DNA of 64,000 nucleotides from Schaalia suimastitidis DSM 15538 (GTDB lineage Bacteria; Actinomycetota; Actinomycetes; Actinomycetales; Actinomycetaceae): assembly GCF_000429105.1 (NCBI RefSeq), contig NZ_AUBF01000007.1, positions 62,001 to 126,000 of the forward strand, given 5' to 3'. This document shows, in pieces, positions 1 to 64,000 of the stretch. The stretch's first letter is position 1. Each line of letters starts with the position of its first letter. A model generated the notes under the pieces. It made no database searches, was not told the DNA's origin, and was given only the letters and a program-made list of their open reading frames with translations. Both the position numbers and the translations under genes were made by a program.

Positions 1-42
1 AGCAGACACAACGCCACCGGTAGCAGACACAGTGCCACCAGT
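1..42. repeat. two direct copies of a 21-base repeat
   Basis: Bases 1-21 and 22-42 are near-identical (three mismatches), starting AGCAGACACA. The period equals 7 codons of the open frame that ends at 121. The core ACACAACG in copy 1 also occurs in intergenic repeats near 1360, 1390, 17790 and 17870. Confidence 0.6.
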
Positions 43-121
43 AAGCGACGCCTCTACCCATTCGAATGAATCTAAGCCCTGCCGAAACGACAGCACTCCA
101 GATAGTGGCAACGGTGAATAA
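2..121 (+). CDS. C-terminal end of an unidentified protein (5' end outside window)
   Basis: An open frame enters from the left edge and stops with TAA at 119-121. It encodes 39 residues starting ADTTPPV-ADTVPPV-SDA, so two 7-residue Pro/Thr-rich repeats (21 bases each at DNA level) are followed by a polar tail. This looks like the low-complexity tail of a larger protein whose domain lies outside the window. The frame overlaps the beginning of the next gene, which is common in operons. I cannot identify the protein, and a chance open frame is not excluded. Confidence 0.45.
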   Translation, partial: ADTTPPVADTVPPVSDASTHSNESKPCRNDSTPDSGNGE

Positions 122-1151
122 CACCTACAATTTTGTGGTGCTGCTTTACTTTGGATCCATCGCACTACTCCTCGCGCTCGCCTGCTTAGACGCGTGGCAC
201 GATCCGCGAAAGCCACGAATCGGCCTGCTCTTGACGACTGCACTACTGCTTGGCATTGCTGTACCCGCCAGCCCACTTGGCGCGTCTTTCAATGCGCCCA
301 ATATTATCGTCGGAATCGCCTTTGCTTTCGTGGGCTTTATGCCGCTGGTCCTGGCTGGACTACTTGTCCTGGCGGCAATCACGCCCGGAGGTGAACTTAC
401 CCCGTGGCAGCGTGTCCGAGCCTTGCTTTATGCGACAGTAGTGGCCGTTATTGTGTGGGTACCTGTGTCGTGGAGTAGGCGGTTCCGTATCGAAGACCTC
501 CCTCTGGATTCGTCTTTCCATGCAGCCATGGTGGGGCTGAGCATTTCCGTAGGTGTCCTCGCCTTCCAATACCTCAGCCACGTGTGTTTCATCCTGGCGC
601 ACAACATACGCAACAGCGTTGCTCGCGTCCATCCCCAAGGCATCATTGTTGCCGCTGACCCGCTGATTGACGGCCTATCGCTTCACGAAGCTACCCAGGC
701 TCGCTTGGCCTACGCCAACGAATTGCGCACACGGAGCAAAGAGCATCATGGGACGACTGCGTACCTCATGCTTGCGGGTGGGCGTGGTGCCAACGACCTC
801 CTTTCACCGGCCGAGGCAATGGCAAATCACCTGCGTCCCGACGGGCTTCTCACATGGCGCACGCGTTCCGAGGCCGTGGTTGCTGATCCCTACACCAGCG
901 TTGTGCGCGCGGCTGAGAAACTACGGGACTATGGTGCGCCGATACCGTACTGTGTCCTAGCTCCAGCGATTGACGTTCACCGCTGGGCGCGTGCCTTGCG
1001 TAAAGAAGGAGTTCCCGCTTACGTCACCACTACCCCCAGTGGAAAGCTCTACAGTCCAGCACTGTGGTATGCCACATTCGGCTCCAAGCTGCCAACACGC
1101 ACGGGTGAGGATTCGGTCGATAATGCTGCGTCGGACGGTGACATCAGTTAA
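66..1151 (+). CDS. membrane protein with C-terminal YdcF/SanA-like (DUF218) domain
   Basis: 361 residues. The N-terminal half has about five hydrophobic segments (roughly residues 20-40, 52-70, 78-106, 120-137 and 152-178). The C-terminal part from about residue 190 has the DUF218 layout: GIIVAADPLIDG, an RLAYANEL helix, LMLAGGRGANDLLSPAEAMANHL, then a variable SEAVVADPYTS segment. Proteins of this type (YdcF, SanA, ElyC) are linked to envelope functions, but their reactions are not well defined. No Shine-Dalgarno precedes ATG 66. An in-frame GTG at 114 would shorten the overlap with the upstream frame to 8 bases and keeps all membrane segments, so it may be the real start. The product class is fairly sure; the start is not. 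Confidence 0.75.
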   Translation: MNLSPAETTALQIVATVNNTYNFVVLLYFGSIALLLALACLDAWHDPRKPRIGLLLTTALLLGIAVPASPLGASFNAPNIIVGIAFAFVGFMPLVLAGLLVLAAITPGGELTPWQRVRALLYATVVAVIVWVPVSWSRRFRIEDLPLDSSFHAAMVGLSISVGVLAFQYLSHVCFILAHNIRNSVARVHPQGIIVAADPLIDGLSLHEATQARLAYANELRTRSKEHHGTTAYLMLAGGRGANDLLSPAEAMANHLRPDGLLTWRTRSEAVVADPYTSVVRAAEKLRDYGAPIPYCVLAPAIDVHRWARALRKEGVPAYVTTTPSGKLYSPALWYATFGSKLPTRTGEDSVDNAASDGDIS

Positions 1152-1202
1152 CGACCAGGGGGTGCAAGTGCAGTAGTGGATCGGGCGCGGCCCCCGAGCA
1201 CA

Positions 1203-1260
1203 ATAGTCCAGGCGTGGCAACCAGGAGCAGTACTCCAAGCACGGCAGCCAGAAGCAGAAG
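1203..1260. repeat. degenerate tandem repeat of about 28 bases
   Basis: Within the non-coding 1152-1420 gap, two similar units read GTCCAGGCGTGGCAACCAGG... and TCCAAGCACGGCAGCCAGAA.... They give the spurious minus-strand frames a WLPxLxYC pattern. No function is visible. Confidence 0.45.
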
Positions 1261-1316
1261 TGGCACGGGCGCAGGGTGGCCGAAGCGTAGTCGCCCAGTG
1301 GCGCCAATATATGCGC

Positions 1317-1390
1317 TCGCGCGACCTGATTGTGAGCGAAAGGTACTTGTGAGCACGACACAACGGTTCGCGCGACCTGATTGTGAGCGA
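1317..1390. repeat. two perfect 23-base direct repeats
   Basis: The same 23 bases (beginning TCGCGCGACCTGATTG) occur at 1317-1339 and 1368-1390. The second copy, and a site just before it, are each followed or preceded by GACACAACGGTT. The repeats lie between the convergent ends of the YdcF-like gene and the helicase gene, where no coding sequence is apparent. Confidence 0.75.
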
Positions 1391-1420
1391 GACACAACGG
1401 TTTGCTGACTGTCACGCCAC

Positions 1421-4084
1421 CTAACGTGGCGAGAAATCAAGAAATATCAGCACTAATTCGTCACGCTCAGCCGTCGCAGCCAAATCAACGACTGCACGCA
1501 TCGTCCAATCCATGTCGCCTGCTGGGTCACACAGCGTCTGCGTGACCAGCCACGCCTCGCCCACTGGATGATCTACACCCGCAGCGAGAAGGTCTGCCTG
1601 TTGCGGCGCCTCGTCAATAACGCATAGGGCAGGTGAACGCGCCGCCTGATCGATGCCGATCCAATCGTGCTCGGCCCAATAGCGCGCCAAAGCATGGTCC
1701 CAACGGTCCTGGCCCCACACGCCTGTCTGATCCAATGCCGCCAAAGCCACCACGTCGTCACGTGACGCCAATTCCACGCGCCGGAACATTGCTTGACGCA
1801 CCGCATTACGCAACGCATGTCGATTCGCCACCAACGGAATTGTCCCATCAGCACGCGCACCGAAGGCGAGTTCTTCCGCGCCTTCAGATTCTTCGGCGCC
1901 AACACGCGCCGTGCCGCCCGAAGACAACAATTCCCACTCATCCAATAGGGACGAATCTACCGCACGTACTAGCGTGCGAAGCCATATCACGATCTGCTCA
2001 AGTTCAGGTGTCATTAACGGCTCAGGGATCAATTGCCTCAGTGCCCGGTAAGCATCGGTCAGATACCGCAGGATCACCCCTTCGCTGCGTCCCATATCAT
2101 AGCGAGACACTAGCTGTGAAAAGGTCATCGCGTTTTCCACCATTTCACGTACCACCGACTTTGGAGAAATCTCCAATGATCCCACCCACGGATTCGCCTT
2201 GGCATACACGGCAAAAGCACCGCCCAAAAGCTCAGCCAAAGGCTGTGGCCACGTTACCTCCTCAAGGAGGTTCATCCGCTCCTCATAATCCATGCCCTGT
2301 GCCTTCAATGCAGCAACAAGGTCACCACGCGCCACGCGTTGCTGAGCAAAAAGCAGCGGCCTGGGGTCCTCCAAAACAGCCTCGACCACCGACACGGCAT
2401 CAAGTGCATACGAAGGATCAGTCGGATCCAACAGTTCCAAGGCCGCCAACGCAAAAGGAGACAACGGCTGATTTAAAGCAAAATCTGTTGGTAAATCCGC
2501 TACTAAACGCAAACGCGGCAACCCATCGTGTGTTGCCTGAGCACTTGAGACATGCTCAACCACGCCAGCGGTACGTAGCGACGTGTAAATATCGCCTAAA
2601 CGACGCAGATGCATATTTGATTCCCGAGGCGCATCGTCGTTATGCGTCGCCAATGTCACCAGGTGTTCGCCTGGGTCTCGCTGTGCTAATGAGGCGCCGG
2701 CCAACACATTGAGCACCATCGCATGGGTCACTTCAAACCGGGACTGCAACTTTTCGGGTTCAGCGGCGACAAGACGTTCAAAGGTGGAACGTGTCCACGA
2801 AATCTTCCCCGCTTCGCCACTCTTATTTTTCTTTGCCGCCTTCTTCTTTGCACGTTTGGCTTCACGCTCATCACGCGCTGCCTCCTGGGCGGCTGTTAGG
2901 CGTGCACGTTGGCGTTGTGCCTCAACTTCTGCTTCGGGGGCTAAAACGCGCACATAACCCACGAGGTCAAAACCTGCCCGTCCAGCGCGTCCAGCGATCT
3001 GGTGAAATTCACGGGCAGACAGGTGTCGCATCTTATTGCCGTCGTATTTGACCAGGGACGTAAGCAGCACTGTGCGAATGGGAACGTTAATGCCCACCCC
3101 AAGCGTGTCGGTGCCGCACACTACCGCGAGTAACCCTTGCTGCGTGAGGCGTTCAACGAGGCGACGGTATCGCGGCAACATTCCCGCATGATGAATGCCC
3201 ACTCCTCGGCGCAGCAGTGGACGGAGGGTCTGACCGAAACCGCGACCAAAAGTTACCCTAGCCAGAGCCTGGTCGATTTTGGCCACCTGTTCTGGTGTGA
3301 TCAATGTGTTCTTGTCGAAGGACTGCGCGGTCGCTACCGCATCGTTTTGTGCGAAATGGACGATGTAGATTGGCCAGCGTCCCTCTGACAATAGGCGAGA
3401 CACTGTGGGCGCCAAGTCGTCAACGATGTAGTCAAATTCCAGGGGTACGGGACGCTCAGCATTGTCAATCACACTGACTTCGCGGCCTGTGCGCATTCGC
3501 CACGTGTGCTGAAAGGCCGATACGTCGCCAAGGGTTGCTGACATGGCAACAAATTGCGCTTGGGTAAGCTCAAGTAGAGGTATTTGCCATGCGGCGCCGC
3601 GCTGAGGATCACCGTAGTAGTGGAACTCGTCCATGATGACCATGTCGGTGTCTAATGTGGAGCCTTCTCGTAACGCCAGATTTGCCAGAATCTCAGCTGT
3701 GCAACAAATAATTGGTGCAGTGTCATTCAGGGCAACATCGCCTGTCACCATTCCCACATTGGCTGGGCCAAATAGATCCACAAGGTCGAAGAATTTTTCA
3801 GACACTAGTGCTTTCAGCGGAGCGGTGTAATAGCTTCGTCCCCCTTGGGCCATCGACACAAAATGGGCAGCCAAAGCGATCATTGACTTTCCAGAACCGG
3901 TGGGAGTGGCTGCGATAACGTGATTCCCAGAGAGGATTTCTAGCAGGGCATCATCTTGATGCGGATACAGTGGTCGGCCCGTTGATGCTGCCCACTGGGT
4001 GAATGCCTCGTAAAGGGCATCAATATCGCCAAGCTGTTCGGCGTCTTCGAGGCGATCAAGCACGGCATTGAGGGGAGCAGTCAT
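1421..4084 (-). CDS. DEAD/DEAH-box RNA helicase, Ski2-like, with DUF3516 C-terminus
   Basis: A superfamily 2 helicase of about 890 residues. Counted from an upstream ATG at 4111, the motifs are Walker A ATPTGSGKS (68-76), motif II DEFH (161-164), motif III SAT (191-193) and motif VI QIAGRAGRAG; a Lys/Arg/Ala-rich charged segment follows the helicase core. The remaining half matches the actinobacterial architecture of a Ski2/Dob1-like helicase fused to DUF3516, thought to act in RNA processing or decay. I chose ATG 4084 because a -10-like GACAAT on the minus strand ends 6 bases before it, matching other starts in this window; ATG 4111 would add nine residues. The gene converges with the YdcF-like gene and stands alone. 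Confidence 0.88.
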   Translation of the reverse strand: MTAPLNAVLDRLEDAEQLGDIDALYEAFTQWAASTGRPLYPHQDDALLEILSGNHVIAATPTGSGKSMIALAAHFVSMAQGGRSYYTAPLKALVSEKFFDLVDLFGPANVGMVTGDVALNDTAPIICCTAEILANLALREGSTLDTDMVIMDEFHYYGDPQRGAAWQIPLLELTQAQFVAMSATLGDVSAFQHTWRMRTGREVSVIDNAERPVPLEFDYIVDDLAPTVSRLLSEGRWPIYIVHFAQNDAVATAQSFDKNTLITPEQVAKIDQALARVTFGRGFGQTLRPLLRRGVGIHHAGMLPRYRRLVERLTQQGLLAVVCGTDTLGVGINVPIRTVLLTSLVKYDGNKMRHLSAREFHQIAGRAGRAGFDLVGYVRVLAPEAEVEAQRQRARLTAAQEAARDEREAKRAKKKAAKKNKSGEAGKISWTRSTFERLVAAEPEKLQSRFEVTHAMVLNVLAGASLAQRDPGEHLVTLATHNDDAPRESNMHLRRLGDIYTSLRTAGVVEHVSSAQATHDGLPRLRLVADLPTDFALNQPLSPFALAALELLDPTDPSYALDAVSVVEAVLEDPRPLLFAQQRVARGDLVAALKAQGMDYEERMNLLEEVTWPQPLAELLGGAFAVYAKANPWVGSLEISPKSVVREMVENAMTFSQLVSRYDMGRSEGVILRYLTDAYRALRQLIPEPLMTPELEQIVIWLRTLVRAVDSSLLDEWELLSSGGTARVGAEESEGAEELAFGARADGTIPLVANRHALRNAVRQAMFRRVELASRDDVVALAALDQTGVWGQDRWDHALARYWAEHDWIGIDQAARSPALCVIDEAPQQADLLAAGVDHPVGEAWLVTQTLCDPAGDMDWTMRAVVDLAATAERDELVLIFLDFSPR

Positions 4085-4251
4085 AGCTCTATTGTCTCGT
4101 AGTTTCGTCATTTGGCGCTTGCCAGCGGAATCCTGCTACTTGTCCGCACCCATATTGGCGGGGGTTTCGTGACGTGGACGACTATCCCGCAGAGGACCTC
4201 TCACGTGGGACGATCATGGGGCATACCCATCATGAAGCCAAGGAGTCGCCG

Positions 4252-5739
4252 ATGCTTGCACATAACCTAGCTGACCACGTTCTTGCGGTCGCTGACTGGT
4301 TGACCTTACACGTGACCCTGTGGGTGCTCGTGGGTACCGGCCTGATCCTCACTGTGGCCTCGCGTGGTCTGCAAATACGCCACTTTGTTGCCATGGTGCG
4401 TACCGTATCCGGTTCCCGGCAAGGTTCTCGTGGCGGCATATCTAGCTTCCAGGCTTTCACTATTTCCTTGGCAGCCCGTGTCGGCGTCGGCAACGTATTT
4501 GGTGTGGCGGCGGCGTTGCTCATGGGTGGCCCAGGTGCGATTTTCTGGATGTGGGTGGTTGCCCTAGTGGGTATGGCAACAGCGTTTTTCGAGGCGACGC
4601 TGGCCCAAATCTTCAAAGTGCGTGCCGATGATGGTAGTTACCGCGGCGGCCCCGCCTACTATATTGCGCTGGGCATGAAAAATAAGATCCTTGCCGCAAT
4701 CTTTGCATTCATCACGGTAATTACCTGCGCCTTCGTGATTACGTCAGTGCAGGCCAATGCCATCGCGGGTACGTTGCTTGCGGCTCTCGGAGACACCGGT
4801 GCCACACCGCTCCCCGGAGTTTGGGGCCTGACCCCCGCTCAAATTGTCATCGCGGCACTGCTCTTCGTGTTTTCCGCCATGGTGATCTTTGGCGGTATCC
4901 GTACTGTTGCCCGAGTCACCGAATGGATGGCGCCCATTATGGCCCTGGTTTACGTCATTATGGTGGCGGTCATTGTTGTGGTCAATATCGGCCAATTCGG
5001 TGCCGTGATGGCAATGATCATGACCAGCGCCTTTGCGCCTGAACCACTGGTAGGTGGCCTAGGTGGCGGCATCCTTGCCGCCATCATCAACGGTACGAAA
5101 CGTGGACTTTTCTCCAATGAAGCTGGCCAGGGGACAGCCCCAAATGCTGCAGCAACAGCCACCGTTGATCACCCGGTCTCACAGGGATTTATCCAATCGT
5201 TGGGCGTTTTTATTGACACGATTATCGTGTGTACGGCCACCGCATTCGCCATCCTGATCGCGGGCCCCCAAGTGTGGGGGAGTGAAGGTGTCAATCCTGC
5301 AAATCTCACCACACTGGCTGTGGCTCACGAGATTGGTGCGTGGAGCATTATGCCGATGGCACTCCTCATCTTTGTGTTGGCCTATTCGTCGATTATTGCT
5401 GCCTACGTGTACTCGGAAACAAATATGGCTTTTGTGACGCGGTCGCCGTGGGCACTGTGGGGCGTGCGTGTCCTGTCGGTTGTGTCCGTGGTGATCGGTG
5501 CGCTGGTTAGCCTTGACTTGGTGTGGAACGCTGTTGACATTGCTATGGCAGTAATGACGGTAACGAACCTTGTTGCACTGTTGTGGCTGGCCAAATGGGG
5601 GTTGGGTGCACTACGAGACTGGGAGTCACAGCGTAAGGCGGGTGTGGCCTCGCCAATCTTTGTGGGCCGCAATAATGTGCATCTTCCTGGGGACGTGCCT
5701 GGCAATGTGTGGACGAACGACGAAAGGCGAGTACGCTAA
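4252..5739 (+). CDS. alanine or glycine:cation symporter, AgcS family
   Basis: A 495-residue polytopic membrane protein of the alanine/glycine:cation symporter family (AGCS, TC 2.A.25), importing small neutral amino acids with Na+ or H+. Family signatures are visible: ARVGVGNVFGVAAALLMGGPGAIFWMW near the N-terminus, YRGGPAYYI, and NEAGQGTAPNAAATA in the second half. ATG 4252 is chosen because AAGGAG lies 6 bases upstream; an upstream in-frame ATG at 4174 would add a non-hydrophobic 26-residue leader without a ribosome binding site. The next gene starts 4 bases after this stop, so the two are probably co-transcribed. The exact substrate cannot be read from sequence. Confidence 0.92.
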   Translation: MLAHNLADHVLAVADWLTLHVTLWVLVGTGLILTVASRGLQIRHFVAMVRTVSGSRQGSRGGISSFQAFTISLAARVGVGNVFGVAAALLMGGPGAIFWMWVVALVGMATAFFEATLAQIFKVRADDGSYRGGPAYYIALGMKNKILAAIFAFITVITCAFVITSVQANAIAGTLLAALGDTGATPLPGVWGLTPAQIVIAALLFVFSAMVIFGGIRTVARVTEWMAPIMALVYVIMVAVIVVVNIGQFGAVMAMIMTSAFAPEPLVGGLGGGILAAIINGTKRGLFSNEAGQGTAPNAAATATVDHPVSQGFIQSLGVFIDTIIVCTATAFAILIAGPQVWGSEGVNPANLTTLAVAHEIGAWSIMPMALLIFVLAYSSIIAAYVYSETNMAFVTRSPWALWGVRVLSVVSVVIGALVSLDLVWNAVDIAMAVMTVTNLVALLWLAKWGLGALRDWESQRKAGVASPIFVGRNNVHLPGDVPGNVWTNDERRVR

Positions 5740-5743
5740 AACC

Positions 5744-6520
5744 ATGAGAATTGTGCGTTTTTCGGATGGTGATAGTCCTGCTTACGGTGCCCTTGAAGAT
5801 GGGTCGAATCGTATCGTTGTCCTCAAAGGCGACCCGTTGTTTAACCCGGTGGAACCGTCGGGACGAATCGTTGAACTTGACGAGGTGCGGCTACTTTCCC
5901 CGGTGATTCCCCGCTCGAAGGTGATTGGCATTGGGAATAATTTCGGCACCGAACCGCGTGTTGCAGGTAGCCCCGAACCGTCACCTTATCCGCCGATTTT
6001 CCTGAAGCCCAATACCTCGGTTATTGGTCCAGATGACCCGATTGTGTTGCCACCGTGGGCCACCGACGTGATTTACGAGGGAGAACTTGCGGTTGTTATC
6101 AAGTCGCTGGCTAAAGATGTTGCCGTTGAGGATGCGTCGCAGGTCATCCTTGGCTACACGTTGGCCAATGATGTCACCGCACGTTGCGCAATGGATGGCG
6201 GCCCTTGGGATAAGGCAAAAGGTGCAGACACCTTCTGTCCGATCGGCCCGTGGATCACCATCGACCCGGAGCTTGACCCGCAAGCCTTGACTATACGAGG
6301 CAGTGTCAATGGTGGCCAGGAAGCCAGCGGCTCAACAGCATATATGTTGCACACGGTGGCTGAGCTTGTCGCCTACTGTTCGACGCTGTTCACGCTGTTA
6401 CCAGGCGATGTCATTGTGACGGGCTGCCCAGGTGTGTCAGGGCCCATCGAGGCGGGTGACACTGTGTCATTTGGTATTGAGCAGATTGGGTGGCTGACAA
6501 ACCCGGTGATTCGCCGGTAA
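5744..6520 (+). CDS. fumarylacetoacetate hydrolase family protein
   Basis: 258 residues with the FAH C-terminal fold: the metal-binding pattern YEGELAVVI followed by LANDVTAR, then KGADTFCPIGPW and the closing LLPGDVIVTGCPGVSG. Members are Mg2+-dependent hydrolases, isomerases or decarboxylases of beta-diketo or hydroxymuconate-type acids; the substrate here is unknown. The start ATG 5744 follows the symporter stop (TAA 5737-5739) by 4 bases and has AAAGG upstream. In many actinobacteria a protein of this kind sits just upstream of gltX; here the MalY-like gene lies between. A perfect 19-bp inverted repeat follows. Confidence 0.9.
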   Translation: MRIVRFSDGDSPAYGALEDGSNRIVVLKGDPLFNPVEPSGRIVELDEVRLLSPVIPRSKVIGIGNNFGTEPRVAGSPEPSPYPPIFLKPNTSVIGPDDPIVLPPWATDVIYEGELAVVIKSLAKDVAVEDASQVILGYTLANDVTARCAMDGGPWDKAKGADTFCPIGPWITIDPELDPQALTIRGSVNGGQEASGSTAYMLHTVAELVAYCSTLFTLLPGDVIVTGCPGVSGPIEAGDTVSFGIEQIGWLTNPVIRR

Positions 6521-6536
6521 AGGAGTCGATAGATGG

Positions 6537-6577
6537 GGGAGGGTTTTTAGTGGGCTGTGCCCACTAAAAACCCTCCC
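6537..6577. terminator. perfect 19-bp inverted repeat, probable bidirectional terminator
   Basis: Arms 6537-6555 and 6559-6577 are perfectly complementary around a 3-base TGT spacer. The stem is G/C-rich at both ends with five A/T pairs in the middle and has no U-tract after it. It lies between the convergent FAH-family and malY-like genes, so it can serve both. Confidence 0.7.
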
Positions 6578-6701
6578 ACGCAATGTTTAAGTCACGAATA
6601 TGGCTCGTGACGGTTTATCACGCGCGTTATTAACGGTGACTGCCTGTTTCGTGGGCCATATTCTGGTTGAGGCGGGGACAATGCCCGCAGAGCGTATGAG
6701 C

Positions 6702-7883
6702 TTAGAATGCGCAGGGCAGTACCCGCAGTGCGCGCTCAACTATTTGCTCGGCCACCTCAGTGCGACACGCCAGGTTGACACGCGCCCAAGACTCCCACCC
6801 CTTACCAAGGGTGGCGCCCGCATTGACCCCCAAGCTTGCTTCTTCACGCAGGACCTTGGCAGGGGATTGTCCGCCTAAATCAATGCCATCAAACCCCCAC
6901 CACGTGAGATAAGTGGCTTGCGGTCGAACAAAATCAATGCCACTACCAGCAAGTGCGCGATCAACCAGATCAATATTTGTATTGATAATGTCAATGACTT
7001 CGCGCTGCCAGGCATCGGCCAACGTGTAGGCAGCAATAGTGGCCACGCAGCCCAATGGAATCGGGTGCTGATCACCATGTGTTGGCGCCGTATCCCACGC
7101 ACGACGCAGCCCATCGTCAGGAAGAATCACCTGCGCATTCGGTAGACCCGCGAAATTCCACCCTTTTGTTGCGGCTGTCGCCGTCACCGTGTGGGCAGCA
7201 AATTCTTCGCCCAGGCGTGCGTAGGACACAAAGGGTGTGTCGTCTAGGACAAGTGGAGAGTGGATTTCGTCAGAAAAAACCAGGGCATCATATCGTGACA
7301 CCACTGCGTGCAGATCTCGCAGCTCTGCTTCAGTAAGGACTTGCCCGGTTGGATTCCACGGGTTACACAGGATGACCAATCCAGCTCCCGCGCGCAACCC
7401 AGCTTCGATTCCTTCAAGGTCGAGTTTCCAGCGTTTCTGTGTACCCGCCTCGTCACGCAGGGAAGGCACTTCAATAACGCGCCTGCCAAGGTTGGGTGGA
7501 ATGGTGAGGAAAGGGAAATACGCCGGGGTAGGTACGATCACCGGTGAATCAGGGCGCGTGAGATACACGATGGTGCGCACCAGTGCGGGCAGTACTGCTC
7601 CGGTTAGACGTATGGTTTCAGGGTCAAGTTGCCAAGCGAAGCGGCGTGCTTGAAAGGCTGCTGTAGCTTCACGCGTACGTGCATCTAGCCAAGGTGGTGG
7701 ATACCCCAAAAAGCCACGTTGAATACCGGTGATCAGTGCATCTTCCACTTCAGGGGCGGTTCCAAAATCCATTTCCGCTACCCACGCGCCAAGGGTTGGT
7801 GAACCATCGCTGCGCGTAATACCAGTCCACTTCAGTAACCCCGTGTCGCGAAGCTCATCGGGCGTGAATTGTCGAACGGTCAC
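6702..7883 (-). CDS. PLP-dependent aminotransferase / cystathionine beta-lyase, MalY/PatB type
   Basis: 393 residues of fold-type I PLP enzymes. Motifs: WVAEMDF (34-40), CNPWNPTG (173-180), SDEIH (204-208) and the PLP lysine in ATKGWNFAG (K240). MalY/PatB-type proteins cleave C-S bonds of cystathionine or cysteine; some act as regulators. The start is GTG (7881-7883 on the plus strand) with AAAGGAG six bases upstream. It is divergent from gltX, and its 3' end faces the 19-bp inverted repeat. The catalytic class is secure, the physiological substrate is not. Confidence 0.88.
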   Translation of the reverse strand: MTVRQFTPDELRDTGLLKWTGITRSDGSPTLGAWVAEMDFGTAPEVEDALITGIQRGFLGYPPPWLDARTREATAAFQARRFAWQLDPETIRLTGAVLPALVRTIVYLTRPDSPVIVPTPAYFPFLTIPPNLGRRVIEVPSLRDEAGTQKRWKLDLEGIEAGLRAGAGLVILCNPWNPTGQVLTEAELRDLHAVVSRYDALVFSDEIHSPLVLDDTPFVSYARLGEEFAAHTVTATAATKGWNFAGLPNAQVILPDDGLRRAWDTAPTHGDQHPIPLGCVATIAAYTLADAWQREVIDIINTNIDLVDRALAGSGIDFVRPQATYLTWWGFDGIDLGGQSPAKVLREEASLGVNAGATLGKGWESWARVNLACRTEVAEQIVERALRVLPCAF

Positions 7884-7947
7884 TGTGATCTCCTTTAGTG
7901 ATGCTTCCCCCAGCCTACCTGCATTAAGGACAGCGGTCGGCTCGGAG

Positions 7948-7953
7948 TAAACT
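7948..7953 (+). promoter_or_regulatory. -10 element TAAACT for leaderless gltX
   Basis: TAAACT ends 7 bases before the gltX ATG, leaving no room for a Shine-Dalgarno if transcription starts at the A of ATG. Confidence 0.55.
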
Positions 7954-7960
7954 TGAACCT

Positions 7961-9469
7961 ATGACTGAAACGCCCGTTACCTCTCACGTTCGCGTCCGAT
8001 TCTGCCCGTCACCTACCGGCACTCCTCACGTTGGTATGGTCCGCACTTGCCTTTTCAACTGGGCGTGGGCTCGCCACACAGGTGGCACATTTGTTTTTCG
8101 TATTGAAGACACTGACGCTGCGCGAGATTCTGAAGAATCCTTCGATCAGATCCTTGATTCGCTGCGTTGGCTTGGCTTGGACTGGGATGAGGGTGTCGAC
8201 AAGGGAGGGCCACACGCACCGTACCGCCAGTCGCAGCGCATGGATATCTACAAAGACGTTGCTGCGAAACTTCTTGCCGGTGGCTATGCCTATGAGAGTT
8301 TTTCCACCCCGGAAGAAATTGAGGCTCGGCATAAGGCCGCTGGCCGTGACCCGAAACTTGGTTATGACGGCTTTGACCGCGACTTGACCGAGGAGCAAAA
8401 GGCCGCTTATCGGGCTGAAGGGCGCCAGCCGGTGCTGCGTATGCGTATGCCTGATGACGATGTGTCTTTTACGGACCTTGTGCGCGGCGACATTACCTTC
8501 AAGGCAGGTTCGGTGCCGGATTATGTCATTGTGCGCGGTAATGGGCATCCGCTGTACACCTTGGTCAATCCTGTCGATGATGCGTTGATGGAAATTACGC
8601 ACGTGTTGCGTGGTGAGGACCTGTTGTCGTCTACGCCTCGTCAAGTGGTGTTATACCGCGCGCTTATGGAACTAGGGATCGCTAAGTGCATCCCGCAGTT
8701 CGGTCATTTGCCCTACGTTATGGGTGAAGGCAATAAGAAACTGTCCAAGCGGGATCCTGAGTCGAATCTTTTGCTGCACCGCGAGGCGGGGATGACGCCT
8801 GAGGGCCTGAATAACTACCTGGCGTTGTTGGGGTGGGCGATTGCCCCTGACCATGATGTATTCACTATGGATGAAATGGTTGCTGCGTTCGACATTGCTA
8901 ATGTCAACCCCAATCCGGCGCGTTTTGATCCGAAGAAGTGCATTGCTATTAACGCCGAACATATTCGACGTCTTGACCCCACGGATTTCCGTAACCGCAT
9001 TGTTCCTTTCCTTGCCGAGGCTGGCTACCTTTCAGCTGACACCTTCGATGCGCTGGGGGAGCGTGAGCAGGAGGTCCTTACAGCGATTGCTCCTCACGTG
9101 CAGACACGCATTCAGCTTCTTGGTGAGGCGCGTGGAATGGCGGGCTTCCTCTTTGTTGCTGATGATGCGCTTGAGATTGACGAGGCGTCGGTACGTAAGC
9201 TTAAAGACAATGCTCCGCAGGTGCTGGAGGTTGCTATTGGTGTCATCGACGCTCTGTCTGACGAAGAGTTCCGTACGGCGGTTCTGGAGGAGAAACTGCG
9301 TGAGGCGATTGTCGACGGTATGGACATCAAGCCGCGTATTGCCTTTGGTCCGTTGCGCGTGGCGGTAACAGGGCGGCAGGTTTCGCCTCCGTTGTTTGAG
9401 TCGATGGAAATCCTTGGCAAAGAGTCTTCTTTGGCGCGTTTGCGTCACCTGAAGGCGCAACTGTCGTGA
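7961..9469 (+). CDS. gltX: glutamyl-tRNA synthetase
   Basis: 502 residues, normal for bacterial GluRS. This class I synthetase charges tRNA-Glu with glutamate. The HIGH motif appears as HVGM (23-26) within [12 protein letters not shown], and the KMSKS-type loop is KLSKR (260-264). The Rossmann core, with [14 protein letters not shown] and the DLVRGDITF segment, is intact. The gene starts at ATG 7961 with no usable ribosome binding site but with TAAACT 7 bases upstream, suggesting a leaderless message. A strong palindromic terminator follows. Two tRNA-Glu genes lie 4 kb downstream. Confidence 0.97.
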
Positions 9470-9488
9470 TTTGAGCTGATTGGCTGGG

Positions 9489-9521
9489 AAGGTGCCTACC
9501 CATATGGGTAGGCACCTTTTT
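9489..9521 (+). terminator. intrinsic terminator of gltX
   Basis: A perfect 30-base palindrome (9489-9518, centre CCATATGG) is followed by TTT, giving a five-T run from 9517. It lies 20 bases after the gltX stop. Confidence 0.9.
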
Positions 9522-9649
9522 GGGTTACCTTCCGTTTTGTTGGGATGTCTTCCTTTTCGAGGTGCCGCATTTTTGGCCGTTTTCCTGTATTTGCGTTCAT
9601 ATTTGTGGGGCGAGGAGATGGGGGGCCATGCGATAATGAGAATGATTTC

Positions 9650-9677
9650 TTGACAAGCAAGTTCATCGTTATATAAC
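9650..9677 (+). promoter_or_regulatory. sigma-A-type promoter of the troABCD operon
   Basis: TTGACA (9650-9655), a 16-base spacer and TATAAC (9672-9677), about 50 bases before the troA start codon. Confidence 0.8.
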
Positions 9678-9695
9678 TTAGGTACGCCTTAGTTA
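9674..9695. promoter_or_regulatory. DtxR/MntR-like metal-regulator operator
   Basis: A 22-base palindrome TAACTTAGG-N4-CCTTAGTTA (8 of 9 arm pairs match) overlaps the -10 element and presumed start site. The core TTAGGTACGCCTTA resembles the DtxR/IdeR consensus TTAGGTTAGCCTAA. A metal-loaded DtxR-family repressor bound here would block transcription of the transporter. No such regulator gene lies in the window. Confidence 0.7.
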
Positions 9696-9727
9696 TAGGC
9701 TAATCTTCAACCTCAACAGGAGCCACG

Positions 9728-10678
9728 ATGAAGAATATCCTGCGTGCCTTTGCAGTTGCCGCAACTGCCGCATTCGCACTGAGTGCCTGCAGCGGAGCGC
9801 CTTCACATACCTCGTCAAGTGCAACTGACAACGACAAACTGACGATCTTTGCCACCACAGGCTACCTCGGCGACGCCGCAAAAAATATCGCCCCCACAGC
9901 CGACATCAAGGTGATGGTGGCCCCCGGAGGTGATCCTCATACCTATCAACCAACTACGCAAGACATCGAAGCGATGAATAGTGCTGACCTGGTCTTATGG
10001 AACGGTCTGCACCTTGAAGCCCTCATGATTGACCAGCTTGAGGCCACTGCACCTCGAGGACTCCAAGTTGGGGCGAATGTGCCAGAAAAGCTGCTTCTTT
10101 CCTGGCCCGAAACCGATGATCACGGTAACCCTCTGCACGATCCCCACATCTGGAACTCGCCCGAAATCTGGCAAAATGTTGTCACTCAAATCGGTGACCG
10201 CCTCGCGCAGATTGATCCAGCCAAAGCCGAGGAATACCGCACGAACGCCAAAACCTATAACCAAAAAATCGCTGATATTGATGAACGGGCAATGAAAGCC
10301 TTCAAGGATATCCCGCAGGCGAACCGTGTGTTGGTGACAGGACATGACGCCTTCAACTATCTGGGCCAGCGCTACGGACTGACCGTACACGCCACCGACT
10401 TTGTCACCTCCGAAGCTGAACTTTCGGCAGCCGACCTTGAGGAACTTGCCAATACCATCGTCGAAGCGAAGGTTCCCACGATCTTCGTCGATAACCTTCA
10501 AAACCCGCAGGCGATCGAATCTTTGAAAGAGGCGGTGACCTCCAAAGGATGGAATGTCACAATCTCCGACAAGGAACTCTTTGCTGACTCCCTGGGTGAA
10601 AGCGCGCCAGTGGATACCTACCTCGGTGTCTTCGAACATAATATTCAGGCCATTACTGAAGGGTTAGGTGCCCGGTGA
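9728..10678 (+). CDS. troA: metal-binding lipoprotein of a TroA-type ABC transporter
   Basis: A 316-residue cluster A-I solute-binding lipoprotein that captures Mn2+, Zn2+ or possibly Fe2+. The signal peptide ends in a lipobox with C21. Metal ligands by alignment to TroA: H71 (GGDPHTYQP), H140 (HDPHIWN), H206 (GHDAFNYLGQRYGL) and D287 (ELFADSLG), i.e. the H-H-H-D set of TroA. The long His-rich loop typical of dedicated ZnuA is absent. AGGAG lies 6 bases before ATG 9728. First gene of a tight four-gene operon; the DtxR-like operator favours manganese or iron over zinc as signal. Confidence 0.88.
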   Translation: MKNILRAFAVAATAAFALSACSGAPSHTSSSATDNDKLTIFATTGYLGDAAKNIAPTADIKVMVAPGGDPHTYQPTTQDIEAMNSADLVLWNGLHLEALMIDQLEATAPRGLQVGANVPEKLLLSWPETDDHGNPLHDPHIWNSPEIWQNVVTQIGDRLAQIDPAKAEEYRTNAKTYNQKIADIDERAMKAFKDIPQANRVLVTGHDAFNYLGQRYGLTVHATDFVTSEAELSAADLEELANTIVEAKVPTIFVDNLQNPQAIESLKEAVTSKGWNVTISDKELFADSLGESAPVDTYLGVFEHNIQAITEGLGAR

Positions 10679-11511
10679 CCACTCCTGCCCATTCGGCCCT
10701 GAACGTCGATTCGTTATCGGTGGCTTATCGTGATATTCCAGTCTTGAGGAATGCCACCATCGAAATTCCTCAAGGCACGGTGACGGGCATCGTTGGGCCG
10801 AATGGCGCGGGCAAATCGACGCTGTTGAAGGCTGCGCTTGGTATTCTCCCTTCACTGAGCGGTGCCGTGACCTTTTTCGGTCAGCCCTTAGAGCATGTGA
10901 GACGCCGCGTGGGCTATATGCCTCAAAGTGCGTCGGTCGATTGGGATTTTCCGGCGACAGTACACGACGTTGTTCTGATGGGTACCTACGGCTCCCTACG
11001 CTGGGGGAGGCGACCCAACGCCAAACAAAAGGCGCAAGCGCAGGAGGCTCTTGCTCGTGTTGACATGAGCGCCTATGCCAATCGACAAATTGGTGAACTG
11101 TCAGGAGGACAAAAGCAACGTGTATTTCTGGCACGTGTGCTCGCTCAGGACCCGGAGCTTTTCTTGATGGATGAACCTTTTGCCGGAATTGATGCAGCCT
11201 CTGAGCGTTCCATTATGGACGTGTTGGTGACTCTACGGGAACAGGGGCGAACCGTCGTCCTCGTACACCATGATCTGTCCAGTCTCAAACGCGTCTGTGA
11301 TCGCGTGGTGCTGCTCAACCACAGTGTCATCGCACACGGCAGTATCGACGATGTGATGACCGCTGCGAACCTTCGCGCTGCCTACGGAACTCCAGCGATG
11401 GAGTGGGCGGAGGTGCCAAGTGTCATAGCCGAGCGGCCAAGCGCCATAAATGGGACGGACACAGGTCCGAAATTGGCCACCGTCACCATGGCAGGCTCAT
11501 CTGAAAGCTGA
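10675..11511 (+). CDS. troB: metal ABC transporter ATP-binding protein
   Basis: 278 residues with all ABC ATPase motifs: Walker A GPNGAGKST, Q-loop GYMPQ, signature LSGGQKQR, Walker B LFLMDEPF and the H-loop LVHHD. It powers uptake through the two permeases that follow. The GTG start overlaps the troA stop in GTGA (10675-10678), indicating translational coupling. About 30 residues beyond the ATPase core are polar and unassigned. Confidence 0.92.
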   Translation: MTTPAHSALNVDSLSVAYRDIPVLRNATIEIPQGTVTGIVGPNGAGKSTLLKAALGILPSLSGAVTFFGQPLEHVRRRVGYMPQSASVDWDFPATVHDVVLMGTYGSLRWGRRPNAKQKAQAQEALARVDMSAYANRQIGELSGGQKQRVFLARVLAQDPELFLMDEPFAGIDAASERSIMDVLVTLREQGRTVVLVHHDLSSLKRVCDRVVLLNHSVIAHGSIDDVMTAANLRAAYGTPAMEWAEVPSVIAERPSAINGTDTGPKLATVTMAGSSES

Positions 11512-11519
11512 GGAATGTC

Positions 11520-12524
11520 ATGATCGTCGACTTTCTGAGCCAAACAGTGTACCAACGTGTCATTGTGGGAACCTCCGTTATTGGTGCCACCTGTGGGTTT
11601 CTTGGCACCTTCACCTATTTGCGACGCCAATCCCTTATTGCGGACGTTGTCGGCCACTCCTCGATGTTGGGCGTGACCTCAGCCTATTTGCTGAGTGTTC
11701 TGCTGCTGGGCATTGATGGACGATCCATTGTGCCCATTATCGTCATATGCGCACTCGTTGGAGTCTTGTCCGCATTTCTCACCTCGACGCTTTCCAGATT
11801 CAGGCGCGTCGGCCTTGATGCTGCAATGGCCGTAGTCCTTGCGTTGACCTTCGGAGGTGGAATGGTCATCATGGCTGAAATACGCCTGCGACCTTTCCCC
11901 TCCTCGCGAGCTGGCCTTGAGGACTACCTTTTTGGTAACGCCACCACCTTGACATGGTCGGATATATCCCTCAGTGCCATCTGCGCGGTAATTGCTGTCA
12001 TGCTGATACTTGTCATGTGGCGCGATATTGCCCTGCTAGTTTTTGATCGCTCGAATGCCCACGTCATGGGGCGGCCAGTGAGTTTTATTGAAATGACGCT
12101 TGTTGGCGCCACCGTCGTTGGGATTGTGATTGGCCTCAAAGCGGTGGGGTTAGTGCTGGTAGTCGCCTACGTGATTTTGCCACCGGCAGCAGCCCGACAG
12201 TGGACACGACATCTTGGAACCATGTCTTGCTTGTCTGCATTCCTTGGCCTTGTCGCCTCTCTCGTTGGCGCATTGCTTTCAGTGATGCTGGGGAAGGTTC
12301 CGTCTGGTCCGCTGACGGTGATTGTATTGACGGTTTTTACCCTGTTCTCAATGGTGGCAGCTCCGCGTCGGTCATTGATTGTGCGGGCCATAAGGCGGGC
12401 CGAGGCCAGAAGGCGCCTAGCTGGTGAACTACAGAATCGTGGTCCCTCCCAGGCGTCTACGCGTCATTCAGCGGACTTGTCGTATGCCGCCAATGCCTGC
12501 GCTGTGACTGAGAGGCGGGCATAG
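11520..12524 (+). CDS. troC: metal ABC transporter permease 1 (ABC-3 family)
   Basis: 334 residues with eight or nine predicted membrane helices of the ABC-3 (ZnuB/TroC) family. The segment SLIADVVGHSSMLGV near residues 40-55 and VGLVLVVAYVILPPAAAR are typical. Starts at ATG 11520, 8 bases after troB, with GAGGA just upstream. The C-terminal ~45 residues are charged and probably cytoplasmic. Confidence 0.9.
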   Translation: MIVDFLSQTVYQRVIVGTSVIGATCGFLGTFTYLRRQSLIADVVGHSSMLGVTSAYLLSVLLLGIDGRSIVPIIVICALVGVLSAFLTSTLSRFRRVGLDAAMAVVLALTFGGGMVIMAEIRLRPFPSSRAGLEDYLFGNATTLTWSDISLSAICAVIAVMLILVMWRDIALLVFDRSNAHVMGRPVSFIEMTLVGATVVGIVIGLKAVGLVLVVAYVILPPAAARQWTRHLGTMSCLSAFLGLVASLVGALLSVMLGKVPSGPLTVIVLTVFTLFSMVAAPRRSLIVRAIRRAEARRRLAGELQNRGPSQASTRHSADLSYAANACAVTERRA

Positions 12525-12525
12525 T

Positions 12526-13398
12526 ATGACTGCCTATGCATTTGGCGTCCTTACCTTGATGGTGGTGACAGTTATTGCCTGTGCGATACCTGGAGCCTTC
12601 CTTGTCACCTCCCGGCAGTCAATGCTTGTTGACGCCATGAGTCATGCAGCTCTGCCAGGTATTGTTCTTGCAGCGCTCGTGTGGCCAATTGGGTCGCCAA
12701 TGCTTACCGTTGGCGCAACCGCTATGGCCCTCGTCGTCGTATTTGCCGCTCAAGCGGTCACCGCCTCGGGAATCGTGCCGAAGGATGCAGCCCAAGGACT
12801 GCTGTTCCCCGGATTATTTTCCATTGGAGTCGTACTGCTCTCCACGCATTTTTCGCACCTGCATTTGCATGAAGATGCGGTACTGGTGGGCGATCCTAAT
12901 ATTGTCGCGGTTATTCCGCTAGAAATAGGCTCTTTCCAGTTGGGGCCTTCCTATGCGTGGGTAATGGCAGGGGTTGCCCTTGTTAATGCTGTGTTTGTGG
13001 CTGTGACACATCGACAACTTGCCCTTGTCGTTTTCGATGAGCACTATGCCAAGACATTGGGGATCCCGGTGACGAGGCTCAAGGCAAGTGCGATGGTGCT
13101 GGTGGCGCTGACATTGACGGCAGCCTTCCATGCAGCCGGAGCGGTACTTGTCATCGCCTTTGTGGTGGTACCGGCCGCAATAGCAGTGTTATTTGCTCAA
13201 AGCTTTGCTCGTACCGTCATCTATTCGGTCCTCATCGGTGTTGCAGTGGTCATCCCATCGTTTTTCGCTACCTATTGGGGGAACCGCCCAACGTCGTCGT
13301 GGACTGCTTTTGTACTTGGTGCAGTTTTCGTTCTGTCTGTGGCATTCCAACACATCCGCAGTCGCCGCACACGGACGCGGTTACGACAGGCAGCGTGA
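12526..13398 (+). CDS. troD: metal ABC transporter permease 2 (ABC-3 family)
   Basis: 290 residues, a second ABC-3 permease, starting one base after the troC stop. The segments MLVDAMSHAALPGIVLA and AGAVLVIAFVVVPAAIAVLF correspond to the conserved family motifs. The presence of two permease genes (A-B-C-D order) is characteristic of Tro/Mnt-type transporters, which probably assemble a heterodimeric channel, whereas Znu systems have one permease. Confidence 0.9.
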   Translation: MTAYAFGVLTLMVVTVIACAIPGAFLVTSRQSMLVDAMSHAALPGIVLAALVWPIGSPMLTVGATAMALVVVFAAQAVTASGIVPKDAAQGLLFPGLFSIGVVLLSTHFSHLHLHEDAVLVGDPNIVAVIPLEIGSFQLGPSYAWVMAGVALVNAVFVAVTHRQLALVVFDEHYAKTLGIPVTRLKASAMVLVALTLTAAFHAAGAVLVIAFVVVPAAIAVLFAQSFARTVIYSVLIGVAVVIPSFFATYWGNRPTSSWTAFVLGAVFVLSVAFQHIRSRRTRTRLRQAA

Positions 13399-13502
13399 AC
13401 AGAAACACGGCCCGTCAATTTGTCTGGGCGAAGTGTCATCGGCTAGAGTTCTTCAATGTCGCCTCGACCAAAGGTTTTCCTGAGGAAGAACGCGATACGC
13501 CA

Positions 13503-13574
13503 TGGGGTATGGTGTAATTGGCAACACGACTGATTCTGGTTCAGTTGTTCTAGGTTCGAGTCCTGGTACCCCAG
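13503..13574 (+). tRNA. tRNA-Gln (anticodon CTG)
   Basis: A 72-base cloverleaf. The acceptor stem TGGGGTA pairs with TACCCCA, the anticodon arm ACTGA/TCAGT holds CTG at 13536-13538, the T-arm has TTCGAGT, and the discriminator base is G. CCA is not fully encoded. Confidence 0.95.
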
Positions 13575-13600
13575 CAGTCAACACCTCGGACGATAGACAA

Positions 13601-13673
13601 GCCCCCATCGTCTAGCGGCCTAGGACGACGCCCTCTCACGGCGTTAACACCGGTTCAAATCCGGTTGGGGGTA
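13601..13673 (+). tRNA. tRNA-Glu (anticodon CTC), copy 1
   Basis: A 73-base cloverleaf. The acceptor GCCCCCA pairs with TGGGGGT (G-U at the end), the anticodon stem ACGCC/GGCGT encloses CTC at 13635-13637, and the T-loop is TTCAAAT. Identical over its full length to the copy at 13732. Confidence 0.95.
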
Positions 13674-13731
13674 CGGTAGCCGTAAAGCGGCAACCACAAA
13701 TACGTTTCGGTCACGACGAGACGTTATAGAT

Positions 13732-13804
13732 GCCCCCATCGTCTAGCGGCCTAGGACGACGCCCTCTCACGGCGTTAACACCGGTTCAAATCCGGTTGGG
13801 GGTA
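13732..13804 (+). tRNA. tRNA-Glu (anticodon CTC), copy 2
   Basis: Identical in all 73 bases to the gene at 13601-13673 and 131 bases downstream of it. The 58 bases between the copies are not duplicated. A hairpin at 13811 ends the cluster. Confidence 0.95.
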
Positions 13805-13810
13805 CAAAAG

Positions 13811-13849
13811 GCGGGAATCACCTAACAAGGGGATTCCCGCTCACGTTTT
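13811..13849 (+). terminator. terminator of the tRNA cluster
   Basis: GCGGGAATC (13811-13819) pairs with GATTCCCGC (13832-13840), followed by TTTT at 13845-13848. It begins 6 bases after the second tRNA-Glu. Confidence 0.75.
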
Positions 13850-13908
13850 GCTGCAGATGGTATCGGCAGGTAAAGGCTATTGGACAAAAGGTGTTGGTTT
13901 TGTTCGAG

Positions 13909-13965
13909 TTTTCGTTGGTGCGGTACCTATTCGTCGGGTGGTGCGTATTCGTTGGTGTGGTGCGT
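13909..13965. repeat. three degenerate 18-19-base tandem repeats
   Basis: Units of the form TATTCGTTGGTGTGGTGCG are repeated three times with changes, in the gap between the tRNA cluster and the rhodanese gene. On the other strand they contain CACCAACG, close to the ACACAACG core of the intergenic repeats elsewhere. Confidence 0.5.
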
Positions 13966-13977
13966 GACTGGTCGGCG

Positions 13978-14469
13978 CTAATTGCCGCTCACAATAGGTA
14001 ACCCCAGTGTTTCTGCAGCTTCTTGTAAACCACCGGCGTTGGTCACATCAACAAAACCCGCGTTGGTCATTAGCGTGAGCGCCTGCCCAGACCGGTTGCC
14101 GCTGCGGCAATACACAACGTAGCTGCCCGCAGTGTCGAGCTGAGCAATTGTGTCTGCAAAACTCGGTGATGACAGGTCAATATTGATGGCGCCTTCTAGA
14201 TGCCCTTGGGCGTATTCCTCCGGTGTGCGCACATCAATAATTGTGGTTGATTCTGTGCTTGCCTGTGTATCTGCCGTGTTGGCTGCGTCGGCGCTCGTGG
14301 TCTCGCTAGCCGAGGCGGTGCCGGACTGGGTGCTTTGCGCAGAGGCGGAGGTCGCCTCGTTATTTGACGAGGCCACCTGCCCTGAGGTACACCCCGTAAA
14401 CACAGCGATACCAAGTAGGGCAGCGAGTGACGAAGTGGCAATGCGCAAACGAAGTGTCGAAGGAAGCAT
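13978..14469 (-). CDS. rhodanese-domain lipoprotein
   Basis: 163 residues. A signal peptide ends in a lipobox with C27 (VFTGC). A Ser/Thr/Ala-rich linker of about 50 residues follows, then a rhodanese domain with IIDVRTPEEYAQGHLEGAINID and the catalytic loop CRSGNRSG. Single rhodanese domains of this kind transfer sulfane sulfur or bind it; this one would act on the outer face of the membrane. ATG 14469 (residue 30 of the longest open frame) is chosen because the lipoprotein signal begins there. It is the last gene of a minus-strand operon with a small membrane protein and an IclR regulator. Confidence 0.88.
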   Translation of the reverse strand: MLPSTLRLRIATSSLAALLGIAVFTGCTSGQVASSNNEATSASAQSTQSGTASASETTSADAANTADTQASTESTTIIDVRTPEEYAQGHLEGAINIDLSSPSFADTIAQLDTAGSYVVYCRSGNRSGQALTLMTNAGFVDVTNAGGLQEAAETLGLPIVSGN

Positions 14470-14492
14470 GATGGTGCTCTTTTGTGTGAAGG

Positions 14493-14732
14493 TCAGCGGG
14501 ATCTGGTGTCGTGGGTCTTGTGATTCCTGCGCATACGGATAGCGCGGTAAACCCATAAGACCACCGACGCAACCAGATTGAAGGCAGCAAGGAGTAAAAG
14601 CGCGTGAGCCACCGGTGACATATCCGCAGTATTAAACGCGCGCCCAAGTCCCAGGAGGAGTGCGGATGCCAGCAGGGTCCACACAGCGGCGTTACGGAGG
14701 CGAGGTTCTTCCTCTCCGAAAAGAGTATTCAC
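14493..14732 (-). CDS. small membrane protein, two helices, unknown function
   Basis: 79 residues with hydrophobic segments at about 16-32 and 38-64 and an Arg/Lys-rich C-terminus. The GTG start overlaps the stop of the upstream regulator gene in a GTGA and is preceded by GGAGGA, so it is very likely translated and coupled to it. It lies between the IclR regulator and the rhodanese lipoprotein. No family is recognised. Confidence 0.75.
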   Translation of the reverse strand: MNTLFGEEEPRLRNAAVWTLLASALLLGLGRAFNTADMSPVAHALLLLAAFNLVASVVLWVYRAIRMRRNHKTHDTRSR

Positions 14733-15472
14733 TCCTCCATGCCTTCAACGCTGCGGAGGAAATCTGACAGGCGGTTTGCGGCGGCGACAACGGAGGGGCC
14801 GTGTTGCCGACCAGGCTGGCGCCCCATGCGCTCAATCGGCCCAGATATGGACAGTGCCGCAATGACGCGCCCGGAAGGACCTCGCACCGGCGCTGAAACC
14901 GAGGCGACGCCGGGTTCACGTTCACCAACAGACTGTGCCCAGCCTCGGCGTCGCACCTGCGACAACATGGTGGCATTGAATGTGGCGGCGTATAGGCCAC
15001 GGTGAAGGCGGTCGGGTTCTTCCCAAGCCAAGAGAACTTGGGCTGCCGAGCCTGCTTTCATTGATAAAGCGGCACCCACCGGGATTGAATCACGCAAGCC
15101 CATTTCGCGTTCCGAGGCCGCCACGCAGACCCGATGTTCACCCTGGCGACGGAACAATTGAGTGGATTCTTTCGTGTGGTCGCGCAAAGCGATGAGCACA
15201 GGCATTGATGCGGATAGTAAACGATCTTCGCCAGCAGAAGAGGCGAGTTCTTGGAGTCGCGGGCCAAGGACGAAACGTCCTTGCATGTCGCGAGCAACCA
15301 TGCGGTGATATTCCAAGGCCACCGCAAGGCGGTGCGCGGTTGGACGGGCAAGACCGGTTGCAGAGACGAGCTGGGCCAAGGTTGCGGGGCCTGCCTCAAG
15401 GGCGCCAAGGACCATCGCAGCCTTGTCCAGGACTCCCACTCCGCTTGATGATGAGTCCTCCATAGACACCAT
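14729..15472 (-). CDS. IclR-family regulator, LtbR/NdgR type
   Basis: 247 residues. A winged helix-turn-helix lies at about residues 14-65 (ATLAQLVSATGLARPTAHRLAVAL), followed by an IclR effector-binding domain including MGLRDSIPVGAALSMKAGS. It is divergent from leuCD, as are LtbR of Corynebacterium and NdgR of Streptomyces, which control leucine and other amino-acid genes. This position strongly suggests control of leuCD. A 7-bp inverted repeat lies directly upstream of its start. M4 (15463) is an alternative start. The operon continues with the small membrane protein and rhodanese. Confidence 0.88.
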   Translation of the reverse strand: MVSMEDSSSSGVGVLDKAAMVLGALEAGPATLAQLVSATGLARPTAHRLAVALEYHRMVARDMQGRFVLGPRLQELASSAGEDRLLSASMPVLIALRDHTKESTQLFRRQGEHRVCVAASEREMGLRDSIPVGAALSMKAGSAAQVLLAWEEPDRLHRGLYAATFNATMLSQVRRRGWAQSVGEREPGVASVSAPVRGPSGRVIAALSISGPIERMGRQPGRQHGPSVVAAANRLSDFLRSVEGMEE

Positions 15473-15477
15473 CTTGT

Positions 15478-15496
15478 CATCTCACTGGCTGAGATG
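15478..15496. promoter_or_regulatory. candidate operator in the ltbR-leuC divergent region
   Basis: CATCTCA (15478-15484), CTGGC, then TGAGATG (15490-15496): a perfect 7-bp inverted repeat 6 bases upstream of the regulator start codon. Assignment to the IclR-family protein is inferred from position only. Confidence 0.45.
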
Positions 15497-15634
15497 GCAA
15501 ATCTTCGTATCGTGGAACCCGTGACGATTGAAGATACAGAGAGTCATAAAAGACACGAATGCTCGCAATGGTTTTCTGTAAACCGGTAGGTCAGCAATAT
15601 TTCGACCGTTTCGTTGCGTGACAAAGGAGGAAAT

Positions 15635-17044
15635 ATGGCCGGAACAATGGCAGAAAAAGTGTGGCGCGACCACCTTGTGAAAAAAGGTGAAAACGGTGCG
15701 CCCGACTTGCTCTACATCGACCTCCACCTTGTCCACGAAGTCACCAGCCCGCAAGCTTTCGAAGGCCTGCGTCTGGCAGGTCGTCAGGTGCGTCGCCCCG
15801 AACTGACGCTGGCCACCGAAGACCACAACACGCCAACGGTAGACATTGACCTGCCGATTGCTGACGAAACCTCCCGCATTCAAATCAACACACTGCGCTC
15901 CAACGCCAAAGAATTTGGAGTACGCCTTCATTCCCTTGGAGACGCTGACCAGGGGATCGTGCACGTTGTTGGACCTCAACTGGGCGTTACACAACCGGGT
16001 ATGACCATTGTCTGTGGCGACTCCCACACTTCGACCCACGGCGCATTCGGCGCGCTCGCATTCGGTATTGGCACATCCCAAGTCGAACATGTTCTGGCTA
16101 CCCAAACACTGCCATTGGCCCCCTTCAAAACAATGGCCATCACCGTCAACGGATCGTTGCCACCCGGATCAACTGCGAAAGACATTATTTTGGCTGTCAT
16201 CGCCAAGATCGGCACAGGAGGCGGACAAGGCTACGTCCTGGAATACCGCGGGCAGGCAATTCGTGAACTGTCCATGGAAGGGCGCATGACGATCTGCAAT
16301 ATGTCCATCGAAGCCGGTGCCCGCGCAGGCATGGTCGCCCCCGACGACACGACATTCGACTACATTAAAGGTCGCCCGCACGCGCCAGAAGGCGAAGAAT
16401 GGGATCGGGCCGTTGAATACTGGCGTTCACTGGTGTCTGACGATGACGCCACTTTTGATGCCGAAGTCATCCTGGAAGGCAGCGAAATCGAACCTTTCGT
16501 TACCTGGGGCACCAACCCCGGTCAGGGTGTGCCGCTATCAGCCAGCGTGCCAGTGCCCGACGAAATTAGCGACGAAACGCAACGCCTGGCCGCTGAAAAA
16601 GCATTGGAATACATGGACCTTCAGGCAGGAACACCGATGCGTGACATTCGTGTGGACACGGTCTTTTTAGGATCGTGCACCAATGGCCGCATCGAAGATT
16701 TGCGTGCCGCCGCAGACATCATCAAAGGCCGCTCAAAAGCGGAAGGCCTGCGGATGCTGGTGGTGCCAGGTTCTGCGCGTGTGAGACTCCAAGCTGAAGC
16801 TGAAGGTCTGGATAAGATTTTCAAAGACTTCGGTGCTGAATGGCGTAACGCCGGCTGCTCAATGTGCCTGGGGATGAACCCGGATACGCTAGCGCCCGGC
16901 GAAAGGAGCGCCTCCACCTCGAACCGCAATTTTGAGGGGCGCCAAGGCAAAGGTGGGCGCACCCACCTGGTGTCGCCGCTGGTTGCTGCCGCAACCGCGG
17001 TACGAGGCACCCTGTCCTCACCCGCAGACTTGACCGACAACTGA
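15635..17044 (+). CDS. leuC: 3-isopropylmalate dehydratase large subunit
   Basis: 469 residues. With LeuD it isomerises 2-isopropylmalate to 3-isopropylmalate in leucine synthesis. The [4Fe-4S] cluster cysteines are in FLGSCTNGR and [34 protein letters not shown] is the aconitase-family signature. ATG 15635 has AAAGGAGG four bases upstream; a second ATG 12 bases later is too far from it. leuD follows after 26 bases with its own ribosome binding site. Probably regulated by the divergent IclR-type gene. Confidence 0.97.
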
Positions 17045-17070
17045 CGTAGACGCACGAAAGGTATCGAGCC

Positions 17071-17736
17071 ATGGAGAAATTCACCACCCACACCGGTATC
17101 GGTGTTCCCCTGCGTCGCTCAAATGTTGACACCGACCAGATTATTCCCGCCGTCTACCTCAAGCGCGTGACCCGCACAGGATTCGAAGATGCGCTCTTTG
17201 CGGCATGGCGCAACGACCCATCCTTCGTCCTCAATCAAGCTGCTTACACCTCAGGTTCTGTCCTGGTGGCAGGCCCTGATTTTGGTACCGGCTCGTCCCG
17301 CGAGCACGCCGTGTGGGCACTGAAAGACTACGGTTTCCGCGTTGTATTGGCTCCGAAATTCGCAGATATTTTCCGTGGCAATGCGGGCAAGCAAGGCCTT
17401 GTGGCGGGCGTAATCAGCCAAGAAGATTGCGAACAGCTGTGGAAACTGCTTGAAGCGGAACCTGGTGCCGCCATCACGGTGTCCCTTGAAGATCGAACTG
17501 TGACATGCGGTGCCTTTACTACGACCTTCCAAATTGATGACTACGTGCGGTGGACACTCATGGAGGGTCTTGACGATATTGGTCTGACGTTGCGCGATGA
17601 AGAGGCCATCGTTGCCTTTGAAGCAAAGCGCCCAGGCTTTAAACCGAAGACACTGCCCGCAAAAACGTTGCCGCCACAAGAAGTTGTCTCTGCGCGGCCA
17701 GTTACCGAGCTAGGTATGCCGACAGTCCGTGGATAG
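17071..17736 (+). CDS. leuD: 3-isopropylmalate dehydratase small subunit
   Basis: 221 residues with the small-subunit swivel domain: [21 protein letters not shown] at the start, [22 protein letters not shown] and [11 protein letters not shown]. It forms the enzyme with LeuC. The last ~25 residues (after [12 protein letters not shown]) extend slightly beyond the usual end. AAAGG precedes ATG 17071. Confidence 0.96.
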
Positions 17737-18071
17737 TAGTGCCGCCGCGCCGTTCCAGCCTCGCGTGCTGCCACGTGCAGACGAGGCGTTGTGTGCTGCG
17801 CTAAGTATGTGGGCTGAGGCCTGCCCTGCGAAGCGAATGGTCGCAGGTCGTGCGCTCGCGGACGAGGCGTTGTGTGCTAAGCGGGGGCATAAATCCCCAG
17901 TATTTGGCCGATAAGGTCCTAACTGTGGCAGGTATGACGGCATTGTGGGGCGACCTAGGGCCACGCTCTGCCCTAAAGTAGGGGAAGTTGCCCCGAAGGT
18001 TCCCAGTGACTTACGAGGTGATCGCTTCGCCTTACAGTAGGAGAAGGTCGTCTGAAAGAAGGAGCCCATCG
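17737..18071. repeat. 335-base gap with 18-base direct repeats, then murA promoter region
   Basis: GACGAGGCGTTGTGTGCT occurs at 17780-17797 and 17861-17878. The surrounding bases are G/C-rich and partly alike. A 61-codon open frame here merely reflects the repeats. The last 100 bases presumably hold the murA promoter; I see no clear -35/-10 pair. Confidence 0.6.
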
Positions 18072-19394
18072 ATGAAGTCGATTCTTAGCGTCGAAGGCGG
18101 ACATCCGCTGACGGGCACTATCACTGTCCGTGGAGCAAAAAACTTCGTGCCTAAAGCGATGGTCGCTTCCCTCCTTGGCGACACGCCTTCTAAATTGTCC
18201 AATGTGCCGCTCATCCGTGACGTTGACGTGGTCACCGACCTTTTAGGTGCACACGGCGTCGTTGTCGACTATGACCATGACGCCGGTGAAATGGTGATGG
18301 ACCCCAGTAACGTACAACGGGCGCGGCGCAGCGATATTGACGCACTTGGCGGTGCCTCGCGAATCCCGATCCTTTTCTGCGGGCCACTGCTGCACCAATT
18401 GGGCGAGGCTTTCATCCCACAACTCGGTGGCTGCGCCATCGGCGGACGCCCTATTGACTTCCACTTGGATACGTTGCGCAAATTCGGTGCGATCGTGGAT
18501 AAACGTGAAGACGGCGTCCACATTACAAAGCCCACTGAAGGGCTGCACGGCGCAGTTATCGAACTACCCTTCCCATCCGTTGGCGCCACAGAGCAAACAC
18601 TGCTGACTGCGGTGCGTGCCGAAGGCATTACCATATTGCGTGGTGCCGCTGTTGAGCCAGAAATTATGGACCTCATCAACGTTCTTCAAAAGATGGGCGC
18701 CATTATTTCTGTTGACACCGACCGCACGATTCGGATCGAAGGCGTCGACAGTCTGAAAGGTTACGCACATACCGCCCTGCCTGACCGTATTGAAGCAGCA
18801 TCGTGGGGCGCTGCTGCCTTGGCCACTGGCGGCGATATTCGCGTTGAGGGCGCACACCAGCCAGACATGATTACCTTCCTCAATGTTTTCCGTAAGGTTG
18901 GTGGCGCCTTCGATATTGACGAGGCAGGCATTCGTTTCTACCATCCAGGTGAACAACTCCATTCTATTGCCCTTGAAACGGCTGTTCACCCGGGCTTTAT
19001 GACGGACTGGCAGCAGCCACTTGTTGTTGCCCTCACTCAAGCCAGTGGTCTGTCAATCGTCCACGAAACGGTGTACGAGAAACGTTTTGGTTTCACCAAA
19101 GCACTGCGTCAAATGGGTGCCAATATTCAATTGTATCGCGAATGCCTGGGTGGTACCCCGTGTCGTTTTGGCCAGCGTAACTTCTTCCATTCGGCGGTTA
19201 TTTCGGGGCCAACGCCGCTGCATGCTGCAGACATTGAGGTCCCTGATTTGCGAGGGGGTTTCTCGCACCTCATCGCTGCTTTGGCCGCTCAAGGAACATC
19301 TACCGTTGCTGGCATTGATGTTATTTCCCGAGGTTATGAGCATTTCATGTCGAAACTCGGCCAGCTTAATGCGCGGGTCGACTACGTCGACTGA
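18072..19394 (+). CDS. murA: UDP-N-acetylglucosamine 1-carboxyvinyltransferase
   Basis: 440 residues. First committed step of peptidoglycan synthesis: transfer of enolpyruvate from PEP to UDP-GlcNAc. Catalytic C121 is in GGCAIGGRPIDFH (the fosfomycin-sensitive Cys form), and the substrate-binding K23-N24 pair is in GAKNFVPKA. ATG 18072 has AAGGAG 8 bases upstream; an in-frame upstream ATG at 17988 only adds an Arg/Ser-rich leader. No partner gene is contiguous. Confidence 0.96.
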   Translation: MKSILSVEGGHPLTGTITVRGAKNFVPKAMVASLLGDTPSKLSNVPLIRDVDVVTDLLGAHGVVVDYDHDAGEMVMDPSNVQRARRSDIDALGGASRIPILFCGPLLHQLGEAFIPQLGGCAIGGRPIDFHLDTLRKFGAIVDKREDGVHITKPTEGLHGAVIELPFPSVGATEQTLLTAVRAEGITILRGAAVEPEIMDLINVLQKMGAIISVDTDRTIRIEGVDSLKGYAHTALPDRIEAASWGAAALATGGDIRVEGAHQPDMITFLNVFRKVGGAFDIDEAGIRFYHPGEQLHSIALETAVHPGFMTDWQQPLVVALTQASGLSIVHETVYEKRFGFTKALRQMGANIQLYRECLGGTPCRFGQRNFFHSAVISGPTPLHAADIEVPDLRGGFSHLIAALAAQGTSTVAGIDVISRGYEHFMSKLGQLNARVDYVD

Positions 19395-19652
19395 GTGCCG
19401 TGAAGACCTGTCGCCGTGTCCGCCTTGCGCTTATGCGCGTCGTGCTTAAGCGTGCCAGGGCTGCGCGCTGTGCTCGCGCGGCTCACCGTGGTTGCATAGC
19501 CCGCCGTGCCCACGCTGTGTGCTATGCCCGCACCGCCCACTGTGACCGGGCGGCTCACGGCGACCACTTTTCTCACCGCGCCCGCGCAACACACAGCGGC
19601 TTCGCCACAGGCAGTCGGGACGCCTTGTCGCCCACATTCCAGGTGAACTGAC

Positions 19653-20663
19653 ATGGCATTGGCACACGACGAATCCGCGCCCACCGTCATCGAGCAGCGC
19701 ATACTTGCTGAGCGTCGCCTCGTGCTGCTGGTGTCCTCCATGTCTGCTCACGGTATTGCCGTGACCGTTGGACCCAAGGTGGTGTCCACCCTTCGACGCG
19801 CCGGATGGCATGTTGATGCGCGCGTGACGACGCCGGATGAAAACCCTGAACAGGTTGCCGCATCGCTTGGTCACTGTTGCGTGGGTGCCTTAGGTGGAGA
19901 TGGCTATCTGTCAGCTGTGGCAGCAGGTGTTCGACGAGGCGAAGGCATCCTCGTGCCCTTCCCTGGCGGTCGTGGAAACGACCTGTGCCGCGCATTAGGC
20001 CTTGGGACAGATCCTGTGGCGCGTGCTGCAGCTCTCGGGGCGGGCGATGTAGACGCAAAGGGCGACGCCGATCCGCATGAGGGTGTGCGGCCTCGGCATG
20101 CAATAGGGGAGGACCTTGCGCGACGCTTGACCCGAATTGACGCCCTGCGAGTCACTGGCGAAGACAAACGCGCCCGCATGGTTCTTGGCATTGTGTCCTT
20201 TGGTTTTGATGCCTGTGCTAATCAGGTTGCGAATCAGACAGCGTGGATTAAAACGGGTAGCCTTGCCTACGCCTATGGGGCTGTGGCTTCGTTGCGCCGC
20301 TTTCGGCCGACGCCGATTACCGCAATCGTTGACGGCGAACGGCTCGACCTAGGTGGCTGGCTCACGTCATTGTCGAACTCGGGCTGGTTTGGTGGTGGCA
20401 TCAATTTAGCGCCGTCATCATCGCTCACCGATGGAACGATGGAACTGGTACATGTGGCGCCCATGCCACTACGACAGGCGGTGCGCGTACTGTCGAAAGT
20501 TTTGGTTTCGCGAGGACAACACCCATCTATGGTTGTGCGTCCTGTGAGCCGCGTGCAAATAGAAGGCCCCAAAGGGATGGTTGCTATGGCTGATGGGGAT
20601 GAGGTGGCGGTCGTGCCGCTGGATATCGACGTGGAACCCGCTGCGGTGGCTGTACTCATTTAG
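19653..20663 (+). CDS. diacylglycerol kinase-like lipid kinase
   Basis: 336 residues with the DAGK/LCB5 catalytic fold: the nucleotide loop ALGGDGYLSAV (GGDG) and PFPGGRGNDLCRALGLG. The usual GTGND is GRGND here. The C-terminal part has the second-domain features of the family (WFGGGINLAPSSSLTDGTMELV, MADGDEV). Such enzymes phosphorylate diacylglycerol or a related lipid at the membrane. It is followed 29 bases later by plsC, which fits glycerolipid recycling. The 258 bases before it are repetitive and lack a convincing gene. Confidence 0.85.
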   Translation: MALAHDESAPTVIEQRILAERRLVLLVSSMSAHGIAVTVGPKVVSTLRRAGWHVDARVTTPDENPEQVAASLGHCCVGALGGDGYLSAVAAGVRRGEGILVPFPGGRGNDLCRALGLGTDPVARAAALGAGDVDAKGDADPHEGVRPRHAIGEDLARRLTRIDALRVTGEDKRARMVLGIVSFGFDACANQVANQTAWIKTGSLAYAYGAVASLRRFRPTPITAIVDGERLDLGGWLTSLSNSGWFGGGINLAPSSSLTDGTMELVHVAPMPLRQAVRVLSKVLVSRGQHPSMVVRPVSRVQIEGPKGMVAMADGDEVAVVPLDIDVEPAAVAVLI

Positions 20664-20692
20664 GTGAGGCGAGGCGCTACACTAACGAAACT

Positions 20693-21418
20693 ATGAGCAC
20701 ACGCAGCATTGGCGTCACCGGTTTCTATCGCTTCGCCCGTACGGTACTCACGATCGTGTTATCCCCATGGATTCGAGTCAAAGCCAGCGGAGCAGAACAT
20801 ATCCCCACTGATGGTGGCTTCATTGCTGTGTGTAATCACGTGTCCTATGTTGACGGTGTGTTGTCTTGCTGGCAGATGGCACGCATGGGTGTGCCGGTGC
20901 GTATCATGGCAAAAATTGAACTCTTCTCGGTGCCGGTTGTTGGCGCCATTTTCCGTGCACTGCGTCTAGTACCCGTCGACCGTAAGTCGAAAGTTCCCGG
21001 TGCGGCACTTGCCCCTACCGCTGAGGCACTGCGCAGTGGCGAGGCGGTGGCCATCTACCCAGAGGGGACGTTGACTTCGGATCCAGATTTTTGGCCGATG
21101 AAACTCAAAACTGGGGCTGCACGCCTTGCGCTGGATACACAGGTTCCAGTCATTCCGTATGTGCAGTGGGGTGGGCAGAAGATTTTCCCGGATGGTGTGA
21201 AATTTCCTGATATTCGTCCGGGCCGTAAAGTGACTGCTGTGGTTGGCACGCCAGTGGACCTGTCGGATCTGTATTCCGAGGCTGGCTCAGCAGATCATGA
21301 AGCAGTAGAGGAAGCGACGAGGCGTATCCACGCTGCGCTTGTTGCTGAAGTTGCCGCGATCCGAGGTGAAACGCCTCCTGACGGAACGTGGGACCCGCAG
21401 CTGCAACAACGTGTCTGA
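20693..21418 (+). CDS. plsC: 1-acyl-sn-glycerol-3-phosphate acyltransferase
   Basis: 241 residues of the PlsC/AGPAT family, acylating lysophosphatidate to phosphatidate at the cytoplasmic membrane. The catalytic NHx4D is in VCNHVSYVDGVLSC and the glycerol-phosphate-binding motif is YPEGTLT. A hydrophobic N-terminal segment (about 7-27) anchors it. No Shine-Dalgarno; TACACT lies 9 bases before the ATG, so a near-leaderless message is possible. Confidence 0.92.
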   Translation: MSTRSIGVTGFYRFARTVLTIVLSPWIRVKASGAEHIPTDGGFIAVCNHVSYVDGVLSCWQMARMGVPVRIMAKIELFSVPVVGAIFRALRLVPVDRKSKVPGAALAPTAEALRSGEAVAIYPEGTLTSDPDFWPMKLKTGAARLALDTQVPVIPYVQWGGQKIFPDGVKFPDIRPGRKVTAVVGTPVDLSDLYSEAGSADHEAVEEATRRIHAALVAEVAAIRGETPPDGTWDPQLQQRV

Positions 21419-21681
21419 CGCTCCTGAGCGGCGTTGTCGGGGTGTTACTTCCACAGGTTTGTTGTTGGGGGTAGTCAGGGTGGGGCTTGGTGTTTTACGG
21501 TGTGTGCATGAGGTCACATGCTGATGGTCAGGTGGTGTCACACGCTGACGCTGTTACGGGTGTGCGTGATGGTGCGCGGGTGTGTTGTGGTCATGATTCG
21601 TGCACTGGTGAGGACCTGTGTGGCGTTTCGGGGCGCCAGGTGTCGGGCTTTGCTTCTGGGCGATCTTTAGGTCGAGGGTGC

Positions 21682-22344
21682 ATGTCGTGGTCTGTGATGG
21701 TGGTGCGCACTGTGGTGGCGCTGCTTACTGTGTGCGTGTGTGGTGCCCTTGGTCTTGCCGCGTGCAGCAGTGGCGAATCCGAAGAAGAAGCAGATGCGCG
21801 GCGTATCGCCGAAACGTTGGAACGTCTCGAAGCAGAAAATGCTCCGCCTTCACCCGATGATTATGAGGTTGGTCCTGATGGGAACCTTGTCCAACCCGAC
21901 CGTGCCTTGGATGAACCCACGCCCTCAGGTACTGCTGCGTTGATGACAGATATTGGTGCCCAAGCTTTTGCTCAGTACTACATGAACCTCATCGCTTATT
22001 CCTGGAGCACCGGAAACACCACCACCCTTACCCAACGCTCCACCACCGACTGCACCATGTGCCAAGGTTTTATCACCAGCATCAATGAGAGATACGCGCA
22101 GGGTGGATGGGCCGACAAAGTCACCTACTACATCACACAAGTAGAAAACGCGGTGGCGATGGAAAGTGACCAATTAAAATATGCCGTCGTTGTCCACGTG
22201 ACGATTGACGCGCGCGCGTCCTACCTTGACGGAGAACTTCTTGACGTCGCTGAAGCAAACGATGTCGTGGAACTTCACGTGTGTGATCAGGATGGGGCAT
22301 GGATTGCTTGTGGAGGAGGAGCGTTCGAAGATGTTGGCCAATAA
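21682..22344 (+). CDS. DUF6318-type lipoprotein
   Basis: 220 residues. A signal peptide with lipobox C28 (LAAC) is followed by an acidic linker with Pro. The second half resembles DUF6318: AFAQYYMNLIAYSWSTGNTTTLTQ, then a CxxC (TTDCTMCQGF). Members are uncharacterised actinobacterial lipoproteins. The longest open frame starts at 21487 but its first 65 residues are Cys/Gly-rich and unlikely to be coding; ATG 21682 begins the signal peptide, ATG 21697 is also possible. It overlaps the next gene by 14 bases. Confidence 0.78.
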   Translation: MSWSVMVVRTVVALLTVCVCGALGLAACSSGESEEEADARRIAETLERLEAENAPPSPDDYEVGPDGNLVQPDRALDEPTPSGTAALMTDIGAQAFAQYYMNLIAYSWSTGNTTTLTQRSTTDCTMCQGFITSINERYAQGGWADKVTYYITQVENAVAMESDQLKYAVVVHVTIDARASYLDGELLDVAEANDVVELHVCDQDGAWIACGGGAFEDVGQ

Positions 22345-23191
22345 ACAGTCCACACGCCTTGTGCCACTCCTGTTGGTCCTTGTATCCGCAGTGATTGTTT
22401 TCTGCCTGCCACGCACTGCATTGGCAGCAGACCCCAAACAAGACGAGAGATTATGGGCCAGAGCTCAACCGGCAGGCAACACCAGCGTGGTCACAGTGGG
22501 CGCGCGGATAGGTGAGAGCGCTAACGCCGCTGCTGTGGGTGCGGCGGCGGGCGTTTCTCCTAGCGCTTCGGGTGAGGTGTTGGTGGTGCGTCATGTTGGG
22601 CAGGATGTGACGTTTATGGCGCCGGTGTCTGACCCGGACTGTGGAGTGTTGTACATCGGCGATAACGGCACACAGGTCTACTGCGCCCCACCACCCCAAG
22701 GCACACCCACACCCACCCCCACACCTTCAACCCACGATCTGTTGTACGCCGCGTTGGCCTCGGTCACTATCAACGGCGCGGGCCTTGTCATGCAACCTGC
22801 CCAATACGCCTACATCGACTTTGCTCAACTCGCCCACGCCACCACCCCCACACAAACCCACACCGTGACCCTAATGGGCACACCCGTGACCATCACACTG
22901 CACGCCACAAATTTCACCTTCGACTTTGGAGACGGCACCCCACCCATCACATCATCCACACCCGGAGCACCCTACCCAGATATGACCATCAGCCACCACT
23001 ACACCCACACCCACCCCGCACGAGTCTTGACCTTGACCACCACATGGGCCGCCCATATTGTCAACCCTTTTACCGGAGAAGAAGTCCATGTCGACGGCGC
23101 CTTGTCCACCACCGAACGCACCCAGCCATTTCCCGTACGCAAAGCACACGTCGCCCTAACCGACACCGCCGAAGAACTCGCCGGACACTAA
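22331..23191 (+). CDS. secreted protein with PKD-like domain
   Basis: 286 residues with a signal peptide (cleavage likely after LPRTALA). A Pro/Thr linker (TPTPTPTPST) and a PKD-like domain follow, recognised by FDFGDGTPPITS and the later SHHYTHTHPARVLTLTTTW. PKD domains are beta-sandwich folds in cell-surface proteins. There is no anchor motif at the C-terminus, so it is probably released or held by the partner lipoprotein. GGAGGAGGAG lies about 9 bases before ATG 22331, inside the end of the upstream gene. Confidence 0.78.
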   Translation: MLANKQSTRLVPLLLVLVSAVIVFCLPRTALAADPKQDERLWARAQPAGNTSVVTVGARIGESANAAAVGAAAGVSPSASGEVLVVRHVGQDVTFMAPVSDPDCGVLYIGDNGTQVYCAPPPQGTPTPTPTPSTHDLLYAALASVTINGAGLVMQPAQYAYIDFAQLAHATTPTQTHTVTLMGTPVTITLHATNFTFDFGDGTPPITSSTPGAPYPDMTISHHYTHTHPARVLTLTTTWAAHIVNPFTGEEVHVDGALSTTERTQPFPVRKAHVALTDTAEELAGH

Positions 23192-23235
23192 ACACCCCAC
23201 CACACACAAAGGCTGCCACCTACGACCCGTTGACG

Positions 23236-23279
23236 CGCGATGCGTTGTTACTTCTGCACGCGATGTGGTGTTACTTTGT
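23236..23279. repeat. two degenerate 21-base repeats
   Basis: CGCGATGCGTTGTTACTTCTG (23236-23256) and a copy with 17 of 21 identities at 23259-23279, between convergent genes. The reverse strand contains AACAACGC, related to the ACACAACG repeats. Confidence 0.45.
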
Positions 23280-23283
23280 AGCG

Positions 23284-23946
23284 TCACTTCTGAATGTCGA
23301 TGACGACTCGCACTGGATCCTTTAATACGCCAACTTGCACCTTGCGTTGCTCTTTCATCGCAATGGCAATATGCGTGTCTGCTTCAAACGTGCCATCGAC
23401 AGCCACCTCAATACCGTCAAATGAGAGCAGACGTTCACCCTGGTAATACTGGGCGATCATTTCATCTGAGAACGGCATTGACGTACCAGTCATCACCACG
23501 TCAAAAACCTGTGGCAACGTCAAAGGAAGCGGTTCGCCTCGGCCCTGCTCGTAGGATTGATTTGCCCAGGTCGTTGTCCACCCGGGTGTTCCTTCACCGA
23601 CGTATTCGATGACCACGCGATCAAAACCTTCGTGGCTTCCGACCCGAATATCGTGAAAGACCAGCTGGCCTGCGTAGTCAGGCTGTGAGGGGGCCGCGTT
23701 ATCCTGCCACTTGTCGCCATTAATGGGTTGCGTCCCTTCGGCAGTGGTCGCCTGAGTCGATGGGGTAGTGGCTGACGTGTCGCTATTGGTCGTCGTCTCC
23801 TCGCTTGCAGATGACGAGGCCGACGAGTCACCTGAGGTTGACGTGGTGCCCGTTGACGTGGTGGCACCGTGAGAACATGCAACAAGTGCACAGGTGGCGG
23901 CAGCAGTAATAAAACCCACACTTGCACGGCGAATTCGCGACGACAT
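23284..23946 (-). CDS. lipoprotein with AMIN-like domain
   Basis: 220 residues. Signal peptide with lipobox C24 (LVAC), a Ser/Thr-rich linker of about 50 residues, then a domain with FDRVVIEYVGEGTPGW and QVGVLKDPVRVVIDIQK that matches the AMIN-like domain of actinobacterial lipoproteins, probably a cell-wall-binding beta-sandwich. AAAGGAAAGG precedes the ATG. Divergent from gpsA with only 46 bases between. Confidence 0.8.
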   Translation of the reverse strand: MSSRIRRASVGFITAAATCALVACSHGATTSTGTTSTSGDSSASSSASEETTTNSDTSATTPSTQATTAEGTQPINGDKWQDNAAPSQPDYAGQLVFHDIRVGSHEGFDRVVIEYVGEGTPGWTTTWANQSYEQGRGEPLPLTLPQVFDVVMTGTSMPFSDEMIAQYYQGERLLSFDGIEVAVDGTFEADTHIAIAMKEQRKVQVGVLKDPVRVVIDIQK

Positions 23947-23980
23947 TGCCTTTCCTTTCCATAGCCTAGGTTAAGACTAG

Positions 23981-23986
23981 TAGTCT
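23981..23986 (+). promoter_or_regulatory. -10 element TAGTCT for leaderless gpsA
   Basis: TAGTCT ends 6 bases before the gpsA ATG. It is also the right half of a palindrome, AAGACTAGTAGTCTT (23973-23987), which could be an operator. Confidence 0.5.
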
Positions 23987-23992
23987 TCGAAC

Positions 23993-25021
23993 ATGAGTGA
24001 AACGACTATTGAACGCGTGGCGATCCTTGGTAGCGGCGCATGGGGCACAACATTTGGTTTGATCCTTGCCGAAGCGGGGCGCAGCGTCACCATCTGGGGT
24101 CGCAACGCCATCACAGTCGCCCAGATCAACGCTGGAAAAAACAGCGCCCACCTGCCAGCCGTTTCACTGCCCACATCAATGAGCGCCACCACTGACCTCG
24201 CTCACGCAGTGCAAGGCGCAGATATGGTGGTTGTTGCCGTCCCCGTGTCGGCAGTGCGCACCACACTTATCCAGGCAAGCCCACACCTCGGCAATCACAC
24301 CGTGCTGACCCTACTGTCGAAAGGGCTTGAAGCAGATACCCACGCCACCGTATTTGACGTCGCGCGCGAAACCACCGGCCTGGACGGCGACCGGATCGCT
24401 GTCGTATCTGGCCCGAACCTGTCACGTGAAATTGCCCAGCGCCAACCTGCCGCCACAGTGGTCGCATGCCAAAACCTTGATGTCGCTACAGCGGTGGCAC
24501 GCACCTGCCACACCAGCTGGTTCCGCTCCTACGTCAGTCAAGACGTGGTGGGCTGTGAAATAGCTGGAGCCACCAAAAACGTCATCGCCGTGGCGCTGGG
24601 GGCAGTGGAAGGCCTGGGGCTGGGGGCAAATACGCGTTCCACCCTCATTACCCGCGGCCTCGCTGAAATCACGCGGCTGGGTATGGCAATGGGTGCCCAA
24701 GCTGACACATTCCTTGGACTAGCTGGTGTGGGCGACCTTGTTGCTACCTGCTCGTCACACCTGTCACGAAACTACTCCTTCGGGCTGCGCATGGGACAGG
24801 GGATGAGTAAAGACGACGCGCTGGCAGCATCCCGCGGTGTTGTTGAAGGTATACGGGCCGCCGAACCAATCCTGGCCCTGGCCGACTCCCTCGGCGTCGA
24901 TATGCCCATCACCCGCGGTGTTGTCGAAGTGGCCAGCGGACGCGCAACAGTGGAACAAATGGGGGCGATGCTTTTGTCGCGGCCACAAAAGATGGACGGA
25001 TGGAAAATCACACTTGTCTAG
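23993..25021 (+). CDS. gpsA: glycerol-3-phosphate dehydrogenase [NAD(P)+]
   Basis: 342 residues. Reduces dihydroxyacetone phosphate to sn-glycerol 3-phosphate for phospholipid synthesis. The Rossmann motif is GSGAWG (13-18); the catalytic-site lysine lies in GATKNVIAVALG and a further signature is AGVGDLVATCSS. There is no ribosome binding site, but a TANNNT box lies 6 bases upstream. ddl follows after 48 bases. Confidence 0.96.
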   Translation: MSETTIERVAILGSGAWGTTFGLILAEAGRSVTIWGRNAITVAQINAGKNSAHLPAVSLPTSMSATTDLAHAVQGADMVVVAVPVSAVRTTLIQASPHLGNHTVLTLLSKGLEADTHATVFDVARETTGLDGDRIAVVSGPNLSREIAQRQPAATVVACQNLDVATAVARTCHTSWFRSYVSQDVVGCEIAGATKNVIAVALGAVEGLGLGANTRSTLITRGLAEITRLGMAMGAQADTFLGLAGVGDLVATCSSHLSRNYSFGLRMGQGMSKDDALAASRGVVEGIRAAEPILALADSLGVDMPITRGVVEVASGRATVEQMGAMLLSRPQKMDGWKITLV

Positions 25022-25056
25022 CCTGCGGGCGTCACAGAGCAGGCGAAATGAGCGCA

Positions 25057-25062
25057 TAGGAT
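25057..25062 (+). promoter_or_regulatory. -10 element TAGGAT for leaderless ddl
   Basis: TAGGAT ends 7 bases before the ddl ATG; no Shine-Dalgarno is present. Confidence 0.55.
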
Positions 25063-25069
25063 AGACAGC

Positions 25070-26188
25070 ATGACTCAACAGCCTCGTCCGCGCGTCCTTG
25101 TCATCATGGGCGGGCGCTCCAGCGAACACCAGATTTCGTGCGCAACCGCAGCAGGTATTCTCCGTTCGCTTGACCGTACCAAATGGGATGTGCTGCCCAT
25201 CGGCATCACCGAAGATGGGCAGTGGGTGCCAGTTGACGACGACCCAGCCGCGCTGGAATTTAAAGACGGCAAAGGACAATCCATCCACGCAGGTAACGAA
25301 ACCGTCATGCTGCAACCCGGCACGAGGCGACTGCTGCGTATCAGCGTCGGCGACGACGGTGCGCGGACTGTGAGCGACCTTGGTGACGTGGATGTTGTGT
25401 TGCCTCTGCTGCATGGCCCTTACGGTGAAGACGGCACCATCCAAGGGCTTTTTGAAATGTCAGACGTACCCTATGTGGGTTGCGGTGTCACCTCCAGCGC
25501 AGTGTCCATGGATAAACATTTGACGAAAACGATTCTGGCTGCCGCCGGTATCGACGTTGGCAGTTGGGAACTGGTGACTGCCCGCCAGTGGCAGGAAGAC
25601 CCTGAGGCTTGCGCTGAACGGATTGGACGCCTGGGTTACCCCGTTTTCGTTAAACCATGCCGAGCGGGTTCTTCCATTGGCATTTCTCGCGTGGATGCGC
25701 CAGAACAGTTGGCTGCGGCAATGAAAGAGGCCGCAAATAACGACCCGCGTATCATTGTTGAATCCCTGTGTGAAGGCCGCGAAATTGAATGCGGTGTGCT
25801 GGCGCGCGCAGGGCAAAGACCCGAAGCGTCGATCCTTGGTGAAATCGTTGTCCCTGAAGGGGAGTTCTACGACTACCAACTTAAATACTTCGACACAGAC
25901 GGCGTGTCCCTGACTATTCCTGCTGACGTCGACGAAGCGGTGGCAAAGCAGATCCGAAACGTCGCGCTGGAAGCCTTTGAAGCCCTGGAATGTGAGGGTT
26001 TGGCGCGTGTCGATTTCTTCCACAATCCGCGCACCGGTTCAGTAGTCGTCAACGAAGTCAATACACTCCCGGGCTTCACTCCATTTTCTATGTATCCTCA
26101 AATGTGGGCTGCGGCAGGCGTTTCGTATGCGGAACTGCTCGACGCACTGCTGGGCGAGGCGCTGGCCCGTCCATCAGGGCTCCGCTGA
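25070..26188 (+). CDS. ddl: D-alanine--D-alanine ligase
   Basis: 372 residues of the ATP-grasp family; joins two D-alanines for the peptidoglycan stem. Motifs: MGGRSSEHQISCATA (N-terminal), LHGPYGEDGTIQG, KPCRAGSSIGISRV and ARVDFF...VVNEVNTLPGFTPFSMYPQMW. The YDYQLKY segment near residue 270 is of the D-Ala type rather than D-lactate type, by general family knowledge. It follows gpsA and is followed by a second ATP-grasp gene with its own leaderless-type promoter. Confidence 0.95.
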   Translation: MTQQPRPRVLVIMGGRSSEHQISCATAAGILRSLDRTKWDVLPIGITEDGQWVPVDDDPAALEFKDGKGQSIHAGNETVMLQPGTRRLLRISVGDDGARTVSDLGDVDVVLPLLHGPYGEDGTIQGLFEMSDVPYVGCGVTSSAVSMDKHLTKTILAAAGIDVGSWELVTARQWQEDPEACAERIGRLGYPVFVKPCRAGSSIGISRVDAPEQLAAAMKEAANNDPRIIVESLCEGREIECGVLARAGQRPEASILGEIVVPEGEFYDYQLKYFDTDGVSLTIPADVDEAVAKQIRNVALEAFEALECEGLARVDFFHNPRTGSVVVNEVNTLPGFTPFSMYPQMWAAAGVSYAELLDALLGEALARPSGLR

Positions 26189-26212
26189 CCACAAGGCAGG
26201 CACCTCTTCGGG

Positions 26213-26218
26213 TAGGTT
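26213..26218 (+). promoter_or_regulatory. -10 element TAGGTT for the ATP-grasp gene
   Basis: TAGGTT ends 7 bases before ATG 26226; no Shine-Dalgarno. Confidence 0.5.
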
Positions 26219-26225
26219 GGAAACT

Positions 26226-27140
26226 ATGGCAAAACCTTGCGTCACTTTGGTTACTTCGGCGGATATGCCGAACCTGTACCGCAACGAAGAAGGGCTTTTA
26301 GACGCCCTTGCGGAACGGGGCATTGATCCGGCGATCCGCGTGTGGAACGACCCGCAGGTGGATTGGTCTGACGCTGGAATGTGCGTGGTGCGCTCCGTGT
26401 CGGACTACGCCAAAGACCGGACGAAGTTTTTGGACTGGGCGCGCAGTGTGCCTCGTTTATTGAATCACGCGGATGTGCTGGACTGGAATACTGACAAGCA
26501 TTACTTGGCTGAACTTGCTCAGCGCGGTTTGCCGACGATTCCTACCGCTTGGCTGGAGCCGGGGCAGAACCTGTCGAAACACCAGATTCACACGCGGTTC
26601 CCTGCCTATGGTGATTTCATCATTAAACCGGCTGTGTCGTCGGGCGTGCGCGATATTGGCCGCTATTCGTCGATTGATATTTATCAACGTCAGGCTGCCA
26701 TGGCACAAACTGTTGACCTGCTCGGTGCAGGACGCACAGTGATGGTGCAGCGCTACCTGGAAGAAATTGATGTCCACGGCGAGATTTCGCTGGTGTTCTT
26801 TAACGGCTTGGTTTCTCACGCGGTAGAAAAGCGTATTCCGCTGCACACTGCGTCGGTGACGGACGCCTCGATTCACGAGGCGGTGGTCACTGCGCAAAGC
26901 GCCGACACGTTGGCGTGGCAGTGGGGTGAGACGATCCGTAATGCTCTGCACGCTTATGTGCGTGACCGTATGGGGCGTGATGAGCAATTCCTTTTCAACC
27001 GTGTTGACGTGGTGCCTGACGGCAAAGGCTCTTTCCATGTGATGGAAGTGTCGATGGTGGACGCGGATCTGTACTTGGATGCGACACCTGAGGCGATGGG
27101 TAATTTTGCTGACGCAATTGCGATGCGCGCCTTCTGGTGA
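26226..27140 (+). CDS. ATP-grasp protein of unknown substrate
   Basis: 304 residues. After an N-terminal alpha/beta domain (VTLVTSADMPNLYRNEEGLL), the ATP-grasp core is visible: DFIIKPAVSSGVRDIGRYS (ATP-binding lysine), VMVQRYLEEIDVHGEISLVFF, and the metal-binding FNRVDVVPDGKG...VMEVSMVDADLYL. The family forms C-N bonds through acyl-phosphates; glutathione synthetase and RimK are relatives. The ATG at 26226 is preferred over 26127 because TAGGTT lies 7 bases upstream and the extra residues would overlap ddl. It lies between ddl and a small metallopeptidase, but no substrate can be assigned. Confidence 0.82.
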   Translation: MAKPCVTLVTSADMPNLYRNEEGLLDALAERGIDPAIRVWNDPQVDWSDAGMCVVRSVSDYAKDRTKFLDWARSVPRLLNHADVLDWNTDKHYLAELAQRGLPTIPTAWLEPGQNLSKHQIHTRFPAYGDFIIKPAVSSGVRDIGRYSSIDIYQRQAAMAQTVDLLGAGRTVMVQRYLEEIDVHGEISLVFFNGLVSHAVEKRIPLHTASVTDASIHEAVVTAQSADTLAWQWGETIRNALHAYVRDRMGRDEQFLFNRVDVVPDGKGSFHVMEVSMVDADLYLDATPEAMGNFADAIAMRAFW

Positions 27141-27162
27141 GCCAGGCTTGGCAGCGTAAACC

Positions 27163-27516
27163 ATGCCTGTTGAGGTAAGTGACGACGTTTTTGAGCGTCT
27201 GGTCGATGACGGGCTAGACATGATTCCCCACGAGCTGCTGGCTCTGCTGGATAACGTCGTGATCCTCATTGAGGCCAGGCCAGGCCCCGATGAGCCACAG
27301 GACCTCCTTGGCTTATACGACGGCGTGCCGTTGACTGAGCGCGGTGACTATGCTGGTGTGCTGCCGGACCGTATTTTCATTTACCGTGAGCCACTGCTGG
27401 CGATGTGTGATTCGGAAGAAGAACTGGCTGAAGAAGTTGCCATCACCGTTGTTCACGAAATCGCGCATTTTTTCGGCATTGAGGACGAGGCATTGCACCA
27501 GATGGGGTGGGGATAG
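27163..27516 (+). CDS. small metallopeptidase-like protein (MMP-like, PF06262)
   Basis: 117 residues. The short zincin fold has VVHEIAHFFGIEDE, i.e. HEIAH at 98-102 plus a downstream acidic residue; PDRIFIYREPL is typical of the family. These minimal metalloprotease-like proteins are cytoplasmic (no signal peptide here) and their substrates are unknown. It starts 22 bases after the ATP-grasp gene. No good ribosome binding site; the start is the first plausible ATG. Confidence 0.85.
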   Translation: MPVEVSDDVFERLVDDGLDMIPHELLALLDNVVILIEARPGPDEPQDLLGLYDGVPLTERGDYAGVLPDRIFIYREPLLAMCDSEEELAEEVAITVVHEIAHFFGIEDEALHQMGWG

Positions 27517-27728
27517 CGGGCATTATCGTCGGCTGAGGCGTGGGCGGTTGTCGTGGCTGTGTCGTTATCAGGCCAGATGCTGCGGGGGCAGGAGCAGGTG
27601 CCGTCAGCTTCGCCACCGTCGTTGCTGGGCGTCAAAGGTGGCTCATGCCACTGTGGGTGCGGGCATGTGGATTTTCCTTGACCGGCGCGATCTGCTAGAG
27701 TTTCCTGCGTTGCGCTTCGCGTAACGGT

Positions 27729-27802
27729 GGTGGCTGTAGTTCAGTTGGTAGAGCACCTGGTTGTGGTCCAGGACGTCGCGGGTTCGAGTCCCGTCAGCCA
27801 CC
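27729..27802 (+). tRNA. tRNA-His (anticodon GTG)
   Basis: The acceptor GTGGCTG (27730-27736) pairs with CAGCCAC (27795-27801). The extra G-1 (27729) faces discriminator C (27802), the hallmark of tRNA-His. The anticodon arm CCTGG/CCAGG holds GTG and the T-loop is TTCGAGT. Confidence 0.96.
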
Positions 27803-27811
27803 CAGACAGGT

Positions 27812-27842
27812 CCCGGTTCGTCAGCGAACCGGGTTTTGTTTT
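27812..27842 (+). terminator. terminator of tRNA-His
   Basis: CCCGGTTCG (27812-27820), loop TCAG, CGAACCGGG (27825-27833), then TTTTGTTTT. Confidence 0.92.
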
Positions 27843-27990
27843 GCGCTGCGCGCCACGGCGTGCGGTGCTGTTCATTGATGACGATTCCGTAGCGGAGTCA
27901 CCTCTCGCAACGATGCGACTGGTATATCCTTAGTACCGCGCTTTACTTGGCGCCAACGAGGGTTCTCACCGATGAGAAAGAGGGTGTGAC

Positions 27991-29697
27991 TTGGGTAGTG
28001 CACTCAACGCGGATGCTGGTGACACTCAAACTGAGTCAACGGGTCAGTCTGCCGACATCGGCACAGCAGCATTGGTCGATCTCGAAGGAGAAAGTGTTCC
28101 GCTGACGCTCCGGGAGCTGGCGCCAGATTTTGCGATACTGTCGGGTCAAGTACCCCCAGAATATGACGTCATTGATCTCCAATTGATTGCTCCACCTAAG
28201 GAGTCTGAACTCGCTGAAATAATTGGCGGAGCGAGTAACGCTGGTACTGCAGTTGCTAATTTTTCGGAGGCGCTTTCTAGCGCGCAGGGCCTATACCGGT
28301 TGAGTGACACGACTTTGCTTTTGTTGAAAAGTGGCGGTGAACTTGCTTCGAAAGATGGTGCAAAACTCGGAGCTATTGCCCGAAACGGGAAGATTATCGC
28401 TCAAGCTCGCTTTGTTCCAGTCGCAGTAACGGCCACTGCTGCGGTGGCAGCAATTGGCCCGGCTATTGCGATGGCCGCGTTGCAGGTGCAGTTGAGTCAG
28501 ATAGAAGCACTTGTACGTGACCATGCGGAATTAACCAAAGAGGTTCTTCAAGGAATCCGAAATGAGCAGTGGTCCGAATTGACGGGGCTGGTATCGACCA
28601 TCGACAACGCCTTCCGGGAGGCCCAACAACTGCACACTGTCAATGAAACAATTTGGGATCAGGTGCGTCACACAAAGGCGAGCATTCAAAAGCAGCGGGA
28701 TCTGTATAAGCGGAACACTCGGAATCACATCACGACACTTGAAAATTGCAATATTCACAAAGGATCGGAACTCCACCGCAGACGTCAATACCTGGAGACT
28801 AACGCCGGTGCCATCGTTTTTGATACCTATGCCTTGTTGGACTCGCTTCGTGCACATGTGTGCTACGGCCTTCTAAAAGCAGGAATGGCGCGGACTCGGA
28901 GCGCGAACGATGCGAGTGAAGCGGAGGTGGCCCAACGGACGTTGGAAGAGCTTTACAGTCACATCCACGAAGATATGGAGGAGATTCGGGGCTTGGTGTC
29001 TTTGTTGCTCCGCGAGCTGACGATTATCGCCAAGCAGACCAAGAGCACGACATGGGGAGTCTCTAAGGCGCGACGTGATGCTGATGCTGCGAAGAAGAAC
29101 TGCCAACAACTCCTTGAAGTGATCGAACCATTGGCGGAAAACTTAGGTCTCGGCGCCACGAAGTATCCGACTCCAGGTATTGTTTGTGCACCTGAGAAGA
29201 CCGTGGACAACGTTGAAACGTATCTCGAAATGCTTGGGTACTGCACGGAAGGTGACGAACAACTCTGGGCTCTGGCGTTCCCATATATTGCGAAGGATCG
29301 TGAACCTTCAGGCGTAGCACGACCAGATGTCGTTCGAGGCGTCGAACGTATGTGGGAAGGTCAATCATCTTCCCGGGGAGCCAAAGTTTCGCCTCTCTTC
29401 GTTGCGGTGACAGATCGCCGTATTATCACAGCGGATCAGAGCGATTTTCGCGAGAAAGGCGAGCTAGGTGATTCCTTCCCGCTTAGCCAGGTGAAGTACG
29501 TGCGGCCGCCACAGAATTATGAAAATAGTGAACTACAAACTGTTGGCATCGCGACTGAACGAACCGACTTACAGTGGTGCTTTCCAAAGTCTGCGGATTC
29601 AGAGATGATTGAAAGGCTTATCACTCTTATCGTCGAAAAGTCTTACGGTGCCTCTGATGGGAACAACTTGATCGCTCGCAGTGCGTCTGGATCGTAA
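27991..29697 (+). CDS. unknown large alpha-helical protein with C-terminal PH-like domain
   Basis: 568 residues, not recognised. Layout: a polar N-terminus (1-45); a globular part; a hydrophobic stretch VPVAVTATAAVAAIGPAIAMAAL at about 141-163 long enough for one or two membrane passes; about 220 residues of charged helix or coiled coil (QIEALVRDHAELTKEVLQGI, EEIRGLVSLLLRELTIIAKQ); and a C-terminal part from about 450 (FVAVTDRRIITAD...FPLSQVKYVRPP...MIERLITLIVEK) resembling bacterial PH domains. The start is TTG with AGAGGG 6 bases upstream; an in-frame stop at 27973 excludes a much longer protein. Three 60-base lines counted here are 45-53% G+C against 63% in a gpsA line, suggesting acquisition. 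tRNA-His precedes it and hipBA follows. Confidence 0.8.
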   Translation: MGSALNADAGDTQTESTGQSADIGTAALVDLEGESVPLTLRELAPDFAILSGQVPPEYDVIDLQLIAPPKESELAEIIGGASNAGTAVANFSEALSSAQGLYRLSDTTLLLLKSGGELASKDGAKLGAIARNGKIIAQARFVPVAVTATAAVAAIGPAIAMAALQVQLSQIEALVRDHAELTKEVLQGIRNEQWSELTGLVSTIDNAFREAQQLHTVNETIWDQVRHTKASIQKQRDLYKRNTRNHITTLENCNIHKGSELHRRRQYLETNAGAIVFDTYALLDSLRAHVCYGLLKAGMARTRSANDASEAEVAQRTLEELYSHIHEDMEEIRGLVSLLLRELTIIAKQTKSTTWGVSKARRDADAAKKNCQQLLEVIEPLAENLGLGATKYPTPGIVCAPEKTVDNVETYLEMLGYCTEGDEQLWALAFPYIAKDREPSGVARPDVVRGVERMWEGQSSSRGAKVSPLFVAVTDRRIITADQSDFREKGELGDSFPLSQVKYVRPPQNYENSELQTVGIATERTDLQWCFPKSADSEMIERLITLIVEKSYGASDGNNLIARSASGS

Positions 29698-29813
29698 TGA
29701 TCTTTCGTGGCCCGTACAGGGATTTCGGCGAACGCTGAACGGCGACGTGCGCTGTACGGTTTTCCGGTCACTGTATGGTGCGGATAAGAATCTCAATGGC
29801 TACGACGTTGTGA

Positions 29814-29837
29814 CCTCATGCCGTAAGGCACATGAGG
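29814..29837 (+). terminator. small hairpin after the unknown gene
   Basis: CCTCATG (29814-29820) pairs with CATGAGG (29831-29837). There is no U-tract, so terminator function is uncertain. The remainder of 29698-29978 holds no open frame that I can support; the hipBA promoter must lie there. Confidence 0.4.
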
Positions 29838-29978
29838 CATAGACCAAGTTGTGCCGCCGCTTGAGCCGTGCGTCGTCGGCCACCACCTTTTCCTGCCGGT
29901 TAACTCCCAAAGTGCGTTGTCCTCAGGCACACTTAGAGGAGCACATATCAGTATCCGCAGGTTCGGAGGTGAGGCGAC

Positions 29979-30236
29979 ATGAATGATGAGCCCTTCATTG
30001 ATACCAACGGTCGCCTTGCCGTCGAAATTGTGCAGCGCCGCACCGACCAGCAGATGAGTGTCGCAACGCTGGCGCAACGTGCACAGACCAGCGAAGAGCT
30101 TGTGCGCCGTTTGGAGGCAGGTGACGGCACGTGGAAGATCGAAGCGGTGTGGCGTATCCTGCGTGCCTTGGGTGCCAAACCAAAGGCATTGCCTGCGCCT
30201 GCGCCCGCACCATGGGAAGAGGGCCACGATGAGTGA
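29979..30236 (+). CDS. hipB: HipB-like antitoxin, XRE-type DNA-binding protein
   Basis: 85 residues with a helix-turn-helix: MSVATLAQRAQTSEELVRRLEAGDGTWKIEAVWRILRALG (about 27-65). In hipBA modules it binds its operator and neutralises HipA. GGAGGTGAGG lies before ATG 29979. It overlaps hipA by 8 bases, the usual coupled order. The tail (residues 67-85) is Pro/Ala-rich. Confidence 0.82.
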   Translation: MNDEPFIDTNGRLAVEIVQRRTDQQMSVATLAQRAQTSEELVRRLEAGDGTWKIEAVWRILRALGAKPKALPAPAPAPWEEGHDE

Positions 30237-31425
30237 AGTCCTCAATGTATTTCGCAATGGCCTGCACGTTGGGTGCTTTACGAAAAATGGTGACGACATT
30301 TCCTTTGCCTACACCAAGGACGCAACCCACCCGATTTCTCTATCACTTCCCATTGACGGAACCTTCGGACACAACGCACCTGGGAGGTACCTCGACAATC
30401 TTTTGCCGGATGACCTGCGGGTCCGTCGCTCGTGGGCACGCCAACTGGGCAGTGCCGCTGACCCTTTCACATTGCTTTCTCACATGGGGGAGGACATCGC
30501 GGGCGCACTTGTCCTTAGTCCCGAGGCGACGCTAGAACGCCTCCACCAGCCGGTAGTTCGCGTTGACGACGACGCGCTCGCCTCCCGAGTCGCCACAATC
30601 AGCCACGAATCTACCGAGTGGCTTGAATGTGCTCAAATTGGAACATATCGCATGTCTCTTGCAGGAGCGCAAGGAAAATTCACGCTGCGCCGAATGGGGG
30701 ATGCATGGTTCTGGCCAAGTGCAACGCTCGCGTCAACGCATATTTTCAAACCAGAACCCCAACACTTGCCCGGACTTGCCGCACTCGAAGCGGGAGCACT
30801 AACACTGGCACGAGCCGTAGGCATCAAAGCACCACACGCCTATGTGGAAACGATCGCAGGCTATCCCACCTTCATTGTCCAACGTTTCGACCGTGCGAAC
30901 GGGGCTGAGCAGGTGCGTCGAGTGCACACTGAGGACTTGCTACAGGCAATGGGACGGCCTGCCCATGCAAAATACGACCTTGGTGCCATTCCGGTTCTGA
31001 CGTTTATACGGAAAACACTGGGACAGAGCCAAGCAATGGAATTCATTCGGATGCTTGCTTTTAATGTCTCAATCGGGAATGCGGACGCACATGCGAAAAA
31101 CTATTCACTGATGCTGGACGACGATCCGCGTCTCGCACCCTTGTATGACGCGGTGCCAACGATGCTGTGGTCTCAGTTCACTACGCGGCTTGCCATGCGA
31201 ATCGGCTCTGCCAGCCACGCGTACGCGGTCACTCGGCGCGATTGGATGCACCTGGCCGATCGTGTCTCGCTCCCCGTAGATGAGGTCGTCGAAATTGCGA
31301 CCCGTACTGCTCAAGGGGTTCGTCATCATGCCCAAGAGGCGTGGAGCTGGCCCGATATTCCCGACTCGACGCGCTCGCGGCTTCTTGGCATCATTGACCG
31401 TTGCACTTCGATGATGGACACATGA
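30229..31425 (+). CDS. hipA: HipA-like serine/threonine kinase toxin
   Basis: 398 residues. HipA kinases arrest growth by phosphorylating targets such as glutamyl-tRNA synthetase. The HipA N-domain is seen in PISLSLPIDG and RYLDNLLPDD; the kinase part has the loop SLAGAQGKFTL (143-153), FIVQRFDR (215-222), the catalytic GNADAHAKN (283-291) and the metal site LYDAVPT. All key elements are intact. ATG 30229 lies within the end of hipB; the longer open frame upstream overlaps hipB and is rejected. Not followed by a clear terminator. Confidence 0.9.
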   Translation: MSEVLNVFRNGLHVGCFTKNGDDISFAYTKDATHPISLSLPIDGTFGHNAPGRYLDNLLPDDLRVRRSWARQLGSAADPFTLLSHMGEDIAGALVLSPEATLERLHQPVVRVDDDALASRVATISHESTEWLECAQIGTYRMSLAGAQGKFTLRRMGDAWFWPSATLASTHIFKPEPQHLPGLAALEAGALTLARAVGIKAPHAYVETIAGYPTFIVQRFDRANGAEQVRRVHTEDLLQAMGRPAHAKYDLGAIPVLTFIRKTLGQSQAMEFIRMLAFNVSIGNADAHAKNYSLMLDDDPRLAPLYDAVPTMLWSQFTTRLAMRIGSASHAYAVTRRDWMHLADRVSLPVDEVVEIATRTAQGVRHHAQEAWSWPDIPDSTRSRLLGIIDRCTSMMDT

Positions 31426-31540
31426 GTACAGCACCGCCGTGGAGCCCAGAAAATACACCTATGCGTGAAAGGCCGTAAGATTAGTCCTTGGCGGGCCCGT
31501 TGATTAGGTGGGCCGTGAGGTGACAAGGGCAGGAGTAGCA

Positions 31541-32164
31541 ATGGCTGACGAAGCACGTGTGCGTAAGGTTCAGGACCGCATCCAGCAGACGGTGGCGCGT
31601 ATGCTGGGTCGACGCATTAAAGACCCGCGCCTGGGCTTTGTGACCATCACCGATGTGCGTGTCACCGGCGATTTACAGCACGCCTCGATTTTCTACACGG
31701 TGCTCGGCGGGGATGACGACCGTAAAGCTAGCGCCGCCGCCTTCGAATCAGCCAAAGGCATTATCCGTTCTGAGGTGGGCAAAGCGCTGGGTATCCGCCT
31801 GACGCCGACAATTGAGTTCATCCTGGACGCTCTGCCGGAAAGCGCTGCCGCCCTGGAAGAGGCCCTCGCTGCCGCCAAAGCTAAAGACGCGCAGATTGCC
31901 CAGGTGGCCGCCCAAGCGTCCTATGCTGGTGACGCGGATCCGTACCGTAAGCCGGGTGAATACGACGAGGACGAGTACGGCGACGAAGACAACGAAGATG
32001 ACGAGTACGCTGACGACGAAGCCGACGCTGACAGCGACGAGGCAGACACCGACGACTCAGCCGACCCTGACGACAGCGACAACGCAGCCGACGCTGAATC
32101 CGACAACGCCCCCGGCAGTGACGCCGACCCACACGCACCACGGGCCGACCGCCTCGACAAGTAA
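31541..32164 (+). CDS. rbfA: ribosome-binding factor A with long acidic tail
   Basis: 207 residues. The first ~120 form the RbfA KH-like domain ([41 protein letters not shown]), which matures 16S rRNA in the 30S subunit. The last ~70 residues are almost entirely Asp/Glu with Ala and Ser, an unusual length for RbfA. ATG 31541 has AGGAG 6 bases upstream. The truB ATG overlaps its TAA (TAATG). Unlike most bacteria, infB is not directly upstream; hipBA is. Confidence 0.93.
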
Positions 32165-33528
32165 TGGCAAAAAAACCCGATACGTCCGTCCCTGGTCTGC
32201 TGATCGTTGATAAAGATCCGGGGATGACCAGCCATGACGTGGTCTCACGAGTGCGCCGCATCGCCCGCACACGCAAAGTTGGACATGCGGGCACCTTGGA
32301 TCCCATGGCAACGGGCGTCCTCGTCCTCGGAATCGGCAAGGCAACGCGGCTGCTCACTTACCTGGTCGGCGCCGACAAAACATACGAGGCGACCATTCGT
32401 TTTGGCGTCGACACCAGTACCGAGGACGCACAGGGGCATGTCACGTGCGCTCGCGGCTGCACCAGCATGGATAGCGCAGTTCTTGCCGAGGCGATGGCGG
32501 GCCTTACGGGTGACATTATGCAGGTGCCGTCCAAGGTGAGCGCCATTAAAGTTGACGGAAAACGTGCGCACGCGCTGGTGCGGGCAGGTGAAGATTTCGA
32601 CCTTGAAGCTCGTCCGATCACGATCCACCGTTTCGAGGTGACGTCGCCACTTCGGCCGGCAACGCATTACGTCGAAAATATGCAGCACCGGCAGACAGGG
32701 CAAGGCGCCGGGCGCGCTGGAACGGTTGACGAACTGTGTGTTGGCGACGTTGCTGGTGCGAATAACACGGACGGCGTGGCTCATGTTGCTGGCGCGAATA
32801 ACACGGACGGCGTGGCTCATATTGCTGGCGCACACAACACGGACGGCGTGGCTCATGTTGACGGTGTGCGTGGCATTGGGAACGCTGACCCTATTGAGGG
32901 TGAGCAGCTGGCCGGTATTCCGGTGATTGATGTCGATGTGCGGGTGGAATGCTCATCAGGCACGTATATTCGTGCACTAGCACGTGACCTTGGCCAAGTG
33001 CTTGGTACAGGCGCACACTTGACGGCTCTGCGACGCACGCGAGTCGGAACATTCACCGTAGAGGACGCCCATCGCCTCGCTGAGCTCCAGGAGGCTGCCA
33101 AAGCCCAGCAGGGCGCGCCTAGCTCACCGGCTGAGCAAACCCATGACGCTGCCGCTCCTGCACAGTCGAGCGCGCTCAACGCAGCGCCTCAGCAATTTGA
33201 AGCGGCACCTGAGCAAGCGGCGCCTCAGCAATTCGAAGCGGCACCTCGGCAAGCGGCACCCGAGCAAGCGGCGCCATACCTTATCGGCCTCACTGATGCC
33301 ACTACCACCATTTTTCCTGCACTGCGCCTTACCGACGCTGAAGCCCACGCTTTCGCCAACGGCGCGCACCCCACACGCAGCCAAGCCGAAATCGACGCAC
33401 TCCGCTGCGCCTCGACACGCACCGCGGAAGGTAAACGGCCTGTCGCCGCCCTCCACCCGGACGGACACGTCATGGGCCTACTTGACGCTCAACGCACCCA
33501 GTTGCGCACTCTGCTCGTATTCAACTAA
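32164..33528 (+). CDS. truB: tRNA pseudouridine-55 synthase with two repeat-rich insertions
   Basis: 454 residues against about 300 in the family. It converts U55 of tRNA to pseudouridine. The catalytic GHAGTLDP (40-47, D46) and the core up to about residue 178 are normal. Then comes an insertion with three and a partial copy of a 12-residue unit (VAGANNTDGVAH, residues 196-231), after which the core resumes with DVDVRVECSSGTYIRALARDLG. A second Ala/Gln/Pro-rich insertion (about 310-371, with a doubled QQFEAAPEQAAP) precedes the C-terminal domain. Both blocks keep the frame. The extra segments probably form loops on the surface. Confidence 0.93.
   Translation: MAKKPDTSVPGLLIVDKDPGMTSHDVVSRVRRIARTRKVGHAGTLDPMATGVLVLGIGKATRLLTYLVGADKTYEATIRFGVDTSTEDAQGHVTCARGCTSMDSAVLAEAMAGLTGDIMQVPSKVSAIKVDGKRAHALVRAGEDFDLEARPITIHRFEVTSPLRPATHYVENMQHRQTGQGAGRAGTVDELCVGDVAGANNTDGVAHVAGANNTDGVAHIAGAHNTDGVAHVDGVRGIGNADPIEGEQLAGIPVIDVDVRVECSSGTYIRALARDLGQVLGTGAHLTALRRTRVGTFTVEDAHRLAELQEAAKAQQGAPSSPAEQTHDAAAPAQSSALNAAPQQFEAAPEQAAPQQFEAAPRQAAPEQAAPYLIGLTDATTTIFPALRLTDAEAHAFANGAHPTRSQAEIDALRCASTRTAEGKRPVAALHPDGHVMGLLDAQRTQLRTLLVFN
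32749..32856 (+). repeat. three 36-base in-frame tandem repeats inside truB
   Basis: Units 32749-32784, 32785-32820 and 32821-32856 share most bases (units 1 and 2 differ at one position), with a partial fourth after. Each codes VAGANNTDGVAH or a close variant. Confidence 0.95.
33190..33261 (+). repeat. second 36-base tandem repeat inside truB
   Basis: Two 36-base units at 33190-33225 and 33226-33261 code QQFEAAPEQAAP and QQFEAAPRQAAP; EQAAP then recurs once more. Confidence 0.9.
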
Positions 33529-33544
33529 GGAACCCACAGCCACC

Positions 33545-34558
33545 ATGCAGATCTGGACCAGCCTGAAAGAGATCACCACACACCACCGGTGCGTAGTGAC
33601 CATCGGCAATTTCGACGGAATGCACCTGGGCCACAAAAAAGTGATTGCCACCTGCGTTGAACGCGCCCGCCGTAACCACGCTCAATCCGTTGCCATCACC
33701 TTTGACCCTCACCCTCGAAAGGTTCACAACCCCAACTCGGGTCTGCAACTCATCGTGCCACTGCGTGACCGCCTCGACGCGATGGACGCCACAGGCCTGG
33801 ACGCCACCTTCGTCATTCACTACGACGAAAGTATCTACACACTCAGCCCAGAAGATTTTGTCCGCATTTACCTGGTGGAAGCCCTCAACGTTGTTGAAGT
33901 CGTTGTGGGTGAAGATTTCCGTTTCGGTTGCGGCAATGTCGGCACCATTGACACACTACGTTCCCTTGGCCGCAGCTACGGCTTCGACGTCGTTATGGTC
34001 ACCGACATTGAAGCCCCCGAAGGGCGTCGCTGGTCGTCCTCCTGGGTGCGGGAATTGCTGGCCGAAGGAGACGTCGCAGGGGCTGCCCGGGTCCTTGGAC
34101 ACCTGCACCGGATCCGCGGGACCGTCGAGCATGGCTACAAACGTGGCCGCGAACTAGGCTTTCCTACCGCAAACCTGCGTGGAGACATTGAAGGCGTTGT
34201 CCCCGGTGACGGTGTCTATGCAGGCTGGCTCGTGCGCCGAGTTCCCGACACGGTGGCCGCCGAATTCCTCCCAGCAGCAATATCCGTGGGCACAAACCCA
34301 CAGTTTGACGGCGTCGAACGCACCGTTGAAGCACACGTACTTGGCCGCAGTGACCTAGACCTGTACGACGAGCAGGTCGCCATCACCTTCGTTGCGCGCA
34401 TCCGTGAAATGATGTCCTTCGACACCCTGGAAGCGCTGCTGCTACAAATGGACGACGACCTGCGTTCAACAGCAGCCGTACTGGGTATCAGTGTGGCCAC
34501 GCGCGTTGATCCAGCCAGCGTCACGGCAGGTGCCGCAGGCAACCGACACCTCAGCTGA
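33545..34558 (+). CDS. ribF: bifunctional riboflavin kinase / FAD synthetase
   Basis: 337 residues. Makes FMN and FAD from riboflavin. The N-terminal adenylyltransferase has GNFDGMHLGHKKVI and the SSSWVRELL motif; the C-terminal kinase has GYKRGRELGFPTANL and VGTNPQFDG. ATG 33545 begins the conserved domain; a longer open frame starting at 33143 overlaps truB and is rejected. Third gene of rbfA-truB-ribF, 16 bases after truB. Its 3' end overlaps the convergent DUF4432 gene by 8 bases. Confidence 0.95.
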   Translation: MQIWTSLKEITTHHRCVVTIGNFDGMHLGHKKVIATCVERARRNHAQSVAITFDPHPRKVHNPNSGLQLIVPLRDRLDAMDATGLDATFVIHYDESIYTLSPEDFVRIYLVEALNVVEVVVGEDFRFGCGNVGTIDTLRSLGRSYGFDVVMVTDIEAPEGRRWSSSWVRELLAEGDVAGAARVLGHLHRIRGTVEHGYKRGRELGFPTANLRGDIEGVVPGDGVYAGWLVRRVPDTVAAEFLPAAISVGTNPQFDGVERTVEAHVLGRSDLDLYDEQVAITFVARIREMMSFDTLEALLLQMDDDLRSTAAVLGISVATRVDPASVTAGAAGNRHLS

Positions 34559-35639
34559 GGATGCCTTCAATAAGGGCCTGCTCGCGCTGAGCCTGGGCAG
34601 GATCCAACAGCTCAGCAACTATCTCCATCACGTGAGATTGGCCCGGCCCAAGGTGAACCATCATGCCTTCCGCCGCAGCTAAATTGCGTCCCTGATGATG
34701 AGCGGTAGTCGGCAAACAGAAACCGGCTGCGACCTCGTCGCCTGTATTTGACAACCAGCGGATCGCATACGGCAGATACTCCACGCGGTAGCGCACACAT
34801 GGTGCCGTTCCGTCATCGCGGAGCATCATGAAATGCGCCCACCCGTCGCCATCCGTTTCAGGACGCAGCAGCGCACAGTATTCCGGGTGCAGCGGTGTTG
34901 CCTGGTCAATTGACGAGGCCGCAGCTGGGTCGGCGGTGATCTGTTCAATGTAGGCGGCTGTGTCAGGCGTTGCCCCACCGGTGGGGTAGACGCGGAAATG
35001 CGTGTCGTCTAGGTGGCAACTTTGGACAAGCGTGGCAGCTGACAGTGGCCAGTTAATGTGGCACAAGTAGGAGTATTCGGCCTCGGTGCGCCGATGATTG
35101 GTGATGGTGGCACTGACATGCAAGGCGGTGGAGTCGCTGGACACCGTTAAGCGTGGTGTGAACTCTAAATCGAGGCTATGGGAAGAACGCACCGACGCTG
35201 ACCCTGTGAGTGTCACAGAGTCGCTGGCCGTGCCCGTGCGCAACTCAAGGTTGGCCTGGTCAAAACGAATATTTGGCAATTCACCGTGGTGCGCATGCGT
35301 ATCGTCGGGTCCGGGATGCCCAATGCCTGTGAGTCCACAGTGCAGCAAAAATGGGCCGTAGGTGGCAGCAAAATCGGTGGAGGCAGCCGGGTATTCAAAG
35401 TGGGTGCGCATCGTGAGGTTCTCACCATCGACGCAGTAGTGCCACACCTGTTGGCCACGGAAAGGCAGCAATTCAAGGACGACGCGAGGTGTGGTGACAC
35501 GCAGCGCCTCCACACCACTGGGGTAAGTGAAAGCGGATACACGGATACGTTCCGTGCGCGCAATTTCTGTTTCCGCCTCGCCAAATAGGCTACGGCGCAG
35601 AGCAATGGTGACGGCGGGTGCTTCGTTGCATGGGGTCAT
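34551..35639 (-). CDS. DUF4432 / aldose-1-epimerase-like protein
   Basis: 362 residues of the galactose-mutarotase-like beta-sandwich, DUF4432 family. Recognisable stretches are LELLPFRGQQVW, GPFLLHCGLTGIGHPGPDD...HGELPN and YRVEYLPYAIRWLSNTG near the C-terminus. Such proteins bind or epimerise sugars; the ligand is unknown. The start ATG 35639 has CACAAT ending 6 bases upstream on the minus strand, similar to the helicase start, and no ribosome binding site. It stands alone between ribF and the small membrane genes. Confidence 0.85.
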   Translation of the reverse strand: MTPCNEAPAVTIALRRSLFGEAETEIARTERIRVSAFTYPSGVEALRVTTPRVVLELLPFRGQQVWHYCVDGENLTMRTHFEYPAASTDFAATYGPFLLHCGLTGIGHPGPDDTHAHHGELPNIRFDQANLELRTGTASDSVTLTGSASVRSSHSLDLEFTPRLTVSSDSTALHVSATITNHRRTEAEYSYLCHINWPLSAATLVQSCHLDDTHFRVYPTGGATPDTAAYIEQITADPAAASSIDQATPLHPEYCALLRPETDGDGWAHFMMLRDDGTAPCVRYRVEYLPYAIRWLSNTGDEVAAGFCLPTTAHHQGRNLAAAEGMMVHLGPGQSHVMEIVAELLDPAQAQREQALIEGILS

Positions 35640-35739
35640 GTCTCTATTGTGCTTTCCGAGGCGGGCGCGCGCAGCGCTTTTGGCTGCGGGGCGGTGTGAA
35701 ATGGGGGGTGGTTGTGCGGGCGTGGTGCTAGCGGACTAC

Positions 35740-36132
35740 CTAGCGCGGACGGGTAAGGTAACGAACGAACTGGCCTACCGCCTCGCCAAGAAATGCGGGC
35801 AACGTATAGATCACCATCCAAAAGAGGGCGCCGACGAGCGTGGGCAGTGGCTGACTCCTCCCGTCAAGCAGATACGTCATTTCATGCGCCACGAATATGC
35901 CGCCTGACAGCAAAGCGACAAAAAGGGGACGCAGGAATGACCACCCCACTCGGAATGACTCGATAAGGCACACGACGTAACCAATCAGAGGAAACACCAA
36001 GAGGACGCCCGACAAGCCCTTGTCGTCACCAACGAAGTTCCGAAATGCCTCGAATCCCAAGGCGTAGTTGTAGGAAAGGGCGCAAATCACGCCCAGAAGC
36101 AGTGCCAGCCACGAATGCCTCAGTGTTGCCAT
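35740..36132 (-). CDS. small integral membrane protein, unknown function
   Basis: 130 residues with about four hydrophobic segments (roughly 8-25, 42-62, 68-85 and 98-118). No family recognised. It starts 11 bases after the stop of a 44-residue membrane peptide gene and is probably the last gene of an operon that begins with the DUF418-like protein. Confidence 0.65.
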   Translation of the reverse strand: MATLRHSWLALLLGVICALSYNYALGFEAFRNFVGDDKGLSGVLLVFPLIGYVVCLIESFRVGWSFLRPLFVALLSGGIFVAHEMTYLLDGRSQPLPTLVGALFWMVIYTLPAFLGEAVGQFVRYLTRPR

Positions 36133-36142
36133 TTTTGCCTGC

Positions 36143-36277
36143 CTATAACCACGCTAGGTAGCTCATCAGTACGACAAGGCCCCACAAAACAGCCCACACG
36201 CCTACGCCAAACACCACCAACAAGGCGATTGCTTTGGGAGTAAATCGCCGAATGTCACGTACATTTCGCGGATACAT
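36143..36277 (-). CDS. 44-residue single-pass membrane peptide
   Basis: A short gene found by reading the minus strand: MYPRNVRDIRRFTPK followed by one hydrophobic helix (about residues 16-43) rich in Leu, Val and Trp. The basic N-terminus implies it faces the cytoplasm. GGAGGA lies 7 bases before the ATG, and the gene sits 18 bases after the DUF418-like gene and just before the 130-residue membrane protein, so it is very likely translated. Function unknown. Confidence 0.65.
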   Translation of the reverse strand: MYPRNVRDIRRFTPKAIALLVVFGVGVWAVLWGLVVLMSYLAWL

Positions 36278-36295
36278 GACTGTTCCTCCGTTAAC

Positions 36296-37897
36296 TCAGG
36301 CATCGTTGCCGTCATTGCCAATTGTAGGCGCGGGCGGCGGCGTATGCTGTGTTGATTGCGTCGGCGGCGCCGTCGGCGTTGGTGTGGCTGACCGGGTTGG
36401 TACCGAAAGTGGTGCTGGTTGCTGCCCTTCATGCGGTGCAGGTTGCTGCCCTTCATGCGGTGCAGGTTGTTGAACTACATGCGATGCGGGCTGTTGAACT
36501 ACATGCGGTGCTGTGTGTGGTGCCGTTGCGCCACTGCCATCCCCGCCAAGGCCCGAGCGCGCCACAGCGTCGGCAAAACGGCTGAGCAACCACTCAAGCG
36601 GGCCGCGTGCGAAAAAGAAGGTCCACACGAAAGCGAAGATCAACAACGCGACAACGATAATGACAAAGCCGCGCGTCGAAGGGCCAATGTATAGCAAATC
36701 GCCTGCAAAACCTATGGCCACAATATGTGCCACGTAGGCGGTCAGCGACATGGAGCCAAGGGCTGCCACGGGCTTAAGTGCGATACGCACATAGTGCTGC
36801 ACCAGCAGCAACATGCCGACCAGCGCGAGCGACACCCCAATGGCGCCGAGGATTTCAAAGGTCGTATTGCTATGTGCGCTGGAACCAAAAAGTGTCTGCC
36901 ACGTGTAGGTCCAAGCGCTTGGGTCACCTTCAAGAAGGGGATCTGCCATTGAGGAACCGAAATACTCCTCAGGATTAATTTTTCCGCCGTTGCGGGCAAT
37001 AGCGTCGAGGTCAGCAAGGCGTTGCTTGAGGTAAGACTTTTCATCCGCTATTGCCTCTGGCGACATGATCCACGATGACGTATCGCCCGACAACGTTGGA
37101 GTGGAAGGGGAGATAGAACCTGAGCCGATCGAGGAGCTTCCCAAGCCGATGCTGGAATCGAAGGGGATGGCCGCAAACGAGTGTCCAGCGATCCACGAAA
37201 ACCCGTAGCTCATAGTTGCAGTCACAAGGCCAACACCGATCATCCACAGTTTCACAGGAGTTTTAGCCAGGTCGAGGCGACCAACACCCATGCCAATAAG
37301 GATGACCGCAAAATAGGCCAGACCAGGGTACATGCCGGTGACAAAACCTTCAGAGAAAACCGCATGGAGGCCCGTTCCACCGAAAATATTGGCAAACAGA
37401 CTAAAACTGCTGAACACCCACACTACCTGCGGGCCAACCAGCGCCAAGACAGTACCGCTGATGAATAATGTTTTCGCTGACAGGTGCACCTGCGGGATAG
37501 CCACAAGGAACCACAAGGCGTAAAAACCAAGGATCACGGCAACCGGATGGGCGAAGGTGTAAAGCAGTCCACCGATGAAGAACAGACCTAGTGCGCGGCC
37601 CACGAGGCGCAGCTTCGCCACCTGCATGTGCATCCCGGTGTAGGCAATATTGCGTCCAGTAATAATAGAAATGGAAACACCCGCAAGGAATGTGAATAGG
37701 AGTGCGGAACGCCCGTGCGGGATTGCTTCGAGAAAAATCCCCCATGCAGTGCTTGGGTAAATATGGACCGTGTGCGCCCATATCATCCCGATAACGGCCA
37801 AGGCTCGCGCAAGATCAAGGCCAATTAGGCGGCCAGCATAACGAGCTGGGGCAGGGATTGACAATGACGGTGGGGGCGTGACGCTGAGTTGCTCCAT
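36296..37897 (-). CDS. polytopic membrane protein, DUF418/acyltransferase-3-like, with repeated tail
   Basis: 533 residues. About ten membrane helices start with LIGLDLARALAVIGMIWAHTVH, the typical beginning of DUF418 and HGSNAT-like families; the segment SMSLTAYVAHIVAI is also characteristic. A Ser-rich extracytoplasmic loop lies at about residues 235-320. The cytoplasmic C-terminal tail has four 8-residue repeats (HVVQQPA, HEGQQPA) and a Pro/Thr-rich end. Members probably transfer acyl groups to surface sugars or lipids; this is inference. First gene of a three-gene minus-strand operon. Confidence 0.8.
   Translation of the reverse strand: MEQLSVTPPPSLSIPAPARYAGRLIGLDLARALAVIGMIWAHTVHIYPSTAWGIFLEAIPHGRSALLFTFLAGVSISIITGRNIAYTGMHMQVAKLRLVGRALGLFFIGGLLYTFAHPVAVILGFYALWFLVAIPQVHLSAKTLFISGTVLALVGPQVVWVFSSFSLFANIFGGTGLHAVFSEGFVTGMYPGLAYFAVILIGMGVGRLDLAKTPVKLWMIGVGLVTATMSYGFSWIAGHSFAAIPFDSSIGLGSSSIGSGSISPSTPTLSGDTSSWIMSPEAIADEKSYLKQRLADLDAIARNGGKINPEEYFGSSMADPLLEGDPSAWTYTWQTLFGSSAHSNTTFEILGAIGVSLALVGMLLLVQHYVRIALKPVAALGSMSLTAYVAHIVAIGFAGDLLYIGPSTRGFVIIVVALLIFAFVWTFFFARGPLEWLLSRFADAVARSGLGGDGSGATAPHTAPHVVQQPASHVVQQPAPHEGQQPAPHEGQQPAPLSVPTRSATPTPTAPPTQSTQHTPPPAPTIGNDGNDA
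36420..36515 (-). repeat. four 24-base tandem repeats at the end of the DUF418-like gene
   Basis: Units at 36420, 36444, 36468 and 36492, the first two identical, the last two differing at a few positions. Each codes an 8-residue unit of the C-terminal tail. Confidence 0.85.
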
Positions 37898-37934
37898 AGG
37901 TCCAGGGTACGCGTTTCTGATGATTTTTCATGAA

Positions 37935-37976
37935 CTATCGCCGCGACCGTGTCAAAGTGACTGGTCGCGGCGATAG
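37935..37976. terminator. 14-bp inverted repeat upstream of the DUF418-like gene
   Basis: CTATCGCCGCGACC (37935-37948) and GGTCGCGGCGATAG (37963-37976), with a possible inner GTCA/TGAC stem. No U-tract. It could end pepN transcription or shape the leader of the next gene. Confidence 0.6.
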
Positions 37977-38049
37977 GTGAAATCTCAGGTCGGCTGTGGG
38001 CAAGTGGTGTCACCCATTGCTGGATGCGGCACTTATTGTCGGCGGGGTC

Positions 38050-38088
38050 GCCCGTTGCCGGCGGAACTTCGTACCACCGGCAACGGGC
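38050..38088. terminator. 12-bp inverted repeat after pepN
   Basis: GCCCGTTGCCGG (38050-38061) pairs with CCGGCAACGGGC (38077-38088). It begins 12 bases after the pepN stop on the minus strand. No U-tract. Confidence 0.6.
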
Positions 38089-38099
38089 GGCGCAACGTC

Positions 38100-40670
38100 T
38101 TACCGGTCCTTGGCTTGGGCGTGAAGCTGGCGTTCAGCTACAGAAATCCGTTCACGGATAATACGTACCAATGCAGCAGAAGCGTCACGGTGTGTATCAA
38201 TCCAGGCCCGTCCAGCTGCAACCACGTCGACACTGTCAACGTAGCCCGCCAACTGTGAGGGGAACATCAAGGTGACAATATCTTCGGCGGTGTGGAAGGT
38301 GTTGGCGTCCCAAATGGCATCCAACGAGGCAAAGTAGTCGTCCACAAATGGCGCGTAGGTGCACGGTGATGCACTCACCTGCGCCCAGAAGCCTGAAACC
38401 ATAGACCAACGAGTGTCATTCGGAATAGAAGTATCGCGCAAAATGGCATCCCACACGGTCTTCTTCACAGTGGCATCTTCTACTGCGGCGCGCGCAGCAG
38501 CAGCATTTTGCTTACCCGTCATCGTGGGATCTTCAGCTTCAAGCGCCGCAATTTCTGACTCGCCTGCAGCCCCCACACGGACAAGGTTGAACAGCAATGC
38601 CCAACGCAGGTCCACATCAACGGTCAGGCCTTCCAGCGTCTGCTTCCCATCGAAAAGAGCCCGCAGCGCCTCAGACTGTTCCCCAACAACGGCATTACGA
38701 GCAAAAGCTCGCACCAATAGTTGCTGCGCGTCAGAGGCACTAGCAGCCGTGCGGGCCAGCAAACGCAACTGGCGACCAATCTTCTCCTGGGCCACGTCGC
38801 GCTTGTCGGGCGCAACAAAAGTACGCACAGCCTCGTCAATATGACGTAGCAGCAGGACCAGCATCTGCGTATTGGTTTCCACCGGCACAGCATTCAACGC
38901 CAAGTCAAGGTAATCCGAGGCAGGCATCTCACCGTCACGGCACATATCCCACGCGCACGCCATCACAACACCACGCGTCAGTGAATCAGTGAACAGGGCG
39001 ATATTTGCCGTGGCGAAGGCCAGAGAATCCTCGTCGAGGCGGACCTTCGCGTAGGCAAGATCCCCATCGTTGACCAGAATGAAGTCCGGTCGTGCCTGGC
39101 CAGCAAATGACGTCACCTCAGTGGAAGCGCCATCCACATCAAGCTCTTCGTGCAGTACGCGGACAAGGGCGCCCGCCTCGTCAACGCTGTACCCCGCAAC
39201 AGCTAAGCGATGCGGGCGAAGAGACGAACCTGGTGTAAACGCCGTCTGTTCAACGGTGAGGCGACGAATGAGGCCGTCACTGTCGCAGTCAATAGCGGGG
39301 CGAAGCATGGTGACACCTGCTTCTTCCAACCAGACTTTCGACCATGCGGCCAGGTCACGGCCCGAGGCTTTCTCAAGTTCACCCAACAAGTCAGCCAGGG
39401 TGGCGTTGGCATAGGAATGCTTCGTGAGGTACTCGTGCAGGCCAGCGAAGAAAGCGTCACGACCCACGTAGGACACCAGCTGACGCAGAACAGCCGCCCC
39501 CTTGGCGTAGGTGATGCCGTCGAAATTCACCTCCACGTCAGCCAAGTCGCGTATTTCAGCCTTAATGGGGTGCGTGGTGGGCATTTGATCCTGGCGAAGA
39601 CCCCAGTCTTTGCGCAGCATAAAGCCCGTCCATGCGTCGGTGTATTCGGTTCCCTCTGACAGGGCAAGGTGGCTCATGAACTCCGCGAAAGACTCGTTGA
39701 GCCACAGGTCATTCCACCATTCCATGGTGACCAGGTCACCGAACCACATATGAGCCAGTTCGTGAAGGATGGTATTGGCGCGTGTTTCCAGGTCCGCTTC
39801 CGTGGGGCGTGTCCGGTACACGTACTGGTCACGGAAGGTCACGCAGCCAGCATTTTCCATGGCGCCAGCGTTGTATTCAGGTACAAAGATCTGGTCGTAC
39901 TTGGTGAAGGGGTAGGCGATGCCATATTTGTCTTCAAAGAACGCAAAACCCTTGCGCGTAATGTCGAGGATACGGTCAACATCCAGGTACTCACGCAGGG
40001 AAGCGCGGCAGTACACACCCAACGGGATTTCGCGACCATCGGTGCTGGTCAACGATGACGTTTCGCCTACGTATGGCCCTGCAACGATTGCCGTAATGTA
40101 GGTCGACATTACTTCTGTCGTGGCGAAGCGATACACCCAGCGTTCCACGCCATCAACACCAGTGATTTTTTCAGGTTCTGGTGTCGGGCTATTGGAAAAG
40201 ACCGTCCAACCGCGCGGTGCGGTCACCGTGAAACGGAAGGTGGCCTTCAGGTCAGGCTGCTCGAAGGTAGCGTAGACGCGACGCGCGTCAGGTACTTCGA
40301 ACTGTGAGTAGGTGTAGGCCAGCCCATCGGCAGGATCCACAAAACGGTGAAGGCCTTCACCTGTGTGCATGTACTGGCAGTCCGCGTCAATGGTGACACT
40401 GTTGTGCTCAGCAAGTGGTGGCAAAACAATACGATGATCCTGGTGCGACAATGGGTCCACCCACTGGCCGTTCAAGGTAATGGAGTGGATATTATTCGAC
40501 ACGAGATCCACAAAAGTTTGGGCGCCTTCAGTGGCGTCAAAGGTGATCGTCGTCTTCGAGCGAAAATCGGTCTCGCCCTTCGTGAGATCCAGTTCCACAT
40601 CGTAGTGGGTGACGGTCACCGCCTGTGAACGTGCGATTGCCTCTTCGTGGGTAAGGTTCAGGCCCGGCAT
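38100..40670 (-). CDS. pepN: aminopeptidase N (M1 family)
   Basis: 856 residues, typical for M1 aminopeptidases, zinc enzymes that remove N-terminal residues from peptides in the cytoplasm. The exopeptidase motif is GAMENAG; the zinc site is HELAHMWFGDLVT with the distal Glu in WLNESFAE; the ERAP1-like C-terminal helical domain is complete. ATG 40670 is chosen (GAAAGG upstream, and MPGLNLTHEEA is the conserved start); the longer frame from 40706 adds 12 residues without a ribosome binding site. The 310 bases before it are non-coding. Confidence 0.95.
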   Translation of the reverse strand: MPGLNLTHEEAIARSQAVTVTHYDVELDLTKGETDFRSKTTITFDATEGAQTFVDLVSNNIHSITLNGQWVDPLSHQDHRIVLPPLAEHNSVTIDADCQYMHTGEGLHRFVDPADGLAYTYSQFEVPDARRVYATFEQPDLKATFRFTVTAPRGWTVFSNSPTPEPEKITGVDGVERWVYRFATTEVMSTYITAIVAGPYVGETSSLTSTDGREIPLGVYCRASLREYLDVDRILDITRKGFAFFEDKYGIAYPFTKYDQIFVPEYNAGAMENAGCVTFRDQYVYRTRPTEADLETRANTILHELAHMWFGDLVTMEWWNDLWLNESFAEFMSHLALSEGTEYTDAWTGFMLRKDWGLRQDQMPTTHPIKAEIRDLADVEVNFDGITYAKGAAVLRQLVSYVGRDAFFAGLHEYLTKHSYANATLADLLGELEKASGRDLAAWSKVWLEEAGVTMLRPAIDCDSDGLIRRLTVEQTAFTPGSSLRPHRLAVAGYSVDEAGALVRVLHEELDVDGASTEVTSFAGQARPDFILVNDGDLAYAKVRLDEDSLAFATANIALFTDSLTRGVVMACAWDMCRDGEMPASDYLDLALNAVPVETNTQMLVLLLRHIDEAVRTFVAPDKRDVAQEKIGRQLRLLARTAASASDAQQLLVRAFARNAVVGEQSEALRALFDGKQTLEGLTVDVDLRWALLFNLVRVGAAGESEIAALEAEDPTMTGKQNAAAARAAVEDATVKKTVWDAILRDTSIPNDTRWSMVSGFWAQVSASPCTYAPFVDDYFASLDAIWDANTFHTAEDIVTLMFPSQLAGYVDSVDVVAAGRAWIDTHRDASAALVRIIRERISVAERQLHAQAKDR

Positions 40671-40980
40671 CGGATACCTTTCGTGTATGCGTTGATGGTT
40701 CGCCAAACGGCACCTATTTCCCTATCTTCCCACGTTTTTGACGGCAAGGGCGATTCGAAGAGGCGCAGTTACGGCAAATGGAACAACTTTCAAACGGTTT
40801 TATAGTGGCTGAACAGTGCAGTTTCAGCACTATTGGGTTGCGAACGCGAATCGTATTGTTGCGAGAGTCTTCCGGTGGCCTTCGGTGTGATGTGCACATG
40901 GGTAATAGGTGACGCTGCAACAAAAGTGCCGCGGACAGCTGGCATGAAAACGCTGTCAGTCCTCACCTAGCGGAGCCCGT
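40671..40980. other. 310-base non-coding gap
   Basis: Contains the pepN promoter region and the end of the M13 peptidase unit. A 6-bp repeat, GACAGC/GCTGTC (40934-40957), and an imperfect AGTGGCTGAA/TTCAGCACT hairpin near 40805-40835 are visible. I find no gene here. Confidence 0.5.
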
Positions 40981-42996
40981 CTACCAGATACGAACGCGCT
41001 GATCTGGATCCAGCCACAAGGCGTCACCCGGCTTCACATTGAATGCCTGAACAAAAGCATCCATATTGGCCAAGACTTGATTGCAGCGGAACTCGGCAGG
41101 GGAGTGCGGGTCAACTGCCAACATCTGTCGAGCAAACTCGGGGCGAGCCTTCGTACGCCACACCGTCGCCCACGACACAAAGAAACGTTGAGCGGCGCTG
41201 AACCCCGCCTCGTTAGGCTCAAACACCTCGTCGTCACTCAGGCCGGAATACGCCCGAAAAGCCGACCATGCAATGGTCAAACCACCAAGGTCGCCGATGT
41301 TCTCGCCCACGGTTAAACCGCCATTGACGTGCGGTACGTCGATGCCTGCATCGGTAGCGGCGAGATCGGCGGGGGTGAGGGCATCGTATTGCGCGATAAG
41401 GGCGCGGGTACGCTGCTCGAAACGCTCACGGTCAGCATCATCCCACCAGTTCTTCAAATTGCCGTCCCCATCGTAGCGAGAACCTGAATCGTCAAAACCG
41501 TGTCCTATTTCGTGGCCGATGACTGCGCCAATTGCACCGAAATTGACCGCGTCATCGGCATCAGGATCGAAAAATGGTGGTTGCAAAATAGCTGCCGGGA
41601 AGACGATCTCATTAAAGGTGGGGTTGTAGTAGGCGTTCACTGTTTGTGGCGTCATATACCACTCGGCACGGTCCACAGGCTTACCCAACTTGGCGAGCTC
41701 TCGGTCAGTACCCACTGCCGAAGCGCGCCGCACCGCCTCGACAACGTCGTCGACCTGGGCAAGGTCGAGTGCAGAATAGTCCTTCCATGTCGCCGGGTGT
41801 CCAATTTTGGGCATAAAGGTCGCCAGTTTATCCAACGCACGTGCACGTGTTGCCTCACCCATCCAATCGAGGGAGGAGATCGAGCGCCTATAGGCGTCCA
41901 AAAGGGCATCGACGAGGCGGTCCATTCGTTCCTTGGAATCGGCTGGGAAATAGCGTTCCACCCATAGGCGCCCCAGAGCCTCACCAACGCATCCTTCAAT
42001 CAGTCCGAGGGCCCGCTTCCAACGGGGACGGAGCTCCTCGGTGCCCGATAGCACGCGCCCATGGAAATCGAAACGTGCATTGACGAAATCTGAGGACAAG
42101 AGCGGCGCGCGCGTGTCCAGTACTGAGGTGATAAGCCACTCTTTCAACACATTGAGGTCGGTATCTGCCCACAGTTTGCCAGCATTTGTCATATGTTCGG
42201 GCTGAGCGACGTTGACTGTGTGCACCTGGGTTGTGTCCACGCCCACTGCTTCAAGCCAAGCGCGCCAGGGGAAACCTGGGCACTGTTGTTCAAGCTGGTC
42301 CAAGGTGAAGGCGTTGTCGTGCGCAAGAGGATCACGGTCAGCCACCGCGTCACGATGGTGTGCTGCCACAGCTTTTTCGAAAGCAAAAACACGAGCAGCA
42401 GCACTGTGGGGATCTGCTGACCACACTTCGGGGCCAGCTAGCGTCAACAGTGTGGCCACCATGACTTGGTAGGCCTGGCGAATAGGTTCATGGGCTTCTT
42501 CGCGGTAGTACGCCTCGTCGGGAAGGCCAATACCTGACTGGCTGAGGTTGAGCATCGTCGCTGTTGAATCATGCGGATTGGTGCCCACCCACAATCCGAC
42601 GAGGCCTCCCACACCCATGCGTTGAAGCGTGCCCATTGCCACCGCCAGTTCGTCGTGGGAAGCGGCATCGTGGATTAGGTGTAGTTCTGGAGTCAAAGGC
42701 GCGACTCCGCGGTTTTCAATGGTGGCTTCGTCCATGAATAGTGACCACAGGGTTGCGATACGGTCCGCATCCGGGTCGTGGAGTGTGCCTGCCGCAGCTT
42801 CCTCGCTAAGGAGTTTGCATCGCTCCTCAGACTGGTCACGCAGGGCGTGGAATGCGCCGTCAACAGGGCGGTCAGATGGGATTGTGTGTGTCCTCAACCA
42901 TGTGCCGTTGACGTAGCGGAAGAAATCGTCTTGCGGACGGATGGTCAGATCTGCGGATGCCGGGTCAAGGAGGCACGTGTGCTTTGGTTCAGACAT
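40981..42996 (-). CDS. pepO: M13 family zinc endopeptidase (PepO/neprilysin type)
   Basis: 671 residues, normal for the family; hydrolyses oligopeptides. N-terminal signature PQDDFFRYVNGTWL; zinc site VIGHEIGHGFDDSGSRYDGDGN (HEIGH); third ligand in VGENIGDLGGL; substrate-binding NAYYNPTFNEIVFPAAILQPPFF; C-terminal RVRIW. No signal peptide, so cytoplasmic as in bacterial PepO. TACTCT lies 6 bases before the ATG on the minus strand. It may share peptide turnover with pepN, which lies downstream on the same strand. Confidence 0.93.
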   Translation of the reverse strand: MSEPKHTCLLDPASADLTIRPQDDFFRYVNGTWLRTHTIPSDRPVDGAFHALRDQSEERCKLLSEEAAAGTLHDPDADRIATLWSLFMDEATIENRGVAPLTPELHLIHDAASHDELAVAMGTLQRMGVGGLVGLWVGTNPHDSTATMLNLSQSGIGLPDEAYYREEAHEPIRQAYQVMVATLLTLAGPEVWSADPHSAAARVFAFEKAVAAHHRDAVADRDPLAHDNAFTLDQLEQQCPGFPWRAWLEAVGVDTTQVHTVNVAQPEHMTNAGKLWADTDLNVLKEWLITSVLDTRAPLLSSDFVNARFDFHGRVLSGTEELRPRWKRALGLIEGCVGEALGRLWVERYFPADSKERMDRLVDALLDAYRRSISSLDWMGEATRARALDKLATFMPKIGHPATWKDYSALDLAQVDDVVEAVRRASAVGTDRELAKLGKPVDRAEWYMTPQTVNAYYNPTFNEIVFPAAILQPPFFDPDADDAVNFGAIGAVIGHEIGHGFDDSGSRYDGDGNLKNWWDDADRERFEQRTRALIAQYDALTPADLAATDAGIDVPHVNGGLTVGENIGDLGGLTIAWSAFRAYSGLSDDEVFEPNEAGFSAAQRFFVSWATVWRTKARPEFARQMLAVDPHSPAEFRCNQVLANMDAFVQAFNVKPGDALWLDPDQRVRIW

Positions 42997-43002
42997 GGTC
43001 TC

Positions 43003-43008
43003 AGAGTA
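43003..43008 (-). promoter_or_regulatory. -10 element TACTCT for the leaderless M13 peptidase gene
   Basis: On the minus strand TACTCT ends 6 bases before the ATG at 42996. No ribosome binding site. Confidence 0.5.
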
Positions 43009-43168
43009 ATCGCGTGAGTCTGCCTGTGCCTAAAGATACGCCGCATTTAAGGGGTCTGTTTTCGTGATTTGTGGCCGGAAACGGGGAATGTGTGACAAAG
43101 TAATCGGAATTAGAAAAGGTTTCTTTAGCGTAAATGGATAGAACTTTACAGGGGTTTTCGCGTGGTCT

Positions 43169-43180
43169 GCACATTTGTGC
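43169..43180. promoter_or_regulatory. palindrome upstream of glpABC
   Basis: GCACATTTGTGC, a perfect 12-base palindrome about 95 bases before the glpA start, in an A/T-rich stretch that also holds GTAAA-N10-TTTAC (43130-43149). Either could be an operator; no regulator can be assigned. Confidence 0.3.
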
Positions 43181-43274
43181 GCAAGGGGGAAAGCAGATGT
43201 GCAATACCGTGTTGATGGGGCACTATGGGGGTGGAAGCTCCTGAAATCTGACACAACTGGCAAGGGAGACAGGT

Positions 43275-44861
43275 GTGAGAACCATAAAAACCGACGTCGT
43301 CGTGATCGGCGGCGGCTCAACAGGTATCGGCGTCGTCCGTGACGTCGCGATGCGAGGCTACGGCACCGTTCTCGTCGAACGTGGCGACCTCGCACAAGGC
43401 ACTTCCGGCCGCTTCCATGGCCTCCTCCACTCAGGCGGACGCTACATAGCCTCTGACCCAGAATCCGCCACCGAATGCGCCGAAGAAAATATCATCCTTA
43501 AACGCATCCATGCCTCGGCCATCGAAGACACTGGCGGCCTTTTCGTCACGACCAGCGTTGACGACGAAGAATACGCCGACCAATTTCTGCAACGAGCAGC
43601 CGCCACCAAAGTTGTTGCCCAAGAAATCAGCGTCAGCGAGGCACTCAAACGTGAACCCCTCCTTGACCCGGGCCTTAAACGCGCCTTCGAGGTCAACGAC
43701 GGCAGCGTTGACGGCTGGCAAATGGTCTGGGGCGCAGCACGATCCGCAATGGCTCACGGCGCGAAAGTCCTCACCTACCACCGCGTCACCCAAATCCTTC
43801 GAGAAAACGATCGCGTTAACGCAGTGATCTGCCGCGACGAACGCGCAGGCGAAGATGTGCGCATCGAATGCCACTTTGTCCTCAACTGTGGCGGCCCGTG
43901 GGCAGGAAAGATTGCCGAACTTGCTGACTGCCACGGCGTCGAAGTCGTCCCAGGCGCAGGCATCATGGTCGCAATGAACCACCGCCTCACTCAACGCGTC
44001 ATCAACCGCTGTGTGTGGCCAGCGGACGGCGACATCCTGGTGCCCGTACACCCGGTGTGCATCATCGGCACCACCGACCTCAAAGCTGATGACCCAGACA
44101 ACCTCCCCATCCCCGCCGACCAGGTTCAACAGATGCTTGACGCCGGTGAAATCCTCATCCCAGGATTCCGCAAAGCCCGCGCAATCCACGCATGGGTAGG
44201 CGCGCGGCCACTGGTGAAAGACAGCCGCGTTGGCGCCACCGACACGCGCCACATGGCGCGCGGCATGAGCGTCATTGACCACGAGACCCGCGACGGTGTC
44301 GCCGGTATGCTCTCCATCGCAGGCGGCAAACTCACCACCTACCGACTCATGGCAGAACGTATCGTCGACATCATGTGCGACCAACTGGGCGATAAACGTC
44401 CCTGCACCACTGCTGACGAAGTTGTGCCCGGCTCTGAAGACAAGAAGCTCTACACCATCGGACACCGCCTCGGCGATGTCGAAAGCAACAACAAAGCGCC
44501 AGGCGGCGAACAGATCATCTGCGAATGTGAACTTGTCACACGGAAGATGCTGGAAAAAACCATGGACGACCTGCCCAACGGACAACTCGACGACGTACGT
44601 CGCCAGGTCCGCCTCGGCATGGGGCCATGCCAAGGCGGATTCTGTAGCCAACGCGCAACCGGCATCGCCCACGAAAGAGGCGATATCGACGCCTACCGTG
44701 CCAATGGCCTGCTTAAACTCTTCCTCAAAAACCGTTGGATCGGCATTTGGCCCATCCTGAACGGCGCTCAGGTGCGTCAAGCCGCATTGGACAACTGGAT
44801 ACACGAAGGAACCCTTGACGTGGAACACCTACCCGCCAGCGATAAGGAGGTCGTGCGATGA
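43275..44861 (+). CDS. glpA: anaerobic glycerol-3-phosphate dehydrogenase subunit A
   Basis: 528 residues. FAD-containing catalytic subunit that oxidises sn-glycerol 3-phosphate to dihydroxyacetone phosphate and passes electrons through GlpB/GlpC to quinones. FAD motif VVIGGGSTGIGVVRD (N-terminal); DAO-family TSGRFHGLLHSGGRY; and a C-terminal BFD-like [2Fe-2S] domain with CECE...GPCQGGFC. The start is GTG 43275 with GGGAG 6 bases upstream. glpA, glpB and glpC overlap by 4 bases each, an intact operon. Confidence 0.96.
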   Translation: MRTIKTDVVVIGGGSTGIGVVRDVAMRGYGTVLVERGDLAQGTSGRFHGLLHSGGRYIASDPESATECAEENIILKRIHASAIEDTGGLFVTTSVDDEEYADQFLQRAAATKVVAQEISVSEALKREPLLDPGLKRAFEVNDGSVDGWQMVWGAARSAMAHGAKVLTYHRVTQILRENDRVNAVICRDERAGEDVRIECHFVLNCGGPWAGKIAELADCHGVEVVPGAGIMVAMNHRLTQRVINRCVWPADGDILVPVHPVCIIGTTDLKADDPDNLPIPADQVQQMLDAGEILIPGFRKARAIHAWVGARPLVKDSRVGATDTRHMARGMSVIDHETRDGVAGMLSIAGGKLTTYRLMAERIVDIMCDQLGDKRPCTTADEVVPGSEDKKLYTIGHRLGDVESNNKAPGGEQIICECELVTRKMLEKTMDDLPNGQLDDVRRQVRLGMGPCQGGFCSQRATGIAHERGDIDAYRANGLLKLFLKNRWIGIWPILNGAQVRQAALDNWIHEGTLDVEHLPASDKEVVR

Positions 44862-46105
44862 GAGACGCAGTTGTGATCGGCGCTGGGCTCGCGGGCCTAG
44901 CGGCAACCCTCAGGCTTGCTCAAGCCGGAGCATCCGTCACCCTTGTCACACGCGGTATTGGTGGACTTCAACTCGGACAGGGCACCATTGACATCCTGGG
45001 CTACAGCCCTGAGCGTGCCGACGATCCCTGTGAGGCGGCAGCCCAACTTGGCCAATCCAGGCCGCACCATCCGTACCAACATTTCACCGCCTCGGCAATT
45101 AACGAGGCCAGCACGTGGCTGAAAGACCTGCTTGGCCCAGACCTCCTTCAAGGCGACGCCACGCGCAACGTGCTACTGCCCACCGCCGTTGGTGCGCTGC
45201 GACCCACCGCCCTGTACCAGCCATCAATGGCAGCCGGTATCGCCTGCAACAGCCCTATCGCCGTGATCGGCCTACGCAGACTCAAAGATTTCCCGGCCGC
45301 TCTGATCGCTGACAACCTCAACAAACAACAAGGACCCGATGGAGGGCCAATACGTGCACGCGCCGATTGGATCGACCTTGAGGTGCGACCCGACGAAGCC
45401 GACACCAGTGGACTCAACCACGCCCGATACCTTGACACCGACGACGGGCGTAAACGTTTCGTCGCGGCGCTCAAACCGCTTCTGCGTGACGGAGAAGTCG
45501 TCGCACTGCCCGCAGTCCTTGGAATCAACGACACCCATGCCTGGCGGAAAATCCAAGACCTGCTGGGGCACGATGTCTTTGAAATCCCGCTGCAACCGCC
45601 ATCAGTGCCGGGCATGCGCCTCAACCAAGCCCTCACCGCCATGGTCAAAGACAAAGCACGCCTACTCACCGGTGCATCAGTTGTCGGCTTCGAAACAGAC
45701 GGAGACCGTCTGACATCAGTGAAAGTAGACAGCGCAGGACGCGGACGCAGCATTGAAGCGCGAGCCTTTATCCTTGCCGCAGGGGGCTTCGAATCGGGAG
45801 CCATTGAATACGACTCGTATATGCGCTTAGGGGATACCGTCCTTGGACTTCCGGTGGCCTGCCCCGAAGGCGCCCTTCTTCACGGCGACTTCTGGGGAGC
45901 GGACCAACCCCTTTTCCTTGCCGGATTCGACGTGGATCCCACCATGCGTGTCCTAGACGCCCAAGGACACAGCGTATATACGAATGTCTACGCTGCGGGT
46001 GGCAACCTCAGAGGCGCCATGCGGTGGCGCGAAAAATCAGGTGATGGCATTGCGCTTGTTAGCGCGGTGCGCGCCGCCGACTCGATTATCGGGAGCCTGT
46101 CATGA
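44858..46105 (+). CDS. glpB: anaerobic glycerol-3-phosphate dehydrogenase subunit B
   Basis: 415 residues, a flavoprotein subunit. N-terminal FAD fold VVIGAGLAGLAATLRLAQAG; GlpB-type features GGLQLGQGTIDILGY and the C-terminal NVYAAGGNLRGAMRWREKSGDG. It couples GlpA to the GlpC membrane-associated subunit. Starts in ATGAG overlapping the glpA stop. Confidence 0.94.
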   Translation: MRDAVVIGAGLAGLAATLRLAQAGASVTLVTRGIGGLQLGQGTIDILGYSPERADDPCEAAAQLGQSRPHHPYQHFTASAINEASTWLKDLLGPDLLQGDATRNVLLPTAVGALRPTALYQPSMAAGIACNSPIAVIGLRRLKDFPAALIADNLNKQQGPDGGPIRARADWIDLEVRPDEADTSGLNHARYLDTDDGRKRFVAALKPLLRDGEVVALPAVLGINDTHAWRKIQDLLGHDVFEIPLQPPSVPGMRLNQALTAMVKDKARLLTGASVVGFETDGDRLTSVKVDSAGRGRSIEARAFILAAGGFESGAIEYDSYMRLGDTVLGLPVACPEGALLHGDFWGADQPLFLAGFDVDPTMRVLDAQGHSVYTNVYAAGGNLRGAMRWREKSGDGIALVSAVRAADSIIGSLS

Positions 46106-47358
46106 CACTGGAACACATCAGCCCCATCGACATCACCACCGGTCATCTTAATTTGCGTGCCTCACTTGACGCCTGCGTCAAATGCACCATCTGCGAAACC
46201 CAATGCCCGGTGGCTCGCGTGACCGACCTCTTCCCTGGACCAAAATTCGTCGGTCCTCAGGGGGAACGTTACCGCAAAGACGGCGTCATAGTTGACGAAT
46301 CCATCGACTACTGCTCATCGTGCGGCACCTGTACATTGGTGTGCCCGCAGGGCGTGAAAGTCGCAGAAATCAACCACCATGCCCGCACAGCGATGAAACA
46401 AAAGAAGGGTATTCCGCTGCGCGACAAACTTATTTCGCGCACCACCCTGATGGGTGCTGCCATGACACCTGTCGCACCAATCGCGAACTGGTTGCTCACC
46501 ATTAAACCACTGCGTGTGGCCGTGGAGGCGGTGATCGGTATCCACCGCAGCGCTCCGATGCCAAAGGCTGCTGGGCGCACCTTTGAAGGCTGGTTCAAAC
46601 GCCATACGCCACTGCCCAATGCCGGCACAAAGGGGCAGGTAATTTTCTTCCACGGTTGTGCAGGTCAATACTTCGAAGTGGAAACGTCAATACATTCCGT
46701 GTTGATCTTGGAGCACCTCGGTTACGAGGTGCTGGTTCCCAAACATGGGTGCTGCGGCTTGGCCCTTCAATCTAACGGCCTGTACGACGACGCACGTAAA
46801 TATGTGTCGCGCCTGACGCAGGACCTGCGCAGCGTTAACCGGAATGCGCCGATCATCACGGCCTCGGGTTCCTGCGGTGGAATGCTTAAACATGAAGCCA
46901 AAGAAATCCTTGGCATGGAGACAGAAGCGCTCAGTGATGTGTCAGTCCGCACGTGGGATATCAGCGAGTTCCTCCTTGACCTTTATGATCGAGGTGAACT
47001 CGATATGAATATGCAGCCCATCGACGTGACAATCCCTTACCATGCTCCGTGCCAACTGAAATCAACGGGCATGGGTTTACCGGCTTTGGAACTGATGAAC
47101 CTTATCCCCGGAGTGAAAGCTCTCGAGTCAGGTCAGCCCTGCTGCGGCATCGCAGGTACCTACGGGTTGAAGAAAGAAAAATACGACATCGCTCAGGCTG
47201 TCGGCCAACCAGTTTTTGACTTCATTAAACAGGTCAACGCTGAACTTGCAGCTTGCGATACGGAAACGTGTCGCTGGCAGTTGCGCACGTCGACAGGCGC
47301 CAATGTTGTGCATCCTATCTGGCTGCTGCACAAGGCCTACGGCCTACCTAACGGATAG
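46102..47358 (+). CDS. glpC: anaerobic glycerol-3-phosphate dehydrogenase subunit C
   Basis: 418 residues. Two [4Fe-4S] binding clusters (CVKCTICETQCPV and CSSCGTCTLVCPQG) and two CCG domains (FFHGCAGQYFE...KHGCCGL, and CQLKSTGMG...QPCCGIAGTYG). It anchors the complex at the membrane and hands electrons to quinone, allowing glycerol 3-phosphate use without oxygen. Starts by ATGA overlap with glpB. Confidence 0.95.
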   Translation: MTLEHISPIDITTGHLNLRASLDACVKCTICETQCPVARVTDLFPGPKFVGPQGERYRKDGVIVDESIDYCSSCGTCTLVCPQGVKVAEINHHARTAMKQKKGIPLRDKLISRTTLMGAAMTPVAPIANWLLTIKPLRVAVEAVIGIHRSAPMPKAAGRTFEGWFKRHTPLPNAGTKGQVIFFHGCAGQYFEVETSIHSVLILEHLGYEVLVPKHGCCGLALQSNGLYDDARKYVSRLTQDLRSVNRNAPIITASGSCGGMLKHEAKEILGMETEALSDVSVRTWDISEFLLDLYDRGELDMNMQPIDVTIPYHAPCQLKSTGMGLPALELMNLIPGVKALESGQPCCGIAGTYGLKKEKYDIAQAVGQPVFDFIKQVNAELAACDTETCRWQLRTSTGANVVHPIWLLHKAYGLPNG

Positions 47359-47490
47359 AGGTCACGACGGCACGTGTCGCTGCAAATGAGTGATGCCGGT
47401 TGGGTGCCGACCACCGCCGCTTTGTGTGCCTTTGGCAGGTACCCTTCCTTTTGCGCGGCGCCGCAGCCTTGCCTGTGAAAGAATCAGGTC

Positions 47491-48252
47491 ATGACTACCT
47501 ACGCTGATACCACCGCCAGGCGCGCTATCGTCACCGGCGCTTCCACCGGAATTGGCGAGGCGACTGCGCGTCTCCTCGTTGCCCACGGTTGGCAGGTGGT
47601 GGCGGTTGCTCGGCGTGCTGAACGCCTGCAAGCCCTCGCCGCGGACATCGGTTGTCAATGGTATGCGGCAGACCTCACCGACGAAGCAGCTGTCGCAACA
47701 ATGGCTCAGGAAGTCCTTGCCGACGGGCCGATCCACGCCCTCGTCAATAATGCTGGCGGCGCACTTGGGGTGGACAGTGTGGCTGATGCCGATCCGCAGC
47801 GTTGGGAGGCGATGTACGCCCGCAATGTGATGACTGCGCTGCACACCACGCGCGCATTCCTACCGGGTATGCGAAGGGGCGGGGGAGACCTCGTATTCCT
47901 TACCTCGACTGCTGCACACGACACCTATCCGGGGGGCGGGGGATACGTGGCGGCCAAGCATGCAGAACGCATTATTGCGACCACGTTGCGCCAAGAACTG
48001 GTCGGTGAGCCGGTGAGGATTATCGAAATTGCGCCAGGCATGGTGAAAACCCCAGAGTTTTCGCTCAACCGGTTAGGTAGCGAGGCCGCCGCTGACAAAG
48101 TGTATGCCGGAGTGGACGAACCGCTAATGGCTGACGACATTGCCGAGGCAATTGTGTGGGCATTGGAACGTCCGCGTCACGTCAATATCGACCAGATGAT
48201 TATTCGTCCGCGTGCCCAGGCCACAAATACGCTGATTGCTCGGCGTTCGTAG
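47491..48252 (+). CDS. short-chain dehydrogenase/reductase, YdfG-like
   Basis: 253 residues of classical SDR. Cofactor loop GASTGIGEATA (17-27), RR at the end of beta-2 favouring NADP, NNAGG, catalytic Ser in FLTSTAAHD and YxxxK in YVAAKHAE, then IAPGMVKTPEF. It resembles YdfG-type NADP-dependent 3-hydroxy-acid dehydrogenases. Substrate not defined. No ribosome binding site; the sequence AAGAAT ends 6 bases before the ATG. It stands alone after glpC. Confidence 0.9.
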   Translation: MTTYADTTARRAIVTGASTGIGEATARLLVAHGWQVVAVARRAERLQALAADIGCQWYAADLTDEAAVATMAQEVLADGPIHALVNNAGGALGVDSVADADPQRWEAMYARNVMTALHTTRAFLPGMRRGGGDLVFLTSTAAHDTYPGGGGYVAAKHAERIIATTLRQELVGEPVRIIEIAPGMVKTPEFSLNRLGSEAAADKVYAGVDEPLMADDIAEAIVWALERPRHVNIDQMIIRPRAQATNTLIARRS

Positions 48253-48427
48253 CGTGCATGCGGGTCGTGGGCGGCTACAGCTGTGGGTGTATCTTCAGAC
48301 AACTTGTGGATGTGACGTGCCGTTCACACGAGTAGGTAACGATCTGACAACGATACGGCTCTTGGAGTCGTAGTGGACACGCCGCGGTGCGAAACTGGAG
48401 GTGCCACATTGTTTAAGGAGTGCCGCC

Positions 48428-49423
48428 ATGTCCCTGCATCGCATTACTACACGGCTTACCCTCCCTGTGCTTGCTGTCGCATTACTTGCGGGGGGTTGTA
48501 GTGCTAGCAGTCCCAATGCCATGTCTTACGAGCCCGCGGTTGAGTCGACGGTGGCAGATAGCACCTACAGCGTTGAAGGTGCGGTAGGGGACCGGAATGC
48601 AATTGAAGCGGGTAGCGCCACCGCGGAGGCATCCTCCACGGTCAGCGCGCAACACGTCATTGTCACCGGGTGGGCAACGGTTCGCGTTGACGAACCCGCT
48701 ATTGCTCTGACCCAGATCACAACGTGGGTAGAGCAGGCGGGTGGCCGCATTGATTCCAGCCGTTTCTACGGCAGTGGCGACACTACGCGCGCCGAGGCGA
48801 CGGTACGTATCCCAGCGCCTCGTTACACGGAACTGACCTCCTACCTGAATGAGGTGGGTACTGTCCTGAACCAAGAGACGAGCCGCGAAGACGTTGGCCA
48901 ACAGGTGGCAGACCTTGAGGCTCGCATTGCAGCGTTGCAGACATCCATTGATCGTTTGACGGCATTGATGAACGAGGCGGCCAACGTCACTGACTTACTT
49001 GAGGCTGAACGCGAACTGACTTATCGCCAATCTGAGCTTGATTCGTTGAAATCGCAGCGGGCCTATCTGGCTGATCAAACTGAGTTGTCAACCTTGACGA
49101 TCAGCCTTACGACATCGAGTTCGGCCATTGACTCCGATAAGAACGTGTGGGAGGGGTCGTGGACGCTATTCGTTGACGGGATCAGTCTTATCGGACGAAT
49201 CCTGGTCTTCCTTGCTCCGTGGGCTATCTTTGGTGCAGTGATCGTGACACCGGTCGTGATGCTTATTCGGCGCCGACGCAAAAAAGGGCCAAAGGACCTC
49301 AAAGGGTCGCAAGCCGCCGAAAGCGCAAATCTGCCCGCCAAAGGTGCCGAGCCAGCCGAAGGTGCCGGGTCTATCAAAGGTGCGGAGCCAGCCAACGGTG
49401 AAGGCAGCGATACACACGACTGA
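48428..49423 (+). CDS. DUF4349 lipoprotein with C-terminal membrane helix
   Basis: 331 residues. Lipoprotein signal with C24 (AGGC), a Ser/Thr/Ala-rich spacer, a DUF4349 domain (ATVRIPAPRYTELTSYLNEVG, SREDVGQQVADLEARIAALQTSIDRLTALM with coiled coil), one membrane helix at about 255-280, then an Arg/Lys-rich cytoplasmic tail with KGAEPAE/KGAEPAN repeats. Function unknown; it would span the envelope with the lipid anchor outside. ATG 48428 has AAGGAG 7 bases upstream. Confidence 0.85.
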   Translation: MSLHRITTRLTLPVLAVALLAGGCSASSPNAMSYEPAVESTVADSTYSVEGAVGDRNAIEAGSATAEASSTVSAQHVIVTGWATVRVDEPAIALTQITTWVEQAGGRIDSSRFYGSGDTTRAEATVRIPAPRYTELTSYLNEVGTVLNQETSREDVGQQVADLEARIAALQTSIDRLTALMNEAANVTDLLEAERELTYRQSELDSLKSQRAYLADQTELSTLTISLTTSSSAIDSDKNVWEGSWTLFVDGISLIGRILVFLAPWAIFGAVIVTPVVMLIRRRRKKGPKDLKGSQAAESANLPAKGAEPAEGAGSIKGAEPANGEGSDTHD

Positions 49424-49428
49424 GACCC

Positions 49429-49497
49429 CCAATTCTGCGGCGAATATGGATGATGACCGCTATTTCGGCCAATAGTTCCGATTCACCGCAGAATTGG
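49429..49497. terminator. long imperfect inverted repeat between convergent genes
   Basis: CCAATTCTGCGG (49429-49440) pairs with CCGCAGAATTGG (49486-49497), extended by GAAT/ATTC after one mismatch; an inner CTATT/AATAG stem is possible. It can end both the DUF4349 gene and trpB. Confidence 0.75.
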
Positions 49498-49545
49498 TGT
49501 TTGAAGGTGTCAGTATCCCACTGGGTCGCGGCACCGTGGAGTTGG

Positions 49546-50829
49546 CTAGGACAGATACTGGCGTACCTGCTCCATATCCTTGTCGCCTCGGCCAGACAGA
49601 TTGACGAGCAGAAGTAACGGTTCAGCGTCTTTCCCATTGGTTTGGACGTGTTCACGCGCCATCTTCAAAGCCTGTGCGATGGCATGTGAGGATTCCATGG
49701 CGGGAATAATGCCTTCGTAGCGGCTTAAACTCTTATACGCCTCAAGTGCTTCAGCGTCGGTGATACCGACATAGCGTGCCCTACCAGATTCGGCAAGGTA
49801 AGCATGTTCAGGGCCGACCGACGGGTAGTCCAGGCCAGCGGAAATGGAATGTGACGGTTGGACTTCGCCGTCGTCTGAGAGCATGACGAAGGAGCGCATC
49901 CCATGGAGAACACCCACACGGCCAGCGCAGATAGGTGCCCCGTGTTCGCCTGTGTCCAAGCCGTGCCCTGCTGGTTCTACGCCAACAATGTCGACTTCAG
50001 GGTCGTCAAGGTAGGCAGCAAATGCGCCAATCGCATTTGAACCGCCACCAACGGCTGCCACTACTGCGTCGGGCAGGCGACCATAGGAGGACAAGATTTG
50101 GGAGCGGGATTCTTCAGAAATCACTTCTTGGAAGTAACGCACCAGGGTGGGGAAGGGGTGTGGCCCTGCGGCAGTACCCAGCAGGTAGAAGGTGTCTTCT
50201 AAACGTGTGCACCATTCCTCTAAAGCTACGTCAATTGCGTCTTTCAAGGAGGAATCACCGCGCGTCACCGGGTGAACGGTAGCGCCCATCAGTTCCATAC
50301 GTTCAACATTGGGTCGTTGACGCGCGACGTCCCGTGCTCCCATGTAGATGGTGCATTCCATCCCCATCAGCGCAGCTACCATCGCGGTGGCGGTGCCGTG
50401 TTGCCCAGCACCAGTTTCTGCGATAAGGCGTTTCTTTCCCATTCGTTTGGCCAAGAGTGCCTGACCAAGAACGTTATTGCCTTTGTGTGCGCCACCGTGC
50501 ACAAGGTCTTCGCGTTTGAGGACGATCCGTGCGCCACCTCCAACGGGGAGGTTGCGGCATTCATAGATGGGTGTGGCGCGGCCAAGGTAACTCTTGCGCA
50601 ACGCATTGAGTTCGGTGATGAAGGTGGGGTCCGCTAGAGCGTCAACGTAGGCCGCTTCAAGTTCGTCAAGAGCAGGAAGTAGAAAATCGGGCACTTCCTG
50701 TCCGCCGAAACGGCCGAAATAGGCCGGTAGTAGCGTTTGACGGATATTGTGCTCGTCGCCGGGGATGACCGAGGCGGTTGGCAGCGCATTCGCTGTCGGC
50801 GCAGCACCATTAGGTAGTGCGGTTGGCAT
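49546..50829 (-). CDS. trpB: tryptophan synthase beta chain (orphan)
   Basis: 427 residues, TrpB1 type. Condenses indole with serine. PLP lysine in [19 protein letters not shown], catalytic Glu in AETGAGQHG, phosphate loop VGGGSNAIG; the start [21 protein letters not shown] matches. ATG 50829 has GAGGAG 6 bases upstream; a longer frame from 50919 crosses the attenuator and is rejected. trpA and the other trp genes are absent from the window; the next gene is unrelated. A leader peptide with three Trp codons and alternative hairpins lies upstream, so expression responds to charged tRNA-Trp. The cell may use external indole, or trpA is elsewhere. Confidence 0.95.
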
Positions 50830-50870
50830 GGGAACTCCTCTAAGTAGTGTTGAGGCGGACCCGGTGCCGG

Positions 50871-50967
50871 ATAAGACAACTGCCCGCCATCGTGGCGAGC
50901 AGTGAATCAGGTACGACACATCAGGGGCTCGCCTATTGGCTGAGCCACCACCAGGAACGGTGACGCG
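50871..50967 (-). promoter_or_regulatory. trp transcription attenuator
   Basis: On the minus strand: hairpin 1:2 is GGCTCAGCC-AATA-GGCGAGCC (one bulged A), starting right after the three Trp codons. The terminator 3:4 is CTGCTCGCC-ACGAT-GGCGGGCAG (plus-strand 50880-50902, one G-U) followed by TTGTCTTAT. The antiterminator 2:3 pairs GGCGAGC (50927-50933) with GCTCGCC (50894-50900), all seven positions. Stalling at Trp codons frees segment 2, so the terminator cannot form. Confidence 0.88.
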
Positions 50968-50971
50968 TCAT
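50933..50971 (-). CDS. trpL: trp leader peptide with three consecutive Trp codons
   Basis: Twelve codons, [12 protein letters not shown], then TAG, reading leftward from ATG at 50971. The Trp codons occupy 50945-50953. It lies 103 bases before trpB and is followed by the attenuator hairpins. It has no Shine-Dalgarno; TAGCGT (minus strand) ends 7 bases before the ATG, so the peptide is probably translated from a leaderless message. Confidence 0.85.
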
Positions 50972-50978
50972 ACAGCAC

Positions 50979-50984
50979 ACGCTA
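50979..50984 (-). promoter_or_regulatory. -10 element TAGCGT of the trpL-trpB promoter
   Basis: TAGCGT on the minus strand, 7 bases before the trpL ATG. It overlaps CTATCG-TTCGAC-CGATAG (50982-50999), an inverted repeat that might be an operator. Confidence 0.5.
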
Positions 50985-51007
50985 TCGTTCGACCGATAGA
51001 TACATCA

Positions 51008-51038
51008 CGCCTCGTCCACAATGTGGATGGACGAGGCG
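51008..51038. promoter_or_regulatory. 11-bp inverted repeat between divergent trpL and ileS leader
   Basis: CGCCTCGTCCA (51008-51018) pairs with TGGACGAGGCG (51028-51038); the inner TCCACAATGTGGA is itself palindromic. It may be an operator or a hairpin at the start of the ileS leader. Confidence 0.45.
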
Positions 51039-51205
51039 CGTGAGCGCTCCCCAGAGCGCAAACAGTCTCATCGCACTGTCAACTTCACGTCGTATTGCGG
51101 CAACGCAATTGGCCGCGCTGAACCGATCCACGGCATGTGCTGCCCAAGCGTAAGGCGCTTCACGTCAAGCGGAATCGCTTCTTCGTCTTCCCGCCGCTAC
51201 GATTA

Positions 51206-51456
51206 ACCGTGCAACGATCCGGCCTGGATGCGATAGGCGTGCAGGGTATCACCGGGGAGCACTTCGGAAGAACAGTCAATGCATGCCAGTATTGACCCAC
51301 TAGAACCGAACGGTCCAGGCCCGAAAGCCTGCAATGAGCGGTCGCCGGCCACGGCCTCGGTAATCGAGGGTTCGGCAACGGCGGCAAGCGGGGTGGTACC
51401 GCGGAGGCTGGCAACGTCAGCCCTCGTCCCTGTGCGACGCATGAGACGAGGACATC
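51206..51456 (+). ncRNA. T-box riboswitch controlling ileS translation
   Basis: The invariant T-box stretch GGGTGGTACCGCGG lies at 51391-51404; its TGGT (51394-51397) fits the ACCA end of tRNA-Ile. A short Stem I can be drawn: CCGG (51219-51222)/CCGG (51252-51255) below, CCTG/CAGG (51223-51226/51242-51245) above, with ATC at 51248-51250 in the internal loop as candidate Ile specifier. Downstream, CCTCGTC (51422-51428) can pair with GACGAGG (51445-51451), hiding the GAGGA ribosome binding site. Uncharged tRNA-Ile binding would open it. This is the translational, ultrashort-Stem-I type known from actinobacterial ileS genes. Confidence 0.88.
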
Positions 51457-54400
51457 ATGACCAAACATGGTTTCTACCCCCGCCACCGGGAAACAGAGGT
51501 CGAGGCATCTCCCTCATTCCCGCAGATGGAAGTCAGCACCCTCGCGTACTGGGCTGCGCATGACACCTTCCGTAAATCCATTGAGCGTCGCCCCGCAGGA
51601 GACTGCGGTTCTAACGAATTCGTCTTCTACGACGGTCCGCCCTTCGCGAACGGCCTACCCCACTATGGGCACCTGCTCACCGGTTACGTGAAGGATCTCG
51701 TTGGTCGCTACCAGACGATGCGTGGCTCCCGTGTCGAGCGCCGCTTCGGCTGGGATACTCATGGCCTCCCCGCCGAACTTGAGGCACAGCGTGAACTTGG
51801 CATTGACGACGTCACTGAAATCACCCGCGAAGGCGGTATCGGCATCGAAGCATTTAACAATGCGTGCCGTACCTCCGTTCTGCGCTACACCAAAGAATGG
51901 GAAGACTACGTGACGCGCCAAGCGCGCTGGGTTGACTTCGACAATGACTACAAAACCCTTGACCTGTCCTACATGGAGTCCGTGATCTGGGCATTTAAAA
52001 CCCTCTACGATAAAGGGCTGGCCTATCAGGGGTACCGTGTGCTGCCGTACTGCTGGCACGACCGCACACCTCTGAGCAACCACGAACTCAAAATGGATGA
52101 CGAGGTTTACCAGGACCGTCAAGACCTCACTGTCACCCTCGGCCTGCGCCTCGAAGAGCCTGTCGTTCCCGGTGCCACGCAGGGTGAACTGGTCCTCATT
52201 TGGACGACTACCCCGTGGACCTTGCCGTCTAACTCCGCTGTAGCCGCAGGTCCCGATATTGACTACGTTGTGGTCGCCGTCGATGCTGGCCTTGATTCTC
52301 CGGTGGCTGGCCACAATGTGCTTCTCGCCGAGGCGCGCCTCGAAGCCTACGCTAAGGAACTTGGCGAAAATCCGCATGTGCTGGCCCGTGTCAAAGGCTC
52401 AGAACTCGCAGGTCGGCGTTATTTCCCGGCCTTCGACTACTTCGACACTGCCGAAAACCGCGCAGAAAGTGGCGCACCTGGCCCCAATGCGTGGACGATC
52501 ATCACTGGAGACTATGTCACCACCGACGACGGTACCGGTCTGGTCCATATGGCACCAGCCTTCGGTGAAGACGACATGCTTGTGTGCCAGGCTGCCGGGA
52601 TCGGCACTGTTATCCCTGTCGACGAAGGCGGGTGCTTCACGGCGGAGGTAAGCGACTATGAAGGGCTGCAGGTTTTTGACGCCAATAAGCCCATCATCGC
52701 TGACCTGCGTGATGCCACTGGTCCGCTGGCACGTGTTGAGGCATCGCGTCGCGCGCTTCTGGTGCAAATGAAGTCTTACGTGCACCCTTACCCGCATTGC
52801 TGGCGTTGCCGCAAGCCGCTGATCTACAAGGCGGTGTCGTCGTGGTTCGTACGTGTTACCGCAATCCGTGACCGCATGGTTGAACTCAACCAGCAGATCA
52901 CCTGGGTACCTGAACACACTAAGGACGGCATCTTTGGTAAGTGGCTGGCAGGTGCCCGCGACTGGTCGATTTCGCGGAATCGATTCTGGGGTGCGCCAAT
53001 CCCCGTGTGGGTGAGCGACGACCCTGCGTATCCGCGTGTGGACGTCTATGGCTCTATCGCTGAACTGGAAGCAGACTTTGGTGTTGAGGTGCCAGATCTG
53101 CACCGCCCATTCATTGACACGCTTGTGCGTCCCAACCCTGACGATCCCACCGGTAAGTCCATGATGCGCCGTATCAGCGACGTACTGGACTGTTGGTTCG
53201 AATCGGGGTCGATGCCCTTCGCGCAGGTGCATTACCCCTTTGAAAATCAGGACTGGTTCGAGTCGCATTACCCGGGCGACTTTATCGTGGAATACATCGG
53301 GCAAACCCGCGGTTGGTTCTACACCTTGCACGTGTTGGCCACTGCTCTGTTTGACCGTCCAGCATTCACCAATTGTGTTTCGCACGGCATTGTTCTGGGT
53401 GACGACGGCCGCAAGATGAGTAAGTCCCTGCGCAACTACCCCGACGTATCCATGGTTTTCGACAAATATGGTTCGGATGCGATGCGGTGGTTCCTCATGT
53501 CGTCAACGGTTGTGCGTGGCGGAAACCTTGTGGTGACGGAAGACTCGATCCGCGACACGGTGCGACAAGTGTTGCTTCCGATGTGGAATAGCTACTATTT
53601 CTTCACGTTGTATGCTGGGGCAGCTAATCAGGGCGCGGGTTACGAGGCAAAGCGCCTTGATCTGTCAAGTCCCGAAGCGGTCGCCGCCTTGCCAGAAATG
53701 GATCGTTACGTTCTTGCCCACACCAAGCGTTTGGCCGATGCGGTGCGTGATGCGCTTGACGTGTACAACATTGGTGATGCCAGTGAATTGGTGCGTGACT
53801 ACCTCGATGTGCTCACCAACTGGTACGTCCGCACGCAACGTCAACGCTTCTGGGATGAAGATCCGCTGGCCTTCGACACGCTGTACACCGCATTGGTGAC
53901 ACTCACGGAGATCACTGCCCCGCTGTTGCCGCTGCTGTCTGAGGAAATGTGGCGTGGGCTTACCGGTGGGGAGTCAGTGCATTTGGTGGATTGGCCGACC
54001 TTGCCGGAAGCTGCGGCTGACGAGGCGATGGTGGCCACGATGGATCAGGTGCGTTCCGTCGTCTCGGCAGCGCACGCATTGCGTAAGACGAATGCTTTGC
54101 GTGTGCGTCAGCCTCTTGCGTCGATGCTGGTGGTGACTCCTACTGCCAACTCGGTGTCGCGTTGTGGTGCGCTGGTTGCGTCCGAAGTGAATGTGAAGGA
54201 CGTTCGTTTTGTGACGCCGGAGGATTCTGGTCTGGCGGTGTCAACGGAATTGTCCTTGAATCCGCGAGCCTTTGCTCCGCAGATTCGTCGTCACACGTCT
54301 GCGCTGTTTGCTGCTCAAAAGGCTGGCGCGTGGGAAGTTTCCGCTGATGGTGAGTCGGTGACGTTCCCTGGTGTGGATGCAGGCGAAGGGCCAGTGGTGC

Positions 54401-54744
54401 TGACGGGTGACCAATTCTCCTTGTCTACTCGGGTGGATGCTGAGCAGGGGCAGGTTGCTCAGGTCTTGTCTGATGGGTCGATTGTGGCGCTCGATACGAC
54501 GCTTACCGCAGAACTTGAGGCGGAAGGTTACGCGCGTGACGTGGTGCGTGCAGTCCAAGATGAGCGCAAGAATGCGGGCCTGCATATTGCTGACCGTATT
54601 GATCTGCGCATTGAGGCACCGGAGGACAAGGTGGAGGCTGTGCGCACGTGGAGTGACATGATTGCCACCGAAACCTTGGCGCTGTCCGTGGAAGTCGTGG
54701 CTTCTGCCAGTGGGCAGCTTTTGGTGAGTGTGGCCAAGCGGTAG
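51457..54744 (+). CDS. ileS: isoleucyl-tRNA synthetase
   Basis: 1095 residues, the long form of bacterial IleRS. Class I motifs: HYGH (69-72) in [15 protein letters not shown] and KMSKS (653-657) in [13 protein letters not shown]. The editing (CP1) domain with TTPWTLPSN and [15 protein letters not shown] and the anticodon-binding region are present. The last ~150 residues form an additional domain. The GAGGA ribosome binding site lies 5 bases before the ATG and inside the T-box sequestrator stem. Single-gene unit with a strong terminator. Confidence 0.97.
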
Positions 54745-54829
54745 CGTTTCCGTCGCATTTGTCCTGTTTGACGAGGCCTGTGAACTTTTTGTTATGCACC
54801 TGACCTAGAGGTCAATGGCGGGCTGAGAT

Positions 54830-54868
54830 GGGGTGGAGTTGAGTGTGCACTCAGCTCCACCCCCTACG
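54830..54868 (+). terminator. terminator of ileS
   Basis: GGGGTGGAGTTGAGTG (54830-54845) pairs with CACTCAGCTCCACCCC (54848-54863) with one G-U; the innermost pairs must open. A weak T-tract (CTTTTAG) follows at 54869. Confidence 0.8.
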
Positions 54869-55029
54869 CTTTTAGTCCGTGCGCATGGCACCTTATTGTG
54901 ACGACGTGTGTTCAAAAAGAGGTGTGAATGTGGCAATAATTGCACGTCGTGCGGTTGGTTGTTAAGTAATTGTTGTCGTAGGGTGGTGATGCAGTTAGAA
55001 AGTAATCATCTTGGAGAGGGAAACGACGT

Positions 55030-56007
55030 ATGGCACGTCCCGCACAATTCATCCTTACTGCTGCCGCAGCCACACTACTCGCAGCGACACTGCCTGCACA
55101 TGCTGCAATGGCTGATACTGGACAGGATCTGTCCATCTCAGTTCCGAAGCTCACCATGTCGTTAGGGCATGAAGGCACACTCATTAGTGATGGAACGCAG
55201 CACGACGCTTCCGTCGGAAAGCCATACCGAATCGTCGTGACACTGACCAACAGTTCAGAAGACAACCTTGACAATGTGCTTGTAAATAGTCTGAATGCGC
55301 AAGGACTTGAAGTGCGTGTTGAACGTTGTGACATCTTTGAAGATCCACTTACGAAGCCTAGCGGCATTAGGTTAGAGCGGAACAACTCGTATACGAATTG
55401 CAGCTTCAATGTGACTGCAAAGGAAGCGGGTGTCAAGGTCATCACCGTTGCTGCGGGGGGGATGGTTTCCGAAAAAGATACGCCGGCCACGGGAACAGCC
55501 TCTGCTACCGTGAACTTTAAGGCTGCTGAAAACACTAATCCAGGGACCGATCCGAATACACAACCTGAGGACCCCAAGAAGCCCGATGTGAATCCTTCTG
55601 ATCCCACGCCTCAGGACCCAAAGGATACCCCGAAGCCTGAGGATCCAAAGACCGAAACTCCAAAGCCACAGGACCCGAAGGACACTCCGAAACCTCAGGA
55701 TCCCAAGGATCAAGATCCTAAGACCGAGAAGCCAAAGCCCCTGGATCCAAAGATGCAGGATCCGCAGGCAAAGCCTCAGGCACCCGCTGGTGACGCTCCT
55801 GCGCAGCCAAGGAAACCCGAGGTCACCCAAAATGGCGCTCAACCAGGGGTACCGCCGCAGGGGGGAAACCAGGGAGCGAAGACGAATGCTCCTCAAGGAG
55901 CCGGAAAACTTGCCAAGACGGGTGTGAATACACCTCTTGCTGCGACAGTGCTCATCGCTGGACTTGGTGGTGCAGCCCTACTAGGACGGCGCCTCGCCAC
56001 TAAATAA
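55030..56007 (+). CDS. LAxTG-anchored surface protein, paralogue 1
   Basis: 325 residues. Signal peptide (cleavage likely after AHA), a globular domain of about 140 residues with two Cys (R-V-E-R-C-D-I-F and Y-T-N-C-S-F), a stalk of about 95 residues rich in Pro, Asp and Lys (repeats of PKPQDPKD), then LAKTG at about 297-301, a membrane helix and GRRLATK. LAxTG is the motif used by class E sortases of actinobacteria. GGAGAGGG precedes ATG 55030. The next gene is a paralogue with the same C-terminus. Confidence 0.88.
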   Translation: MARPAQFILTAAAATLLAATLPAHAAMADTGQDLSISVPKLTMSLGHEGTLISDGTQHDASVGKPYRIVVTLTNSSEDNLDNVLVNSLNAQGLEVRVERCDIFEDPLTKPSGIRLERNNSYTNCSFNVTAKEAGVKVITVAAGGMVSEKDTPATGTASATVNFKAAENTNPGTDPNTQPEDPKKPDVNPSDPTPQDPKDTPKPEDPKTETPKPQDPKDTPKPQDPKDQDPKTEKPKPLDPKMQDPQAKPQAPAGDAPAQPRKPEVTQNGAQPGVPPQGGNQGAKTNAPQGAGKLAKTGVNTPLAATVLIAGLGGAALLGRRLATK

Positions 56008-56026
56008 ACAGTGGTCGCAGCCCCTC

Positions 56027-56076
56027 GCGCGCAGTCGCTATGCAGGATCCGAAACGATTCTCAGGCGACTGCGCGC
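56027..56076 (+). terminator. hairpin after surface protein 1
   Basis: GCGCGCAGTCGC (56027-56038) and GCGACTGCGCGC (56065-56076), 26-base loop. The arms resemble those of the hairpin at 57076, after the paralogue. Confidence 0.65.
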
Positions 56077-56174
56077 ACCATGCGTTTGGTGGAACACTGT
56101 GACGCTTCGTCACAACACCGCCCCTAAGGACATCACGCGCGATAAGTCCCCAACACACTGTGAAAGGTACAAAT

Positions 56175-57017
56175 ATGACACATCGAGTAAAACAACTTGC
56201 TCTCGTAGGGGTGCTTTCGACATTTCTTGTCGCAACCGCACCGATAGCTGCATTTGCCGATACTGTGACACCACCAAGTGTTCCTGACTTGGCATCTATA
56301 TCTGTGAGTTTGGGCAGTTCTGATGGAACGAACTTTAGTGATGGCGCACAACATATTCTCGCAACCGGGAAAGAGCACAGAATCGTTGTGACCATTAGTA
56401 ATTTTGGAAAAGAACGGCTTTCTGGCGTACACGTCAGTAGCTTCGGTGGGGGCGCTGAAGGCATCCAACTTTCAGGGGGTGCTTGCAAGATCTTCGATAC
56501 CCCAGGCATTATCGAGGGACAGCGACTCACACTTGAACCTACCGCGTCCGACACCAGTTGCAGTTTTACTCTCAAAGCAAATGCTGCCCAAACAATCGAC
56601 TTTAAGGTGGGCGTCGAAGGCACTGGAGCTGAGACAAATAAGGTGGTCACGGCAACTGCGACCGCTAAACTTCGTTTTGATGCAGTCGCAGACAACGGAC
56701 AACCGCCGGTTCCACCCGTAAATCCATCCGACCCCGGAACGCAAAATCCCAACCCTGCTGACCCAAAGCCACAGGACCCTCAAACAGAGAAGCCTCAGGA
56801 ACCCCAAACGCCGGGCGCGACTAACCCCACGCAGCCGGGTGACGGTGCACAAAAAACATCCCCTGCGACCACGCCCCAGGTCACGGCGACAGCCACACAA
56901 GCCCCCCAGGGTGCAGGCAAACTCGCGAAAACAGGGGTCAATGTTCCCTTTGCTGCCATGATCCTTGTCGGTGGAGTTGGGGCTGCGGCACTATTGGGAC
57001 GACGCCTGACCAAATAA
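56175..57017 (+). CDS. LAxTG-anchored surface protein, paralogue 2
   Basis: 280 residues. Same plan as its upstream neighbour: signal peptide (after AAFA), a domain with the shared pattern DGAQHILATGKEHRIVVTISN and two Cys, a shorter Pro-rich stalk (DPKPQDPQTEKPQEPQTP), QGAGKLAKTGVN, a membrane helix and GRRLTK. The C-terminal ~35 residues are nearly identical to paralogue 1 while the stalks differ, consistent with tandem duplication. ATG 56175 has GAAAGG upstream. Probably anchored to peptidoglycan by a sortase encoded elsewhere. Confidence 0.87.
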   Translation: MTHRVKQLALVGVLSTFLVATAPIAAFADTVTPPSVPDLASISVSLGSSDGTNFSDGAQHILATGKEHRIVVTISNFGKERLSGVHVSSFGGGAEGIQLSGGACKIFDTPGIIEGQRLTLEPTASDTSCSFTLKANAAQTIDFKVGVEGTGAETNKVVTATATAKLRFDAVADNGQPPVPPVNPSDPGTQNPNPADPKPQDPQTEKPQEPQTPGATNPTQPGDGAQKTSPATTPQVTATATQAPQGAGKLAKTGVNVPFAAMILVGGVGAAALLGRRLTK

Positions 57018-57075
57018 CGTACCTACCGTGCAGCAGGCGCCCACATAGTGCAACAACGCACTTGTTGTCACGTCA

Positions 57076-57122
57076 CGCGCAGTTGCCACCACTCCAACAC
57101 AAAGGATGGTGGCAACTGCGCG
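57076..57122 (+). terminator. hairpin after surface protein 2
   Basis: CGCGCAGTTGCCACCA (57076-57091) pairs perfectly with TGGTGGCAACTGCGCG (57107-57122); 15-base loop. No U-tract. Confidence 0.75.
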
Positions 57123-57184
57123 CATCTGAATCGACTCCTTAGGGCCTAGAATGGGACACTCAAGCCCACATATGGAGGTACCCC

Positions 57185-58903
57185 ATGGCAGACGCCGGTA
57201 GTCACCCCGCGTTCTTCGGCAATCAACCAGCCCGCGACGCACAGGCAACCCAGGACACTGACGAGACCGCAACTCCCACCGTTCCTGCCGACCTACTGCC
57301 GTACCTTATTGCTGCAGACGACGACGATACGCCTGCCCCCACCTCGTCAATTAATAGCGACGAGGAAGCCGAAAGCCTGAGAGCAGCCGCGCTGCGTGCC
57401 CTGGTGGAAAACTCGATGCTGCTTGGCCCAGACCCCAGCCTCCTTGCTGAGCTCGACGGAGAACTGCCCGAAGGGGAGGAATGGCGCGAAGACATTGAGG
57501 AAGACACCGCCGACCGACTCCACGTGCACGCCCTCAACGACGCAGCAACACATGCTGACCTGGTCGCGAAGGTTAACGACATCTACCGAAATATCGTGGC
57601 CCGCGCCCCAGAACACAAAGTTCAGCCCTCAATAGCCCGCGTTGAAGCTGTCCTCGACATCCTTGGTGACCCCCAACACACCTACCCCAGCGTTCACATC
57701 ACAGGGACAAACGGCAAAACATCTACAGCACGGATGGTGGACGCCATTCTCAGTGCTGCTGGGATGAAGGTTGGACGTTTTACCTCGCCACACCTCTCTG
57801 ATGTGCGCGAACGTATCAGCCTCGAAGGTGAACCCATTTCACACCAAGCATTCATTGCCGCCTGGGAGGATGTTGCTCCTTATATCAGCATGGTGGACCA
57901 ACAATCCGCTGCCGACCCCAGTGGGGCACAGCTGTCCTTCTTTGAAGTCTTCGCCGTAATGGCCCTGGCGGCATTCGCCGACTATCCGGTCGACGCTGCT
58001 GTGATCGAGGTGGGTATGGGCGGAAAATGGGACGCCACCAATGTTATCGGCGCAGACGTTGCCGTGATTACTTCCATTTCTCGCGATCACGAAAAATGGC
58101 TTGGGCGTGACCTCGAATCAATTGCCCAAGAAAAGGCGGGCATTATTAAACCTGGCCAAATCGTTGTCATCGAAAAACAAGACGAGGCGGTCCTTGACAT
58201 TTTGCGTGCACGCGCCCAGCAGGTCGACGCCATTGTCCGCTACGAGGGTGTTGACTTTGAAGTCCTGGATCGCACCATTGGCGTTGGTGGCCAAATGATG
58301 ACACTGCGAACACCCGCAGCGACTTACGAAGATGTCTTCGTGCCGCTATTTGGCGCCCACCAGGCACGCAATGCCGCTGCTGCCATCGCGGCAGCGGAAG
58401 CTTTCCTCGGTGGACGCAAACTCGACGGAAAACTCCTTGAAGACGCCATGCTGTCGGTGACGTCGCCTGGCAGGCTTCACGTCATTCGTTCATCGCCAAC
58501 AATCGTTGTCGACGCCGCACACAACCCTGGAGGTGCGGCCGCCCTGGCAGACGCTTTGGATGAATCCTTTGGGTTTGCCCGCACCGTTGGTGTCTTCAGT
58601 GCCATGGCCGACAAAGATGTGGAAAGTATCCTCGCAGAAGTTGAACCCCACTTTGACCATCTTGTTGTCACCTCCATGGACACTGACCGTGCCATGACGC
58701 TTGATGAGCTTTTCGCCATCGCCTGCGACGTCTTTGGTGAGGATCGCGTTGACGCGCGCGCCGACCTTGTGGAAGCCATCGACCAGGCTGTCACGGTCGC
58801 AGAGTCCACTACCGACCCAACAGACAGCGCAGGTATTGTAGTCTTTGGGTCTGTTGTTTTAGCTGGAACGGTCATTGATCTCATTGAGGCTCGCAAGGGG
58901 TGA
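57185..58903 (+). CDS. folC: folylpolyglutamate synthase / dihydrofolate synthase with acidic N-terminal extension
   Basis: 572 residues, about 130 more than usual. Adds glutamate to dihydropteroate or folates. The Mur-ligase core starts near residue 135: P-loop HITGTNGKTSTARM, FTSPHLSDVRERI, SISRDHEKWLG and VVDAAHNPGG. The first ~130 residues are acidic and of low complexity apart from a helical part (SLRAAALRALVENSMLL). GGAGG lies upstream of ATG 57185. folC is commonly near valS and ndk in actinobacteria; here dhaKLM separates it from ndk. Confidence 0.93.
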   Translation: MADAGSHPAFFGNQPARDAQATQDTDETATPTVPADLLPYLIAADDDDTPAPTSSINSDEEAESLRAAALRALVENSMLLGPDPSLLAELDGELPEGEEWREDIEEDTADRLHVHALNDAATHADLVAKVNDIYRNIVARAPEHKVQPSIARVEAVLDILGDPQHTYPSVHITGTNGKTSTARMVDAILSAAGMKVGRFTSPHLSDVRERISLEGEPISHQAFIAAWEDVAPYISMVDQQSAADPSGAQLSFFEVFAVMALAAFADYPVDAAVIEVGMGGKWDATNVIGADVAVITSISRDHEKWLGRDLESIAQEKAGIIKPGQIVVIEKQDEAVLDILRARAQQVDAIVRYEGVDFEVLDRTIGVGGQMMTLRTPAATYEDVFVPLFGAHQARNAAAAIAAAEAFLGGRKLDGKLLEDAMLSVTSPGRLHVIRSSPTIVVDAAHNPGGAAALADALDESFGFARTVGVFSAMADKDVESILAEVEPHFDHLVVTSMDTDRAMTLDELFAIACDVFGEDRVDARADLVEAIDQAVTVAESTTDPTDSAGIVVFGSVVLAGTVIDLIEARKG

Positions 58904-59022
58904 ACAGACGTTCAGTGGTCATTTGTGCCGTTTCGCATGGTGAAATGCGCAAAGCAATGGCACCATGGTTCTGTGCTCGACATTCGGGCTGCGACCACTG
59001 AACCCTGCTGCAAGGAGGCACC

Positions 59023-60015
59023 ATGAAGAAGCTGGTCAACGACGTTCACTCCGTCGTCAAAGAAACACTGGAAGGCTTTGCTCACGCACACGCCGACCTC
59101 GTTGACGTACACCTCGACCCCGACTACGTCACCCGCAAAACCCCCAAGGCTGAAGGCAAAGTTGGCCTCGTCTCCGGTGGAGGCTCCGGCCATGAACCCC
59201 TCCACGCAGGATATGTTGGCTTGGGTATGCTCGACGCTGCCGTACCCGGCGCTGTTTTCACTTCACCGACACCCGACCCCATTTTGGAAGCCACCAAAGC
59301 TGCCGACCACGGCGCAGGCGTTCTTCATATTGTCAAGAACTACACCGGCGACGTCCTCAACTTCGAAACAGCAGCCGAAATGGCTGAAATGGAAGATATC
59401 GAGGTGGCCACGGTCGTTGTCAACGACGACGTCGCAGTAGAAGACTCCCTCTACACTGCAGGCCGCCGAGGCGTGGCCGGTACGATCTTCGTTGAAAAAA
59501 TCGCTGGTGCTGCTGCTGAACGTGGCGACGACCTTGCGGGCGTTGCCGCGATAGCTACCCGAGTCAACGCCGAAATGCGTTCGATGGGCCTTGCCCTTGG
59601 CCCATGCACCGTTCCTCACGCAGGTAAGCCAAGCTTCGACCTTGCCGAGGACGAAATCGAACTCGGCATTGGTATTCACGGTGAACCAGGGTACCGCCGC
59701 GGACAGATGGAAAGCGCCGACGCCCTCATTGAAGAGCTCTACACCAAGGTGCGCGATGACCTCAAGGTGGAAGCAGGTCAGAAGGTCATTACACTCGTGA
59801 ACGGCATGGGAGGAACGCCCTCATCCGAGCTGTATATCTGCCATCGACGTCTGGTCGAATTACTCACGGCCGACGGTGTTGACATTGTGCGCTCAATGGT
59901 GGGCAATTATGTCACCAGCCTTGAAATGCCTGGCGTGTCAGTGACACTACTGCGCGTCGACGATGAACTACTCGAACTATTCGATGCGCCGGTGAATACA
60001 CCTGCGTGGAAATGA
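59023..60015 (+). CDS. dhaK: dihydroxyacetone kinase subunit DhaK
   Basis: 330 residues. Binds dihydroxyacetone covalently through H219 ([13 protein letters not shown]); [16 protein letters not shown] (51-66) and NYTGD (106-110) complete the site. It receives phosphate from DhaL-ADP. AAGGAGG lies 6 bases before ATG 59023. The dhaKLM genes are tightly packed and probably one unit that feeds DHA into glycolysis. Confidence 0.96.
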
Positions 60016-60023
60016 GGACACCA

Positions 60024-60656
60024 ATGGCACTGGATGCCGCATGGGCAACAACCTGGATGGCGAAAACCCAAGAAGTGGTTGCTGCCAACCGTGAACGCCT
60101 TATCGATCTTGATCGCATGATCGGTGACGGCGACCACGGCGAAAACCTTGACCGGGGATTCACACAGGTTCGCGCCGCCCTAGAAAGCGCCGAGGCTGCA
60201 AGCGTGCAGGACGTACTTAAAACAGTGGCGAAAACACTGATGTCCACCGTGGGCGGTGCAGCTGGGCCGCTCTATGGCACCGCTTTCCTGCGCGCAGCTA
60301 AGGCAGCCACTACCAGTGAGCTTGACGCAAATGGTGTTGCTGCCATTGTGGGCGCAGCCCTTGAAGGGATACAGGCACGCGGCAAAGCTGAAGAGGGCGA
60401 AAAAACAATGGTGGACGCGTGGGCACCAGCAACGCGTGCTGCCTCGTTAGCAGCAGCAGAAGGTGCAGACGCAACTGCTGTGCTGCAGGCAGCTGCAGCA
60501 GCCGCCCATGAAGGCTCCCTCGCCACCGAACCCATGCAAGCGACGAAAGGACGCGCCTCATACCTGGGTGCGCGCTCCATCGGCCACCTCGACCCAGGTG
60601 CTGTCTCCTCCGCGCTGATTCTGGCTGCGGCAGCTGAGGCCGCAGCGGAGCAATGA
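60024..60656 (+). CDS. dhaL: dihydroxyacetone kinase subunit DhaL
   Basis: 210 residues. ADP-binding subunit; Mg-binding aspartates in DRMIGDGDHGEN (30-41) and MSTVGGAAGPLYGTAFLRA are diagnostic. ATG 60024 is preferred because GAGGA lies 6 bases upstream; an ATG at 60012 overlaps the dhaK stop (ATGA) and would add four residues. Confidence 0.94.
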   Translation: MALDAAWATTWMAKTQEVVAANRERLIDLDRMIGDGDHGENLDRGFTQVRAALESAEAASVQDVLKTVAKTLMSTVGGAAGPLYGTAFLRAAKAATTSELDANGVAAIVGAALEGIQARGKAEEGEKTMVDAWAPATRAASLAAAEGADATAVLQAAAAAAHEGSLATEPMQATKGRASYLGARSIGHLDPGAVSSALILAAAAEAAAEQ

Positions 60657-61381
60657 GTCCAAAGGTTGCTGTGGTTCTTGTGAGCCACAGCACCCTGATC
60701 GCTCAAGGCCTGGCTGAGCTTGCCGGGCAAATGGCGCCAGATGTGACGATATGCGCTGCCGGGGGTCGTGACGATGACGGTTTAGGAACCTCCTATGACC
60801 GTATCGAATCGGCTGTCGATACGGCGCTTGCTGCCATTGAAGGGCCCGGTAAGGGTGTGCTGATCCTTACTGACCTTGGCAGTGCCACCATGACGGCAGA
60901 GTCAGTGGTCGATATGGCTGACGAAGCTGAACTGCTCGCATTGGTGGACGCACCGCTCGTGGAAGGCGCTGTTGCGGCGGCGGTACGCGCACAGGTCGGT
61001 GACGGGCTTGACGAGGTGGTGGCAGCTGCCCGCGAAGCTGGCGCGCAGTGGGCTCCCGCACTAGGGGAGTGGACAAATGACGTGCCCGTACCTCACAGTG
61101 GTGACCCCGTTCAGTTGGACAGTGAGACCTTGTCTCGTCACGCAACGGTGGCCGACCCGGAAGGACTACATGCCCGCCCGGCTGCGTTGCTCGCTCGGCT
61201 TGCTGCCGAGTTTGACGCAGAAACCTTCGTCAACGACGCGGATGCTTCATCGGTCCTGGAACTTATGACCATCGGTGCACGTCATGGCGACATCGTACAA
61301 GTACGCTCCAGTGGCAGGCAGGCCGCAGAGGCCCTCGCGGCGGTCGTTGCCTACCTTGAAGGGCGCGAACTAAGCGCCTAA
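60653..61381 (+). CDS. dhaM: dihydroxyacetone kinase phosphotransfer subunit DhaM (EIIA-HPr)
   Basis: 242 residues. An N-terminal EIIA-man-like domain (phospho-His H12 in LVSHSTLIAQGLAEL) is followed by an HPr domain (RHATVADPEGLHARPAALLA). The EI-like third domain of E. coli DhaM is absent. It carries phosphate from PTS enzyme I/HPr to DhaL, so dihydroxyacetone is phosphorylated at the expense of PEP. Overlaps dhaL by 4 bases. A perfect hairpin terminator follows. Confidence 0.94.
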   Translation: MSPKVAVVLVSHSTLIAQGLAELAGQMAPDVTICAAGGRDDDGLGTSYDRIESAVDTALAAIEGPGKGVLILTDLGSATMTAESVVDMADEAELLALVDAPLVEGAVAAAVRAQVGDGLDEVVAAAREAGAQWAPALGEWTNDVPVPHSGDPVQLDSETLSRHATVADPEGLHARPAALLARLAAEFDAETFVNDADASSVLELMTIGARHGDIVQVRSSGRQAAEALAAVVAYLEGRELSA

Positions 61382-61401
61382 TGCCCTGTTGGCTTCCTCT
61401 T

Positions 61402-61440
61402 CTCGTTCCCCAAGCATGGGCTCTATGCTTGGGGAACGAG
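61402..61440 (+). terminator. terminator of dhaKLM
   Basis: CTCGTTCCCCAAGCAT (61402-61417) and ATGCTTGGGGAACGAG (61425-61440), 16 perfect pairs with a 7-base loop; no U-tract. Confidence 0.8.
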
Positions 61441-61470
61441 TCATTCAACATTTACTGAAAGGTGGCAACG

Positions 61471-61929
61471 ATGCCCACACCTGATCTGCTGGATCCACAC
61501 AAGGAACACACCCTCGTTCTGGTCAAACCTGACGGGTATCAACGGGGACTTACCGGTGAGGTCCTTAAACGTATCGAGGCCAAGGGGTACGTCCTTAAAG
61601 GCCTCAAAATTAAAAAAGCTACCGTGGAACTGCTGACCGAGCATTACACCGAACACAAAGAAAAACACTTCTTTAAAGACCTGCTGGACTATATGACCTC
61701 CGGCCCGATCGTTGCCGCTGTTGTTGAAGGCGACCGTGTCATCGAAGGAGTGCGTTCACTGATGGGCGCTACGAATCCCACGTTGGCTGCCCCCGGTACT
61801 ATCCGTGGTGATCTCGGTCGTGACTGGGGAGGTTCTGCCGTGTATAACATCGTCCACGGATCAGATTCGTCCACCTCCGCTGACCGGGAGATTGCCCTGT
61901 GGTTCCCTGAACTTGTCTTCCATAACTGA
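61471..61929 (+). CDS. ndk: nucleoside-diphosphate kinase
   Basis: 152 residues. Transfers the gamma-phosphate among nucleoside triphosphates through phospho-H129 (NIVHGSDS); TLVLVKPDGYQRG at the N-terminus and GPIVAAVVEGD are family signatures. ATG 61471 follows AAAGGTGG by about 8 bases; the GTG at 61462 is part of that ribosome binding site and is rejected. Confidence 0.97.
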   Translation: MPTPDLLDPHKEHTLVLVKPDGYQRGLTGEVLKRIEAKGYVLKGLKIKKATVELLTEHYTEHKEKHFFKDLLDYMTSGPIVAAVVEGDRVIEGVRSLMGATNPTLAAPGTIRGDLGRDWGGSAVYNIVHGSDSSTSADREIALWFPELVFHN

Positions 61930-61944
61930 ACGTTAATGTCTCGA

Positions 61945-61983
61945 AGTGCCCGCCGATAGCACCATACGCCTTCGGCGGGCACT
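61945..61983 (+). terminator. terminator of ndk
   Basis: AGTGCCCGCCGA (61945-61956) pairs with TCGGCGGGCACT (61972-61983), 15-base loop. Its last base is the first base of the presumed smc -10 element. Confidence 0.8.
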
Positions 61984-61988
61984 ATTCT
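61983..61988 (+). promoter_or_regulatory. -10 element TATTCT for leaderless smc
   Basis: TATTCT ends 6 bases before the GTG start of smc and abuts the ndk terminator. Confidence 0.55.
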
Positions 61989-61994
61989 TGACCT

Positions 61995-64000
61995 GTGCAC
62001 CTGAAATCCTTGACTCTGCGGGGCTTTAAGTCCTTCGCAGGAACAACCGTGATGCGGTTGGAGCCGGGGATCACCTGCGTCGTGGGCCCCAATGGATCCG
62101 GTAAATCTAACGTCGTTGACGCCCTCGCCTGGGTAATGGGGGAGCAGGGAGCCAAAACGCTGCGCGGCGGCAACATGGCTGATGTGATCTTTGCTGGCAC
62201 ATCCAGCCGCCCCGCCCTGGGCCGTGCTCAAGTGGAACTCACCATCGACAATTCCGATGGGGCCCTGCCCATCGAATATTCAGAGGTCACGATTTCGCGC
62301 ACCCTTTTTCGAGGCGGCGGCTCTGAATACTCCGTCAATGGTGCACCTGCGCGTCTCCTCGACATCCAAGAGTTGCTGTCCGACACCGGCATGGGCAGGC
62401 AAATGCACGTGATCGTTGGGCAAGGTCAGCTTGACGCAATCTTGTCGGCAACGCCTGAGGATCGACGAGGTTTCATTGAAGAAGCCGCAGGTGTCCTCAA
62501 ACACCGACGCCGAAAAGAGCGCGCATTAAAGAAACTGGGTGACATGGACGCCAACCTTGTGCGCGTCCTTGACCTCACCAACGAAATTCACCGACAACTG
62601 GGCCCCTTGGCCAGGCAAGCAAAAGCTGCCAGACGTGCTCATCGGATACAGGCTGCTCTACGTGACGCGAAAGCGCGTCTCCTTGCCGACGACATAGTGT
62701 CTGCACGTGAACGCCTCAACGCGCGTGGGCACGACGACCAGGCCATGCAGGCACGTTTAGCGTCACTACACGAACACACGACGACCCTTCGGCGCCGCCT
62801 GGCAAGCCTTGAAGAAGAAGAACTTGCCGCCGCCTCGTCAGTCGAAAACGCTGCCAGTGCGTGGCAACGCGCAATGGCAGTCCATGAACGGCTAGGAGCA
62901 ACCCTTCTGGCTGCGCAAGAACGCGTAAGCCTCCACTCGCGCTCCCTGGATGCTCCAACAGGCGACACACCCGAAGAGCTTGACCAGCGTGCCCAAGCGG
63001 CCAGCACCGAAGACGCAGCGATACTTGCTGAGGTTGAAACACACAAATCTGCGCTGCAGGCGGCAATTCGCACGAAAGAAGAAGCGGAAGCGCGTGACGA
63101 GGCCGCAGCGAAAGAACTCGCACGGTCACACCGCACCTTGGCGGACTATCGGGAGAAAGTCGCGCGCCTCACTGGTGACGTTGCTTCCGCGCAGTCCCGA
63201 TTCGAGGCGGCCAGTGCTGAAGCGCAGCGTGCGGCCAAAGTTGTGGCCGATGCGCACACTCGCGCCCAAGAAGCTGCAGCAGCGCTGCCAGAGCATGACG
63301 AAACAGAAGATAATGACACGCCTGTGTCTCAGGCGCATCTACACGCCCAGGCGCGCCGTGATGCTGCACGCGCCGCAGTTGATGAACTCCTCGCCGTTGA
63401 ACGTGAGGCACGTGCCGACCGGGCAAGCTGGGAGTCTCGCCGTGACGCTCTGGCGCAATCACTCACCCCAAGCGATGCGACCGCCGCACTCAAAGGGCGG
63501 CGTGGTGTCGACCGGGAATTGCCGTCATATCTGAAGGTGACACCCGGTTATGAGGATGCCATTTCAGCGCTCCTGCATCCTTTTGACGACGCGATGGTGG
63601 TGGATGACTTCGGTGTTGTTGTTGATCAACTGCGCCAAGGCAGACAGGAACAAAGTGGCCGTATCCGTATGGTGGTGGCCGCAGGTAGTCAAATGCCTGG
63701 CGACGAGGGTAGCCAAGCCAGTGCGGCAGGCGTTGCCACGACATCTGCGCATGGTGGCGCAACCGACGCCGCCACCATTGCCGAGGCGGGGCCAGGTCAG
63801 TCCCAATTGCTCCCCTTACCTCACGGCGCCGCATGGGCGATCCATTGCGTTGACCGCGCAGCTGTCGTGGCGCGCGCTGTCGACACACTTCTTGCTGGCG
63901 CGGTCATATGCGCTGACCTTGACCAAGCTGACGAACTCCTTGCTCGCACTGACGTGTCACGCGTGGTGACCCAACGCGGTGAAGTCCTTACCAGTGTCAG
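61995..64000 (+). CDS. smc: chromosome segregation ATPase SMC (3' end outside window)
   Basis: The first 668 residues, open to the window end. SMC condenses and separates chromosomes as a ring with ScpAB. The GTG start gives (M)HLKSLTLRGFKSFAG; Walker A is GPNGSGKSN (31-39), and GQGQLDAILSATPEDRR with FIEEAAG marks the following head part. From about residue 170 to 490 there is Ala/Arg/Glu-rich coiled coil. The hinge begins near 500 (GRRGVDRELPSYLKVTPGYEDAISALL) and contains a Gly/Ala/Ser-rich insert of about 45 residues. No ribosome binding site; TATTCT precedes by 6 bases. Family length is about 1180 residues. Confidence 0.94.
   Translation, partial: MHLKSLTLRGFKSFAGTTVMRLEPGITCVVGPNGSGKSNVVDALAWVMGEQGAKTLRGGNMADVIFAGTSSRPALGRAQVELTIDNSDGALPIEYSEVTISRTLFRGGGSEYSVNGAPARLLDIQELLSDTGMGRQMHVIVGQGQLDAILSATPEDRRGFIEEAAGVLKHRRRKERALKKLGDMDANLVRVLDLTNEIHRQLGPLARQAKAARRAHRIQAALRDAKARLLADDIVSARERLNARGHDDQAMQARLASLHEHTTTLRRRLASLEEEELAAASSVENAASAWQRAMAVHERLGATLLAAQERVSLHSRSLDAPTGDTPEELDQRAQAASTEDAAILAEVETHKSALQAAIRTKEEAEARDEAAAKELARSHRTLADYREKVARLTGDVASAQSRFEAASAEAQRAAKVVADAHTRAQEAAAALPEHDETEDNDTPVSQAHLHAQARRDAARAAVDELLAVEREARADRASWESRRDALAQSLTPSDATAALKGRRGVDRELPSYLKVTPGYEDAISALLHPFDDAMVVDDFGVVVDQLRQGRQEQSGRIRMVVAAGSQMPGDEGSQASAAGVATTSAHGGATDAATIAEAGPGQSQLLPLPHGAAWAIHCVDRAAVVARAVDTLLAGAVICADLDQADELLARTDVSRVVTQRGEVLTSV

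Follow-up and report, generated by a model that had tools for sequence, protein, structure and literature searches.

A trpB gene that stands apart from the other genes of tryptophan synthesis raises two questions: how its expression is controlled and what the enzyme is used for. Such a gene occurs in Schaalia suimastitidis DSM 15538, in the window analysed here (64,000 nucleotides of contig NZ_AUBF01000007.1), where a short intergenic region with a run of tryptophan codons precedes it. We consider it very probable that this region is a ribosome-mediated Trp attenuator working from a leaderless message, and that it controls a second TrpB encoded outside the trp operon, whose most likely role is the joining of scavenged or leaked indole to serine.

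The open reading frame, the alternative pairings and their conservation, the spacing between box and start codon, and the gene contents were read from the sequence. All elements are on the minus strand. A -10-like box, TAGCGT (50979..50984), is followed after 7 nt by the leader peptide ORF (50933..50971), which starts with ATG at 50971, ends with TAG at 50935-50933 and includes three Trp codons (TGG, 50953-50945). Strand 1, GGCTC(A)GCC (50938..50946), overlaps the third Trp codon; strand 2, GGCGAGCC (50926..50933), can take strand 1 or strand 3 as its partner; strand 3, ACTGCTCGCC (50894..50903), can form an antiterminator with strand 2 or a terminator with strand 4, GGCGGGCAGT (50879..50888), which is the 3' half of the terminator stem. 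A tail, TGTCTTATCC (50869..50878), comes next, and trpB follows with its own Shine-Dalgarno sequence, GAGGAG (50835..50840), and a coding region (49546..50829) for an E. coli-type TrpB of 427 aa, identified by TIGR00263 and by alignment to solved TrpB sequences.

In the predicted folds, hairpin 1:2 joins 50946-50938 to 50933-50926 around an AATA loop, pairing 2:3 joins GGCGAGC (50933-50927) to GCTCGCC (50900-50894) with 7 of 7 pairs, and stem 3:4 joins 50903-50894 to 50888-50879, in agreement with the terminator scan, which counts 11 pairs (10–11 overall). The window has, as an attenuator does, tandem Trp codons within a short ORF ahead of a tryptophan gene, mutually exclusive pairings 1:2, 2:3 and 3:4 in which a stalled ribosome would free strand 2, and an intrinsic terminator before trpB (stem 50903-50879). 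The predicted fold energy of the 100-nt leader is -50.6 kcal/mol; shuffled sequences average -32.4 (z -5.8), and none of 200 shuffles was as good. This anatomy, from leader peptide through the three hairpins to trpB, had been described in the initial annotation and is confirmed. The tail had been called U-rich; it is accepted by the terminator scan, but it is only moderately U-rich and TTTT is absent 30–100 nt past the leader stop. At Rfam gathering thresholds no family covered the leader, four tRNAs being the only matches in the window.

Upstream of these elements, an inverted repeat with 11-base arms CGCCTCGTCCA and TGGACGAGGCG and a 9-base spacer is present at 51038-51008 (minus strand), 23 nt before the -10 box and between trpB and the divergent ileS (51457-54744, TIGR00392). 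It may serve as an operator or belong to the leader of the divergent gene, and the 50 nt upstream of the leaders at loci L055 and L056 showed no similar repeat.

A Trp-rich leader of the same build was found at 31 distinct trpB loci of Actinomycetaceae and Corynebacterium. After a search of 151 family genomes, 30 trpB loci were fetched, the window's included, and the leader lies just upstream of trpB in 14 of them; of the remaining 16, 13 show a long open frame that extends into trpB, the layout of an operon or a fusion. The leader is also present at 23 of 78 named trpB loci, and the total of 31 is 14 plus 23 minus six duplicate genomes. Hairpin 1:2 is predicted at each of these loci, 3:4 is not always in the predicted fold of the downstream segment, and TTTT occurs 30–100 nt after the leader stop in 23 of them, the window being one of the eight that do not have it. 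A pattern scan of the family gave matches in 39 of the 151 genomes, some of them by chance, since a reversed control pattern matched as well, with as many as six hits in the 4.3-Mb genome G126. In the window's genome the leader pattern occurs once, at the window's place.

The genes behind the leader differ among the relatives. In seven of the 31 loci (L009, L010, L068, L076, L079, L097 and L105) trpB is followed by trpE, trpG and trpD, heads a trpE-G-D operon and is not solitary. Near trpB in the other 23 relatives, tblastn over a few kb found no trpE, trpG, trpD, trpC or trpA, except at L082, where trpA lies about 3 kb ahead of trpB. In other Actinomyces genomes (L136, L142 and L162) it is trpE that has a leader of this type in front of it; the gene at L136 and that of A. 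gaoshouyii match anthranilate synthase I, and from the spacing we infer the same placement at L134, L135, L137, L138 and L139. In genome G127 a leader precedes trpD (L160, judged by eye). As TrpX genes are preceded by it too, as described below, the leader type is associated throughout with tryptophan supply.

Several individual loci deserve mention. In Actinomyces culturomici (L057:3841-3897) the leader ORF starts with GTG (TTISTRSWWWLSSLASR) and continues through strand 2, so that strand 2 would already be covered when a translating ribosome arrives at the stop codon. In Actinomyces sp. AC-20-1 (L090:3806-4001) hairpin-like letters precede trpB and the Trp codons are, by eye, out of frame with a nearby GTG; this region is possibly a decayed leader. 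In the Actinomyces operons L018, L020, L022, L024–L026, L030 and L032, trpC and trpB share one frame of 752–1126 codons, which suggests TrpC-TrpB fusion proteins. In the TrpB tree, the protein of the Trueperella pyogenes 331_TPYO record (L083, G132) differs very little from its counterpart in Actinomyces sp. ph3 (L080, G150); the two genomes are placed in the same genus as the window, and the Trueperella pyogenes record name may be wrong.

As to how translation of the leader begins, no Shine-Dalgarno sequence precedes the leader ATG in the window and the geometry of box and start codon fits a transcript beginning at the AUG, as in a leaderless ORF. Both the missing Shine-Dalgarno and the box 7 nt before the ATG had been pointed out before and were read directly in the sequence. 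The spacing was then compared among 37 leaders, obtained by pooling 42 and clustering them at 80% identity. In 35 of the 37, the end of TANNNT lies 6–8 nt upstream of an in-frame start (ATG or GTG): 14 leaders have 6 nt, 19 have 7 nt and two have 8 nt, any start being counted in the several leaders with more than one candidate. None of the other offsets between 0 and 30 occurs in more than five leaders. Two loci, L011 and L076, have no box at the 6–8 nt positions, and the one Shine-Dalgarno-like site in the set, at L079, overlaps the box. A leaderless start of the window's leader is well supported by this sequence pattern.

Attenuators of C. glutamicum are also reportedly leaderless, as Neshat et al. 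are said to have described in 2014. For S. lividans, the available part of PMC8079986 states that trpL1 (MFAHSTRNWWWTAHPAAH) is leaderless according to RNA-seq. A pattern for this peptide matched in 14 of 394 genomes of the class, and TANNNT lies 7 nt before the ATG in 13 of these Streptomyces-type copies and 6 nt before it in one (L189). Leaderless trp attenuation is therefore already known, and the window is a further case of it rather than the unusual arrangement that the initial annotation had taken it for.

A helix that had previously been missed was detected at the 5' end. In this outer helix the first codons of the leader pair with the segment after strand 2; in the window, minimum free energy folds pair the 5' arm ATGACGCGTCA (50961..50971, minus strand) with the 3' arm TGATGTGTCGT (50913..50923, minus strand), which places the AUG inside the helix. 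At least five outer-helix pairs are predicted in all 37 leaders, and each leader is above its own shuffled-arm mean (2.6–8.4). Leader by leader, shuffling of the arms gives weak support, with two of the 37 below 0.05 and the window at 0.105 (combined Fisher p ~1e-4), and the outer-helix claim therefore rests on permutation between leaders. Across species the letters change and the match is kept, as in GAATCG/CGATTC, ATGCGC/GCGCAT, GTTGAC/GTCAAC and CTTGAAG/CTTCAAG. Own arms score a mean of 11.3 kcal/mol versus 7.6 for foreign arms in the 37 leaders, some of which are related and whose arm borders and start codons were chosen by the analyst; none of 100,000 permutations was as good. The same result (0 of 100,000) was obtained with 21 representatives and two scores, and an upstream control segment showed no excess (10.7 own vs 11.0 foreign). 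The own arm is the single best of the 21 in only seven cases by helix score or eight by duplex energy, because ACGAC/GTCGT is common to many species.

The comparison of own and foreign arms was used because 1:2 was the only helix that RNAalifold recovered (5 pairs, no double-sided changes) when 14 leaders were aligned by plain MAFFT, the other strands being misaligned by unequal loop lengths; a second, trimmed alignment mixed two terminator layouts, so no covariance model was built. Compensating changes in related species, which had been proposed as a check of the stems, were not seen in 1:2 by RNAalifold; judged by the permutations, the outer helix covaries between species. In Streptomyces leaders, inspection by eye shows that CGCG close to the AUG could pair in a similar way with a downstream CGCG, and this pairing is not always the one chosen in the predicted fold. 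No paper on such an outer helix was among those listed in searches of the open-licence PMC literature, judged by titles and the first part of abstracts. The helix could gate the entry of ribosomes at the 5' AUG.

From these elements a mechanism can be proposed, to which the model adds a transcript start, Trp-dependent read-through and the gating by the outer helix. RNA polymerase would start at the leader AUG or 1–2 bases off, and a ribosome would bind the 5' AUG directly. When Trp-tRNA is plentiful, this ribosome would reach the stop codon and cover strand 2, 3:4 would form and transcription would end before trpB. When Trp-tRNA is scarce, the ribosome would be held over strand 1 at the three Trp codons; 2:3 would then form before strand 4 is made, and trpB would be transcribed. 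If no ribosome is loaded, the outer helix and 1:2 would close the leader from the start codon on, and 3:4 would again terminate.

The predicted folds, in which a ribosome footprint of about 13 nt ahead was assumed, are consistent with this scheme. If RNA synthesis has reached only 50889 and a ribosome is stalled at the first Trp codon, folding gives the 2:3 hairpin (-15.4 kcal/mol). A ribosome placed on the stop codon prevents 2:3 (-2.7), and 3:4 follows, with -18.2 kcal/mol for that hairpin alone. The outer helix together with 1:2 contributes -29.9 kcal/mol. When strand 4 has been made, static minimum free energy folding chooses 3:4 in each of the three states tried, including the one with a stalled ribosome; antitermination therefore has to be kinetic and decided during RNA synthesis. 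In C. glutamicum, according to the accessible part of PMC11995493, the third Trp codon of trpL was changed to raise expression of the tryptophan operon.

A further proposal, which we offer tentatively and hold to be somewhat more likely wrong than right, is that the outer helix acts as a 5' gate, that the element senses two inputs, and that it was carried over from full trp operons to lone salvage trpB genes and Trp importers as the pathway decayed. The first codons would pair with RNA made about 40 nt later, and a ribosome would have to claim the 5' AUG before that; if the moment is missed, the leader would fold shut and transcription would end. A gated element of this kind would sense both the charging of Trp-tRNA and the ribosomes able to start on leaderless RNA.

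Other explanations for the leader have to be weighed against the attenuator. That a run of Trp codons and some hairpins arose by chance in a GC-rich intergenic stretch might be argued from TGGTGGTGG, which by itself is not rare (4 places within the window), and from the window's outer helix taken alone, for which shuffled arms were as good in 10.5% of cases; conservation at 31 trpB loci of diverged sequence already refutes this idea, whose probability we regard as negligible. Transcription could instead come from further upstream, the small ORF being translated by another route, since the promoter scan of the window found no -35 element and 0 promoter-like sites, and an in-frame GTG is located 9 nt upstream of the ATG. 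The sharp peaks of the TANNNT spacing at 6 and 7 nt, the leaderless trpL1 reported for S. lividans in the available part of its source and the equal spacing of the Streptomyces-type copies make a start of this kind very improbable. It is also improbable that the leader acts through Rho or through polar effects of its translation instead of an intrinsic terminator: the moderate U-tail and the eight loci without TTTT point in that direction, against TTTT in the remaining 23 and, in the window, a 3:4 stem of 10–11 pairs whose tail the scan accepts. Those same two observations suggest that Rho or a non-canonical terminator may share the work with the attenuator.

The enzyme itself is a TrpB1-type protein, with 563 bits for TIGR00263 against a cut-off of 392, and for TrpB2/trpB_rel (TIGR01415) it reaches 145 bits where the cut-off is 518.85. 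The residues aligned to the catalytic Lys and Glu of the Salmonella enzyme, K87 and E109, are kept. The gene had been considered an orphan trpB, and it does lie outside the trp operon, but it is not the genome's only trpB, a possibility that was rejected when another copy was found. In this 2.29-Mb genome trpC, the other trpB, trpA and a TrpE-like gene are together on a different contig (C1), which also carries trpD; these genes answer in part the proposed search for the rest of the pathway, which covered trpA, trpB, trpC, trpD and trpE. The best match of the TrpE-like protein is anthranilate synthase component I, at 659 bits, just under the cut-off of 693, and the small WW ORFs in the 600 nt upstream of its gene do not resemble the leader. 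The operon TrpB is 54% identical to the window TrpB, and among named relatives, a set that may not include the window's own record, the highest identities to the latter (79–81%) are those of Schaalia canis, Schaalia sp. Marseille-Q2122, Actinomyces culturomici and Actinomyces mediterranea. The gene adjoining trpB (48401-49423) has matches of 35–44% identity in 11 of 29 other genomes of the genus, too weak to date an insertion.

In a TrpB tree of 68 rows, all 31 leader rows fall within one 48-row group (support 100/96), composed of a clade of 22, which includes the window, and a clade of 26. Eight of the 22 rows in the window's clade have no such leader. At L007 and L060–L066 (A. succiniciruminis, A. 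israelii and others), a second trpB of this clade has no Trp-rich leader just upstream, and the genome of L007 has a leader before trpE (L142) instead. The residue aligned to Salmonella beta-K167, which we take to be a contact or bridge to TrpA, is kept in 22 of 22 rows of the window's clade and in 0 of 26 of its sister.

This residue bears on what the second TrpB does. The attenuator could work as described and the protein be an extra beta subunit for the TrpA of the operon, raising synthase capacity without any salvage. The genome has trpA, the K167-aligned residue is retained in the window TrpB and throughout its clade, and the gene comes first in a complete trp operon in Actinomyces gaoshouyii and A. 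timonensis. On the other hand, Schaalia canis, Schaalia sp. Marseille-Q2122, Actinomyces mediterranea and Schaalia cardiffensis, members of the same clade, keep leader and trpB with no trpA found, and we consider the extra-subunit explanation rather unlikely. For the salvage of indole, which we prefer, it should be kept in mind that the window's genome has trpA and other trp genes, so that salvage is not its sole possible source of tryptophan.

No trpA was found in 14 of the 31 leader-trpB genomes, and in the same 14 no trpD was over the cut-off; trpC is missing in seven of them and a homologue is present in the other seven. They comprise nine family genomes (G024, G027, G054, G098, G109, G121, G122, G142 and G148), of 98–100% completeness, five of which were scored by absence from the match list, and the genomes of the named loci L055, L056, L058, L059 and L086, the completeness figures covering the former nine. 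The remaining 17 genomes have trpA, G026 in part only. Since a lone attenuated trpB would receive no indole by this route, salvage of indole from neighbours suggests itself, and as far as gene contents tell, trpB alone stays attenuated in these 14 genomes, probably for this purpose. These relatives suggest that a TrpB of this kind can be kept for scavenged or leaked indole alone.

In two further genomes, G078 and G128 (L145 and L151), a Trp leader of the same type (MTYMNRQWWWLA and MTYSNRQWWWLA, respectively) precedes a gene for the tryptophan-transporter binding protein TrpX, with 391.7 and 393.2 bits for NF041285 against 390. Neither genome gave a TrpB match at E 1e-100, a trpA match (in G128 by absence from the list) or a trpD over the cut-off.

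The four-strand logic and the Trp-codon leader peptide of the window are those of E. coli trpL, which has a Shine-Dalgarno sequence and whose first codons, unlike those of the window's leader, are not known to pair with the RNA that follows strand 2. Seliverstov et al. (2005; PMC1262725) predicted trp attenuators in Corynebacterium and Streptomyces and, as stated in the part of that paper available, a candidate before the extra trpB1 of the C. diphtheriae trpB1EDGC genes, so an attenuated extra trpB was already known there. Their set shares with the window tandem Trp codons, alternative hairpins, a terminator and a position upstream of trp genes; the window differs in having trpB alone. Their conserved triple gGCC-rGCy-GGCC has no exact match here; judged by eye, strands 2, 3 and 4 of the window have AGCC, TGCT and GGCA at the corresponding places. 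According to the figure legend, their alignment spans from the Trp codons to the terminator, which leaves the outer helix outside it. S. lividans trpL1 resembles the window in being leaderless, in its three Trp codons and in the TANNNT-to-ATG spacing of Streptomyces-type copies, but it controls trpE and not trpB, and its termination is given in the accessible part of PMC8079986 as Rho-independent with a U-enriched stretch.

As for the enzyme, plTrpB of Pelodictyon luteolum is described, in the part of PMC11917138 available, as a natural TrpB with high activity alone. It is of TrpB1 type like the window TrpB and needs little help from TrpA, yet it has a TrpA partner. Chlamydia trpRBA, as the sources available describe it, is likewise a reduced trp set used with scavenged indole, but it keeps trpA and is regulated by the repressors TrpR and YtgR, with no leader peptide. 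Regulated TrpX is known as well, by another device, since trpX of S. suis is under a T-box in the accessible part of PMC9382623.

Loss of tryptophan synthesis in Actinomycetaceae is reported in PMC5404923, in whose main text, as far as available, the term trpB was not found. Among the open-licence PMC papers listed in literature searches, none was found, judged by titles and abstract beginnings, that deals with an attenuated solitary trpB of trpA-less Actinomycetaceae. The interpretation given in the initial annotation is thus partly supported, and the attenuator itself is of a known type. What is new is that the leader is kept on a lone trpB, that it is placed before trpX in seemingly pathway-less genomes, and that it has a covarying 5' helix. 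The element is also a compact model for what must be a race in time between leaderless initiation and attenuation. For the family, these findings suggest that the control of a pathway can outlive the pathway, a Trp-sensing leader being kept on the remaining enzyme or importer that supplies tryptophan.
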